The notes beneath the pieces were generated by a model. It had not been told where the DNA came from. It made no database searches and was given only the letters and a program-made list of their open reading frames with translations. Positions 1 through 36,115 of a DNA stretch of 36,115 nucleotides are shown piece after piece (positions within the stretch are counted from its first letter, which is position 1; each line of letters begins with the position of its first letter). Made by a program: the position numbers and the translations under genes. Source of the DNA: a virus. The stretch spans positions 1-36,115 of the IMG/VR virus record IMGVR_UViG_3300017703_000546; one strand, written 5' to 3'.

Positions 1-123
1 GAGGTCGACGAGGAGCACGCCCGTGGTAGCGCCCGAGCCGGTGTAGAGGCCGGTCGTCGCGAGGTCGGCCGAGACGTAGCGCGACATGATGAGCGGCACG
101 CCGAGGAGCTGCGCCAGCTCGCC
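1..123. repeat. Terminal direct repeat, left copy
   Basis: These 123 bases are identical to 35993-36115. The repeat lies within the capsid coding sequence and the reading frame continues correctly when the two copies are merged. This fits an assembler overlap on a circular or circularly permuted genome better than a physical terminal repeat. Confidence 0.95.
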
Positions 124-1380
124 CGTCAGGACGGTCGCGCCCGAGCCGTAGGCGTCGAGGGTGAGCACCTGCGAGAGGGTCAGGAAGTCGGTGACGAGCG
201 CCTCGGGCGAGACGATGGCGACGAGGTTGCCGACACCGCGCTCACCGAGCGAACCGCGCATGGCTGCCATGTTGGCGACGCTCATCGAGCCCGACAGGTC
301 GGTGCTCTCCGAGGCGTCGACCGCGGCGGCGCGCCAGCCGAGGAAGTAGCGACGGTGGTCGGCGTCGCCGCCGAGGCCGGAGGCGCCCCAGCGAGACCGG
401 ATGTTCCAGCTCGCGATGGTGTCCTGATGGGTCGCGGCGCTGTCGCCGTTGACCATCGCGTCCTCGAAGCCATCGTCGATGGCCGAGACCAGCTCGCGAC
501 GAAGGATGGCGGCGGCTGCGATGGCGCTGTCTTCGAGCGCCGCGTCATCGACGATGGTGCGGACCGCGAGGCCGCTCATCGTGATGGTCGTGTCGGCGGT
601 CGTCGGGGTGCTCGCCGAGTACTTCCGGGGGTCGTCGGTGCTGATGTTCCCCTTGATGTAGGGGCGAGCGCCGACCGTCAGCCGCGGACGGATGACCGTG
701 TTGCCGGTGACCGGGACCTCGGGCAGCAGCGCGCGGAGGCGCCGCGGGATGCTGAACTCCTGATAGACGCTCGGCAGGAAGCCATCGGGGATGAACTCGG
801 CGCCCGAGCCGGCGGTGTCGTAGAAGGCCTTTTCGATGGCGCCGCGGAGGGCGCGCGAGGGCGAGCGCTGGAGGTGACGGAACAGCTGGTAGTCGAGCTG
901 CGGGGTGTCCGCGTCTCGGCCGCTCTTCGACATGCGCTGCGCCATGCGGGCGAGGTTGCGCGTCGAGGCGAGGCGGACGAGGTCGGCGTGCCACTCGTCG
1001 GCGGGCTCGGGGTCGGAGAGCAGTCCGTGCTCGGTGGTCTTGATGGTCGCGCCGCCGAGGCAGTCGGGCAGGCGCACGGTCTTCTCGTGCGGACCCCAGT
1101 GGACCGGGCCGGCCGAGTCGGTGCGGTGGTTCGGGTCGTCGGAGCCGAAGCCCTTGTTGACGTACTGGTCGAGCTTGGCGTTGCCGCCGTAGGGCTCGGG
1201 CTCGGTGAAGTTGCGCTCGGTGAGCACGCGGTGCGCCTTGACGACGTCGTCCACCTTGCGGTCGAGACCTTCGAGCTTGGCGTCACGCTCACGACCGGTG
1301 GACATCAGCTCGTCCTGCCGGGCCTTAATGGAGCCGAGGGTCTTGGCGGCCTCTTCGCGAGTCATGGTGGCGTCGGGCAT
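1..1380 (-). CDS. Major capsid protein, HK97 fold (5' part, split by window ends)
   Basis: Encodes the shell subunit of the capsid. Translation starts at ATG 1380, with GGAG six bases upstream, and runs open to base 1 (460 codons). It continues in frame at 35992 down to the stop at 35837, giving 511 residues in all. Residues 1-50 are charged and helical, like the scaffolding delta domain of HK97-type capsids. The rest resembles the HK97 phage capsid family, including a stretch around IPDGFLPSVYQEF and a C-terminal part with LAQLLGVPLIMS. It follows the prohead protease by 31 bp, the usual order. The gene is broken only by where the circular genome was cut. I see no sequence error. A covalent crosslinking lysine cannot be assigned by eye. 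Confidence 0.9.
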   Translation of the reverse strand, partial: MPDATMTREEAAKTLGSIKARQDELMSTGRERDAKLEGLDRKVDDVVKAHRVLTERNFTEPEPYGGNAKLDQYVNKGFGSDDPNHRTDSAGPVHWGPHEKTVRLPDCLGGATIKTTEHGLLSDPEPADEWHADLVRLASTRNLARMAQRMSKSGRDADTPQLDYQLFRHLQRSPSRALRGAIEKAFYDTAGSGAEFIPDGFLPSVYQEFSIPRRLRALLPEVPVTGNTVIRPRLTVGARPYIKGNISTDDPRKYSASTPTTADTTITMSGLAVRTIVDDAALEDSAIAAAAILRRELVSAIDDGFEDAMVNGDSAATHQDTIASWNIRSRWGASGLGGDADHRRYFLGWRAAAVDASESTDLSGSMSVANMAAMRGSLGERGVGNLVAIVSPEALVTDFLTLSQVLTLDAYGSGATVLTGELAQLLGVPLIMSRYVSADLATTGLYTGSGATTGVLLVDL

Positions 1381-1411
1381 CTGAGTCTCCGTGGGAGTCG
1401 AGGAGGTGGGG

Positions 1412-2110
1412 CTACTCGCCTGCGAGGAAGGACGCAAGGGCATCCTCGCCCGTCAGCGGGGTAGAACGGGTGGGCTCGGGCTTCGCGAGTGCCATCGAGC
1501 GAACGATGTCGCGAACCGCGCGCCGCGTCAAGGGGTCGTTGAGCACCGCTTCGCGCACGAGCGCCAGCTCGGCGTCGGGGTCGAGGCCGAGGCTCTTCGC
1601 TGCGAGAGCTTCCTGCTGCACCGGGATGGGCGCCGCGGAGACCTCCAGCAGCTCGGCCGCCCGGATGACGAAGCCGGCCTCGGCCTTGTTCGGGTCGTCG
1701 TCGGCGAGGGTCGAGCGCTCGGCATAGTCGAGCGGCCGGAAGCCGACCGACACGCCGCGCATGAAGCCCTCGGCGTACTGCCGCGCGAGGGTCTTGCCGA
1801 GGTCCCAGCCGGTGTCCCAGACCACGCGCATCTTGAGCACGCCGTCCTCGACTCGGATGTTCTCGGCGCGCCCGACCGGCGGCGAGGCGTAGTTGTGGAA
1901 CGGCATGATGACCGGGTTCGCCTTGAAGTTGGCGAGGTCCCAGCCCTCCTGCAGAACGACGTCGCCGTAGCGGTCGGGGGTCGCCGTCGAGGCGATGACG
2001 TCCGTGTAGCCCTGCGCCACGTCGGCGTCGGGGTCCTCGCTCTCGGACTTGACGACCGTCCGCACGAAGGCAGGGGCGCCGCTCTCGAAGAGCTTGAGGC
2101 GGTCGGTCAT
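1412..2110 (-). CDS. Prohead maturation protease (HK97 family, U35/S78)
   Basis: A 232-residue serine protease that should trim the capsid protein N-terminus during prohead maturation. Family motifs are visible: FKANPVIMPFHNY with the likely catalytic His72, GVSVGF with the likely catalytic Ser121, and ELLEVSAAPIPVQQEAL, typical of this family. Length is normal. I chose ATG 2110 rather than a longer TTG start at 2155, because the extension would cross the palindrome at 2139-2156. No clear Shine-Dalgarno is seen at 2110. It lies between portal and capsid genes and should be co-expressed with the capsid, probably from the promoter at 2177-2206. Confidence 0.92.
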   Translation of the reverse strand: MTDRLKLFESGAPAFVRTVVKSESEDPDADVAQGYTDVIASTATPDRYGDVVLQEGWDLANFKANPVIMPFHNYASPPVGRAENIRVEDGVLKMRVVWDTGWDLGKTLARQYAEGFMRGVSVGFRPLDYAERSTLADDDPNKAEAGFVIRAAELLEVSAAPIPVQQEALAAKSLGLDPDAELALVREAVLNDPLTRRAVRDIVRSMALAKPEPTRSTPLTGEDALASFLAGE

Positions 2111-2138
2111 GGAGAGTCGAGTCACGTCTGCCCCGTGG

Positions 2139-2156
2139 TTTGCGCTACCGCGCAAA
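2139..2156. promoter_or_regulatory. 18-bp palindrome, putative operator (site A)
   Basis: TTTGCGCTACCGCGCAAA: perfect 7-bp arms around a 4-base centre, between a putative promoter and the protease start. It is the most symmetric member of a family repeated across the genome (sites near 11306, 14252, 18501, 20772, 23650, 31229). It probably binds a dimeric regulator; the binding protein is inferred. Confidence 0.7.
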
Positions 2157-2176
2157 GGGCGCGCCGCACGTCACCC

Positions 2177-2206
2177 GGTGTAGCACGCGCCCTCGAAGCG
2201 TCGCAA
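2177..2206 (-). promoter_or_regulatory. Putative late promoter of the protease-capsid unit
   Basis: On the minus strand TTGCGA and TACACC are 18 bases apart, the latter preceded by TGC (extended -10). The segment GGGCGCGTGCTAC is shared with 25314-25326 upstream of the lysis genes and in part with 18482-18493. It lies just after the portal gene stop, and the operator-like palindrome falls roughly 15-30 bases downstream of the expected transcription start. Confidence 0.45.
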
Positions 2207-2216
2207 GCCCCACAGG

Positions 2217-4358
2217 TCAGAACAGGGGTTCCCCACCCGTGACTTGAGCAGACGTCGTGCAGCGGCAGTTGATGTCCTCCTCGGCGACGCCCGAGCCACC
2301 GGGGAAGGCCGCCGGGGTGCCGTCGAGGTCGAAGTCTGCGTCGAGGGCGCGCACCTGCCCGTCGAGCCCGACGTAGCTCGGGTGCCGCTCGCCGCCGTCC
2401 GCTGCCGTCATCCAGACCTTCTGGACCGCGAGGCCGAGCCCGGCCGCTTCGCGGTAGGCCGAGAGGGTGCCCATGTTGACCGACCGGGTCGCCTCGGTGC
2501 GCGCGATGCGCCGAGCCCGAGCCGGACCGAAGGCCGAGGCGCGCTCGATGGCTTCCTGCATCTGACCGATGCTCGCGCCGTCCGCGAGTCCGTCCTCGAC
2601 GATGGTGCGAACCGCGCCGGCCTGCGTCTTCGTCGCGCCCTTGATGAGCGTGTCGAGGGCGCGGACTACCTCGGGGTCGTTCGGGTCGAAGTCGAAGTCG
2701 GAGAGGGGCAGCTGCGAGGCGGCGGCGCTCGCTGCGAGCTGCCAGCTACGGCGCCACGCCGGACCGACCTCGGCGAGCATGGCGGCGCGCTCGGCGACCT
2801 CGTCGATGACGCCCCCGAGGTCGAGGCCACGAGGGACGATGGTCGGGAGCCCGCTGACGAGAGCGAGCTGCGGGTTGCTCTCGACCTGCGCCTGCGCGAG
2901 GCGCGCCCGGTAGCGCCCCGAGGCGCGCCGGAGGTAGCCGGCGGCGGCGCGGCGCAGCCTCTTCTCGGCGGGCTTGTGCTGCTTGACCAGCCACGCCTCC
3001 CACGCCGAGCGGCGCGCCGGGCTCTTCCCGAGGGCGCGCGTGAAGGCCTTGTCGTCAGCCTCTTCGGGGTCTGTGACCTGCTCGACGTCCTCCGAGGTGT
3101 CCTCGGTCGGCTCGTCGGCAACAGCAGCAGGTGCAGGCTGTGAGACCTCGATGACCTCGTCGGAGACCGGAGCACCCGCGAGGCCTTCGTAGGCGTAGGC
3201 CTCGGCAGGCGTCGCGCCAGCTTCCATGTGCTTGTGCGCCCGGTCGACCTGCGCGGTGCGCTCGGACTGGAGCGCGAGGACGCCCGAGAAGTCGTGCCGG
3301 ATGTAGAGCTTCTTTCCCTTGTGGTCGGGGTAGAGACGAGCGAGGCCGACCGTCCAGCGCGCGTCGAAGAGCGCCGCCTCGTGCATGAGGCCGCGCCAGT
3401 ATACGCCGTCCTGCTTGTTCGCGGTCGCGTAGTTGGCAGTCTCCAGCCCGAGGATGACCGGAGGGGTCTGCGTCGCCGCCATGATGGAGTCGCGGATGCG
3501 CTTGTCCAGCTCGGTGAACTCCATGTCCCGCGGCGAGAGGTTCAGGAACTCGGCCGAGACGGCGCCGCCGAGCACGAGCGGGTTGCCCGAGTCCGCCATC
3601 TTGGCCCACGCCTCCAGCACGTCCTTTCGGGCGGTCTCGCCCCAGGCGTCATCGGAGTCCTTCGGCGACAGCACGACGTCCGGCCGGCCCTGTCCCGCCA
3701 TCCGGCGCTGGTGCTCGCGGGCGCGCATCTTCGTCGTCAGCTCGTCGTGTAGCGCTCGGATGACGCCCTGCCCGTAGAGCCCCTGCGGACCGCGCTCCCA
3801 GCTCGGGCCTCGGACGTGCATGACCAGCTCGGGGTCGTACCAGCGGCCGTCATCGCCGAGGTTGACCTCGAAGGCGCGCACCGCGGCGCCGTGACGCTGC
3901 GGCACGATGCGGACGTCCTCGGGGTGCAGCCGGAGGAGCGAGAGCGGCGGCGACTTCGGCGAGGGGCCGACCTTGAGCGCGTAGGCGTTGCCGGGCAGGA
4001 AGAGGTCGACCGCCTGCTGCCGTCGCCACTCCTCGCCGGTCTGGTCGCTGTTCGGCTCGTCGAGGAGGTCGAGCAGCGGGTGGTCGCCGACTACCTCGGC
4101 GTCGGGGTCGCGCGCCGGGTGCCCGGCGTAGAGCTTGAGCGGCAGGCTCGCGAGGTCGGCGGCTCGGCGGGTCGTCGAGGCGTAGACGTAGGCGAACCGA
4201 GACATGGCGGCGAGCGCGTTGAGCTGGTCGTAGCTCGGGGGGCGCGAGTAGGGACCGTCGGCGTCGGCGCCATGGTCGGCCACGGGCGCCTTGTCGGCGA
4301 CGACCGCGGCGACGGCGCGCTGCACCCAGCTCCACGTCGATGGGTCGAACCAGCTCAC
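2217..4358 (-). CDS. Portal protein fused to a Mu gpF-like head morphogenesis domain
   Basis: A 713-residue protein, much longer than a usual HK97 portal (about 400-450). Residues about 1-410 match the HK97-type portal: RSRAAD-like ADLASLPLKLY, HPLLDLLDEPN, LFLPGNAYAL and LHPEDVRIVPQ. An acidic linker follows. The C-terminus resembles Mu protein F-like minor head proteins, with RIARTEATR near residue 617, ERHPSYVGLDGQ, and a closing NCRC near 697. The portal forms the dodecameric DNA channel; gpF-like proteins assist head assembly. The start is uncertain: GTG 4358 or GTG 4367, neither with a good Shine-Dalgarno. I prefer 4358 because a -10-like box lies seven bases upstream, suggesting a leaderless message. 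Protease and capsid genes follow. Confidence 0.9.
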   Translation of the reverse strand: MSWFDPSTWSWVQRAVAAVVADKAPVADHGADADGPYSRPPSYDQLNALAAMSRFAYVYASTTRRAADLASLPLKLYAGHPARDPDAEVVGDHPLLDLLDEPNSDQTGEEWRRQQAVDLFLPGNAYALKVGPSPKSPPLSLLRLHPEDVRIVPQRHGAAVRAFEVNLGDDGRWYDPELVMHVRGPSWERGPQGLYGQGVIRALHDELTTKMRAREHQRRMAGQGRPDVVLSPKDSDDAWGETARKDVLEAWAKMADSGNPLVLGGAVSAEFLNLSPRDMEFTELDKRIRDSIMAATQTPPVILGLETANYATANKQDGVYWRGLMHEAALFDARWTVGLARLYPDHKGKKLYIRHDFSGVLALQSERTAQVDRAHKHMEAGATPAEAYAYEGLAGAPVSDEVIEVSQPAPAAVADEPTEDTSEDVEQVTDPEEADDKAFTRALGKSPARRSAWEAWLVKQHKPAEKRLRRAAAGYLRRASGRYRARLAQAQVESNPQLALVSGLPTIVPRGLDLGGVIDEVAERAAMLAEVGPAWRRSWQLAASAAASQLPLSDFDFDPNDPEVVRALDTLIKGATKTQAGAVRTIVEDGLADGASIGQMQEAIERASAFGPARARRIARTEATRSVNMGTLSAYREAAGLGLAVQKVWMTAADGGERHPSYVGLDGQVRALDADFDLDGTPAAFPGGSGVAEEDINCRCTTSAQVTGGEPLF

Positions 4359-4365
4359 GACCCGC

Positions 4366-4394
4366 ACCGTAGCGCAGGACTTGCGAGGGGTCCA
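4366..4394 (-). promoter_or_regulatory. Putative promoter of the portal gene (leaderless?)
   Basis: The minus strand has TGGACC, 17 bases, then TACGGT, with the GTG start codon at 4358 only seven bases beyond. If transcription starts at the usual distance, the mRNA begins at or next to the start codon. The match to consensus is only moderate. Confidence 0.35.
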
Positions 4395-4476
4395 GCACGA
4401 CAGCTACCGTGACCGAACGCGCGGCGCTCGGGCGGTAGCTGGCGGTGCCCTTCTGGCGGGCAGCTCGGGCGTCGCG

Positions 4477-4731
4477 CTATCGGCCGAGGTCGGCGACGAG
4501 CTTGCCGCGACGCCACCAGCTGTTGAGGTTGCTGCCCTCGGGGTAGGGGTTCGTCTGGGCCTTGCCGGTCGCGCGCTCTCGGAGGGCGGCGTGGCGACCC
4601 TCGGCGAGCGCGTCGGAGACGGCGCGGCGGCGAGCGATGGAGGCGATGGGGTTGTCGCCCGCGTCCTCGGGGCAGGGCACGTGCGCGTCGAGGTCCTCGA
4701 AGCGGTCGTTGCAGTAGGGGCAGCGGGTCAT
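4477..4731 (-). CDS. Small zinc-finger protein
   Basis: An 84-residue protein with an N-terminal CPYC-x(9)-DAHVPC motif (residues 4-20), a likely zinc finger of C2HC/C2H2 type. The rest is charged and ends in a basic segment near NSWWRRGKLVADLG. ATG 4731 has AGGAG eight to nine bases upstream. Its leader shares 20 identical bases with that of the next gene upstream (4736-4755 and 5191-5210). It belongs to a run of small uncharacterised genes between the large terminase and the portal. A regulatory nucleic-acid-binding role is a guess. Confidence 0.7.
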   Translation of the reverse strand: MTRCPYCNDRFEDLDAHVPCPEDAGDNPIASIARRRAVSDALAEGRHAALRERATGKAQTNPYPEGSNLNSWWRRGKLVADLGR

Positions 4732-4735
4732 GGTG

Positions 4736-4755
4736 GGGCTCCTGTTCGGGTCCGC
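4736..4755 (-). repeat. Repeated leader element, copy 1
   Basis: GGGCTCCTGTTCGGGTCCGC on the plus strand, identical to 5191-5210. It contains the Shine-Dalgarno (ACAGGAG on the minus strand) and about ten upstream bases of the 84-residue gene. Confidence 0.8.
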
Positions 4756-4809
4756 TGAATCGCGGCGCCTCGACCCGGCCCGAGGGGACCGGCGAGGAGG
4801 CGTCGGGGT

Positions 4810-5187
4810 TCAGGCTCGGGCGGCGGCGCGGGCATCGTGGCGGGCGTGCGCTTCGACGAAGCTGGGGGTGGTCGCCCAGCGACCGCGCTCGAAGCCGCGC
4901 TCGTACCAGCGCCGGAGGAAGCCCCAGCCCTCGAAGGCGTGGTCGAGGCCGGCGACACCGAAGCGGCCGAGGTAGGGGTTGGTGCTCCAGTACCGGCGGC
5001 CGAGGAAGTCGGCCGGCAGGCGACGAGCCGAGCCCGAGACGACCGCGTCACCGCGGCGGTGGCTCTCGCCGATGGTGCGGTCATACTCGCGCCCAGCCTC
5101 GAAGCCGAGCATGTAGGCGTGCTCATGGACGGCGCGCCGGAGGCGCTTCAGGTCGGCGACGGTCAGGGAGGTGAGCTGGGAGGACAT
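4810..5187 (-). CDS. Hypothetical protein (125 aa)
   Basis: Not recognised. The 125-residue product is rich in Arg, Trp, Tyr and Phe. It has a helical N-terminus (LTVADLKRLRRAVHEHAYML) and a repeated pattern of aromatic/arginine pairs (GFEAGREYDR, GFLRRWYERGFERGRW), so it may bind nucleic acid. Start ATG 5187 has AGGAG at normal spacing in a leader shared with the downstream gene. It sits in the small-gene cluster downstream of the large terminase. Nothing suggests membrane insertion. Confidence 0.75.
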   Translation of the reverse strand: MSSQLTSLTVADLKRLRRAVHEHAYMLGFEAGREYDRTIGESHRRGDAVVSGSARRLPADFLGRRYWSTNPYLGRFGVAGLDHAFEGWGFLRRWYERGFERGRWATTPSFVEAHARHDARAAARA

Positions 5188-5190
5188 CGT

Positions 5191-5210
5191 GGGCTCCTGT
5201 TCGGGTCCGC
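5191..5210 (-). repeat. Repeated leader element, copy 2
   Basis: Identical 20 bases to 4736-4755, placed at the same distance from its start codon (5187). Similarity continues more loosely beyond the repeat (GAGGCGTCG near the preceding gene's stop in both), so a whole leader segment may have been duplicated. Confidence 0.8.
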
Positions 5211-5259
5211 GGAGGCGCGGCGCGACCCCTCGACCGAGCCGAGAGGGAGGCGTCGTGGC

Positions 5260-5736
5260 TCAGCGGTCGAGGGCGTCGGCGTAGGCGTCGGCGGCGGTGT
5301 TGAAGTCGTCGGCGTAGTGGGGGAGGGCGGCGAGGCGGTCCAGCTCGGCGCGCTCGGCGTCGGCCTCGATGATGCGCTGGTCGACGATGGCGGACGAGAG
5401 CGCCTTGAGCCACAGGGCCGGGCTGACGCTGTCGTTGCGGTCGGTCAGCATCGGGGTCTCGTCGCCCTCGACGAGGTCGTTGAAGGTCGAGACGACCCGG
5501 TTGCCGAAGTCGGTGCTGGCGGTCCAGTGCCCGTAGACGTCCGAGGTGAAGCGAGCGTCGAAGCCGAAGTTGTCCCAGGCGGCGGCGCGGAGGGCGTTGA
5601 AGAGGTCGCGGAGCATCGCCGAGTCGGCGGTGATGCCGGTCTCGTCGGTGCCGATGGCGGCGAAGAAGCTGTCGAAGCTCTTGTCGGCGGCGGCGACGTT
5701 GCGGGCGAGGGCGGCGAGGCGGTCGAGGTAGGTCAT
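5260..5736 (-). CDS. Hypothetical acidic protein (158 aa)
   Basis: Not recognised. ATG 5736 is chosen because GGAG precedes it by eight bases; the open frame extends upstream but that part is Pro/Ser/Thr-rich shadow sequence. The product begins MTYLDRLAALARNVAAADKS, is acidic, and has an Asp/Phe/Trp-containing centre (AAWDNFGFDARFTSDVYG). The C-terminus is helical and alanine-rich. No catalytic motif or membrane segment is visible. It is the second gene of the unit starting at the promoter near 5992. Confidence 0.72.
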   Translation of the reverse strand: MTYLDRLAALARNVAAADKSFDSFFAAIGTDETGITADSAMLRDLFNALRAAAWDNFGFDARFTSDVYGHWTASTDFGNRVVSTFNDLVEGDETPMLTDRNDSVSPALWLKALSSAIVDQRIIEADAERAELDRLAALPHYADDFNTAADAYADALDR

Positions 5737-5770
5737 GGTCGGTGCTCCGTTGGGTTGAGTGGGGGTGGGG

Positions 5771-5971
5771 CTACCGGACACCGAGGGCGCGGAGGGTGAG
5801 CCGGTGAGCGGTGGTGTGGGGGCAAGCACCGCGGCGGAAGCTGTTCTTGATGGTGTTCGGGTACTTGGCCGCGATGTCGTCGCCAATGGTCCCTTCCCAG
5901 TTGGCGCGGAGGGCGGCGAGGACGGTTGCGCGGTAGGTGTCGAGGGCGGCGGTGTCGGCGGTGCGGGTCAT
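5771..5971 (-). CDS. Hypothetical small protein (66 aa)
   Basis: Not recognised. A 66-residue, mildly basic protein with one cysteine (FRRGACPHTTAHRLTLRALG). ATG 5971 follows TAAGGAGAACAAC, a strong Shine-Dalgarno. It is the first gene after a promoter whose -10 box lies inside a 19-bp palindrome (5981-5999), so it is likely tightly regulated and early. The same architecture precedes the genes starting at 20416, 22792 and 23566. Confidence 0.72.
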   Translation of the reverse strand: MTRTADTAALDTYRATVLAALRANWEGTIGDDIAAKYPNTIKNSFRRGACPHTTAHRLTLRALGVR

Positions 5972-5980
5972 GTTGTTCTC

Positions 5981-6021
5981 CTTACACCCTGAGTATAAGA
6001 CTCCCTCGTGCTCTCGGCGAA
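5981..6021 (-). promoter_or_regulatory. Early promoter with overlapping 19-bp palindrome
   Basis: The -10 box TATACT (5992-5997) has a weak -35 (TTCGCC, 6016-6021) 18 bases upstream. The -10 is part of CTTACACCCTGAGTATAAG (5981-5999), an imperfect palindrome next to the Shine-Dalgarno. Nearly the same element occurs at 23577-23595, and related ones at 20427-20445 and 22810-22828. A repressor bound here would block RNA polymerase. Confidence 0.55.
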
Positions 6022-6076
6022 GACTTTTCTTAGACTTTCTGCGTAAGGGTCTGCCGGATGCCCTGCCCGCCGAGGT

Positions 6077-7606
6077 CTACGCCAAGGATCCTTGCCCGCG
6101 CTTGAGCCGGAACACGACGTAGCGAAGGGCGTCCAGCGCGTGGTCGTCGCGCTTGAGCGGCTCGTCCTTGGGGTCGGCCTTCGACCCTCGGGTGGTCTTC
6201 CAGACGTAGCCCTCGAACTCGCCGACGAGCCTCGGGCAGGAGTCGTGCACGACGAGATGGGCGCGCCCCTCGACGTCGGGCGCGAGGCGCTCGGCGACCG
6301 AGTTGAGACCCGGCCGGACGTCGTTGCGCCCCTTGACCGTCTGGAGGTCGTGCTCGCGGGCGAGGGTCAGCCGTTCGGACTTGGCTGCGGGGTCGCCTAC
6401 GCGCCACTCAGGCAGCGGCTCTCGCCGACCTCGACCGAGGCAGCCCGGGCAGACCCGTAGACCATCTACGCGGTCGCAGAAACCCGCGGCGACTACTTCC
6501 GGGTCGTCCGGGTAGAGCCAGCTGTCGTCGACGTCCACAGACGGCTGTACAGGCTCGCCGAGACAGGTCTCGCAGGCCTCCAGCTCGTGGACCCGCTCGG
6601 CGTGCTGCTTCACGGTCCAGCCGGCCTTGTAGTGCTCGCGGTAGACGTGGAGGACGTCATCGCTCGGGTCGAGGGCGCACCAGACGACCGCGGTCGGGTT
6701 GCGCGTCCCGAAGTCCCAGCCCTGGAAGCGCTGCCAGTCCTCGGGCGGGTCGAAGGCCTCGACGACGTGGAGGTGCCGGTAGAACTCGAAGACGCGCCCC
6801 TCCAGCGCGGTGAACTCGCCGCGCTCGCGAGCGGCTCTCTCGTGCGGCCCGTACTGCGCCAGCAGGCGTTCGAGGTAGTCCTGCGGGACGTGCGGGTTGT
6901 CCCGGCTGTTGAGCGCGTAGCTCGCTGAGCCGTCCTCGGGCTCCTCGACGAACCGCCGGTAGACCCACGTCTTGCCCTTGAGCGGGGTCATCGTGAAGAC
7001 CGCGAGGCCTGCGCGGTCGGCGAGGCGCATCCGACCTTCGTTGAAGACTGGTTCGTCGTGCTCCTCGTCGAGCCACAGCATGTCCCAGTCAGCGCCCTGG
7101 AACGCGCGCTCTCGCTGGTCGTTCGACTTGAAGAGGATGACCCCACCGTTGGGCAGGCGCACGCTCGCCTCGCCGTGCCCGTGGCGGTTCGACCACCTCG
7201 ACCCGGCCGGCAGGTAGGCCTCGACCTTCGGCCGCTGGATGCGGATGCTCTCATTGCCGGTGAGCGCCGAGCAGCAGACGACGCCCGGACCCGGTTGGAC
7301 GCGGTCGATGGGGATGCCGTTGACGCGCGACCACAGCTGGACCGCCGGGTGGTCCGAGCCGAGGGCGACGGCGACGACGAGCTGCGCGCCGGCCTCGGTC
7401 TTGCCCGAGCGGTTGCCGCCGAGGAGGACGAACACCAGCAGGTCGGGCGTCCCGAGGAGGCGCCGCATCGCCTCGCGCTGCGAGGTCCGCTCGGGCGTCC
7501 AGCCCTTCGGCTGCCACAGACGAGCTACCGCGAGGGGGTTCGCCGCGAGGAAGCCCTTGAGCCGGTGCGCGGCTGCGTAGGCCTCGGCGCGCGGGTCCGC
7601 GCTCAC
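6077..7606 (-). CDS. terL: Terminase large subunit
   Basis: A 509-residue packaging ATPase and nuclease. Walker A is GGNRSGKT (63-70) and Walker B is MLWLDEEH (176-183). The nuclease domain has FQGWDFGTRNP (Asp298), GDPAA (Asp405) and DDHALDALRY (Asp492). Between nuclease strands a segment contains CETC (345-348) and CPGC (386-389), a likely zinc-binding insertion that most terminases lack. Start GTG 7606 overlaps the preceding stop (GTGA). It translocates DNA into the prohead at the portal. It is separated from terS by six genes, including a glycosyltransferase, which is unusual. Confidence 0.95.
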   Translation of the reverse strand: MSADPRAEAYAAAHRLKGFLAANPLAVARLWQPKGWTPERTSQREAMRRLLGTPDLLVFVLLGGNRSGKTEAGAQLVVAVALGSDHPAVQLWSRVNGIPIDRVQPGPGVVCCSALTGNESIRIQRPKVEAYLPAGSRWSNRHGHGEASVRLPNGGVILFKSNDQRERAFQGADWDMLWLDEEHDEPVFNEGRMRLADRAGLAVFTMTPLKGKTWVYRRFVEEPEDGSASYALNSRDNPHVPQDYLERLLAQYGPHERAARERGEFTALEGRVFEFYRHLHVVEAFDPPEDWQRFQGWDFGTRNPTAVVWCALDPSDDVLHVYREHYKAGWTVKQHAERVHELEACETCLGEPVQPSVDVDDSWLYPDDPEVVAAGFCDRVDGLRVCPGCLGRGRREPLPEWRVGDPAAKSERLTLAREHDLQTVKGRNDVRPGLNSVAERLAPDVEGRAHLVVHDSCPRLVGEFEGYVWKTTRGSKADPKDEPLKRDDHALDALRYVVFRLKRGQGSLA

Positions 7607-7782
7607 CCCTTGAGCCCCTCGCTGTACCCGTTGCGCCACGCCTGCGCCTGCCGTTCGACGTAGACCGAGGGGACCGGTGCCTGTCGCGAGATGAGGCGCG
7701 AGCAGCGGCCGGCCTTCACGCCGTGCCGGTAGGCTTCGAGGTAGCTGTCGTGCCGACGGGGCACCGGGTGGTCGCGGCTCAT
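7603..7782 (-). CDS. Small basic protein (59 aa)
   Basis: Not recognised. A 59-residue basic protein with a Tyr/Arg-rich pattern (SYLEAYRHGVKAGRCSRLI, then AWRNGYSEGLKG). The two AY/GY-containing helices look like an internal repeat. ATG 7782 overlaps the preceding stop (ATGA) and its own stop overlaps the terL start (GTGA), so translation is probably coupled to terL. No role can be assigned. Confidence 0.7.
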   Translation of the reverse strand: MSRDHPVPRRHDSYLEAYRHGVKAGRCSRLISRQAPVPSVYVERQAQAWRNGYSEGLKG

Positions 7783-7979
7783 AGGTCCCACTCGCAGCAG
7801 GCGCGCCACAGCGCTTCATCGAGGTCCTCGCCGAGCGCGAACGCGCGCCGCACGACGTCCTCGACCTCCATGCGTAGCAGCTCGTCATCCCACAGAAAGT
7901 CGTGCAGTCGCAGCGCGTCGCGCATCGTGAACGGGCCGATGAAGGGCTCGGTGGCCCACAGCTCGGGGTCAGCGCTCAC
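7779..7979 (-). CDS. Small acidic protein (66 aa)
   Basis: Not recognised. GTG 7979 starts a 66-residue acidic protein rich in Glu, Asp, Trp and Leu (LRLHDFLWDDELLRMEVEDVV, then DEALWRACCEWDL). It overlaps the end of the glycosyltransferase gene by 11 bases and the next gene by 4, a coupled arrangement. Its acidity and position suggest a partner of the modification or packaging enzymes, but this is only inference from context. Confidence 0.68.
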   Translation of the reverse strand: MSADPELWATEPFIGPFTMRDALRLHDFLWDDELLRMEVEDVVRRAFALGEDLDEALWRACCEWDL

Positions 7980-8847
7980 GGCGGTGCTCCTCGCGGAGGA
8001 TGCACGGGGCGGTCCTCGGCCAGTCGATGGCGTGGTGAATGCGGTAGTGCGCCACGCCCTTCTCGGCGCCGCCCTTCCTGCCGGGGTCGCCAAGCTCGCC
8101 GATGCGCGCCGCCGAGGGCGCGTAGAGGACGGTGTAGAAGCTCTTCACGTAGGTGCCGGCGTCGAGGTAGAGGTCGGTCATCCCGCCCGCGTTCGCCTGC
8201 GTGGGCTTCTGGTTGAGCTGGGCCTGCATCACGGTGAGGAAGAGCTTCCCGCGGCGCCCCTCCGAGACGTAGGTGTTGACGTCTTCGTTGACCCGGCCGA
8301 CGAAGTCGAAGGGCCGCTCGACATCGCACACGAAACTGTTCATCGCCTTGCGCTTGAGCCGGATGTCGGGAGGGGCGCCGCCGATGTGGTCGCCGCCCTG
8401 CGATATCGCGACCGTGGCCGCTTGGGTCTCGTCGAGGAAGTCGACGAGCGCCTCGAAGAGGTCGTTGAGCGTCGACCGGATGCGGTAGGAGCCCCACATG
8501 CCGGCGGTGTCGAAGCGGTAGAAGAAGCTCGTGTAGTCGTCATCGAGCTGGATGAAGTAGCGGGCGCCGACCTGCCGAGCGAGGTCCCAGCAGGCGTTGC
8601 GGGCGTAGAAGATGGCGCGCCGGTCGTCGAAGTTGTCCGCCTCATCGAAGCGCGCGGCGATGTTAGCCTTGGAGAAGACGAGCACCTCGGCGCCGAAGGT
8701 CGCGTGGTAGTGCTCGGCGCTCTCGTCCTCGTCGTCGATGACGACGTAGATGCGGCCCGTGTAGCCGGACCGGCGCAGCTCGTCGTAGGTGTGGACCCGG
8801 TCTGCTCGACCGTGCGAGAGGATGAAGGCGACGAAGTCGTCACGCAC
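7969..8847 (-). CDS. Putative TET-associated-type glycosyltransferase (GT-A, TAGT-like)
   Basis: A 292-residue protein resembling phage TET/JBP-associated glycosyltransferases, which transfer sugars onto hydroxymethylated pyrimidines in DNA. Visible features: N-terminal VAFILSHGRADRV and a Rossmann-like GRIYVVIDDEDE; YARNACWDLA (81-90); the GT-A metal-binding motif ARYFIQLDDDY (95-105); FVGRVNEDVNTYV (182-194); and C-terminal GGMTDLYLDAGTYVKSFY followed by YRIHHAIDW. GTG 8847 overlaps the ParB-like gene by eight bases. I see no TET dioxygenase, hydroxymethylase or DNA methyltransferase in this genome, so the acceptor base is unknown. Family identity is from remembered motifs, not a search. 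Confidence 0.78.
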   Translation of the reverse strand: MRDDFVAFILSHGRADRVHTYDELRRSGYTGRIYVVIDDEDESAEHYHATFGAEVLVFSKANIAARFDEADNFDDRRAIFYARNACWDLARQVGARYFIQLDDDYTSFFYRFDTAGMWGSYRIRSTLNDLFEALVDFLDETQAATVAISQGGDHIGGAPPDIRLKRKAMNSFVCDVERPFDFVGRVNEDVNTYVSEGRRGKLFLTVMQAQLNQKPTQANAGGMTDLYLDAGTYVKSFYTVLYAPSAARIGELGDPGRKGGAEKGVAHYRIHHAIDWPRTAPCILREEHRRER

Positions 8848-9640
8848 GGCTGACCTCGTCGTCGGCGAGCGCGCCGAGGCGCGAGGAGAGCTTCACGAAG
8901 CCGGCCTCGATGGCGGCGTCGAAGTCGATGATGACGAGCCCGGAAGCCTCCATTAGGCGCTGCACCTCGGGCTCGGCGTGGCAGTAGAACTCGGCGATGC
9001 GTCGGAAGTGGAACCGCGTGTGCCGGTCGGCCGCTTCGAGCAGGAAGGTGGTGAGGTCGGGCGGCAGGTCGGCCTCGACGATGTCCGCCCGTAGCTCGGC
9101 GCTCTTCGTGATGTCGAAGAGGTCGGACGGCTCGGGGCACTCGCCCTTCGGTTCGTAGACCGGCGCCTTGACCTTGCGGCTGTAGGGGTCCTCGCCGCTG
9201 CCCGAGCCCGAGCCCGGTCCGCCGGTCCCCTCGAAGAGCGCGGCGGCCTCATCAGCCGACCACAGCTCGGCGTCGAAGCCATCCTCGCCCCAGCCGTCGA
9301 GGGCGGCGCGTAGGTTGTCGGTGTTCCACTCGCCCAGCTCCGACGTCCGGTTGAGCCGGACTGCGAGCCGGCGCCGCTCCTCGTCGTCGCAGTCAACCAC
9401 AGCCACGTCGGCCTCGACCATCCCGAGGGCGGCCATGCACAGCGCGGTCGCGTTGCCAGCGATGATGACGCCCGTCGACGCCTGCACGACGAGCGGGGCG
9501 ACCTGCCCGTGCGCGGCGAGGCTCGCTCGGATGGCGCGCAGGTTGCGGTCGGGGTGGCTCTTCGGGTTGTCGGGGTCCTGCTTGAGGTCGTGTAGGGCTC
9601 GGCGTTCGTAGGTCGCTCGCTCGGCGAGGTCGGGGGTCAC
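8840..9640 (-). CDS. ParB/Srx-fold domain protein
   Basis: A 266-residue protein whose N-terminal half matches the ParB-like nuclease domain: HDLKQDPDNPKSHPDRNLRAI (17-37), LAAHGQVAPLVV (41-52), the core VIIAGNATALCMAALG (58-73), then DVAVVDCDDEERRRLAVRLNR. A Gly/Ser-rich linker separates a C-terminal domain (about 160-266) that I do not recognise. Start GTG 9640 overlaps the preceding stop. ParB/Srx domains in phages often lie beside DNA-modification genes; next to the glycosyltransferase, a role in modification is more likely than plasmid partition. No ParA partner is present. Confidence 0.82.
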   Translation of the reverse strand: MTPDLAERATYERRALHDLKQDPDNPKSHPDRNLRAIRASLAAHGQVAPLVVQASTGVIIAGNATALCMAALGMVEADVAVVDCDDEERRRLAVRLNRTSELGEWNTDNLRAALDGWGEDGFDAELWSADEAAALFEGTGGPGSGSGSGEDPYSRKVKAPVYEPKGECPEPSDLFDITKSAELRADIVEADLPPDLTTFLLEAADRHTRFHFRRIAEFYCHAEPEVQRLMEASGLVIIDFDAAIEAGFVKLSSRLGALADDEVSRA

Positions 9641-10023
9641 TCTTCGGTCTCCTCGGCGGCGATGCACGCCGCGCAGATGGCTCGGCGCTTCGTGCGCGGT
9701 CCTCGGTCGAGGCGGCGCTGACGCCAGCCCCACTTGCCCTTGAGTATCGGCACGCGGGTCTCGCAGTCGTAGCAGCGGACCATCCTGCGCCAGCGACGGT
9801 CAGCCCTTCCTCGATGCCGGTCCGAGTGCGAGAGCGCGACCGGCGACCTCGGCTTGGGGACGAGGAAACGGCGGCAGGCGTGCCCAACCGGGGTGCCCTG
9901 CTCGTGCTCCTCGCAGGTCAGACCGCAAACGCAGACGTCGAGGGGCGAGGGCTTCCCGCACAGCGCGCCGGCCCGAGCGTCGCACGTCGGGCAGTCGTGG
10001 TCGATGACCGGGCGCTCACTCAC
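9637..10023 (-). CDS. Multi-zinc-finger protein (128 aa)
   Basis: Contains several cysteine pairs: CPTC (11-14) with C22, then CVCGLTC and a distal H/C (about 31-50) and, near the C-terminus, CYDC (84-87) with CAAC (117-120). The first module, CPTCDARAGALCGKP, resembles small phage zinc-binding domains common in actinophages. The middle is strongly basic. Start GTG 10023 overlaps the preceding stop (GTGA). DNA or RNA binding is likely. Between terS and the ParB-like gene, it may help packaging or DNA modification, but no direct evidence shows this. Confidence 0.75.
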   Translation of the reverse strand: MSERPVIDHDCPTCDARAGALCGKPSPLDVCVCGLTCEEHEQGTPVGHACRRFLVPKPRSPVALSHSDRHRGRADRRWRRMVRCYDCETRVPILKGKWGWRQRRLDRGPRTKRRAICAACIAAEETEE

Positions 10024-10418
10024 AGCGAGAGCACGAGCTGCGAAGGCGGGGTGCCAGCGGGGCAGCGCCGCCGGAGGTGCCACGCGATGCCATGCACGAC
10101 CTTCGGCTGGCCTCGCCGCCGCGGGTCCAGTCCGGTGCCGGCCGAGACCTGCGCGATGACGTTCGCAACGAGCGGTTCCCACCCGTCGCCGAGGAGGACC
10201 ACCAGCTGGTCGACGGCGCCGGGCTGGAGGCTGATGACCTGCCACAGCCCCTCGCAGTCTGCGGGCGGCGGCGGGATGTCGATGCGGTTGGCGTTCTGGA
10301 CTTCCTCGGTCATGGCGAGTCTCCGAGCGTGGAAGGGGTGGCGGCCGAGTGACTTCGGGTCGCACGGCTCGCCGGGTACGGCGTAGCAGGTCGGGCAAGG
10401 GACGAGGTCGGGAGTCAC
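10020..10418 (-). CDS. Zinc-finger protein (132 aa)
   Basis: Residues 8-30 read CPTCYAVPGEPCDPKSLGRHPFH, a CxxC-x(7)-C...H arrangement typical of small phage zinc-finger proteins. The remainder (about 40-132) contains hydrophobic helices (GAVDQLVVLLGDGWEPLVANVIAQ) and a basic C-terminus (AWHLRRRC). Start GTG 10418 overlaps the terS stop (GTGA). It is translationally coupled to the small terminase and followed by another zinc protein. Function unknown; a nucleic-acid-binding accessory is the simplest reading. Confidence 0.75.
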   Translation of the reverse strand: MTPDLVPCPTCYAVPGEPCDPKSLGRHPFHARRLAMTEEVQNANRIDIPPPPADCEGLWQVISLQPGAVDQLVVLLGDGWEPLVANVIAQVSAGTGLDPRRRGQPKVVHGIAWHLRRRCPAGTPPSQLVLSL

Positions 10419-10900
10419 GCGACCTCCTCGAAGGCGACGTCGATGATGCCCTCGGCGTCGAGCCCGAGCATGCCGGCGACCTCGGGCAAGACCTCCAGCA
10501 CGGCTCGGGCGTCGGCGAGCGGGTCCGCCTCGGCGACGCTCACGCGGACGTCGATGGGACCCTTGAGCCCGAGCAGGTTCGCTTCGAGGTCGAGCAGCCG
10601 GTAGGCGACGCGCACCATCGAGGCGTCGCCCGCGGTCAGCCCTCGCGCCGCGCTCGCGGTCCGGAGGGCGCGCACCTCTTCGAGCAGGCGAGCGGCCTCG
10701 GCCTGCCGGTCGGCCTTTCCGAGGTTTTCCGACCACAGCTTGCGGACCTTCGCAGCGTCGTGCTGAACCTGCCGGCGCTGCACGTTCCACTTCTCGGCGA
10801 GCCGGCGCTGCACCTTCCCCGTCCAGACGCCCGTGCGTAGCTGGGCCTCGACCTCGTCGAGGCGCTCACGCACGTCGTCGTCGCTGCTCTTGCGTCCCAC
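10415..10900 (-). CDS. Putative terminase small subunit
   Basis: A 161-residue protein beginning with an HTH-like segment (about 5-55; QLRTGVWTGKVQRRLAEKWN, then VQRRQVQHDAAKVRKLW), followed by a long helix rich in Ala/Glu/Arg and LEANLLGLKGPIDVRV (about 105-121). That last motif is common in phage small terminases and related DNA-binding proteins. It should recognise phage DNA for packaging. Start GTG 10900 has AGGAG nine bases upstream. It opens the packaging operon behind a good promoter at 10951-10979. Another HTH function cannot be excluded. Confidence 0.7.
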   Translation of the reverse strand: MGRKSSDDDVRERLDEVEAQLRTGVWTGKVQRRLAEKWNVQRRQVQHDAAKVRKLWSENLGKADRQAEAARLLEEVRALRTASAARGLTAGDASMVRVAYRLLDLEANLLGLKGPIDVRVSVAEADPLADARAVLEVLPEVAGMLGLDAEGIIDVAFEEVA

Positions 10901-10950
10901 GGGACCGGGCTCCTGTCTACGCCGAGCGCGCTAACGCATCGGGTGACGTT

Positions 10951-10979
10951 CGTATCGCACGCCCATCCTACCCTGTCAA
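10951..10979 (-). promoter_or_regulatory. Promoter of the terminase/modification operon
   Basis: A perfect TTGACA (10974-10979) is followed after 17 bases by GATACG (10951-10956), preceded by TGC as an extended -10. It lies about 50 bases before the terS start codon and after a terminator-like hairpin. Confidence 0.65.
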
Positions 10980-11049
10980 GTCGGGCTGGCGCGAGGTGTC
11001 GGGCACTGCTACCGTCCGGCCATCGGCGACGCGCTCCTGTCCGCCGTAG

Positions 11050-11080
11050 CGGTGCCTCGGCTGGCGAGGTCGAGGCACCG
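11050..11080 (-). terminator. Terminator-like hairpin
   Basis: A perfect 10-bp stem, CGGTGCCTCG and CGAGGCACCG, with an 11-base loop. It begins seven bases after the stop of the 67-residue gene and precedes the terS promoter. No U-tract follows, so it may act as a pausing or factor-dependent site rather than a classic terminator. Confidence 0.6.
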
Positions 11081-11087
11081 CGCCCCT

Positions 11088-11291
11088 CTACGCCTCCGCG
11101 GGCGTCTGGGCGGCGAGCCACATCAGCGAGGCCCGAGCCGCACGCCGCAAGCTCTTCTGGATGAGCACGCGGTCCTGTCCCTCATCGCCGCTCGCAGGCA
11201 TGACGAGGAGCAGGTCACCCGAGAGGCGGTCGGTCACCACCCAGGCGTCTCCTCGGCGAGTCGCCCTCGCTCCGTATCCGACGTCCAGCAT
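11088..11291 (-). CDS. Hypothetical protein (67 aa)
   Basis: Not recognised. ATG 11291 follows GAGGAGGAGCG. The product has a short beta-rich N-terminus (MLDVGYGARATRRGDAWVV) and a helical C-terminus (RAARASLMWLAAQ). It is the only gene between a strong promoter (TTGACA at 11357-11362) with an operator-like palindrome and a terminator hairpin, so it forms an independently controlled unit. Its own promoter and operator make a regulator plausible. Confidence 0.7.
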   Translation of the reverse strand: MLDVGYGARATRRGDAWVVTDRLSGDLLLVMPASGDEGQDRVLIQKSLRRAARASLMWLAAQTPAEA

Positions 11292-11305
11292 CGCTCCTCC
11301 TCGCC

Positions 11306-11323
11306 TTTGTGCGGTCGCGTAAT
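11306..11323. promoter_or_regulatory. Palindromic operator-like site (site B)
   Basis: TTTGTGCGGTCGCGTAAT matches the reverse complement of site A at 14 of 18 positions. It lies immediately downstream of the -10 box of the 67-residue gene's promoter. The flanking minus-strand sequence (CTTGTGGCGCTATTACGCG) also resembles that of site C at 14252. Confidence 0.6.
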
Positions 11324-11332
11324 AGCGCCACA

Positions 11333-11362
11333 AGCGTAAGCCCTTCTCCTCGGACGTGTCAA
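11333..11362 (-). promoter_or_regulatory. Promoter of the 67-residue gene
   Basis: Perfect -35 TTGACA (11357-11362), 18-base spacer, -10 TACGCT (11333-11338). The same -10 sequence is used by the promoter at 22821-22849. The operator-like palindrome B covers roughly +4 to +21. Confidence 0.65.
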
Positions 11363-11375
11363 GGGCTACCGGCCG

Positions 11376-11564
11376 CTACACACCCCTGTGACGCTGCTTC
11401 TGTCGAAGCCTCGCCCACGCCTCGGCGCGGTTGCGTGAGAGAGCCTTCCTGAGCGAGCCCGACGAGCGACCGAGGACCGCCGCCGCGTCGACCTTGCTCA
11501 AGCCGTCATCGAGGAGCATCACGGCTCGGGTCAGCTCGGCCGAGGTCCAAGGGCGGCACCTCAT
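11376..11564 (-). CDS. Small HTH protein (62 aa)
   Basis: A 62-residue basic protein with a three-helix pattern: WTSAELTRAVMLLDDGLSKV, DAAAVLGRSSGSLRKALSR and a basic tail (AWARLRQKQRHRG). It resembles Myb/SANT-like or resolvase-type HTH modules in which the third helix reads DNA. ATG 11564 overlaps the preceding stop (ATGA). It is the last gene of the replication operon and a candidate regulator, although no ligand-binding or dimerisation part is present. Confidence 0.72.
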   Translation of the reverse strand: MRCRPWTSAELTRAVMLLDDGLSKVDAAAVLGRSSGSLRKALSRNRAEAWARLRQKQRHRGV

Positions 11565-11875
11565 GCCTGCCACCGGTCGCAGGCTCGCCAGCTCGGGCGG
11601 ACCTTCGAGGCGCCGTGCTTGAGCAGCGCCCCGAGGTCCGAGGAGAGCGTCGAGCAGTAGAGTCGGCCGCCGACGTTGGCGGTCAGCCCGCAGCCGCCGC
11701 ACTTCCGGGTCTCGGCGACGCCGACCAGCTCCGGATGGCCGGTCGGGTGGAGCTTCTTCGAGACGTTGCGCGACTGCTCGCGCGTCAGGTCGGCGGTGTA
11801 CTTCCCTCGGCGGACCGGCGACTTGAGCGCGGCCACGCAGGCCGGGCAGCCCTTCCCTCGGCAGAAGAGGCACAT
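11561..11875 (-). CDS. Zinc-ribbon protein (104 aa)
   Basis: Starts MCLFCRGKGCPACVA, giving CxxC-x(5)-CxxC in the first 14 residues. A second group, CGGCG...YC, falls near 59-73. Between them is a basic Lys/Arg segment. Two zinc sites in a small basic protein suggest nucleic-acid binding, or a replication/recombination accessory. ATG 11875 overlaps the preceding stop by one base (TGATG), so it is coupled to the 80-residue gene. Confidence 0.72.
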   Translation of the reverse strand: MCLFCRGKGCPACVAALKSPVRRGKYTADLTREQSRNVSKKLHPTGHPELVGVAETRKCGGCGLTANVGGRLYCSTLSSDLGALLKHGASKVRPSWRACDRWQA

Positions 11876-12117
11876 CAGCGCACCACCTTCGCCGACCAGC
11901 GGTCCGCGGCGAGGAGGTCCGCAGGGACGTCGACGTGGAGGTCGACGCAGCGGTAGCCGTAGTCGATGATGTCGGGCTCCTCGGTGCTCCGAGGTGGGGA
12001 GGCGGCATAGAGCGTGTCCCCCACGAAGAAGAGCCGCAGGCGGTAGGCGCGGCCGGAGGCGGCTGCCGGAGGCGGCGAGTCGCAGTCCAGCTCGGGTCGG
12101 TGGTCGTGGTTGCTCAC
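11875..12117 (-). CDS. Hypothetical protein (80 aa)
   Basis: Not recognised. GTG 12117 overlaps the preceding stop (GTGA). The N-terminus is polar (HDHRPELDCDSPPPAAASG), followed by a beta-rich core (YRLRLFFVGDTLYAA, then YRCVDLHVDVP). No catalytic motif is evident. It is embedded in a string of overlapping small genes downstream of the replication genes. Confidence 0.68.
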   Translation of the reverse strand: MSNHDHRPELDCDSPPPAAASGRAYRLRLFFVGDTLYAASPPRSTEEPDIIDYGYRCVDLHVDVPADLLAADRWSAKVVR

Positions 12118-12821
12118 GTCGAGGCTCCTGTCGACGCCAGCCAGCGGCGCACGTTGTGGTGGGCAAGGTAGGCGTCCGAGGTCGCCTCGCGGGCGCGCAG
12201 CTTCACGACCTCGACCCCCCAGTCGAGGCGGACCTGCTCGGGCCAGAAGGGCTTCCCGTCAGGGTCCTTCTCGATGGCGCACCACATGCCGCAGGAGGCG
12301 GCCGGCTCGACGTTGCCGAGCGGCGCCGGGTCGGGCCAGTCTGGGCGCCAGCCGGACACCGCACGGATGGCGAGGAAGCCGACCCGAGCCGAGGGAAGCC
12401 ACGCGCTGTAGCAGCCCGCGTCGGTGTGCACGCGACGCATCGCCTCCAGCTCGGACCAGTCCATCCAGCTCTCGGCGTCTCCGGCCGACCCGGTCGGACC
12501 CCACCAGCGACCGCGGAGCAGGTCGCGCTCCGTCGGGGGCTTCCGGCAGTGCTCGGCCGAGAGCTTCCGAGCGATGTAGGCCGGCACCGGCCACGGGCGA
12601 CCGGCCGAGACCGCCGACCGGCGCAGCTCGGGAGCGAGCATCAGCAGCTCGTCGTACTCGGCGATGTAGGCCGAGACCGCGGCGGCGAGAGCCCGAGAGG
12701 GCACGCCCTCGAAGGCCGAGACCCACGAGCGCAGGAGTACGTCGAGGTTGACGCTACGCCCGAGCCGGTGCCCCGCGTCGCGCAGCTCACGCCAGCCGGC
12801 CTTGACGTCAGGAGAGGACAT
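12114..12821 (-). CDS. Putative replication accessory protein (helicase-loader type?)
   Basis: A 235-residue protein directly downstream of the putative replication initiator. Residues about 24-88 (LDVLLRSWVSAFEGVPSRAL, then WPVPAYIARKLS) have the layout of phage helicase-loader/inhibitor proteins such as SPP1 G39P: a short helical domain with Trp/Phe and a WP-P region. The C-terminal part has many Trp residues and is not recognised. ATG 12821 overlaps the upstream tiny membrane-peptide gene by 14 bases. The function rests on weak similarity and position. Confidence 0.5.
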   Translation of the reverse strand: MSSPDVKAGWRELRDAGHRLGRSVNLDVLLRSWVSAFEGVPSRALAAAVSAYIAEYDELLMLAPELRRSAVSAGRPWPVPAYIARKLSAEHCRKPPTERDLLRGRWWGPTGSAGDAESWMDWSELEAMRRVHTDAGCYSAWLPSARVGFLAIRAVSGWRPDWPDPAPLGNVEPAASCGMWCAIEKDPDGKPFWPEQVRLDWGVEVVKLRAREATSDAYLAHHNVRRWLASTGAST

Positions 12822-12903
12822 CGGGACCTCCGAGGAGAAGGGCGAGCCCGGCGGCGAAGGTGATGGCGAGCGCGATGGCGAGGCGCCGCATCTGCAAGGT
12901 CAT
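12808..12903 (-). CDS. Tiny membrane peptide (31 aa)
   Basis: MTLQMRRLAIALAITFAAGL followed by ALLLGGPDVLS: a 31-residue peptide that is almost entirely one transmembrane helix after two arginines. ATG 12903 has the genome's characteristic GACAGGAGC Shine-Dalgarno at proper spacing, the best evidence that it is real. It overlaps the start of the 235-residue gene by 14 bases. A small membrane effector, a replisome tether or a translational-coupling leader are all possible. Confidence 0.6.
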   Translation of the reverse strand: MTLQMRRLAIALAITFAAGLALLLGGPDVLS

Positions 12904-12916
12904 GGTGGTGCTCCTG

Positions 12917-13624
12917 TCAGGTGTCGAGGAAGGTGTCGAGAGCGTCGCCGCCCGACGTCGGCGTAGCTCGTGCAGCGTCTTCGGCTGCGAGGTCTGAGTA
13001 GCTGGCGAACTTGCTCGCCCGGTGGAGGGTCTCCGGCCGGACGTAGCCGCCCTCTCGGAGGTAGGCCGCTCGCTTCGACTCCGAGGTCAGCGCCCAGCGC
13101 CAGACCTCGACGACCGCCTCGGCGCCGTGCTCTCGGGCTCGGGCTTCGAGGGTGACCCGGCGGCCCTTCGTGAGCTTCAAGGCACGGGTGAGACCATGCT
13201 CGGCTCGGAGGGCGTTGACCGACTCCCAGACAGCCGAAGTCGACGTAGAAACTCTAGATGTACTTGTACTGGTAAGACGCTCGCGGGCGCGGGCGCGGGC
13301 GATGGGCGGAACGTCGCCCGAACCCCCTGGAATCACTCCGGTTGGTGGGTCGTTTCCGGGGGAGGCCTCCTCGGCAGGCTCGACGTCGAGCGTTTCCGAC
13401 GTCCAGTCGGCCTGCTCGGACTTGACCCGAGAGAGGACCTCGCGGGCTCGCCACTCGGTCCAGCCGAGGTGCTTCGACAGCTTGCGTTTCGTCCAGCGGC
13501 GCCCCTCGGCGAGGTCGGCCCAGACGACGAGGTAGCCGACGAGCGTCGGCGCCGGTCGCTCGGGCGTCCAGCGTTCGCGGTCAGCCTCGCGGACGAGGTC
13601 GAGGGGAGCGGGGTGCCACGTCAC
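12917..13624 (-). CDS. Putative replication initiator / replisome organiser
   Basis: A 235-residue protein with an N-terminal winged-HTH-like domain (about 25-75; TKRKLSKHLGWTEWRAREVL), a Ser/Thr- and Arg-rich linker (about 85-132), and a C-terminal domain ending in YVRPETLHRASKFASYSDLA (194-213). This ending resembles the conserved phage C-terminal domain of O-like replication proteins. It should bind the origin and recruit host helicase. GTG 13624 overlaps the preceding stop. The linker is encoded by an unusually A+T-rich block (13229-13276), reminiscent of lambda O, whose gene contains the origin. Confidence 0.65.
   Translation of the reverse strand: MTWHPAPLDLVREADRERWTPERPAPTLVGYLVVWADLAEGRRWTKRKLSKHLGWTEWRAREVLSRVKSEQADWTSETLDVEPAEEASPGNDPPTGVIPGGSGDVPPIARARARERLTSTSTSRVSTSTSAVWESVNALRAEHGLTRALKLTKGRRVTLEARAREHGAEAVVEVWRWALTSESKRAAYLREGGYVRPETLHRASKFASYSDLAAEDAARATPTSGGDALDTFLDT
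13229..13276. other. A+T-rich block in the initiator gene, candidate origin
   Basis: The codons for the Ser/Thr-rich linker use A/T-ending forms (CTT, AGT, ACA, TCT, AGA, GTT) that are rare elsewhere in this G+C-rich genome. A tandem AGTACA AGTACA occurs in it on the minus strand. A low-melting block inside an initiator gene is a plausible unwinding element. There are no clear long iterons. Confidence 0.4.
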
Positions 13625-13986
13625 GGCGCGCTCTCGGCAGCGTACCCGAGCAGGTCGAGGAAGTCGTCGAGCCGGAGGGTGACCATCGGGTCGCTCGGGC
13701 AGCCCGGCCGGACCTCGGTGCAGATGACCGCCGGGTAGTGACCGCGGCGAGCCTGCGCGACCGCCTGCGGCATGACCGCGAGGGGGTTCGGCTTGCGGGC
13801 GTAGGCCTTGCACTCGACGTCGAAGACGCACTCGGCGTGTACGGTCAGCTCGACGTCGGGAACGTCGCTGCCGATGCGTGCCTGGAGAGGCGCGAGGCGC
13901 CGAGCCCGAAAGCCGGCGCGCTCGGCGGCGCGAACCACCTCGCGCTCGAAGCGCTTGCCCTTGCGGTTGGAGTTGGCGCCGCCCAT
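13621..13986 (-). CDS. Hjc-like Holliday-junction resolvase / PD-(D/E)XK nuclease
   Basis: A 121-residue nuclease. Motifs: GKRFEREVVRAAERAGF (10-26, with Glu15), DVPDVEL (41-47, Asp44) and FDVECKAYA (55-63, the E-x-K pair Glu58/Lys60). This order matches the PD-(D/E)XK fold of archaeal Hjc-type resolvases and related phage nucleases. It would cut branched DNA made during recombination or before packaging. ATG 13986 overlaps the repressor gene stop (TGATG). Near ERF, SSB and a Cas4-like nuclease, a recombination role is likely. Confidence 0.75.
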   Translation of the reverse strand: MGGANSNRKGKRFEREVVRAAERAGFRARRLAPLQARIGSDVPDVELTVHAECVFDVECKAYARKPNPLAVMPQAVAQARRGHYPAVICTEVRPGCPSDPMVTLRLDDFLDLLGYAAESAP

Positions 13987-14174
13987 CAGCCGGTCGCCCA
14001 GTCGGTGAGCTTCACGGCGCCCTTCGTCGCCTTCTCGATGATGATGATGCGCTCGATGCTCGGGCGGCGGTGCCCGTAGACGAGCGAGCACGTCGTGTTG
14101 TAGGGGAGGCCGAGATGCTTGGCGAGAGCCGGGAGCGTCAGCGACTTCTCGCGGCGGTACTTGTCGAGGGTCAT
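13986..14174 (-). CDS. Cro/C1-type HTH regulator
   Basis: A 62-residue DNA-binding protein. Residues 14-40 (LPALAKHLGLPYNTTCSLVY then GHRRPSI) form the helix-turn-helix of the Cro/C1/YdaS type, followed by GAVKLTDW near the C-terminus, as in Cro/YdaS-like proteins. ATG 14174 has GGAG eight bases upstream. Upstream lie palindrome C (14252-14269) and a long inverted repeat (14270-14342). It is the best candidate to bind the repeated 18-bp palindromes and regulate itself. It is too short to hold a large dimerisation domain. Confidence 0.8.
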   Translation of the reverse strand: MTLDKYRREKSLTLPALAKHLGLPYNTTCSLVYGHRRPSIERIIIIEKATKGAVKLTDWATG

Positions 14175-14251
14175 GGGGAAGTCTCCGGTGGAGGGTGAAA
14201 GGTCCGAGCCCATCCTACTCCGGCGAGGGGTAGGACGCTCGGCGTAAGGTG

Positions 14252-14269
14252 TCTGCGCGACCGCGTAAT
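14252..14269. promoter_or_regulatory. Palindromic operator-like site (site C)
   Basis: TCTGCGCGACCGCGTAAT matches site A at 14 of 18 positions. It lies upstream of the Cro-like gene and directly abuts the long inverted repeat. On the minus strand the shared context CTTGTAGGCCTATTACGCG resembles that of site B. A weak -10-like TTACGC follows near 14240-14246. Confidence 0.6.
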
Positions 14270-14342
14270 AGGCCTACAAGCTGCCGAGGGGGCTTAGGGG
14301 TGTCGAGGGTTAGGTGAACCCCCTCGGACAGCTTGCAGGCCT
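14270..14342. repeat. Long inverted repeat (23-24 bp arms)
   Basis: Arms 14270-14292 and 14319-14342 pair with one mismatch and one bulge around a 26-base loop. The arms contain AGGCCT, CAAGCTG and CCGAGGGGG. It lies between the Cas4-like gene and the HTH gene, adjacent to palindrome C. It could be a strong two-way terminator, an RNA regulatory hairpin or part of an origin. No U-run follows on either strand. Confidence 0.75.
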
Positions 14343-14367
14343 GTTTCTGTCGCCGGAACAGCCGGTC

Positions 14368-15435
14368 TCAGCCTCGCTGGCCGACGTAGTAAAGCGAGCG
14401 GCTCGGCCGACCTCGCCAGTCCTTGTCGACTCGGCTCTCGACCTCGTCGCCCCAGCAGACCTGCCAGTGGTCGCAGTAGGTGCACTGCCAGGGGAGCTTG
14501 CCCGAGCGGCCCTTCGGCTCGCCCTTCGTGTAGGTCGTGCCGTTCTTGCGGGTGCCCGAGCGCCGGTAGACCTCCTGCTCGGCGGGCTCCAGCAGGGTGC
14601 CGTCGCCGAGCATCCGGGGGGCGTGCTCGGGCGCGCCGCCGAAGAGGACGCGCGTCAGGTGGTCGGACAGCAGGTCGTCGAAGTGCGGGTCTGGGACCTC
14701 CCACCAGCTCGTGATGGCGCCCGAGTCCTTCCCGAGGAGGACGACCCCGAGGGCCGGTACGCCGAGGGCGCGCAGGTAGCCCTGCCCCTGCCACCAGTAG
14801 GTCTCGCTCGGACCCCACGGCGACCGTCCGGCGCGCAGCGCCTCGACAGCCTTGTCGTAGCCGTAGCTCGACGTGCTCTTGACCTCGACCAAGAGCGCGA
14901 CCTCGGTCGGGTACGACGTGCCGTCGTCGCAGGCTCGCGAGAAGGGCACGACGATGAACCCGTCAGGGTGGCCGACGACCTCGACCGGCATACGGAGGCC
15001 GGGGAGGTGGTGCCGGAGGACGGCGACGCCCTGCCCGGTCTCCTGCCGGAGGCCGCCGAGCCGAGCGCCCTCGGGACCGAGGCCCATCGAGAGCGCGTCG
15101 GCGAGCGCGGCGAGCACGAGCGACTCGGCGGTGTCGCCCATCGCGAAGGTGACCTTGGCGCGGGCGTCGATGGTCCGGCCCTTGCCGGCGACGCCCGCGA
15201 GGCGGTAGGCGAGCGAGCGAGCGCACTTGCCGAGGTTCGACATGCGGAGCGCCTTGTAGCCGCCCGGCGCCGAGTCGGGTCGGGTCAGCTGCCGGACGAT
15301 GGGCATCCCGAGGCGGGTCGCCACGTCCTCCTCGGTCTCGCCGAGGAAGCGCTGGGGGGCCTCCAGCCGCTCGGCGATGAGCCCGGCGAGGTCGGGCAGC
15401 TCGAAGCCCTCGGGCAGGGTCGCGACGGGGGTCAT
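14368..15435 (-). CDS. Cas4/RecB-like PD-(D/E)XK exonuclease with Fe-S cysteines
   Basis: A 355-residue nuclease. Catalytic motifs: GHPDGF (Asp158), LLVEVKS (Glu184, Lys186) and YWWQGQGYL (Gln216). Four cysteines lie in the Cas4/AddB pattern: C71 (GKCARSL) and C318, C321, C327 (CTYCDHWQVC), which should hold a 4Fe-4S cluster. Such enzymes resect DNA ends to give single strands for an annealing protein. The SSB and ERF genes just upstream support this. ATG 15435 overlaps the preceding stop (ATGA). No Cas1/Cas2 or CRISPR array is present, so this is a phage recombination nuclease. Confidence 0.85.
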   Translation of the reverse strand: MTPVATLPEGFELPDLAGLIAERLEAPQRFLGETEEDVATRLGMPIVRQLTRPDSAPGGYKALRMSNLGKCARSLAYRLAGVAGKGRTIDARAKVTFAMGDTAESLVLAALADALSMGLGPEGARLGGLRQETGQGVAVLRHHLPGLRMPVEVVGHPDGFIVVPFSRACDDGTSYPTEVALLVEVKSTSSYGYDKAVEALRAGRSPWGPSETYWWQGQGYLRALGVPALGVVLLGKDSGAITSWWEVPDPHFDDLLSDHLTRVLFGGAPEHAPRMLGDGTLLEPAEQEVYRRSGTRKNGTTYTKGEPKGRSGKLPWQCTYCDHWQVCWGDEVESRVDKDWRGRPSRSLYYVGQRG

Positions 15436-15650
15436 GCCGGCCCCATCTGTCGGAGGGCGTCAGTGTAGGTGCGAGACGACGTGCAGTCGTCGAGCCAGAC
15501 CACGAGCCCGTAGAGCCCGAGGGCACTGGCGACGCGCATCACGCCTCGGCGGTCGAGCATGTTGACCTCGCCACTGTCGCGGACCTGTTCGAGGTCGTCG
15601 ATGATGTCGCGGTCGATGGCGGTCGCCGCGCTGTCCACAGTCTTGTCCAC
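15432..15650 (-). CDS. Hypothetical protein (72 aa)
   Basis: Not recognised. GTG 15650 is preferred over ATG 15689 because it has the phage's standard GACAGGAG Shine-Dalgarno five bases upstream. The protein starts VDKTVDSAATAIDRDIIDDL, is acidic at the N-terminus and has a hydrophobic middle (VMRVASALGLYGLVVWLDDC). It lies between ssb and the Cas4-like nuclease, overlapping the latter (ATGA). It may be a small partner of the recombination enzymes. Confidence 0.68.
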   Translation of the reverse strand: MDKTVDSAATAIDRDIIDDLEQVRDSGEVNMLDRRGVMRVASALGLYGLVVWLDDCTSSRTYTDALRQMGPA

Positions 15651-15731
15651 AGTTACTCCTGTCGGGGGGTTTCGCCCTGCCGGGCTCATCAGGCGAGCGG
15701 CATCAGCTCGCGACCGCCGAGGCGGCCCCCG

Positions 15732-16175
15732 TCAGAACTGGATGTCGTTGGGGTCCGCCGAGCCGCCGCGGTAGCCGCCGCCCTGCTGCTGCTGGGGCTG
15801 CTGCCGGCTGACCGGACGGGTCCGCGTCGAGCCGCCCTCGGCGCCGCCCTCGCGACCGCCGAGGAACTTGACCTCGTGCGCGACGACCTCGGTGGACCAG
15901 CGGTCCCGGCCTTCCTTGTCCTGCCACTTCCGGGTCTGGAGGCGGCCTTCGACGTAGAGCTGCTTGCCCTTCTGGCAGTACTTCTGGACCGCCTCGGCGG
16001 TCTTGCCGAAGCAGACCACCGAGTGCCACTCGGTCTCGTCGTTCCAGTTGCCGTCGCGGTCCTTCGCCCGGCGCGAGGTCGCGAGCCGGAGGTTGGCGAC
16101 GACCGTGCCGCTGCCGGCGGTCCGAGCCTCGGGGTCTGCCCCGAGGTTGCCGATGAGGGTGACCTTGTTGACCAT
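15732..16175 (-). CDS. ssb: Single-stranded DNA-binding protein
   Basis: A 147-residue bacterial-type SSB. The OB fold (about 1-107) begins VNKVTLIGNLGADPEARTAG and includes WHSVVCFGKTAEAVQKYCQKG, LYVEGRLQTRKWQDKEGR and TEVVAHEVKFLG. A Gly/Gln/Arg-rich linker follows. The acidic tip ends DPNDIQF, close to the DDIPF tip that recruits replication and repair proteins. ATG 16175 has GACAGGAG at proper spacing. It covers single strands made by the nuclease and during replication, and lies directly after the ERF gene. Confidence 0.96.
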   Translation of the reverse strand: MVNKVTLIGNLGADPEARTAGSGTVVANLRLATSRRAKDRDGNWNDETEWHSVVCFGKTAEAVQKYCQKGKQLYVEGRLQTRKWQDKEGRDRWSTEVVAHEVKFLGGREGGAEGGSTRTRPVSRQQPQQQQGGGYRGGSADPNDIQF

Positions 16176-16220
16176 GGTGGTGCTCCTGTCGGTGCCGCCC
16201 TTCGGCGGCGGGTGGTTGGT

Positions 16221-16904
16221 TCAGCCTGCCGAGCCGGGCTCGGGCTGGTAGAGGTCGGAGTGCTTGCCGGCGATGAGGTCGCGGACGAAGGACGAGCGAC
16301 CGGCGCGCGTCCACGTCGAGGGCTTGCCCTGCTGGGTCCCGAGCCCCCACGCCTTGACGGCGTCGTAGTCGAGCCCGAACTCGCGCAGCTTGGCGCAGAA
16401 CCGCACGCGGTCCTCGTCCCACTCGGGGTCGTGCGCCGCCTCCGCGGGCGACTCCTGCGCGGCACTCGACTGGCGGTCCGGGTCGTCGCCGGTCTCGATG
16501 CAGAAGGTCTGCCGGAGGGCGTACTTGTAGGCGTTCGTCATCGCCTTCGACACGACCTTGTCGCCCGTGTCGACCCCGCAGCCGGCGACCGTCACGGAGA
16601 AGGTCGAGCCGTCTCGGTGCGCGAAGACGTACTCGACGAGGACCTCGGCCCGAAACTGCCGCGCGCCCTTGCGGGTCGGGGCGTGCTCGACGACCTCGGA
16701 GGAGAGGACCCGAGGCGCCGGACCGATGACGCCAGCCTGCACCATCGCGGGCCGGAGGGCACGGATGAGGTCGGCCTCGCCCGCGTAGGTGTACCGGTCG
16801 CCGAAGGTCGTCTGCCCCGACTTGTAGACGTAGCCGACGCGCGCCATCACGTCGGCGAGAGCGCCATAGATGCCGCAGCTCTCGATGGCGTCGAGGTCAG
16901 CCAC
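16221..16904 (-). CDS. ERF-family single-strand annealing protein
   Basis: A 227-residue recombinase. The ERF hallmark GDKVVSKAMTNAYKYALRQT, ending FCIETGDDPD, is at 114-143, preceded by YTYAGEADLIRALRPAM (39-54). The protein should form rings on single-stranded DNA and anneal homologous strands. The C-terminal part (about 155-227) is variable and may contact SSB. Start GTG 16904 overlaps the preceding gene by eight bases. With SSB and the Cas4-like exonuclease it makes a recombination module. It can also circularise terminally redundant DNA. Confidence 0.92.
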   Translation of the reverse strand: MADLDAIESCGIYGALADVMARVGYVYKSGQTTFGDRYTYAGEADLIRALRPAMVQAGVIGPAPRVLSSEVVEHAPTRKGARQFRAEVLVEYVFAHRDGSTFSVTVAGCGVDTGDKVVSKAMTNAYKYALRQTFCIETGDDPDRQSSAAQESPAEAAHDPEWDEDRVRFCAKLREFGLDYDAVKAWGLGTQQGKPSTWTRAGRSSFVRDLIAGKHSDLYQPEPGSAG

Positions 16905-17301
16905 GGGGCACCTCGACCTTGACGACGAGACCGGCCTCGGCGGTCGGCATCATGTGCCCGAGGCCGACCACGTCGACGTCGGCGCTGCACGACCAGATGG
17001 TGCCGTCGACGATGGCGCGGAGGTAGCAGGTGCGAGCGCGGTAGTCGAAGCCGTAGGCCTTGACCTCGACAGCCTCGCCGACGACCGCGAGGAAGGTCGC
17101 CGTGGAGACGTGAACCTGCGGGCAGTAGCCGAGGCCGACCTTGCTCCAGTGCTCGTCGGGAGCGCCGATGTCGTAGCTCACCGACGCCGAGGCGAGGGCG
17201 CCCTTGTAGGGTCCCTCCTCCTCGAAGGGCGAGAGGTCGAGGGCTTCGAGGAGGTCGGCGAGCCTGCGAAGCTCGGCGACCGCGTGGGTCTTCTTCATCA
17301 T
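16897..17301 (-). CDS. Hypothetical protein (134 aa)
   Basis: Not recognised. Starts MMKKTHAVAELRRLADLLEA (ATG 17301 or 17298, AGGAG upstream). A helical N-terminus is followed by a beta-rich core containing GYCPQVHVSTATFLAVVGEA and IVDGTIWSCSADVDVVG. It is the first gene of the recombination operon and overlaps the ERF start. A palindrome-like element lies upstream (17343-17360). Confidence 0.72.
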   Translation of the reverse strand: MMKKTHAVAELRRLADLLEALDLSPFEEEGPYKGALASASVSYDIGAPDEHWSKVGLGYCPQVHVSTATFLAVVGEAVEVKAYGFDYRARTCYLRAIVDGTIWSCSADVDVVGLGHMMPTAEAGLVVKVEVPRG

Positions 17302-17342
17302 GGGGTTGCTCCTGTCCGGTCTACGCTGACCGTGGGAGGAGC

Positions 17343-17360
17343 TTAGCGCTATCCGCGTAA
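17343..17360. promoter_or_regulatory. Degenerate operator-like palindrome (site D)
   Basis: TTAGCGCTATCCGCGTAA resembles site A but its centre is one base longer and the arms are imperfect. It lies upstream of the recombination operon, where a regulatory site would be expected. Taken alone the match is weak. Confidence 0.35.
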
Positions 17361-17383
17361 GGCGTCGAGCCCTTTTCTCGGGG

Positions 17384-18109
17384 CTACCCGAACGCCGGAC
17401 GCTGGAGGCCGGTCCACGCCAGCTGGAGGCCGCTGAAGGTCACCGTCCCGGGGGAGGAGCCGTCCTGCCCCATCTGGAGGCCGCCCCAGAGCGCCCCCCA
17501 CGTCCCGCCAGCGTCGGTCGACTCGGAGCTGCACTTTCGACCGCCAGAGTCGCCCCACGTGGTCCCGGTCGCTTCCTCGACCTTCGAGGCGCCGAGCGAG
17601 CAGACCATCAGCATGTCGAACTTGGTGCCGGTGAGCGTGACCGCCGCCGTCGTGCCGGTCCCGATGCGCTCGGTCGTCCGGGCGCGAAACTGGTTCGACG
17701 TGTTGATAATGATGTCGCTGTAGTACCCCTCTCCGTTCGCTGGTACGCCGTCCGGAGAGACCATCAGACCGATATGAGCGGCGCCGGCCGAGGGGCCGGT
17801 GACGGCGATGTTGCCGGTCAGCCACAGCATGAGCGAGCCGTAGCTTGTGTCGAAGGTCGAGAGCAGCTCGGTGAGGTTGCTGTAGCCGTCCACTCCGCCG
17901 TCCCAGTTGCCGTGGGCGTTGGCGGCGACGAGCGTGCTCGTCTTCCCGAGGACGCTGCTCGCATCCTTGACGCCGGCCGTGTCCGTCTCGGTGCCGTCGC
18001 CGAGGTCGAGGGTCGTCCACGTCAGCCCGGCGGCGGCGGCTACCGCGGCGGCGACAGGGTCGGCGAGGAGGAGCCCGTCGTGCAGGAGGCAGTCGAAGGG
18101 GCCGGCCAT
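17384..18109 (-). CDS. Structural-looking protein, possible surface/adhesin (241 aa)
   Basis: Not recognised by family. The 241-residue product is rich in Gly, Ser, Thr and Asp with short beta-strand patterns (TWTTLDLGDGTETDTAGVKD, TGNIAVTGPSAGAAHIGLMV, GTGTTAAVTLTGTKFDML) and ends in aromatic-glycine repeats (TWGALWGGLQMGQDGSS). That composition is typical of phage virion surface, tail-tip or lectin-like beta-sandwich proteins and unlike its replication neighbours. ATG 18109 overlaps the upstream gene stop (TGATG). With the 115-residue gene it forms a unit behind a motif shared with capsid and lysis promoters, so late expression is likely. Confidence 0.6.
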   Translation of the reverse strand: MAGPFDCLLHDGLLLADPVAAAVAAAAGLTWTTLDLGDGTETDTAGVKDASSVLGKTSTLVAANAHGNWDGGVDGYSNLTELLSTFDTSYGSLMLWLTGNIAVTGPSAGAAHIGLMVSPDGVPANGEGYYSDIIINTSNQFRARTTERIGTGTTAAVTLTGTKFDMLMVCSLGASKVEEATGTTWGDSGGRKCSSESTDAGGTWGALWGGLQMGQDGSSPGTVTFSGLQLAWTGLQRPAFG

Positions 18110-18456
18110 CAGTCGACGACCTTGCCGAACCGGTAGCGGACCGCGTCGGCCTGCCCGGTCATGGTCTTGAGCTGGAGGTCGACCCGGTCGCCGAGGCACT
18201 TCTGCACGATGACGCCACCGTTGGTCGCGTTGACCGTCAGCTCTTTGCCGGGCACCCAGACGTCGCCGACCGTGTCGTAGTACCAGCAGACGGCGGTGCC
18301 GCTGTCGGTCGACCAGTCGTTGAGGTCGACGTACCAGACGACCTCCTCGGCGTCGGCGCCGACCGCGACCCCATCGCTGGAGGTCGAGGGCGCCGGTAGC
18401 TTCGTGTCGTCGTCGACGACCGCCACGAGCGAGGCAGACACGGTGTAGCGGCGCAC
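18109..18456 (-). CDS. Structural-looking protein (115 aa)
   Basis: Not recognised. GTG 18456 follows GGAGGTCCT, better than the upstream ATG-equivalent at 18483. The product is beta-rich (RRYTVSASLVAVVDDDTKLP, EEVVWYVDLNDWSTDSGTAV, GKELTVNATNGGVIVQKCLG) and resembles small phage decoration or tail-associated proteins in composition only. It is co-transcribed with the 241-residue gene and lies behind the late-type motif at 18482-18493 and palindrome E. Confidence 0.6.
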   Translation of the reverse strand: MRRYTVSASLVAVVDDDTKLPAPSTSSDGVAVGADAEEVVWYVDLNDWSTDSGTAVCWYYDTVGDVWVPGKELTVNATNGGVIVQKCLGDRVDLQLKTMTGQADAVRYRFGKVVD

Positions 18457-18481
18457 AGGACCTCCGAGGTAGCTCGGTCGC

Positions 18482-18493
18482 AAGGTAGCACGC
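18482..18493 (-). promoter_or_regulatory. Late-type promoter motif
   Basis: GCGTGCTACCTT on the minus strand is identical to 25311-25322 (lysis genes), and its GCGTGCTAC core recurs at 2180-2188 (capsid unit). TGCTACCTT fits an extended -10. No good -35 is visible, suggesting an activator or a divergent sigma factor. Confidence 0.45.
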
Positions 18494-18500
18494 TCAGACC

Positions 18501-18518
18501 TTTGCGCGACCGCGTAGA
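18501..18518. promoter_or_regulatory. Palindromic operator-like site (site E)
   Basis: TTTGCGCGACCGCGTAGA matches site A at 15 of 18 positions. It lies just upstream of the late-type motif of the 115/241-residue unit, where a bound protein could repress or activate. Confidence 0.6.
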
Positions 18519-18544
18519 TGCCGGGAGACCGGAGGCCCGAACGA

Positions 18545-18564
18545 CGAGAGGGCGACCCCTCTCG
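18545..18564 (-). terminator. Terminator-like hairpin after the DUF932 gene
   Basis: A perfect 8-bp stem CGAGAGGG / CCCTCTCG with a CGAC tetraloop, about 50 bases after the DUF932 stop. No U-tract is seen. It separates the early operon from the structural-looking pair. Confidence 0.5.
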
Positions 18565-18612
18565 GAGCCGCCCTCGCTGCTGTGTGACCTGCCCGGCGCT
18601 CGGGCTCGGGTC

Positions 18613-19890
18613 CTACGCCTCGGCGACCCGGATGACGCCGTTCCGGGCCTGCTGGAGGCCGCGGGCGATGAGCTTCGCACCCGCGTGCTCGACCTGCTCG
18701 GCGGCGAACAGGTCCGGCTCGGCCTGCGCGGTCCACGTCACTGCGTTGACGACCCGAGCGAGCGAGCCCATCGGCGCCGCGTTGTTCGCGTCGTCGAGCA
18801 GCGCGACCTTGGCGCGCTCGATGCGCTCGTCGGAGAGCGTGTCGGCGAGCATCTCGTCCATCCACGCCATCGCGTCGGTGATGCCGACGTCGAGGGCCGC
18901 GGTGTAGCGGTCGAGGAGGCCGGAGGCGCGAACCCGCAGCTCGTCGACCGCCTCGGGCACGCCCTTCGCGATGCGGTCGCGCCGGCCCGAGTGGTTCCAA
19001 CGGCGGACGAGACCCGGCTCGAAGCCGGCGAGCCCGTTCGTGCAGACGAACGTCCACAGCCCGCCCTTGAGCGTGACGGCGGTCTCGCCGACCTCGCTGT
19101 TCCACGCCTCCAGCATCTGGATGGGCTTGCCGACCTCGGGGGCACCGCTCATCGGCTCCATCGCCATGCGGAGGCGCAGTCCGGAGTCGGTCGACGTGTA
19201 GGCGAGGACCGGCAGCTGTGCCATCGACGGCTCGGACAGGAGCGCCTCGACCAGCTCCAAGTCGCTGTACGTGACGTAGCTCTCGGAGACCACCGCGCGG
19301 GCGACGAGCCCGGCGCGACCGTCGCCGAGGTCGCGCCGGTAGAGACGGACGTTGCGGGCACGGAGGTCGTCGGCGGCGCGAACGAAGGTGGCGAGGTTCA
19401 TGGTCGCGAGCATCGCGCCGCTGGGGCCGCCCTTGGCGTGCGCCGGGATGCGCGTCAGCGCGTCGAGGAAGCCGAGCCCGCGACCGGGCAGGACGTCGCC
19501 GCAGAACTGCCGGAGGGCGCGCCGCGTGAAGGCGACGGGCTCGCTGAACCCCTTCGAGGTCATGTAGCGACCGGCGAGCCGACCGGCCGGCAGCTCCTCG
19601 TGCCCGCGGAAGTCGACGTGCCACGTCTGGAGGCTACGGATGACGTCGGTCGGCTCGTCGTCGGCGAGGCGCGTCCGGATGTCGTCACGGACCTGCTCCA
19701 GCGCGAGGGGCGCCCAGCAGGTCGGGTCGACCTTGGCACCGGCCGAGAGGTCGTGGCCGGAGGGCGTCAGCGCGTTGCGCCGGATGGCCGGCGAGGCGCC
19801 GCGCATGGCGTAGGTCGCGCGGACCCGGTCGCCGAGGGTGAGCGCGTGGGGTGCGCCGGAGGTCGTGGTGTTGGGGGCGAGGGCGGTCAT
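18613..19890 (-). CDS. DUF932-family protein
   Basis: A 425-residue protein resembling the DUF932 phage/plasmid family. Recognisable parts: SGLRLRMAMEPMSGAPEVGK, then QMLEAWNSEVGETAVTLKGG, LWTFVCTNGLAGFE and RRWNHSGRRDRI in the middle, followed by a helical C-terminal third. These proteins are common on phages and plasmids near replication and recombination genes. Their biochemical role is not established. ATG 19890 has AGGAG in a leader shared with the 22562 and 21139 genes. It is the largest early gene and the last before a hairpin. Confidence 0.7.
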   Translation of the reverse strand: MTALAPNTTTSGAPHALTLGDRVRATYAMRGASPAIRRNALTPSGHDLSAGAKVDPTCWAPLALEQVRDDIRTRLADDEPTDVIRSLQTWHVDFRGHEELPAGRLAGRYMTSKGFSEPVAFTRRALRQFCGDVLPGRGLGFLDALTRIPAHAKGGPSGAMLATMNLATFVRAADDLRARNVRLYRRDLGDGRAGLVARAVVSESYVTYSDLELVEALLSEPSMAQLPVLAYTSTDSGLRLRMAMEPMSGAPEVGKPIQMLEAWNSEVGETAVTLKGGLWTFVCTNGLAGFEPGLVRRWNHSGRRDRIAKGVPEAVDELRVRASGLLDRYTAALDVGITDAMAWMDEMLADTLSDERIERAKVALLDDANNAAPMGSLARVVNAVTWTAQAEPDLFAAEQVEHAGAKLIARGLQQARNGVIRVAEA

Positions 19891-19904
19891 GGTCTTGCTC
19901 CTGT

Positions 19905-19922
19905 TCCGAGGTAGGTCCCGGC
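19905..19922 (-). repeat. Repeated leader element (second family), copy 1
   Basis: TCCGAGGTAGGTCCCGGC, identical to 22581-22598. Both lie a few bases upstream of the same Shine-Dalgarno/start block (CATGGTCTTGCTCCTGT on the plus strand). Confidence 0.75.
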
Positions 19923-19960
19923 GGCTCGCTACCCCCGGAGGGGCGGCGAGCCGTCGAGGT

Positions 19961-20416
19961 CTACGCCGAGGCCTTCTTCAAGGCGGTCCAGATGCGGTCA
20001 GCTTCGCGACGGAGCCGCTTGCGCTCGGCGTCGAGGTCGGCGCGGAGGTAGTCGACCGCCGCCTTGATGGCGCGGTAGTCGGCGCGCTTCCAGCTCTTCG
20101 CCTGCGGGCGGCCTGCTCCGTAGAGGTACATCGACAGCTCGCTGGCACGAGCCGCGTAGAGGTAGGCCTGCGCGAAGGCGAGAGCCTCGAAGACGTCGAC
20201 GTCGGTCGGGTCGGTGACCGCACCTGTCTCCGACACCGTCCGCATGTTGTAGCGATAGGTGGCGATGACGCGCTCAGGCGAGCGGGGCACCCGACGACCG
20301 GTCTCGTCGGTGGTGGAGACGGTGCAAACGTAGGCGGTCCGCTCATCGGCCTTGAAGTAGACCTCGGAGTATCGGGCGTCGAGGCGGGCGAGGCGGGCGA
20401 GGGTTGCGGTGGTCAT
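19961..20416 (-). CDS. Hypothetical protein (151 aa)
   Basis: Not recognised. Residues 1-60 are polar with beta pattern (YSEVYFKADERTAYVCTVST), the centre is Tyr/Ala-rich (ALAFAQAYLYAARASELSMY), and the C-terminus is a basic amphipathic helix (DLDAERKRLRREADRIWTAL). ATG 20416 follows TAAGGAGCAAGAAC. It is the first gene after a promoter with a palindrome over its -10, so it is probably early and repressible. Confidence 0.72.
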   Translation of the reverse strand: MTTATLARLARLDARYSEVYFKADERTAYVCTVSTTDETGRRVPRSPERVIATYRYNMRTVSETGAVTDPTDVDVFEALAFAQAYLYAARASELSMYLYGAGRPQAKSWKRADYRAIKAAVDYLRADLDAERKRLRREADRIWTALKKASA

Positions 20417-20426
20417 GTTCTTGCTC

Positions 20427-20467
20427 CTTACGCTGACAGTATTAGGCGGCGCGACCCGACCTGTAAA
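20427..20467 (-). promoter_or_regulatory. Early promoter with overlapping palindrome
   Basis: -35 TTTACA (20462-20467), 18-base spacer, -10 AATACT (20438-20443). The -10 lies in CTTACGCTGACAGTATTAG (20427-20445), related to the palindromes at 5981 and 23577. The element directly abuts the Shine-Dalgarno. Confidence 0.6.
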
Positions 20468-20515
20468 GGAAGAATCGCACCGCCCGTGCAGAAAGTTGCG
20501 CTGGGAGCCCTCGGC

Positions 20516-21139
20516 CTACGGCGTGCCGCTCGCCCGGTAGCGGGCGTCGAGCCACTCGCGGCACAGCTCGACCTCGGCCTGCGAGAGCCAGCAGGCCTTG
20601 CGGACCCGGCCGGCCTTCGTCGTGAAGGTGTCGGGCGTCCCGAGCCCCACGGTGTCGCAGAACTGGCGGTAGGCCCGCGACCGGTAAAAGCGCTCCGGCT
20701 GGCCCGTCGAGGCCCGCGGACGGGTCGGCCGGTCGGCGAGCGAGTAGGTCACGACCGTGCGCTTGGGAGCGTATACGCGGTCGCGCAAACCCTGCCGCTC
20801 GGGCTCCTCGGCCTCGGGCTCGGGTTCGACCTCGGGCGAGGGCACAGGCACCAGCGCCAGCTGCCGAGACGGCTCGCCGAAGAGCCGGCGCAGCGCGTCG
20901 CGCTTCGAGGGGGCGAGGAGAGCGAGGAGCGCCTGCCCGCCATCCGTGTCGAGCGCGGCGAAGATGGCTGCCGCCTGCTTCCGGACCTCGGCGCCGTACC
21001 GTTCGACGTAGGTCCCCCGGTCCGCCTCGATGGCGGCGAGGGCGTCGCGGTGCAGGTCCTCGGCCTCGGCGAAGGCTTCGAGCTTGTCGACGTAGGTGTC
21101 GATGTCGACGTGGTCGGCCTCGGGGCGGGTAATGTCCAT
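20516..21139 (-). CDS. Hypothetical protein (207 aa)
   Basis: Not recognised. ATG 21139 has the GACAGGAGC Shine-Dalgarno; the longer open frame upstream is discarded. Residues about 1-90 are acidic and helical, followed by a proline/glutamate-rich hinge (VPVPSPEVEPEPEAEEPE) and a basic C-terminal domain (KAGRVRKACWLSQAEVELCR) that could bind DNA. Palindrome F lies within the coding sequence. The two-domain layout with an acidic hinge suggests a regulatory or scaffold protein. Confidence 0.7.
   Translation of the reverse strand: MDITRPEADHVDIDTYVDKLEAFAEAEDLHRDALAAIEADRGTYVERYGAEVRKQAAAIFAALDTDGGQALLALLAPSKRDALRRLFGEPSRQLALVPVPSPEVEPEPEAEEPERQGLRDRVYAPKRTVVTYSLADRPTRPRASTGQPERFYRSRAYRQFCDTVGLGTPDTFTTKAGRVRKACWLSQAEVELCREWLDARYRASGTP
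20772..20789. promoter_or_regulatory. Palindromic operator-like site inside a gene (site F)
   Basis: TATACGCGGTCGCGCAAA matches the reverse complement of site A at 15 of 18 positions, but lies in the middle of the 207-residue gene. If bound by the same regulator, it could act as a roadblock to elongation, like the stoperators of mycobacteriophage L5. Confidence 0.45.
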
Positions 21140-21210
21140 GGTCTTGCTCCTGTCGTGTCCGCTTCGGTGCGGGGAAGGCCGACGACGACGACGCCGCAGG
21201 CCTTGCTCGC

Positions 21211-21459
21211 TCAGAAGGGGATGCCGTCGAACCGGGGCACCACGGGTGGCGGCACCGGGAGGTTGCAGCGGCAGTCTCCGAGGTCGTCGATGGTCTCCAA
21301 GCACTCGGTGCAGCGAGGCTCGGCGAGCGCCTCGACCGGGCAGATGCAGCCGTCGAGGTCCTGCCCGCAGAGGTGGCAGTAGGGGAGGGGCTTGGGGAGG
21401 TGCCCGCGGAGGGCGGCGAAGGTGGCCGGGCTCAGCGGCAGGTAGCCATCGTCGGTCAC
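21211..21459 (-). CDS. Zinc-ribbon protein (82 aa)
   Basis: An 82-residue protein with CHLCGQDLDGCIC (28-40) and CTECLETIDDLGDCRC (50-65), two likely zinc sites, then a proline-rich tail (LPVPPPVVPRFDG). GTG 21459 overlaps the preceding tiny membrane-peptide gene (GTGA). Likely a nucleic-acid- or protein-binding early protein. Function unknown. Confidence 0.7.
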   Translation of the reverse strand: MTDDGYLPLSPATFAALRGHLPKPLPYCHLCGQDLDGCICPVEALAEPRCTECLETIDDLGDCRCNLPVPPPVVPRFDGIPF

Positions 21460-21572
21460 GGCAGCACCGTCCAGCTACCTTCGAGGGCGGCGGCGAGGGC
21501 GAGGGCGGCGACGGTCGTCGCGCCGAGGAAGAGGATGGCGAGGACGTCGCGAGGGTCGGGGCGAGGGGTCAT
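21456..21572 (-). CDS. Tiny membrane peptide (38 aa)
   Basis: MTPRPDPRDVLAILFLGATT followed by VAALALAAALEGSWTVLP: one transmembrane helix (about 10-30) in a 38-residue peptide. ATG 21572 is preceded by ACAGGAG and its stop overlaps the next start (GTGA), which supports translation. It is comparable to the 31-residue membrane peptide at 12808-12903. Possibly a small membrane effector expressed early. Confidence 0.6.
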   Translation of the reverse strand: MTPRPDPRDVLAILFLGATTVAALALAAALEGSWTVLP

Positions 21573-21680
21573 GGCTGTAGGCTCCTGTGTGGCTGGTTGA
21601 CTCTACTACGACCGGCGTAGGCCGGGCTGGAGAAGACGCGGGCGGCGAGAGGGTGCCGCCCACGCCCTCCGCGGCCCTTC

Positions 21681-22562
21681 CTACACCTCGCCGCGGGCGA
21701 GGGTCCGCAGCTCGGCGAGGTCGAGGAAGGCCGCCGGCCACGCGCCGGACTCGGCGAGGACCTGCTGCCGGAGGTTCGCGCCCTCGGTCCAGCCGAGGAA
21801 GATGCGGGAACGCAGCTCGGCGACGCGCCCGGAGACGGGCAGGCCGAGGCGGCGCAGCTCGTCACGGAGCGCCGAACCCTTCCAGCTCTCGACCTCCGCT
21901 GTGTGCGCGTCGAGTAGGCTCGCGACGTCGGTGCCCTCCTCGGCGAGGCGCCCGAAGAGCGTAGCGAAGAAGGCCGCGTGAACCTCGGCCTCGTGGTCCG
22001 CAGCGCCGCTCTCGTGGCGGTGCTCGACGTCCTCGGGGGTCTCGGGCTCCTCCGTGTCCTCGGTCGGGATGGGCGGCAGCTCGAAGTCCATCGCGTCCAG
22101 CTCGGCCTCCAGCGTCGCGCGGAGGGCGGCGATGTCCGCCACGCGCTGCTCCTCGCGCCGCTCGGCGACGTCGCGCCGGACCTGCTTGCGCTCATTGTAG
22201 CGGGCGCGCTGGGCCTTCATCAGCTCGCGACCGGCCTCGGGTTGCGGGTGGTCGTACAGCTCCAGCGTGCCGTCGACGAGCCGGCCCCACCAGCCGATGC
22301 GGAGGGCCGCCTTGGCGATGGGGTTCCAGTCGGAGGGCTGCGGCAGCGCGCCGTCCTCGCCGCCGAAGGTCCACGCGCCGGGGTTCATGCGGCGGTGCGA
22401 GGTCTGCCCGGTCACGCGCTCGAAGCCTGCGCGGTCGACCGGGCCGGCGGCGCGGAGGGCGAGGACGGTCGCCACCGAGCGCTGCTCGGCGCGCGAGAGC
22501 TTCCGGCCGGTCGACTCGGCGAGGGCGAGGTAGGTGAAGATGGTGGCGAGGTCGAGGGTCAT
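21681..22562 (-). CDS. SAP-domain protein (293 aa)
   Basis: A 293-residue protein. Residues about 228-256 (KGSALRDELRRLGLPVSGRV then AELRSRIF) match the SAP DNA-binding motif (L-R-x-EL-x-x-x-GLPVSG-x-x-x-EL-x-x-R). The N-terminal 100 residues include GWWGRLVDGTLELYDHPQ, the centre is a charged coil (RKQVRRDVAERREEQRVAD) and then an acidic Glu/Pro linker. ATG 22562 has GACAGGAGCAAGACC upstream. It probably binds DNA, perhaps host chromatin or phage replication DNA. The family of the N-terminal domain is not recognised. Confidence 0.65.
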   Translation of the reverse strand: MTLDLATIFTYLALAESTGRKLSRAEQRSVATVLALRAAGPVDRAGFERVTGQTSHRRMNPGAWTFGGEDGALPQPSDWNPIAKAALRIGWWGRLVDGTLELYDHPQPEAGRELMKAQRARYNERKQVRRDVAERREEQRVADIAALRATLEAELDAMDFELPPIPTEDTEEPETPEDVEHRHESGAADHEAEVHAAFFATLFGRLAEEGTDVASLLDAHTAEVESWKGSALRDELRRLGLPVSGRVAELRSRIFLGWTEGANLRQQVLAESGAWPAAFLDLAELRTLARGEV

Positions 22563-22580
22563 GGTCTTGCTCCTGTCGTG

Positions 22581-22598
22581 TCCGAGGTAGGTCCCGGC
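22581..22598 (-). repeat. Repeated leader element (second family), copy 2
   Basis: Identical to 19905-19922, upstream of the SAP-domain gene. Confidence 0.75.
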
Positions 22599-22636
22599 CC
22601 GAGGGCGCCACCGGAGCGGCGCCGATGGGTCGAGGT

Positions 22637-22792
22637 CTACAGGACGGCGAGGAAGCGCTTGGCGTAGCTGAGCGCGTAGGCCGCGTTTGTCGCCGGGTAG
22701 GCCTTGACGATGGCGTCGGCGATGCCTTGGGCGTTCGCTGCGTGGCCGAGGGTGGGGTTGTGGGCGTCGAGGGCGATGTTGAAGAGGCTCAT
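22637..22792 (-). CDS. Small protein (51 aa)
   Basis: A 51-residue product, MSLFNIALDAHNPTLGHAAN then AQGIADAIVKAYPATNAAYALSYAKRFLAVL. ATG 22792 has GGAG eight bases upstream and a well-formed promoter at 22821-22849, so translation is likely. It is alanine-rich and amphipathic, with no membrane segment, cysteine or HTH. Not recognised. Confidence 0.62.
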   Translation of the reverse strand: MSLFNIALDAHNPTLGHAANAQGIADAIVKAYPATNAAYALSYAKRFLAVL

Positions 22793-22809
22793 GGTGTCGC
22801 TCCGTTGGG

Positions 22810-22849
22810 TTGACGCTCTGAGCGTAAGGGATGCGCAGAGGGCTGTCTA
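22810..22849 (-). promoter_or_regulatory. Early promoter with overlapping palindrome
   Basis: -35 TAGACA (22844-22849), 17-base spacer, -10 TACGCT (22821-22826). ACGCTCTGAGCGT, a perfect palindrome around one base, covers the -10. It aligns with the palindromes at 5981, 20427 and 23577. Confidence 0.6.
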
Positions 22850-22861
22850 TTACTTTCCGTA

Positions 22862-23083
22862 TTAAACCGACTCGACGTGCGCGTGGACGAGGATGCGCCG
22901 CTTGCCCCTGAGCACGCCCGTCGCGGGGTCGAAGACCGCGAGACCGGTTCGGGTGTAGAGGAAGAGCCGACCGTCTTCAGCGGTACGGCGAAGCGGGTAG
23001 GTCAGGCTCTTATCGACGCCTCGCGGGGTCTCGCCGCGGAGGGTGACGGTGGTGATGTTCGGGTCGCGGCGGCGGTAGGTCAT
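22862..23083 (-). CDS. Small basic protein (73 aa)
   Basis: Not recognised. A 73-residue basic, beta-rich protein: MTYRRRDPNITTVTLRGETP, then SLTYPLRRTAEDGRLFLYTR and GKRRILVHAHVESV. ATG 23083 has AGGA upstream. It is the second gene of the unit that starts with the 148-residue zinc protein and ends right before the next promoter. Its alternating pattern suggests a small beta-barrel. Confidence 0.7.
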   Translation of the reverse strand: MTYRRRDPNITTVTLRGETPRGVDKSLTYPLRRTAEDGRLFLYTRTGLAVFDPATGVLRGKRRILVHAHVESV

Positions 23084-23119
23084 GGCGGGGTCCTGTCGGT
23101 ACGGGTGGGGTGGGTCGGT

Positions 23120-23566
23120 CTACTTGGCGGCGGCGGCGGCGGCGGCGGCGCGGCGAGCCTTCGCCTTGGCGGCGGCGCGGCGGCCGGAGGCCGACTGCAT
23201 CGCGCTGTGCGAGGCGAGGGCGAGCAGGTCGGACTTGAGGATGGTGAGCTTGGAGTCGGCGGCGGCGCGACCGTTCTTCTCGGCAGCGGCCTCGGCGCGG
23301 TCGGCGACGCGGTCGACGAGGTCGCGGAGGGAGTTGATGCGACCCTGGAGGTCCTTGCAGTCGTTGGAGCAGTACTCGCGGACCCGACCCCGGACGCCCA
23401 TGGCGCGGAGGTAGTCGCCGCCGCAGACGCGGCAGCTGCAAAGCTCGAAGCGTCCGCCCTTCATGCCGTAGGTGGTGCCCTCGGCGTAGACGGCCCAGTC
23501 GGCGCGGTCGGCGCGGAAGCCGGCGAGGTTGGCGAGGTCGGCGGCGGTGTCGGCGAGGCGGGTCAT
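23120..23566 (-). CDS. Zinc-ribbon protein with poly-Ala/Lys tail (148 aa)
   Basis: Residues about 43-70 contain CSCRVCGGDYL and EYCSNDC, a likely zinc ribbon. A long helix follows. The C-terminus (about 128-148) is a histone-H1-like AAAKAKARRAAAAAAAAK tail made by GCC-type triplet repeats. DNA binding is likely. ATG 23566 follows TAAGGAGCAACGAC. It is the first gene behind the strongest-looking promoter in the window (23588-23616) and thus perhaps the first gene expressed. A role in early host takeover or regulation is inferred from position only. Confidence 0.72.
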   Translation of the reverse strand: MTRLADTAADLANLAGFRADRADWAVYAEGTTYGMKGGRFELCSCRVCGGDYLRAMGVRGRVREYCSNDCKDLQGRINSLRDLVDRVADRAEAAAEKNGRAAADSKLTILKSDLLALASHSAMQSASGRRAAAKAKARRAAAAAAAAK

Positions 23567-23576
23567 GTCGTTGCTC

Positions 23577-23616
23577 CTTACACCATGAGTATAAGGGGCC
23601 TAATACTGACTGTCCA
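23577..23616 (-). promoter_or_regulatory. Strong early promoter with overlapping palindrome
   Basis: -35 TGGACA (23611-23616), 17-base spacer, -10 TATACT (23588-23593), each five of six to sigma-70 consensus. The -10 lies in CTTACACCATGAGTATAAG (23577-23595), nearly identical to 5981-5999. The upstream sequence to 23656 is markedly A+T-rich. Confidence 0.7.
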
Positions 23617-23649
23617 AGGTTTTCTGGTATTCTGTACTACAAAACCTCA

Positions 23650-23667
23650 TTTACGCTACCGCGCAAA
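23650..23667. promoter_or_regulatory. Palindromic operator-like site (site G)
   Basis: TTTACGCTACCGCGCAAA differs from site A by one base in 18. It lies about 35 bases upstream of the early promoter's -35 and after the lysis genes' hairpin, so it could control the early unit. Confidence 0.68.
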
Positions 23668-23696
23668 CCTCGACGGGCGTGCCGACCGACTCTCGG

Positions 23697-23715
23697 GGCG
23701 CCTCCGGTAGGCGCC
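23697..23715 (-). terminator. Terminator-like hairpin after the lysis genes
   Basis: GGCGCCT / AGGCGCC, a 7-bp G+C-rich stem with a 5-base loop, 17 bases after the last lysis-module stop. No U-tract. It separates late from early transcription. Confidence 0.5.
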
Positions 23716-23731
23716 TAGCTCTCACCGTGCT

Positions 23732-23935
23732 TTACGCCGCTGGTATGAGAGCGAGCCGCCGAACCTTCCCTTGAAGGTCGGCGAGGATGCCCTCAGCGCC
23801 TGCGAGCGCTTCCTCAAGCTCGACAGGGTCGAGGGCAAGCAGCTCCCGACAGCGCTTGACCCGCTCCTCGGTTCGGCTCCTCTCGGGGCATGGCTTCGCG
23901 CAGGTCTTGCAGGGGTCGATGACGGGACCGCTCAT
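23732..23935 (-). CDS. Small cysteine-containing protein (67 aa)
   Basis: A 67-residue protein with CKTCAKPC (8-15) and C27, a possible zinc site, followed by helices (ALDPVELEEALAGAEGILAD). ATG 23935 overlaps the preceding stop (ATGA). It is the last gene of the lysis module and has no membrane segment. Function unknown; it could be a late regulator unrelated to lysis. Confidence 0.68.
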   Translation of the reverse strand: MSGPVIDPCKTCAKPCPERSRTEERVKRCRELLALDPVELEEALAGAEGILADLQGKVRRLALIPAA

Positions 23936-24438
23936 GGCGCTACTCCGAGACGCGAGGCGACCCATCCTAGGACCGCCGCGATGAAGACCCCCACAGCCAC
24001 CTGTACGCCCGGCGCCCTCCAGAAGCGGACGAGCCATTCTTGCCGCCCGTTGGACACCTCTCGCCGCGCCTCCATCCTGAGCCGCTCAGCTTCGTAGTCG
24101 CCCTCGACCCCAGCGAGGACGAGCGCCGCACGGGCCTCCTCGGCAGCCTCGGCGCGGCGCTCGGCGCGCTCCTCGACCGCGGCGATGCGCTCAACGGCTG
24201 CGACGACCCGACCCAGCTGGACGCCGCGCTCGTGAACGGTCCTCTCGACCCGGTCGAGGCGCGTCGCCGTGGCGTCGAAGTCGGCGCGGTGCTCGGCGCG
24301 CATGGTCTCCAGCTTCGACAGCAGGAGGTCGCGGAGGGCGCGCCGCTGCTCGGCGCCCTCTACCCGAGCCTCGCCGAGCCCCGTCCCAAGGTCCGTCAGG
24401 ACGCCGACGAGGATGTCGAGGGGGCTACTGCTGCTCAT
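23932..24438 (-). CDS. Coiled-coil protein with C-terminal membrane anchor (168 aa)
   Basis: Residues about 20-125 form a long Glu/Arg/Ala coiled coil (LLLSKLETMRAEHRADFDAT, then RIAAVEERAERRAEAAEEAR). A transmembrane helix lies near the C-terminus (QVAVGVFIAAVLGWVASRLG, about 145-164). ATG 24438 overlaps the preceding gene by 14 bases. Tail-anchored coiled-coil proteins in lysis cassettes can be spanin-like or holin regulators, which position supports. A single-gene spanin would normally also need a lipobox or signal, not seen here. Confidence 0.7.
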   Translation of the reverse strand: MSSSSPLDILVGVLTDLGTGLGEARVEGAEQRRALRDLLLSKLETMRAEHRADFDATATRLDRVERTVHERGVQLGRVVAAVERIAAVEERAERRAEAAEEARAALVLAGVEGDYEAERLRMEARREVSNGRQEWLVRFWRAPGVQVAVGVFIAAVLGWVASRLGVAP

Positions 24439-24727
24439 CGCGCCAGACCTGTAGGAAGCGCCCGAGGGCGGCGAGCCCGCCGAGCCCGGTGCAGCCGAGG
24501 GCGGCCGGACCGTGGGGCGCGTGCTGGAGCCACGGGCTGATGGCTGCCATCCCGACGACGACGCCGATGACCGCGGCGAGCGCGCCGGTCCACCACGTCC
24601 GGAGACGCCGCGCCGCGGTCTGCCGGCCGGCTGCGAGCCGGAGGTAGAGCACGCCGACGAGCCCGAGCCCGAGCGAGAGGAGGGTCAGCGAGCCCCACCA
24701 GACGACCTCCCACGCCTCGCGGGTCAT
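24425..24727 (-). CDS. Putative holin (100 aa, three membrane segments)
   Basis: A 100-residue protein with hydrophobic segments at about 8-30 (VVWWGSLTLLSLGLGLVGVL), 42-62 (WWTGALAAVIGVVVGMAAIS) and 71-88 (AALGCTGLGGLAALGRFL), and a charged end (QVWRDEQQ). Size, topology and position after the putative endolysin fit a class I-type holin that permeabilises the inner membrane. ATG 24727 overlaps the preceding stop (ATGA). Identification rests on architecture, not family. Confidence 0.62.
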   Translation of the reverse strand: MTREAWEVVWWGSLTLLSLGLGLVGVLYLRLAAGRQTAARRLRTWWTGALAAVIGVVVGMAAISPWLQHAPHGPAALGCTGLGGLAALGRFLQVWRDEQQ

Positions 24728-25002
24728 GGCGAGGCCGAGGCGGCGGCGCAGCAGGCGGCCTGCTTCCCTAGCTCGATGGCGAGGCCGGGCACCTGACGCT
24801 GGACCTCGACGAGGTCCTCGCAGTCGCAGGCGCACTCAGGCTTGTAGTCGACGTCGAACCACTCGCCGACGCTCGCCGAGCCTCCGGCGAAGGCGGTCAC
24901 CGCTGCGAGCCCGAGCCCGCCGACGACGACGACGACGAGAAGCGAGAGCATCGTCCAGCGCGCGACCTTCGAGCGCGCCAGCGTGGCGAGCCATTCGGGC
25001 AC
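24724..25002 (-). CDS. Small membrane protein with cysteine cluster (92 aa)
   Basis: One strong transmembrane segment (WTMLSLLVVVVVGGLGLAAV, about 16-40) followed by an outside-type domain with CACDCEDL and CCAA. Start GTG 25002. In the lysis cassette it may be a second holin, an antiholin or a spanin-like component; the cysteines could form disulfides outside the membrane. Not recognised by family. Confidence 0.62.
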   Translation of the reverse strand: MPEWLATLARSKVARWTMLSLLVVVVVGGLGLAAVTAFAGGSASVGEWFDVDYKPECACDCEDLVEVQRQVPGLAIELGKQAACCAAASASP

Positions 25003-25005
25003 GGT

Positions 25006-25287
25006 CTACCCGCGGTCCCGCAGCTCGTCGGCGAGGTCGATGAGCAGGCGCACGACCGCGACCTCGGCGGCCTCGGGCAGGAAGGGCAGGTCGAAGGCGC
25101 CCGCGATGGTCACGGCGACCCACTGCCGGCGCTCCTCGATGTCGTCCGACTCGAAAAAGACGTCGGCGAACCCGAGCGCGCGGTCGACGGCATCCCAGAA
25201 CCCCGAGAGGTCGAGGCGCTTGCGCGGCTTGCCGCTCGGCGGCGGGAAGGGCGAGCGGGTCGGGTGGCCGGGAGTCAGGTCGGGCAT
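25006..25287 (-). CDS. Hypothetical protein of the lysis module (93 aa)
   Basis: Not recognised. ATG 25287 has GGAGGA seven bases upstream. The N-terminus is Pro/Lys-rich (TRSPFPPPSGKPRKRLDLSG). A helical part follows with WVAVTIAGAFDLPFLPEAAE and VVRLLIDLADELRDRG. It is moderately hydrophobic but has no clear membrane helix. It is the first gene after the late-type motif at 25311-25322. Confidence 0.68.
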   Translation of the reverse strand: MPDLTPGHPTRSPFPPPSGKPRKRLDLSGFWDAVDRALGFADVFFESDDIEERRQWVAVTIAGAFDLPFLPEAAEVAVVRLLIDLADELRDRG

Positions 25288-25310
25288 GACGGGGTCCTCC
25301 TGTCCGGCCG

Positions 25311-25322
25311 AAGGTAGCACGC
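25311..25322 (-). promoter_or_regulatory. Late-type promoter motif of the lysis unit
   Basis: GCGTGCTACCTT, identical to 18482-18493; with upstream bases it forms GGGCGCGTGCTAC, shared with the capsid-unit promoter at 2180-2192. It sits 24 bases before a start codon with a strong Shine-Dalgarno. Confidence 0.45.
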
Positions 25323-25337
25323 GCCCGAGGGCGGTGC

Positions 25338-25934
25338 CTACGCCCGCCAGTCGTCGACGAGCGCGTAGCTGAACCGGTCGCCGTTGCCGTGCGCCTTCTG
25401 CTGCCCGACGAGCCACATCAGCTGCGCGAAGTCCCAGGGGAGGCGGACGACCTGACAGCCGGCGGACCACGGGCCGACGCTGGCGGCGGCGTCGTCGTCG
25501 TCGGCACGGTGGAGGTTGAGCCCGATGACGCCCTTCTCGGCGGCGAGCGGGTTGATGTCCACCTCGCTGTCCCGGTCGGGGTCGCGGACGAAGGGCGCCG
25601 CCGAGGCTTGCACGAGCGCCGGGTAAACGCCCCGATGCTTCCCGAGCTTCCAGACCCCTCGGTGCTGGCCGGTCAGCATGACGGCGGTGCCGCCCTCGAC
25701 CATCGGCTGGTGTAGCCACGTCAGCCCCGGGTCGGTCGTGCCCTCCCACGAGAGGCACCAGCGCTGCCCGTTCGGGGTGTTGAAGAGCGCCCCGATGCGG
25801 TCGTCCCACGCGCCCGCGCGACGCTCGGGCGACCGGATGCCGAACAGGGTCAGGTCGAAGGGCCGACGGTCGAAGACCCGGTAGCCCTTCCCGAGAAGGT
25901 GGTCTCGCACGTCGGCGTAGCTCGGGGGGCGCAT
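25338..25934 (-). CDS. Putative cell-wall hydrolase/endolysin (YkuD-like)
   Basis: A 198-residue protein between tail genes and the holin-like gene. The sequence GVIGLNLHRADD (136-146) and then VGPWSAGCQVVRL (153-165) gives a His142...Ser157-x-Gly-Cys160 arrangement. This resembles the HxnSxGC signature of YkuD-type L,D-transpeptidase folds and of phage peptidoglycan enzymes containing WSAGCQ. Cys160 would be the nucleophile. ATG 25934 overlaps the preceding tail gene (TGATG). No signal peptide. The endolysin role is inferred from motif and position; a glycosidase-type lysin was not found elsewhere. Confidence 0.6.
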   Translation of the reverse strand: MRPPSYADVRDHLLGKGYRVFDRRPFDLTLFGIRSPERRAGAWDDRIGALFNTPNGQRWCLSWEGTTDPGLTWLHQPMVEGGTAVMLTGQHRGVWKLGKHRGVYPALVQASAAPFVRDPDRDSEVDINPLAAEKGVIGLNLHRADDDDAAASVGPWSAGCQVVRLPWDFAQLMWLVGQQKAHGNGDRFSYALVDDWRA

Positions 25935-27526
25935 CACGTCGCCGTCTTGAGCGCCGGCACCATCAGCTCCAGCACGACCTCGGAGTCCATCCAACCCTCC
26001 TGCTTCCCGATGACCATGACGTCGACCTCGGAGAAGCCTGCCACAGTCTGCTCAAGACGTCCACGGAGGCGAGAGGTCGAGAGGGTCGCGAGGTCGCCCG
26101 CGACCAGCTGAGCGAGCCGCAGACCCCGGCAGCGCACCTTGACGTACTCGGGCACGCGGCACTCCCAGGTGTAGCACCGGTAGGCGACGTCCTTCGCGGG
26201 GTTGTCGCTCGACTGGAAGACCCACGCCGTGAGGTCGTGCTCGGCGCTAGTCCGAGCCGGGAGGGTCGAGGTGTAGGTGTCGGCGACCGACACCGAGTCC
26301 GGCGCGCTCGGAGAGCTGTCGCCGTGGACGTACCAGACGACGCACTGCGTGCTCTCGACCGCGACCTCGGTCGACCAGTGGTGATGGTCGAGCACCTCCT
26401 CGATGTCGTCGTCGGTGATGGCGACACCCGAGTGCAGCGCGTCTTCGTAGCGGTTCGCGTCGGTCGCGTCGGGGTTCTGCGCCGCCCGGATGGAGACCTG
26501 CCCCTGCCGACCGACGAGCCAGATGCCGGCCTCGGCGAGGAGGGTCTGCAACCAGCTGATGGCGGCGGTCTTGCCCTCCTCGACGACCACCGCCCAGTCG
26601 TGGTCCGTACCGCTCTTGTTGCCCACGACGTCCTTCCAAGCGTCGATGTCGTCGTGGTCGAGCCAGTCGTCGAGGGCGGCGAATCCCCACGTCTCGGGCA
26701 GCACGTCGTGGTCGCCGTTGGTCGCGTCGCCGGTCGAGACGAGGACCTGCCGAGCGAAGTCGAACGGGTGCCCGTCGAGGTAGGCGCAGGGGTAGGCCTT
26801 CGCGGGCGTCGCCGCGAGGAGGTCGGTCTGGGTCGTCAGGAGGATGTCGCCGGTCGAGAGACCGGTCAGTGTCGTCGCCGTCACGCCCGTGAAGGTCGCG
26901 TAGAAGGCGTCCCCCTGCGTCGTGTCCTCCAGCTCGACGGCGCCCTTGCTGTCGCCGACCTCGAACCCCTTGGAGGTCGTCGAGGTCACCGTCAGCGTGC
27001 CGCCGTCGCCCGCGGTGTAGTCGGCGGTCACGCTCGTGCTGTTCCGGGTCCTCGCAGCGTCGTCGAGGTCGAGCACGTCGAAGAGCGCCATGTTGCTCGA
27101 CGAGGTGTCGTGCCGCGTCGACCAGTGAGCGAAGAGCGAGTCGAAAACCGCGACGTAGCTCGGGGCGACGCCGTTGATGCTCCGGAGCGCCCCGAGGGCG
27201 ACGGGCTCGAAGTCCTCCTCGGCCCAGCCCGCGAACCCGCAGGACAGCACGGCGTAGTGCCCGCGCTCGATGCCCGCCTCGAAGAGGTCCGAGAGGTCGC
27301 CGACAAGCTCGACGGACCACTGGCCGGCCGTGTAGCGCCACGACCCGGGGGTCAGGCGCTCGCCGCCTACCCGGATGCTGGCCCCGAGCTTGACCGGGGT
27401 CGAGTGCGAGCCGCAGCTGTAGGTCGCCGAGAGCTTGTCGTGCCAGTCGGCAACGAAGTCGAGACGCCACTTGGGCGAGACCGTCCGCCGGGACAGCTCG
27501 TCGAGGAAGTCGGAGGACCAGCCCAC
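25934..27526 (-). CDS. Distal tail / baseplate protein (530 aa)
   Basis: The protein starts at GTG 27526, one base after the upstream stop, so translation is probably coupled; no Shine-Dalgarno. N-terminal residues (about 1-120) include RTVSPKWRLDFVADWHDKLS and GERLTPGSWRYTAGQWSVEL, like the first domain of siphovirus tail-tip proteins. The centre contains a Thr/Gly-rich beta segment and long Asp-rich stretches. The C-terminus (DVMVIGKQEGWMDSEVVLEL) resembles hub-type endings. It is the last large tail gene and so probably forms the tail tip. A separate receptor-binding fibre was not found here. Confidence 0.65.
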   Translation of the reverse strand: MGWSSDFLDELSRRTVSPKWRLDFVADWHDKLSATYSCGSHSTPVKLGASIRVGGERLTPGSWRYTAGQWSVELVGDLSDLFEAGIERGHYAVLSCGFAGWAEEDFEPVALGALRSINGVAPSYVAVFDSLFAHWSTRHDTSSSNMALFDVLDLDDAARTRNSTSVTADYTAGDGGTLTVTSTTSKGFEVGDSKGAVELEDTTQGDAFYATFTGVTATTLTGLSTGDILLTTQTDLLAATPAKAYPCAYLDGHPFDFARQVLVSTGDATNGDHDVLPETWGFAALDDWLDHDDIDAWKDVVGNKSGTDHDWAVVVEEGKTAAISWLQTLLAEAGIWLVGRQGQVSIRAAQNPDATDANRYEDALHSGVAITDDDIEEVLDHHHWSTEVAVESTQCVVWYVHGDSSPSAPDSVSVADTYTSTLPARTSAEHDLTAWVFQSSDNPAKDVAYRCYTWECRVPEYVKVRCRGLRLAQLVAGDLATLSTSRLRGRLEQTVAGFSEVDVMVIGKQEGWMDSEVVLELMVPALKTAT

Positions 27527-27527
27527 G

Positions 27528-28397
27528 TCAGGCGCCGGGGTAGACGTTGGTGTGACTCGCAGGACCGCTGATGCCGCCGCCGACTCTCTCGGCGATGGCT
27601 TCCTGCAAGCTGTAGCCGCTCGCGAGCGAGACGCCGACACCCGGCGCCAGCTTCCCGAGGCGGACCGGCGGACCGATGCCGGTGGCAGCGTCAGCCGAGT
27701 CCGAGGCGAAGAGCGCGAACTGCCCGCCGATGTCCTGCTCCAGCGTCACGTCGAGGGTGAACGTCTGGTCGTGGTCGCCTACGCAGATGTCTCGCCCGAG
27801 CTGGTCCGGCGGCAGGACGAGGACCGGCCAGAAGTCGACGTGCCGGATGAGCACGGGGGTCTCGGTGTAGCTGTAGTAGATGCTCTCGCCCGCGATGCCT
27901 GCGATGGAGCCGGTCCCGGTCGAGGAGCTGTAGCCCGTCAGCTTGTGGTACTCGCGATGCCCTTCGGGGTTCGGGCTCTCGATGCAGACAACGTCGTCAT
28001 CGGCGAGCGCCGCCGAGGTGTTGTAGGAGGCCGGGAAGGGCGAGACGTCGTGCCCGATGGCGACGTTGCCGGTGCCGTAGGTGTAGAGGTTGGCGCAGAC
28101 CGCCTTGTCGCGGTCGACCGCGAAGCTGACCGGCTGGCCGCGCTCCAGATGGCTCATCATGGTGCGTAGCTGCCAGACGAGGTCGACGTACACGCCCGTG
28201 TCGTTGAAGGGGCCCATCGAGAGCGAGACCCGAAGACGCCCCGAGTTGACCGCGCTCTTCATCGAGCCCGAGCCCGTCCAGCCCGAGCGCCGGTCTCGAA
28301 GGGGCGTGACCGTCCGCTCGGAGAGCGGGCGGGGTAGCTGGACCTCGACGAGCCCGCCGCCGTCCGCCGGGTAGTACCAGAAAGACGGGTTCGCCAT
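27528..28397 (-). CDS. Distal tail protein, Dit-like position (289 aa)
   Basis: Directly downstream of the tape measure, the place of Dit in siphoviruses. ATG 28397 overlaps the tape-measure stop (TGATG) and has GGAGG upstream. N-terminal half (about 1-110) has GGGLVEVQLPRPLSERTVTP, then WTGSGSMKSAVNSGRLRVSL and SHLERGQPVSFAVDRDKA, typical of a Dit-like belt domain. The C-terminus is Gly/Ser-rich (GGGISGPASHTNVYPG). It should form the hexameric ring at the distal tube. Assignment relies on gene order more than on sequence. Confidence 0.68.
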   Translation of the reverse strand: MANPSFWYYPADGGGLVEVQLPRPLSERTVTPLRDRRSGWTGSGSMKSAVNSGRLRVSLSMGPFNDTGVYVDLVWQLRTMMSHLERGQPVSFAVDRDKAVCANLYTYGTGNVAIGHDVSPFPASYNTSAALADDDVVCIESPNPEGHREYHKLTGYSSSTGTGSIAGIAGESIYYSYTETPVLIRHVDFWPVLVLPPDQLGRDICVGDHDQTFTLDVTLEQDIGGQFALFASDSADAATGIGPPVRLGKLAPGVGVSLASGYSLQEAIAERVGGGISGPASHTNVYPGA

Positions 28398-30496
28398 CAC
28401 GCACCTCCGAACAGCGGCGAGGTGCCTCGCCCGTAGTCGCCATACACGCGCTCGATGGCTCGGACGAGCGCCGGGATGGCGTCGTTGTCGAGGACCGCCG
28501 TCGTGATGTTGACGCTCAGACCGCCGCCGCCGCCGCCGCCGAGGGCGAGGTTGCGCCGAGCACCGCCCGAGAGAGCGCCGTTACGCTGGACGACCCGTTC
28601 GCCCTGATGCAGGAGCGCGAGCTGCGTGCGCGGGTTGTACCCGCCGTCCGCGAACTGCCCCATCTGCGACTGGAGGTTGTGGATGAACTGGGTGGCCTCG
28701 TGCGATGTGTTGTTGGCCTTCCCGTCGCCGATGGTGAACCAGTCACGCACCGTGTCGACGATGCTGTCCCACCAGTCCTTCATTGCCTGCTTGATGGCAT
28801 CCACGGCCTCCGGCCAGGGCTTGCCCCACCACTCGGGCTTGGCCGACTCCCACCAAGACACCGCGCCGTTGACGACCGCCGCGGTGAAGATGAAGGGCAG
28901 CTCGACGAAGAGGCTCCAGATTAGCTGGTAGGCGGCCTCGACAAGGCTCCAGAGCACCGATGGAAGGGCGGCTACAAGCTGCTTCACGAGCACGGGTAGC
29001 ATCTGGTCGAAGGAGTCCGAGAGCCCTATGGCGAGGTCGCCAACCTCAGCGAAGCCGGCGACGATGTCGCGAGCCTGCGACTCCAAGCCCTGGATGACGT
29101 CGCCGACGCCCTGCTCACCCAGCGAGGCCAGCATGTCTAGGCCGCTCGTGATGGCGCCAACGATGGGCGCCGCGACTCCGGCCATGGCGGACACACCCGC
29201 GAGAGCGCCGAGCCCGTCACCACCGACCAGACTGCCGGCGACGCCGATGGACCCCTGGACCGCGCTGAGGCTCGCCGCTCGCATCTCCTCGGCGAGCGCG
29301 GCGGCCTCCTCGCGCGCCTCGCGCAGCCCCTCGCTGGTCGTCATCGACCACTCGACGACCGCCACGCCGTAGTCTTGCTGCGCTGCGAGGAGGTCCTCGG
29401 CGTAGGTGTTCGCCAGCTCCTCGACCGCCTCGGCAGCTTCGACGACCGCGGGCGTGAAGCTGTTGACGAAGGTCGAGGAGGTCGCCTCGGCGACGTCGCC
29501 GACGCCCACCGTAGCGTCGGAGAGCATCTGGAAGGTCGAGGCCGCCTCGAAGGCCTCGGCCGAGGCGCGCTCGATGACGTCCGTGTCGCTCTCGATGCGG
29601 CCGAACGCAGCCTTGGAGCCCGCGAAATCGCCCTCGAAGAGGAGCGTGACCGAGTCCCACAGCGTCGCGAACTGCTCGTAGGTCCCGACGACCCACTCCG
29701 AGACGAGCGTCTTGGTGTAGATGAGCGCAAAGTTGAAGGTCTCCAGCGCGGCGGCGGCGCCCCCGTTCGCACCGAACACCGCACCGAACTCGTCGGCGAA
29801 CCCGCTGACGATGTTCTTGAGCGCGGCGACCTGACGCTGCCAGTCCGCGGCGGCCTTCGCTGCCTCCGGTCCGACGTCGACGCCGAAGAGCTTCGCCTGC
29901 TGGATGTACTTGTCGAGCGCCTTGCCGTCGCCGAGCGCTTGGAGGAGCTTCGTACCCTGCCGGCCCCAGACCTGCGTCGCGAGGGCGGCGCGCTCGCTCG
30001 GGCTCTCGACCTCGCCGATGCGCGCCACGAGCAGCTTGAGGCTCTCGTCGGTCTCCATCGCGGCGACCTTCATCGCCTCGGCTTCGTTGAAGAGCGCGTT
30101 GAGCGCGAGGCTCGCCTCACCCGTGCCGCGTGCCGCGTCGGCCATCCGCTTCGGGTACTGCGCGAGCACGCCCTCGACGGACCGGAGCGAGAGCCCCGAC
30201 CCCTCGGCGGCGAGCTTGAGGCCTGCGAGGGTCTCGGCGGCCACGCCCGTCCGCGTGCTCATGTCGGTCAGGTCGTTGCGGGCGTCGGCCACCGACTGCT
30301 GGAAGGCGAAGAACCCTGCCGTGGCGCCCGCGAGGCCGGCGGCGAGGGTGGCGCCCGCGGTCGCGAGCCCCGCGAAGCTCACCGAGGTCTTGTCACCAGC
30401 GTCGGTGGTCTTCTCGGCGGCCTGCGCGGTGTCTTCGAGGGCCGGGCTCGCTTCATCTCGGAGGCGTAGGATGTACTCGACAACAGGGTTGGCCAT
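28397..30496 (-). CDS. Tail tape measure protein
   Basis: A 699-residue protein spanning the tail lumen and fixing tail length. At about 1.5 angstrom per residue this predicts a tail near 105 nm. It has a helical coiled N-terminus, hydrophobic stretches (LATAGATLAAGLAGATAGFF near 45-70; ALAGVSAMAGVAAPIVGAIT in the middle; LIWSLFVELPFIFTAAVVNG) and a glycine run (GGGGGGG) near the C-terminus from a CCG-type repeat. ATG 30496 lies after the frameshifted chaperone genes. No lytic domain is seen. The hydrophobic segments probably help DNA injection through the membrane. Confidence 0.9.
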   Translation of the reverse strand: MANPVVEYILRLRDEASPALEDTAQAAEKTTDAGDKTSVSFAGLATAGATLAAGLAGATAGFFAFQQSVADARNDLTDMSTRTGVAAETLAGLKLAAEGSGLSLRSVEGVLAQYPKRMADAARGTGEASLALNALFNEAEAMKVAAMETDESLKLLVARIGEVESPSERAALATQVWGRQGTKLLQALGDGKALDKYIQQAKLFGVDVGPEAAKAAADWQRQVAALKNIVSGFADEFGAVFGANGGAAAALETFNFALIYTKTLVSEWVVGTYEQFATLWDSVTLLFEGDFAGSKAAFGRIESDTDVIERASAEAFEAASTFQMLSDATVGVGDVAEATSSTFVNSFTPAVVEAAEAVEELANTYAEDLLAAQQDYGVAVVEWSMTTSEGLREAREEAAALAEEMRAASLSAVQGSIGVAGSLVGGDGLGALAGVSAMAGVAAPIVGAITSGLDMLASLGEQGVGDVIQGLESQARDIVAGFAEVGDLAIGLSDSFDQMLPVLVKQLVAALPSVLWSLVEAAYQLIWSLFVELPFIFTAAVVNGAVSWWESAKPEWWGKPWPEAVDAIKQAMKDWWDSIVDTVRDWFTIGDGKANNTSHEATQFIHNLQSQMGQFADGGYNPRTQLALLHQGERVVQRNGALSGGARRNLALGGGGGGGLSVNITTAVLDNDAIPALVRAIERVYGDYGRGTSPLFGGA

Positions 30497-30505
30497 GCGC
30501 GCACC

Positions 30506-30787
30506 TTACCTCGGCCAGCTCGTAACTGGCAGCGTCGGCACGACCAGCTCGCCGCGGTTGTTCGCCGCGAGGAGGAAGTGGCGCAGCTGCTTGTCGGCGG
30601 CGGCGGTCGTCGCCCACGACAGGATGAGCGTGTACCAGTCCCGAGCGACGAGGTCGAGCCCCTCGGGGTAGCCGAGGACCTCGGCCGGCTGGCGCCCGTA
30701 GCGACGGGCTACGGCGTCAATCCCCCGAAGTAGGAGCGGCCTCCGGACGAAACCCGGCACTCGCCGCCTTCGCCTCCCTGTAGCCAC
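30506..30787 (-). CDS. Tail assembly chaperone, second frame (T)
   Basis: An open frame overlapping the end of the first chaperone gene in the +1 (equivalently -2) frame and ending ten bases before the tape measure. Its own possible GTG at 30787 has no Shine-Dalgarno, so it is probably made only as a fusion after ribosomal slippage at the five-G run (30722-30726). The conserved part after the slip is GIDAVARRYGRQPAEVLGYP, then LDLVARDWYTLILSWATTAA. Its C-terminus ends LVVPTLPVTSWPR. This G/GT pair bound to the tape measure is standard in siphoviruses. Confidence 0.8.
   Translation of the reverse strand: MATGRRRRRVPGFVRRPLLLRGIDAVARRYGRQPAEVLGYPEGLDLVARDWYTLILSWATTAAADKQLRHFLLAANNRGELVVPTLPVTSWPR
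30717..30728 (-). other. Putative programmed frameshift site
   Basis: On the minus strand the first frame ends TCG GGG GAT TGA. A tRNA-Gly on GGG can move forward one base to another GGG within the five-G run and then read ATT GAC GCC in the second frame. A -2 slip would reach the same frame, as described for phage Mu. A -1 slip would hit a stop within four codons. Confidence 0.6.
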
Positions 30788-31208
30788 GGGTCGCGGCGAA
30801 GCTCATCAGCATCAAGTCCTTCGGCGGGATGGTCCCGACGTAGATGCGCGGCGGGCTCGCCTCTGGAGCCTGCTCCTCGAAGGTCCGGACGAGCCGGATG
30901 GGGTGCCAGCTCTTGCCGCTCTTCGAGCCTTCGAGGCAGGCCGCGCACGCGACCGCTTCGAGGTGCGCGACGAGGTGGACCTGCGACTTGGGGTCCATCT
31001 TTCCGACGGCGTCCGCCGGGGAGTCGCCCGGCTCGGCGGCGGCGCGAAGCATCGCCAGCCCGGCCTCCAGCTCGGCGGCCTCGACCGGCGAGAGGACACG
31101 AACGCGCCAGTGAAGCTCGGACCCCTCGACCTCGGCGGTAGCGCGTGGTGCGAGGAGGGCGGCGAGGGGGTTCGGCGCCGCTGGCGCGCCGTTCTCGGGC
31201 GAGGACAT
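30717..31208 (-). CDS. Tail assembly chaperone, first frame (G)
   Basis: A 163-residue protein between tail tube and tape measure genes. It is acidic, contains GSELHWRVRVLSPVEAAELE and GTIPPKDLMLMSFAATRGYR, and ends PEAAPTSGD. ATG 31208 has AGGAG eight bases upstream. It keeps the tape measure soluble before tail tube assembly. The last codons form a possible slippery site joining it to the overlapping frame. It is the first gene behind palindrome H (31229-31246). Confidence 0.82.
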   Translation of the reverse strand: MSSPENGAPAAPNPLAALLAPRATAEVEGSELHWRVRVLSPVEAAELEAGLAMLRAAAEPGDSPADAVGKMDPKSQVHLVAHLEAVACAACLEGSKSGKSWHPIRLVRTFEEQAPEASPPRIYVGTIPPKDLMLMSFAATRGYREAKAASAGFRPEAAPTSGD

Positions 31209-31228
31209 GGGACGGTCTCCTGTCTGAC

Positions 31229-31246
31229 TTTGCGCGACCGCTTAAA
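31229..31246. promoter_or_regulatory. Palindromic operator-like site (site H)
   Basis: TTTGCGCGACCGCTTAAA matches site A at 15 of 18 positions. It lies 20 bases before the chaperone start codon. On the minus strand it contains TTTAAGC, a weak -10 candidate without a clear -35. Confidence 0.6.
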
Positions 31247-31296
31247 GCCCTCGGTCGGGGTAGGGCGGATGGATAGGTGTCCGAGAGGCTCGGGCA

Positions 31297-31317
31297 GCTC
31301 CTACCAGTCGTAGGAGC
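31297..31317 (-). terminator. Stem-loop over the tail tube stop codon
   Basis: GCTCCTAC / GTAGGAGC, an 8-bp perfect stem with a 5-base loop, includes the last codons and TAG stop of the tail tube gene. It could limit transcription into the chaperone genes or protect the abundant tube mRNA. No U-tract. Confidence 0.5.
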
Positions 31318-32260
31318 CTCCGGCGACATCGTTGTTGAGGACCGCCTGCATCCCCTTGTTGGTGCTATCGCCGCGGCACCGGAGGCGGACGGTCTGGGTC
31401 ACGACGCCCGGTCCGCTGATGGGGTCGCTGGCGTCGTCGACGATGCAGTTGTAGCCGGTCAGCGCGAGGCTGTTGTTGCCAGCGCCCGTCAACGTGATGG
31501 TGCCGTCGCTGGACGTGCCCGCGGTCATGCCGGCGACGAAGGTGTCTTGGTCCCAGTGCAGGCCGAGGGTGATGATGCCCTCGCGCCAGCCGCCGAAGTC
31601 GGGCTCGGTCGTGAAGGCCGACCCGAGGTAGCGACGGCGCTCCAGCTTGTTGTCGAGCTTCCACGAGAGGCTCGTCACCTTGGCGTAGTTGACGCTGTTC
31701 CACGCGAAGACGCCCGCCTGCGAGTAGAGCATCGGCGCGGCGGACGAGGTGTAGGTCGGCGAGCCCTGCGACTCGCGACCGCCGGAGGTCTCGCCGACCC
31801 ACTCGGTCCGGACCCGCACGATGTCCTCGGGGCTCATCGACAGCTCGAAGGTCGAGCACTTCATGCCCTCGCCGACCTCGGCCGTACCGTCGCCGCGGAG
31901 GGTCTCGATGGTCGCGCTAGGCAGGGTAGTCCCGAGCGTCGCGGTGTGCGCGTAGGGTCCGGCGCCGGTCGTCGCGACGGCGCCGAAGGCCGCGTAGAGC
32001 ATGTGGCCGAAGCAGACGGCGTTGTAGACCGCCTCGCACTCCAGCCCGCCGCCGTAGTCGTCGGCGGCGAGGAAGACCTCTTCCTGCATCCCGCCTGCGC
32101 CCGCGGCGCTGACGAGGTTCGGTCGGAACGGTCGCTGCACCGAGCGCTTGAGCGACTCGGAGACCGCCTCCATCCAGTCGGTTCGGCTGACCGCTGTGCC
32201 GTAGGTGGACTCCATCGCCATGCCGAAGGCAGTGCCGCGTCCGCTGTATCCGAGGGTCAT
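31301..32260 (-). CDS. Major tail (tube) protein
   Basis: A 319-residue protein, MTLGYSGRGTAFGMAMESTY..., with GTAVSRTDWMEAVSESLKRS, then PEDIVRVRTEWVGETSGGRE, KVTSLSWKLDNKLERRRYLG and a C-terminal Ig-like/beta region. The pattern of a bait protein AMESTYGT start followed by a beta-rich body matches tail tube proteins of siphoviruses with 300-320 residues. ATG 32260 has a purine-rich GAGAGAG leader. Its position before the chaperone and tape measure genes supports the role. Confidence 0.85.
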   Translation of the reverse strand: MTLGYSGRGTAFGMAMESTYGTAVSRTDWMEAVSESLKRSVQRPFRPNLVSAAGAGGMQEEVFLAADDYGGGLECEAVYNAVCFGHMLYAAFGAVATTGAGPYAHTATLGTTLPSATIETLRGDGTAEVGEGMKCSTFELSMSPEDIVRVRTEWVGETSGGRESQGSPTYTSSAAPMLYSQAGVFAWNSVNYAKVTSLSWKLDNKLERRRYLGSAFTTEPDFGGWREGIITLGLHWDQDTFVAGMTAGTSSDGTITLTGAGNNSLALTGYNCIVDDASDPISGPGVVTQTVRLRCRGDSTNKGMQAVLNNDVAGGSYDW

Positions 32261-32269
32261 CGCTCTCTC

Positions 32270-33031
32270 CTACGTCTCGTCGACGTCTTGGACCTTCAAC
32301 AGGCAGCGCGCGTTGAGCACGCGCCCGTCGCTGGTCCCCACTGTAAGGGAAGGGGTGTAGTCAGTGCCACTGCTACCCGCCTTGACGGTCGTCACGACCG
32401 TCGCCGGGTGGAAGAAGCGCGTGTCGGCCTCGGTCTTGAGCGCCGTCTGGTCGACGGTCGCGAGGAGCACGTCGAACTTGGCGTAGGTCAGCTCCTCGAA
32501 CAAGAGGCTGTCATTGGTCGGCTCACGGAAGCGCGCGAGAGCCTTCGTGAAGTCCCAGATGATGCGAGTCGTCTCGCCCGAGCCCTTGACGACGATGTCG
32601 CGAGGCTTCGAGGCCCCTCGGCGCTGCTGCCGGTAGCGGACGAAGTTGCCCCGGTTGAAGATGGCGCCGACGCCGTAGGCGGTGTCCTGCGTGCCCGGCG
32701 TGAAGGTCGTGCTACCGTCGCTCGGCGAGCCGCTATGGTTGAAGTACAGCCACAGCTGGATGAGCGACCCGGCCTCGACCGTGTAGGTCTTGATGTCGAG
32801 GTCGCCGACCCGCGTGACCTTGTTGAAGCTGTTCCGCTGCAGCACCGCCGCCGTGACGCCGTCGCTGTCGGTGACTCGGAGGTCGTACCCGTCCGCGGCG
32901 ACGTTGTCCCAGAAGAAGTCATCGAGCCCCGAGAGGTCGACGTTGCACTCGGTGTTCGACCCCGAGAGGTGGTCCACCGTCAGGGGGATTCGCATCCTCC
33001 AGCGGTCGCTACCGTCTGCTGCGTGCCACAT
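32270..33031 (-). CDS. Virion-associated beta-sandwich protein (253 aa)
   Basis: Located between tail terminator and tail tube. N-terminus: MWHAADGSDRWRMRIPLTVD, then LSGLDDFFWDNVAADGYDLR and IQLWLYFNHSGSPSDGSTTF, resembling DUF2341-type beta-sandwich domains found in surface proteins. The C-terminal half includes SKPRDIVVKGSGETTRIIWD and TVGTSDGRVLNARCLLKVQD. ATG 33031 starts two bases after the previous stop. It may be a minor tail protein or a decoration on the tube. The exact role is unknown. Confidence 0.62.
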   Translation of the reverse strand: MWHAADGSDRWRMRIPLTVDHLSGSNTECNVDLSGLDDFFWDNVAADGYDLRVTDSDGVTAAVLQRNSFNKVTRVGDLDIKTYTVEAGSLIQLWLYFNHSGSPSDGSTTFTPGTQDTAYGVGAIFNRGNFVRYRQQRRGASKPRDIVVKGSGETTRIIWDFTKALARFREPTNDSLLFEELTYAKFDVLLATVDQTALKTEADTRFFHPATVVTTVKAGSSGTDYTPSLTVGTSDGRVLNARCLLKVQDVDET

Positions 33032-33033
33032 GG

Positions 33034-33501
33034 TCAGGCTCCCGAGGAGACACGAAGGTAGGCCTCCGCGCGGACGACCGCAACCCCGTACAGGGCGCCG
33101 GTCTCGGGCTCGGAGGCGACGAAGCTGCGGCCGTGGCACAGCACGTCGTAGACCTCGCCGCCGAGGGTCCGGTCCGACTCGACGGCGCGCAGGATGTCGT
33201 CGAGCATGTTGCAGGCCGCCTCCTGCCGTAGCTCGTCGGAGTCGCCCGCGGACTGCGCCCAGCCGACGATGGTGAAGACGAGGTCGCGCCGGTACTTCCC
33301 GAGGACCACGTCGTGGCGGCTCGGGACCTCGTCGAGGACGACGACCGCGAAGGGCGGCTCGACCGGAGGCGAGGAGAGCCGAACGCGACCGACGCGCGTC
33401 GGCGACGAGCCCGAGAGGTCGTGCGTGTAGACGCCCGAGCCGTTGATGAGCTGGAGCTGGGTGACGAGCGTGTCCCAGATGTCGACGAGCTTGGCTGCCA
33501 T
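33034..33501 (-). CDS. Tail terminator / minor tail completion protein
   Basis: A 155-residue protein beginning MAAKLVDIWDTLVTQLQLIN, with PPFAVVVLDEVPSRHDVVLG, KYRRDLVFTIVGWAQSAGDS and a C-terminal VAVVRAEAYLRVSSG. Length, the N-terminal helix and beta-rich centre fit tail terminator proteins (lambda gpU-like family). It follows the gp10-like gene, the usual order connector-gp10-terminator-tube. ATG 33501 overlaps the preceding stop (TGATG). Confidence 0.78.
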   Translation of the reverse strand: MAAKLVDIWDTLVTQLQLINGSGVYTHDLSGSSPTRVGRVRLSSPPVEPPFAVVVLDEVPSRHDVVLGKYRRDLVFTIVGWAQSAGDSDELRQEAACNMLDDILRAVESDRTLGGEVYDVLCHGRSFVASEPETGALYGVAVVRAEAYLRVSSGA

Positions 33502-34124
33502 CAGTCCTCTCGGCGGTCGGAGGCGAGCGCGACGCGGAAGAGGTCGGCCAGCTCCGGCTCCAGCTTGCCGGCGACCTCGTCCATGGCGCGCCCGAGGAAC
33601 AGGGTGCGAGGCACGGTGACCTCCTTCACGAGCTTGTACCACGCACGAGGTACGCCCGGCGCGACCTCGTCGCCGCTCTTGCCGATGAACAGGCCGCCGC
33701 TGCTGCCCTGGAAGACGTAGAACCCCTCGCCCGAGTAGCTGCGGAGGGACCCGCCGAACCGCTCGTCACCCGAGTCGGTCAGGCTCGGGCCGAGGGGGAT
33801 GCGGAGGAAGTCGGCGACCCTCGGCCGGACCGTGCCGCCGAACTCCTGTAGGGGCGCGTAGACGACCTCACCGCGACCGCCCGCGGACCCGCCAGCTTGG
33901 AGTAGGACGGTCGGCATCCCGGCATCATCCACGACGGACGACCTGATGGACGCCCGCAGGCGGCCGGAACGCACCTTAGGAGCCGTCGTAGCGTTCCGCT
34001 TGGCTACCGAAGCGAGCTGGAGCGAAAGCGCCGCGAGACGGGCTCTCAGGCGCCGGGAAAACTCGGCAGCCCCCAGCTCTCGGATACGGTCGGCCCAGCG
34101 GTCGAGGGGTTCGGCCTCAGCCAT
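33501..34124 (-). CDS. HK97 gp10-like head-tail protein
   Basis: A 207-residue protein: WADRIRELGAAEFSRRLRAR, then KRNATTAPKVRSGRLRASIR (the typical GxLRxSI motif), GEVVYAPLQEFGGTVRPRVA and a C-terminal VPRTLFLGRAMDEVAGKLEP. These features (AP-x-x-SGRLR and YA-x-x-x-EFG) mark the HK97 gp10 / minor capsid family of head-tail joining proteins. ATG 34124 starts one base after the previous stop. Confidence 0.87.
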   Translation of the reverse strand: MAEAEPLDRWADRIRELGAAEFSRRLRARLAALSLQLASVAKRNATTAPKVRSGRLRASIRSSVVDDAGMPTVLLQAGGSAGGRGEVVYAPLQEFGGTVRPRVADFLRIPLGPSLTDSGDERFGGSLRSYSGEGFYVFQGSSGGLFIGKSGDEVAPGVPRAWYKLVKEVTVPRTLFLGRAMDEVAGKLEPELADLFRVALASDRRED

Positions 34125-34125
34125 G

Positions 34126-34740
34126 CTACCCGCCGAGCCAAAACTCGGGCTGACGGAAGTCGCCGAGGAGCTGCTTGACGTCCTTCCGGATGGGCGGCAG
34201 CTCGCCGAGGCTGGAACGGGCGTTACCGGCGCTCGCGGTCTTCCGGCCGCCGCTCTTCTGGACGCTCCAGGCGTAGGCGACCTGCCGCACGACCGCCTCG
34301 TGCAGCCGGTTCGGAGCCGTGCTGTAGCCCGCGACGCAGATGACCTCGATGTGCCGCTTGCCGACGCTCCAGCTGTGCGAGGCGTCGGGGTTCAGGAGCA
34401 CGCGCCCCTCGCGGTCGAGCAAGGTGTAGTCGCCGCTCGCCACGAGGTAGCCCGCCGCGCTGTAGCCCCACGTCGGGTCGTCGTAGATGCTCGTGATGCT
34501 CGCGACCGGCCGCACGGGCAGCTGCAGCGCCCGGCGGTCGAGCCCGGCAGGCCCGTCGAGGTAGATGGTGCGGCTCGCCGAGTCCCAGGAGACCGACCCG
34601 CCAGCGGTCTCGGCGCGCCAGCCGCACCAGCCCGCCAGCTGCGACTCGACCCGCCCGATGAGCGCGTCGAGGGCCGCGTCGGCCCCCGAGGCGAGCCCGG
34701 GGATGGACGGGTAGACATCCGCCGCTGCGAGCAGTGCCAT
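34126..34740 (-). CDS. Head-tail connector protein
   Basis: A 204-residue protein: MALLAAADVYPSIPGLASGA, then LIGRVESQLAGWCGWRAETA, RTIYLDGPAGLDRRALQLPV RPVASITSIYDDPTWG and VAGYSTAPNRLHEAVVRQVA. The pattern of an N-terminal helical bundle binding the portal, with LPVRPVASITSIYDD in the centre, matches gp6/gp15-type connectors. ATG 34740. It lies directly before the gp10-like gene. It should form the ring below the portal. Confidence 0.83.
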   Translation of the reverse strand: MALLAAADVYPSIPGLASGADAALDALIGRVESQLAGWCGWRAETAGGSVSWDSASRTIYLDGPAGLDRRALQLPVRPVASITSIYDDPTWGYSAAGYLVASGDYTLLDREGRVLLNPDASHSWSVGKRHIEVICVAGYSTAPNRLHEAVVRQVAYAWSVQKSGGRKTASAGNARSSLGELPPIRKDVKQLLGDFRQPEFWLGG

Positions 34741-34743
34741 GGG

Positions 34744-34974
34744 TCAGCCTCCGCGCTTCTTGCCCCGAGCCGCCCTATCCGCCTGAGGGCGGCCGAGGGC
34801 GCGGTCCTCCCGCGGCTTGGGCTCGTGCTCGCGGAAGCAGTCGGGGTAGCTCGTCATCAGCCGACGAGCCTCCTCGTCGGAGACCCGGAAGACGTCGCCG
34901 CAGTCGAGAGGACCGAACCCGGCGAGCCGCATCGACCCTCGGCCTGGACCGTAGCCGACGAACTCGACCAGCAT
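34744..34974 (-). CDS. Small protein of the head operon (76 aa)
   Basis: A 76-residue protein starting MLVEFVGYGPGRGSMRLAGF and containing VFRVSDEEARRLMTSYPDCF, then a basic tail (PQADRAARGKKRGG). The beginning (VEFVG..) resembles the start of the next gene upstream (MFVRFLGF), and both contain a V-DEE/E-motif, so the two may be related small head proteins. ATG 34974. Function unknown; perhaps a head-completion or internal protein. Confidence 0.7.
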   Translation of the reverse strand: MLVEFVGYGPGRGSMRLAGFGPLDCGDVFRVSDEEARRLMTSYPDCFREHEPKPREDRALGRPQADRAARGKKRGG

Positions 34975-34978
34975 CGCG

Positions 34979-35317
34979 CTACCCCTGCTTCGAGTAGGCA
35001 GCCGCGCTCGACTTGCGGAAGCCGAAGAGCTTGCGGTGCTTCTCGGGCAGGTGAGCCCAGCCCGAGCCCTTCTCGCCGAAGTCGCTGACGAGCCGCTCGC
35101 CGACCGCCTCGGCGTCGAAGAGCTTGGCGCCCTCGGCGTCGGTCTCGTCGACGAGCTTGCGGACCTCGCCCGGCATCCAGCCCCGAGTCTGCGAGTTGAG
35201 CCCGTGGTAGGGACTCTCCTCGTCGACGAGGACCTTGCGACTCGGGCGCCGCTTGCTGTTGGGGTCCTTCTCGGCGGTCTCGACTCCGGCGGGGAAGCCG
35301 AGGAAGCGAACGAACAT
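34979..35317 (-). CDS. Small protein of the head operon (112 aa)
   Basis: A 112-residue basic protein, MFVRFLGFPAGVETAEKDPN..., with RGWMPGEVRKLVDETDAEGA, then KLFDAEAVGERLVSDFGEKG and a C-terminal KLFGFRKSSAAAYSKQG. ATG 35317 has the GACAGGAGC Shine-Dalgarno. It lies between the gene after the capsid and the connector. Not recognised; a head accessory is likely. Confidence 0.7.
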   Translation of the reverse strand: MFVRFLGFPAGVETAEKDPNSKRRPSRKVLVDEESPYHGLNSQTRGWMPGEVRKLVDETDAEGAKLFDAEAVGERLVSDFGEKGSGWAHLPEKHRKLFGFRKSSAAAYSKQG

Positions 35318-35377
35318 GGGGTGCTCCTGTCTACCGCCGAGGGGTCGGGCCGGCGGTCGAGCCCGGTAGGCCGAGGC

Positions 35378-35806
35378 CTACAGGTAGCGGATGAGCAGGG
35401 TCAGCCCGGTGTCGGGGAAGGCGACGCCCGTGCCGTTCGACTGGTCGTTGACGACCTCCAACGCTTGGTCGGCGTCGAAGGTGAGCAGGGTCTTCGTGGC
35501 GGCGGACTCGAAGTCCTGCGCGGTGTCGCCAGCGACGCCAGGCGCTTCCTCGTCCGAGGTGTAGTACACCGAGCCGGCGGTCACCGAGCCCTCGGCGGCC
35601 GACGCCGTCGACCACAGCCAGACGGCGGTCGAGGCGTCGGAGCCAAGGACGGACAGGTCGCCGTAGTTGCTCGCGTGCCCGGTGATGCCGTCGACGGACC
35701 CGAAGCGGACGCCGACCAGCTCGAACTTCCGGCCGGGGTTGAAGAGGGTCTTCCAGTCGGTGCCCGCAGCCGTGTTCGGGCACAGGTGGACGGGGGTGAT
35801 TTCCAT
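35378..35806 (-). CDS. Putative capsid decoration protein (142 aa)
   Basis: A 142-residue beta-rich protein directly after the capsid gene: MEITPVHLCPNTAAGTDWKT, then GRKFELVGVRFGSVDGITGH, STAVWLWSTASAAEGSVTAG and ending GVAFPDTGLTLLIRYL. Composition and position fit a small capsid decoration or head-associated protein. ATG 35806 has GAGGA upstream. No family was recognised, so an internal or tail-joining role is also possible. Confidence 0.65.
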   Translation of the reverse strand: MEITPVHLCPNTAAGTDWKTLFNPGRKFELVGVRFGSVDGITGHASNYGDLSVLGSDASTAVWLWSTASAAEGSVTAGSVYYTSDEEAPGVAGDTAQDFESAATKTLLTFDADQALEVVNDQSNGTGVAFPDTGLTLLIRYL

Positions 35807-35836
35807 GGTGCTGTCCTCGAAGGGGTAGGCGTCGGA

Positions 35837-36115
35837 CTACAGGTTGTAGCCCCAATGGCAGTTGGAGGTCGCGGCGGGGTCGGGGGTGTCCATGACCTCG
35901 CGCACGGTGGCGACCATGTTGACGGCGCCGGAGATGATCTCCTTGTCCACCTCGACGGTCGCGCCGCGCTTGGCGTAGCGCTGCCAAGCGCCGAGGTCGA
36001 CGAGGAGCACGCCCGTGGTAGCGCCCGAGCCGGTGTAGAGGCCGGTCGTCGCGAGGTCGGCCGAGACGTAGCGCGACATGATGAGCGGCACGCCGAGGAG
36101 CTGCGCCAGCTCGCC
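35837..36115 (-). CDS. Major capsid protein, HK97 fold (3' part)
   Basis: The C-terminal end of the capsid protein that starts at 1380. In the circular molecule codon 461 begins at 35992. The last 51 residues (GAWQRYAKRGATVEVDKEII, then SGAVNMVATVREVMDTPDPA, ending SNCHWGYNL) complete a 511-residue protein. Bases 35993-36115 duplicate 1-123. The C-terminal P-domain-like strand ERxA (VATVREVMD) is typical for HK97-type capsids. Confidence 0.9.
   Translation of the reverse strand, partial: GELAQLLGVPLIMSRYVSADLATTGLYTGSGATTGVLLVDLGAWQRYAKRGATVEVDKEIISGAVNMVATVREVMDTPDPAATSNCHWGYNL
35993..36115. repeat. Terminal direct repeat, right copy
   Basis: Identical to 1-123. Joining the two copies gives a circle of 35,992 bp and an uninterrupted capsid gene. 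Confidence 0.95.

Follow-up and report, generated by a model that had tools for sequence, protein, structure and literature searches.

The window, by which we mean the whole 36,115-bp stretch of phage DNA analysed here (GC 70.5%), carries an identical 123-bp repeat at both ends, which suggests that it is a complete circularised phage genome and thus makes gene absences in it meaningful. All genes around the TAGT locus lie on the minus strand, where the start of a predicted glycosyltransferase gene and the gene for a ParB-like protein overlap by 8 bp (Table 1). An original prediction, made from the letters alone, had described this overlapping pair as lying inside the terminase operon between terS and terL, with two zinc-finger genes upstream and two tiny genes downstream, and the layout is largely borne out. 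TerL is clear and both tiny ORFs are present, terS is a plausible candidate for which family searches of Pfam and PHROGs returned no significant match, and one of the two zinc-finger genes exceeds the PF24623 cut-off while the other falls under it. An Rfam search around the locus gave no match. Elsewhere in the window, a recombination module with a Cas4-like exonuclease, an SSB and an Erf-type annealing protein lies upstream (14368-15435 and 15732-16904), and two small proteins (4477-4731 and 4810-5187) show RMF-like features by eye.

Table 1. Predicted genes and domains at the TAGT locus, with window coordinates and the basis of each assignment.
Feature	Coordinates	Strand	Basis
TAGT-family GT-A glycosyltransferase, 292 aa	7969-8847	-	PF20691; phrog_842; AlphaFold2 and Foldseek; conserved residues
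266-aa protein with a ParB/Srx fold and, at its C-terminal end, the partner domain	8840-9640	-	phrog_620; Foldseek match to ParB/Noc
N-terminal ParB/Srx domain, residues ~1-140	9220-9640	-	Foldseek; motif scan
Partner domain, residues ~150-266	8840-9193	-	Alignment; pairing with the TAGT clade
Terminase large subunit (TerL), 3' of the module	6077-7606	-	PF03237, E 4e-17; phrog_2, E 6e-33
Candidate terS, outside the module	10415-10900	-	Position and sequence character only
Phage zinc-binding protein, neighbour	10020-10418	-	PF24623, E 2e-7, over cut-off
Second zinc-ribbon-like protein, neighbour	9637-10020	-	PF24623, E 0.002, under cut-off
Small ORF, 65 aa	7779-7976	-	No match
Small ORF, 60 aa, weakly RMF-like	7603-7785	-	PF04957, E 1.8e-4, under cut-off

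Profile and model evidence agree that the product of the downstream gene of the pair is a GT-A glycosyltransferase of the Pfam family TAGT. It matches PF20691 over profile positions 4 to 204/205 (E 4.7e-37, ~128-129 bits against a cut-off of 27.5) and phrog_842 with an E-value of 6e-72, and the LDDDY and TYVKSFY motifs by which it had been recognised in the original prediction are present and near-invariant among its relatives. The metal motif DDD (D102-D104) is invariant in all 93 glycosyltransferase sequences compared, as is the C-terminal HH (271-272) in a 40-row alignment. A sequence search against the PDB gave no match. The GT-A fold was upheld by a confident AlphaFold2 model (pLDDT 89.3, pTM 0.88), for which the best Foldseek matches in the PDB are GT-A enzymes (E ~2e-5). 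The TAGT family is said to have been introduced by Iyer et al. in NAR in 2013.

The protein encoded upstream consists of two domains. Its N-terminal part goes undetected as ParB in a Pfam search, yet the protein matches phrog_620 (E 1e-32), its N-terminal part also resembles ParB-methyltransferases (PHROGs; PADLOC MTase_II, E 1e-14), and Foldseek ranks ParB/Noc first (E 1e-6 to 1e-4), followed by sulfiredoxin (TMt 0.75, E 0.0045), so that sequence and model together assign this domain to the ParB/Srx superfamily as originally proposed. The nucleotide-binding motif in the window is GNAT rather than the usual GHxR; among the scanned relatives 93 carry GHxR, nine carry GNxT and 58 do not match the pattern. 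The PDB fold matches fall mostly over this N-terminal part, and the C-terminal end is occupied by a second domain of ~115 aa that the original prediction had missed and that is the constant companion of the TAGT enzyme, termed here the partner domain.

Neither Pfam nor NCBIfam gives a match to the partner domain, and PHROGs treats it merely as the tail of a ParB family. In alignment it shows the motif YSRKVKAPVYEPKG, followed by a helical domain with RH, AEFY, LME and LVIIDF. The domain opens with a conserved YTxKIxxPxYEPxG; the beginning of this segment is modelled at low confidence before the confident helical part, and a conserved, apparently disordered segment of this kind would fit the expectation for a docking motif. 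When the ParB-partner model was searched by fold against a viral library, the matches were ParB-named proteins that do not hint at the function of the partner domain. We found no description of the partner, or of a linkage between ParB, TAGT and terminase, in the freely readable literature. The partner domain is predicted to be an essential subunit of the glycosyltransferase.

The evidence for an enzyme-partner module comes from searches in both directions, each scan covering the best 80 loci and its counts not being exhaustive. Starting from the enzyme, the partner gene lies immediately upstream in 80 of the best 80 viral loci; starting from the partner profile, all of the best 80 viral loci contain the enzyme, directly downstream in 79 and 3.2 kb away in the one exception (L134). 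The same holds for bacterial genomes, where 47 of 48 loci have the partner and the remaining one (L208) has a ParB ORF with the partner undetected, and for a phage collection in which all 28 records with the partner by tblastn also carry a TAGT. Clustered at 80% identity, the enzymes form 141 clusters, of which 129 have an adjacent partner; the others consist mainly of second copies from tandem arrays, of phage LL-Ku and of three loci whose partner is far away or went undetected. Most exceptions to the pairing are extra tandem copies or broken genes. In LL-Ku and Ld17 the partner is absent and the enzyme has internal deletions and replaced HH residues, as if the enzyme decayed once its partner was gone.

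In pairwise comparisons of 71 non-redundant loci, the identity of the enzymes rises with that of the partners (rho 0.46, a descriptive value that ignores phylogeny) and hardly with that of the ParB domain (rho 0.10, likewise ignoring phylogeny) or of TerL (rho 0.10, phylogeny ignored and TerL identities near noise). The partner tracks the enzyme and the ParB part evolves separately. The N-terminal extension before the partner match is also shorter than 60 residues in 21 of 215 partner proteins, those cut by contig edges being left out; stand-alone partner genes of 109-157 aa make up the majority, and four are longer proteins in which the partner match starts atypically. Up to about 10% of loci therefore lack the ParB part, which makes it optional where the partner is constant. 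Taken together, the two-component module is real and widespread and its pairing strongly supported. The enzyme had originally been called an orphan, a description that stands insofar as no known acceptor-making enzyme accompanies it and fails insofar as it is one half of a near-obligate pair.

The module also keeps a fixed position. TerL lies downstream in 75 loci, at a median distance of 455 bp, and never upstream; by a narrow TerL profile it falls within 4 kb in 41 of the 76 loci whose downstream sequence reaches 4 kb or more. In 60 pairs of loci the enzymes are more than 58% identical and the TerLs less than 25% identical. The module is missing from Klebsiella phages whose terminase DNA is ~75% identical to that of the E. 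coli phages; it is therefore an optional cassette at a fixed position and is not required by the packaging motor. The original idea that adjacency to the terminases points to modification at packaging survives in this form: the position is conserved, and that makes late modification near packaging plausible. A general rule that this slot always holds some modification enzyme was rejected, because the related Klebsiella phages have short ORFs only. Beyond TerS and TerL, a survey of neighbouring ORFs of at least 70 aa, a limit under which the two tiny downstream genes fall, found no third gene that widely accompanies the pair; the zinc-finger genes do not recur beside it and were rejected as parts of the module.

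The pair occurs in viruses or prophages of E. coli, Lactobacillus, Nocardia, Bacteroides and Haloarcula, and a plasmid search gave no match. In E. coli its two genes are ynaK and the gene that follows it in Rac-type prophages, homologous to the ParB-partner and TAGT genes of the window. Among 5,426 complete genomes of this species, 867 (~16%) contain 80% or more of the enzyme gene and 887 contain 80% or more of the pair, in both cases under redundant sampling. The enzyme gene is usually annotated as a hypothetical protein, and in some RefSeq genomes copies are named 'GREB1-related protein', GREB1 being related to the base-J glucosyltransferase. The K-12 MG1655 Rac prophage differs in that ynaK is an 87-codon ParB stub directly followed by ydaY (L231:3878-4141); judged from the sequence, it looks like the remnant of a deletion that took the partner, the TAGT, the terminases and Rac head genes.

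As known so far, phage DNA glycosylation relies on a hydroxyl handle made beforehand, and we know of no TAGT that acts on unmodified bases. The original prediction had noted that no TET/JBP dioxygenase, other hydroxymethyl source or DNA methyltransferase was visible, and profile searches of the window agree: Tet_JBP, Thymidylat_synt, DNA_methylase and N6_N4_Mtase all went undetected. Across whole viral records, some of which may be fragments and several of which are deposited as complete at 31-65 kb, Tet_JBP was found in none of 51 (window included), with a model that does detect the TET/JBP protein of Mycobacterium phage Nigel. Thymidylat_synt matched one of the 51, a 191-kb Vibrio phage, C5 DNA methylases three of 51, and N6/N4 methyltransferases six of 50, four of them above cut-off. 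The near absence of known acceptor sources means that the Pfam label 'TET-associated' and the PHROG label 'beta-glucosyl-HMC-alpha-glucosyltransferase' overreach for this clade. The suggestion that the host supplies the substrate fares poorly as a general answer, since the hosts of the pair span bacteria and an archaeon.

Several known systems share parts of this architecture. The TAGT of phages T2 and T6, a beta-glucosyl-HMC-alpha-glucosyltransferase, modifies DNA (PMC13216743). Like the present enzyme it is phage-encoded, has a GT-A fold and belongs to PF20691 (39 bits for T6 against 129 for the window), whereas T6 has a dCMP hydroxymethylase gene next door and lacks the partner domain. A direct profile comparison of the clade with the T6 TAGT found no detectable similarity, so the link is the shared Pfam profile and inference of the substrate from T6 is weak. 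The same 2026 paper reports solitary TAGTs of unknown function in 288 of 753 phage genomes, which likewise lack an alpha-GT or beta-GT (PMC13216743); our clade probably overlaps this set, and the passages covered mention neither the partner domain nor ParB. Base-modifying enzymes with ParB-like associates are known from deazaguanine insertion, where the ParB-like protein DpdB drives DpdA to insert the base (PMC12839542; also PMC6392294), although DpdA is a transglycosylase and not a glycosyltransferase, and from the cytosine carboxymethylase CmoX, which has ParBc gene neighbours (PMC12783734). In ParB-fused phage methyltransferases (phrog_498, PADLOC MTase_II), the N-terminal ParB is homologous to that of the module and a methyltransferase domain replaces partner and TAGT. 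Phage Nigel has a ParB (phrog_6392), a TET/JBP protein with HRD...H...R, a P-loop kinase and a terminase in the same slot (L221:1-4129). There, too, a ParB gene overlaps a base-modifying enzyme immediately upstream of the terminase, but the enzyme is a TET/JBP dioxygenase and both TAGT and partner domain are absent. The PHROGs label 'queuine tRNA-ribosyltransferase' for this dioxygenase is contradicted by its HxD...H...R motif and Pfam match.

The recurrence of ParB domains with DNA-modifying enzymes and the action of the T2/T6 TAGTs on DNA make DNA the probable target of the module by analogy. Our preferred reading, held with modest confidence, is a two-component DNA glycosyltransferase in which the partner is an obligate subunit, ParB is the DNA-targeting domain, and phage DNA is decorated late in infection. 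The TAGT would require the partner domain supplied by the preceding, translationally overlapping gene, and the ParB/Srx domain, fused to the partner in most phages, would load the complex onto DNA. A nucleotide sugar would then donate its sugar to phage DNA bases, late and on concatemers near packaging, and this may protect that DNA in the next host. A phage-encoded hydroxymethyl source was not found, and for that reason the complex may glycosylate a group already on ordinary DNA or make its own acceptor. The more specific version, in which the sugar is put directly on canonical bases or on a self-prepared acceptor without a separate hydroxymethylation or oxidation enzyme, with radical SAM or methyltransferase tailoring in some lineages, is tentative and on balance unlikely. 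Against the DNA model count the missing direct similarity to the T6 TAGT and the fact that no TAGT is known to act on unmodified bases; in addition, at the loci that lack a ParB domain DNA targeting is unexplained, and the ParB of the window, as read from its sequence, is without the canonical GHxR.

We weighed this model against three others. That the ParB gene and the enzyme have nothing to do with each other and simply travel together because of their place beside the terminases is very improbable; hitchhiking is conceivable given the conserved operon position, but the pairing is near-complete across unrelated terminases, enzyme and partner diverge together, and stand-alone partner genes still adjoin the enzyme. 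A two-step modification is a better-founded but still unlikely account, in which a hydroxylated base is first made by the host or by a phage enzyme that went unrecognised, the TAGT then glycosylates this base, and the partner serves only as an adaptor. The biochemically known TAGT acceptors, those of T2/T6, are indeed already modified bases (PMC13216743), and in ~14 lineages the very next gene after the enzyme is a radical SAM gene. Against a hidden first step stand the lack of thymidylate-synthase-type and TET/JBP enzymes in nearly all records, the failure to see any broadly kept third gene other than those for TerS and TerL, and a range of hosts that makes common host supply improbable.

Equally doubtful is glycosylation of a protein, with the partner itself, the terminase, the capsid or a host factor as acceptor and the partner as substrate or recruiter. 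The nearest PDB folds include enzymes that glycosylate proteins and peptides, such as ColGalT1, GalNAc-T2, SunS and glycogenin, but these matches do not discriminate because the GT-A fold is common to all substrate classes. An enzyme and its substrate can form obligate neighbour pairs, and SPASM radical SAM neighbours are frequently peptide-acting; on the other side, the partner is mostly fused to a ParB domain characteristic of DNA-modification loci, and loci with similar enzymes have unrelated terminases. A widespread pair without a visible handle-maker suggests either that the acceptor chemistry is new or that ParB/Srx proteins have a role not seen before. With so many complete E. coli genomes carrying the pair, the question can be answered using prophages of common E. 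coli strains; the modification, if it exists, would have consequences for restriction, for nanopore sequencing and for work with phages.

Some lineages carry additional genes at the locus. The radical SAM genes directly after TAGT in ~14 lineages fall into two subfamilies, one with SPASM, and in L026 the TAGT and a class I methyltransferase domain form a single fused protein. Loci with radical SAM or methyltransferase additions are L026 (7404-8393 and 5668-7431), L044, L049, L057, L091, L185, L187, L195, L198, L200, L201, L202, L204 and L206. Second or tandem TAGTs occur at L038, L121, L183, L191, L195, L201, L202 and L218, with two to three genes mostly behind one partner, and perhaps build a disaccharide or serve two acceptors. 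These radical SAM, methyltransferase and tandem additions suggest that some phages tailor the sugar or make disaccharides. Finally, in the genome record of locus L032 (G003, 32725-37988), two TAGTs lie near an ORF for a 663-aa N6/N4 methyltransferase.
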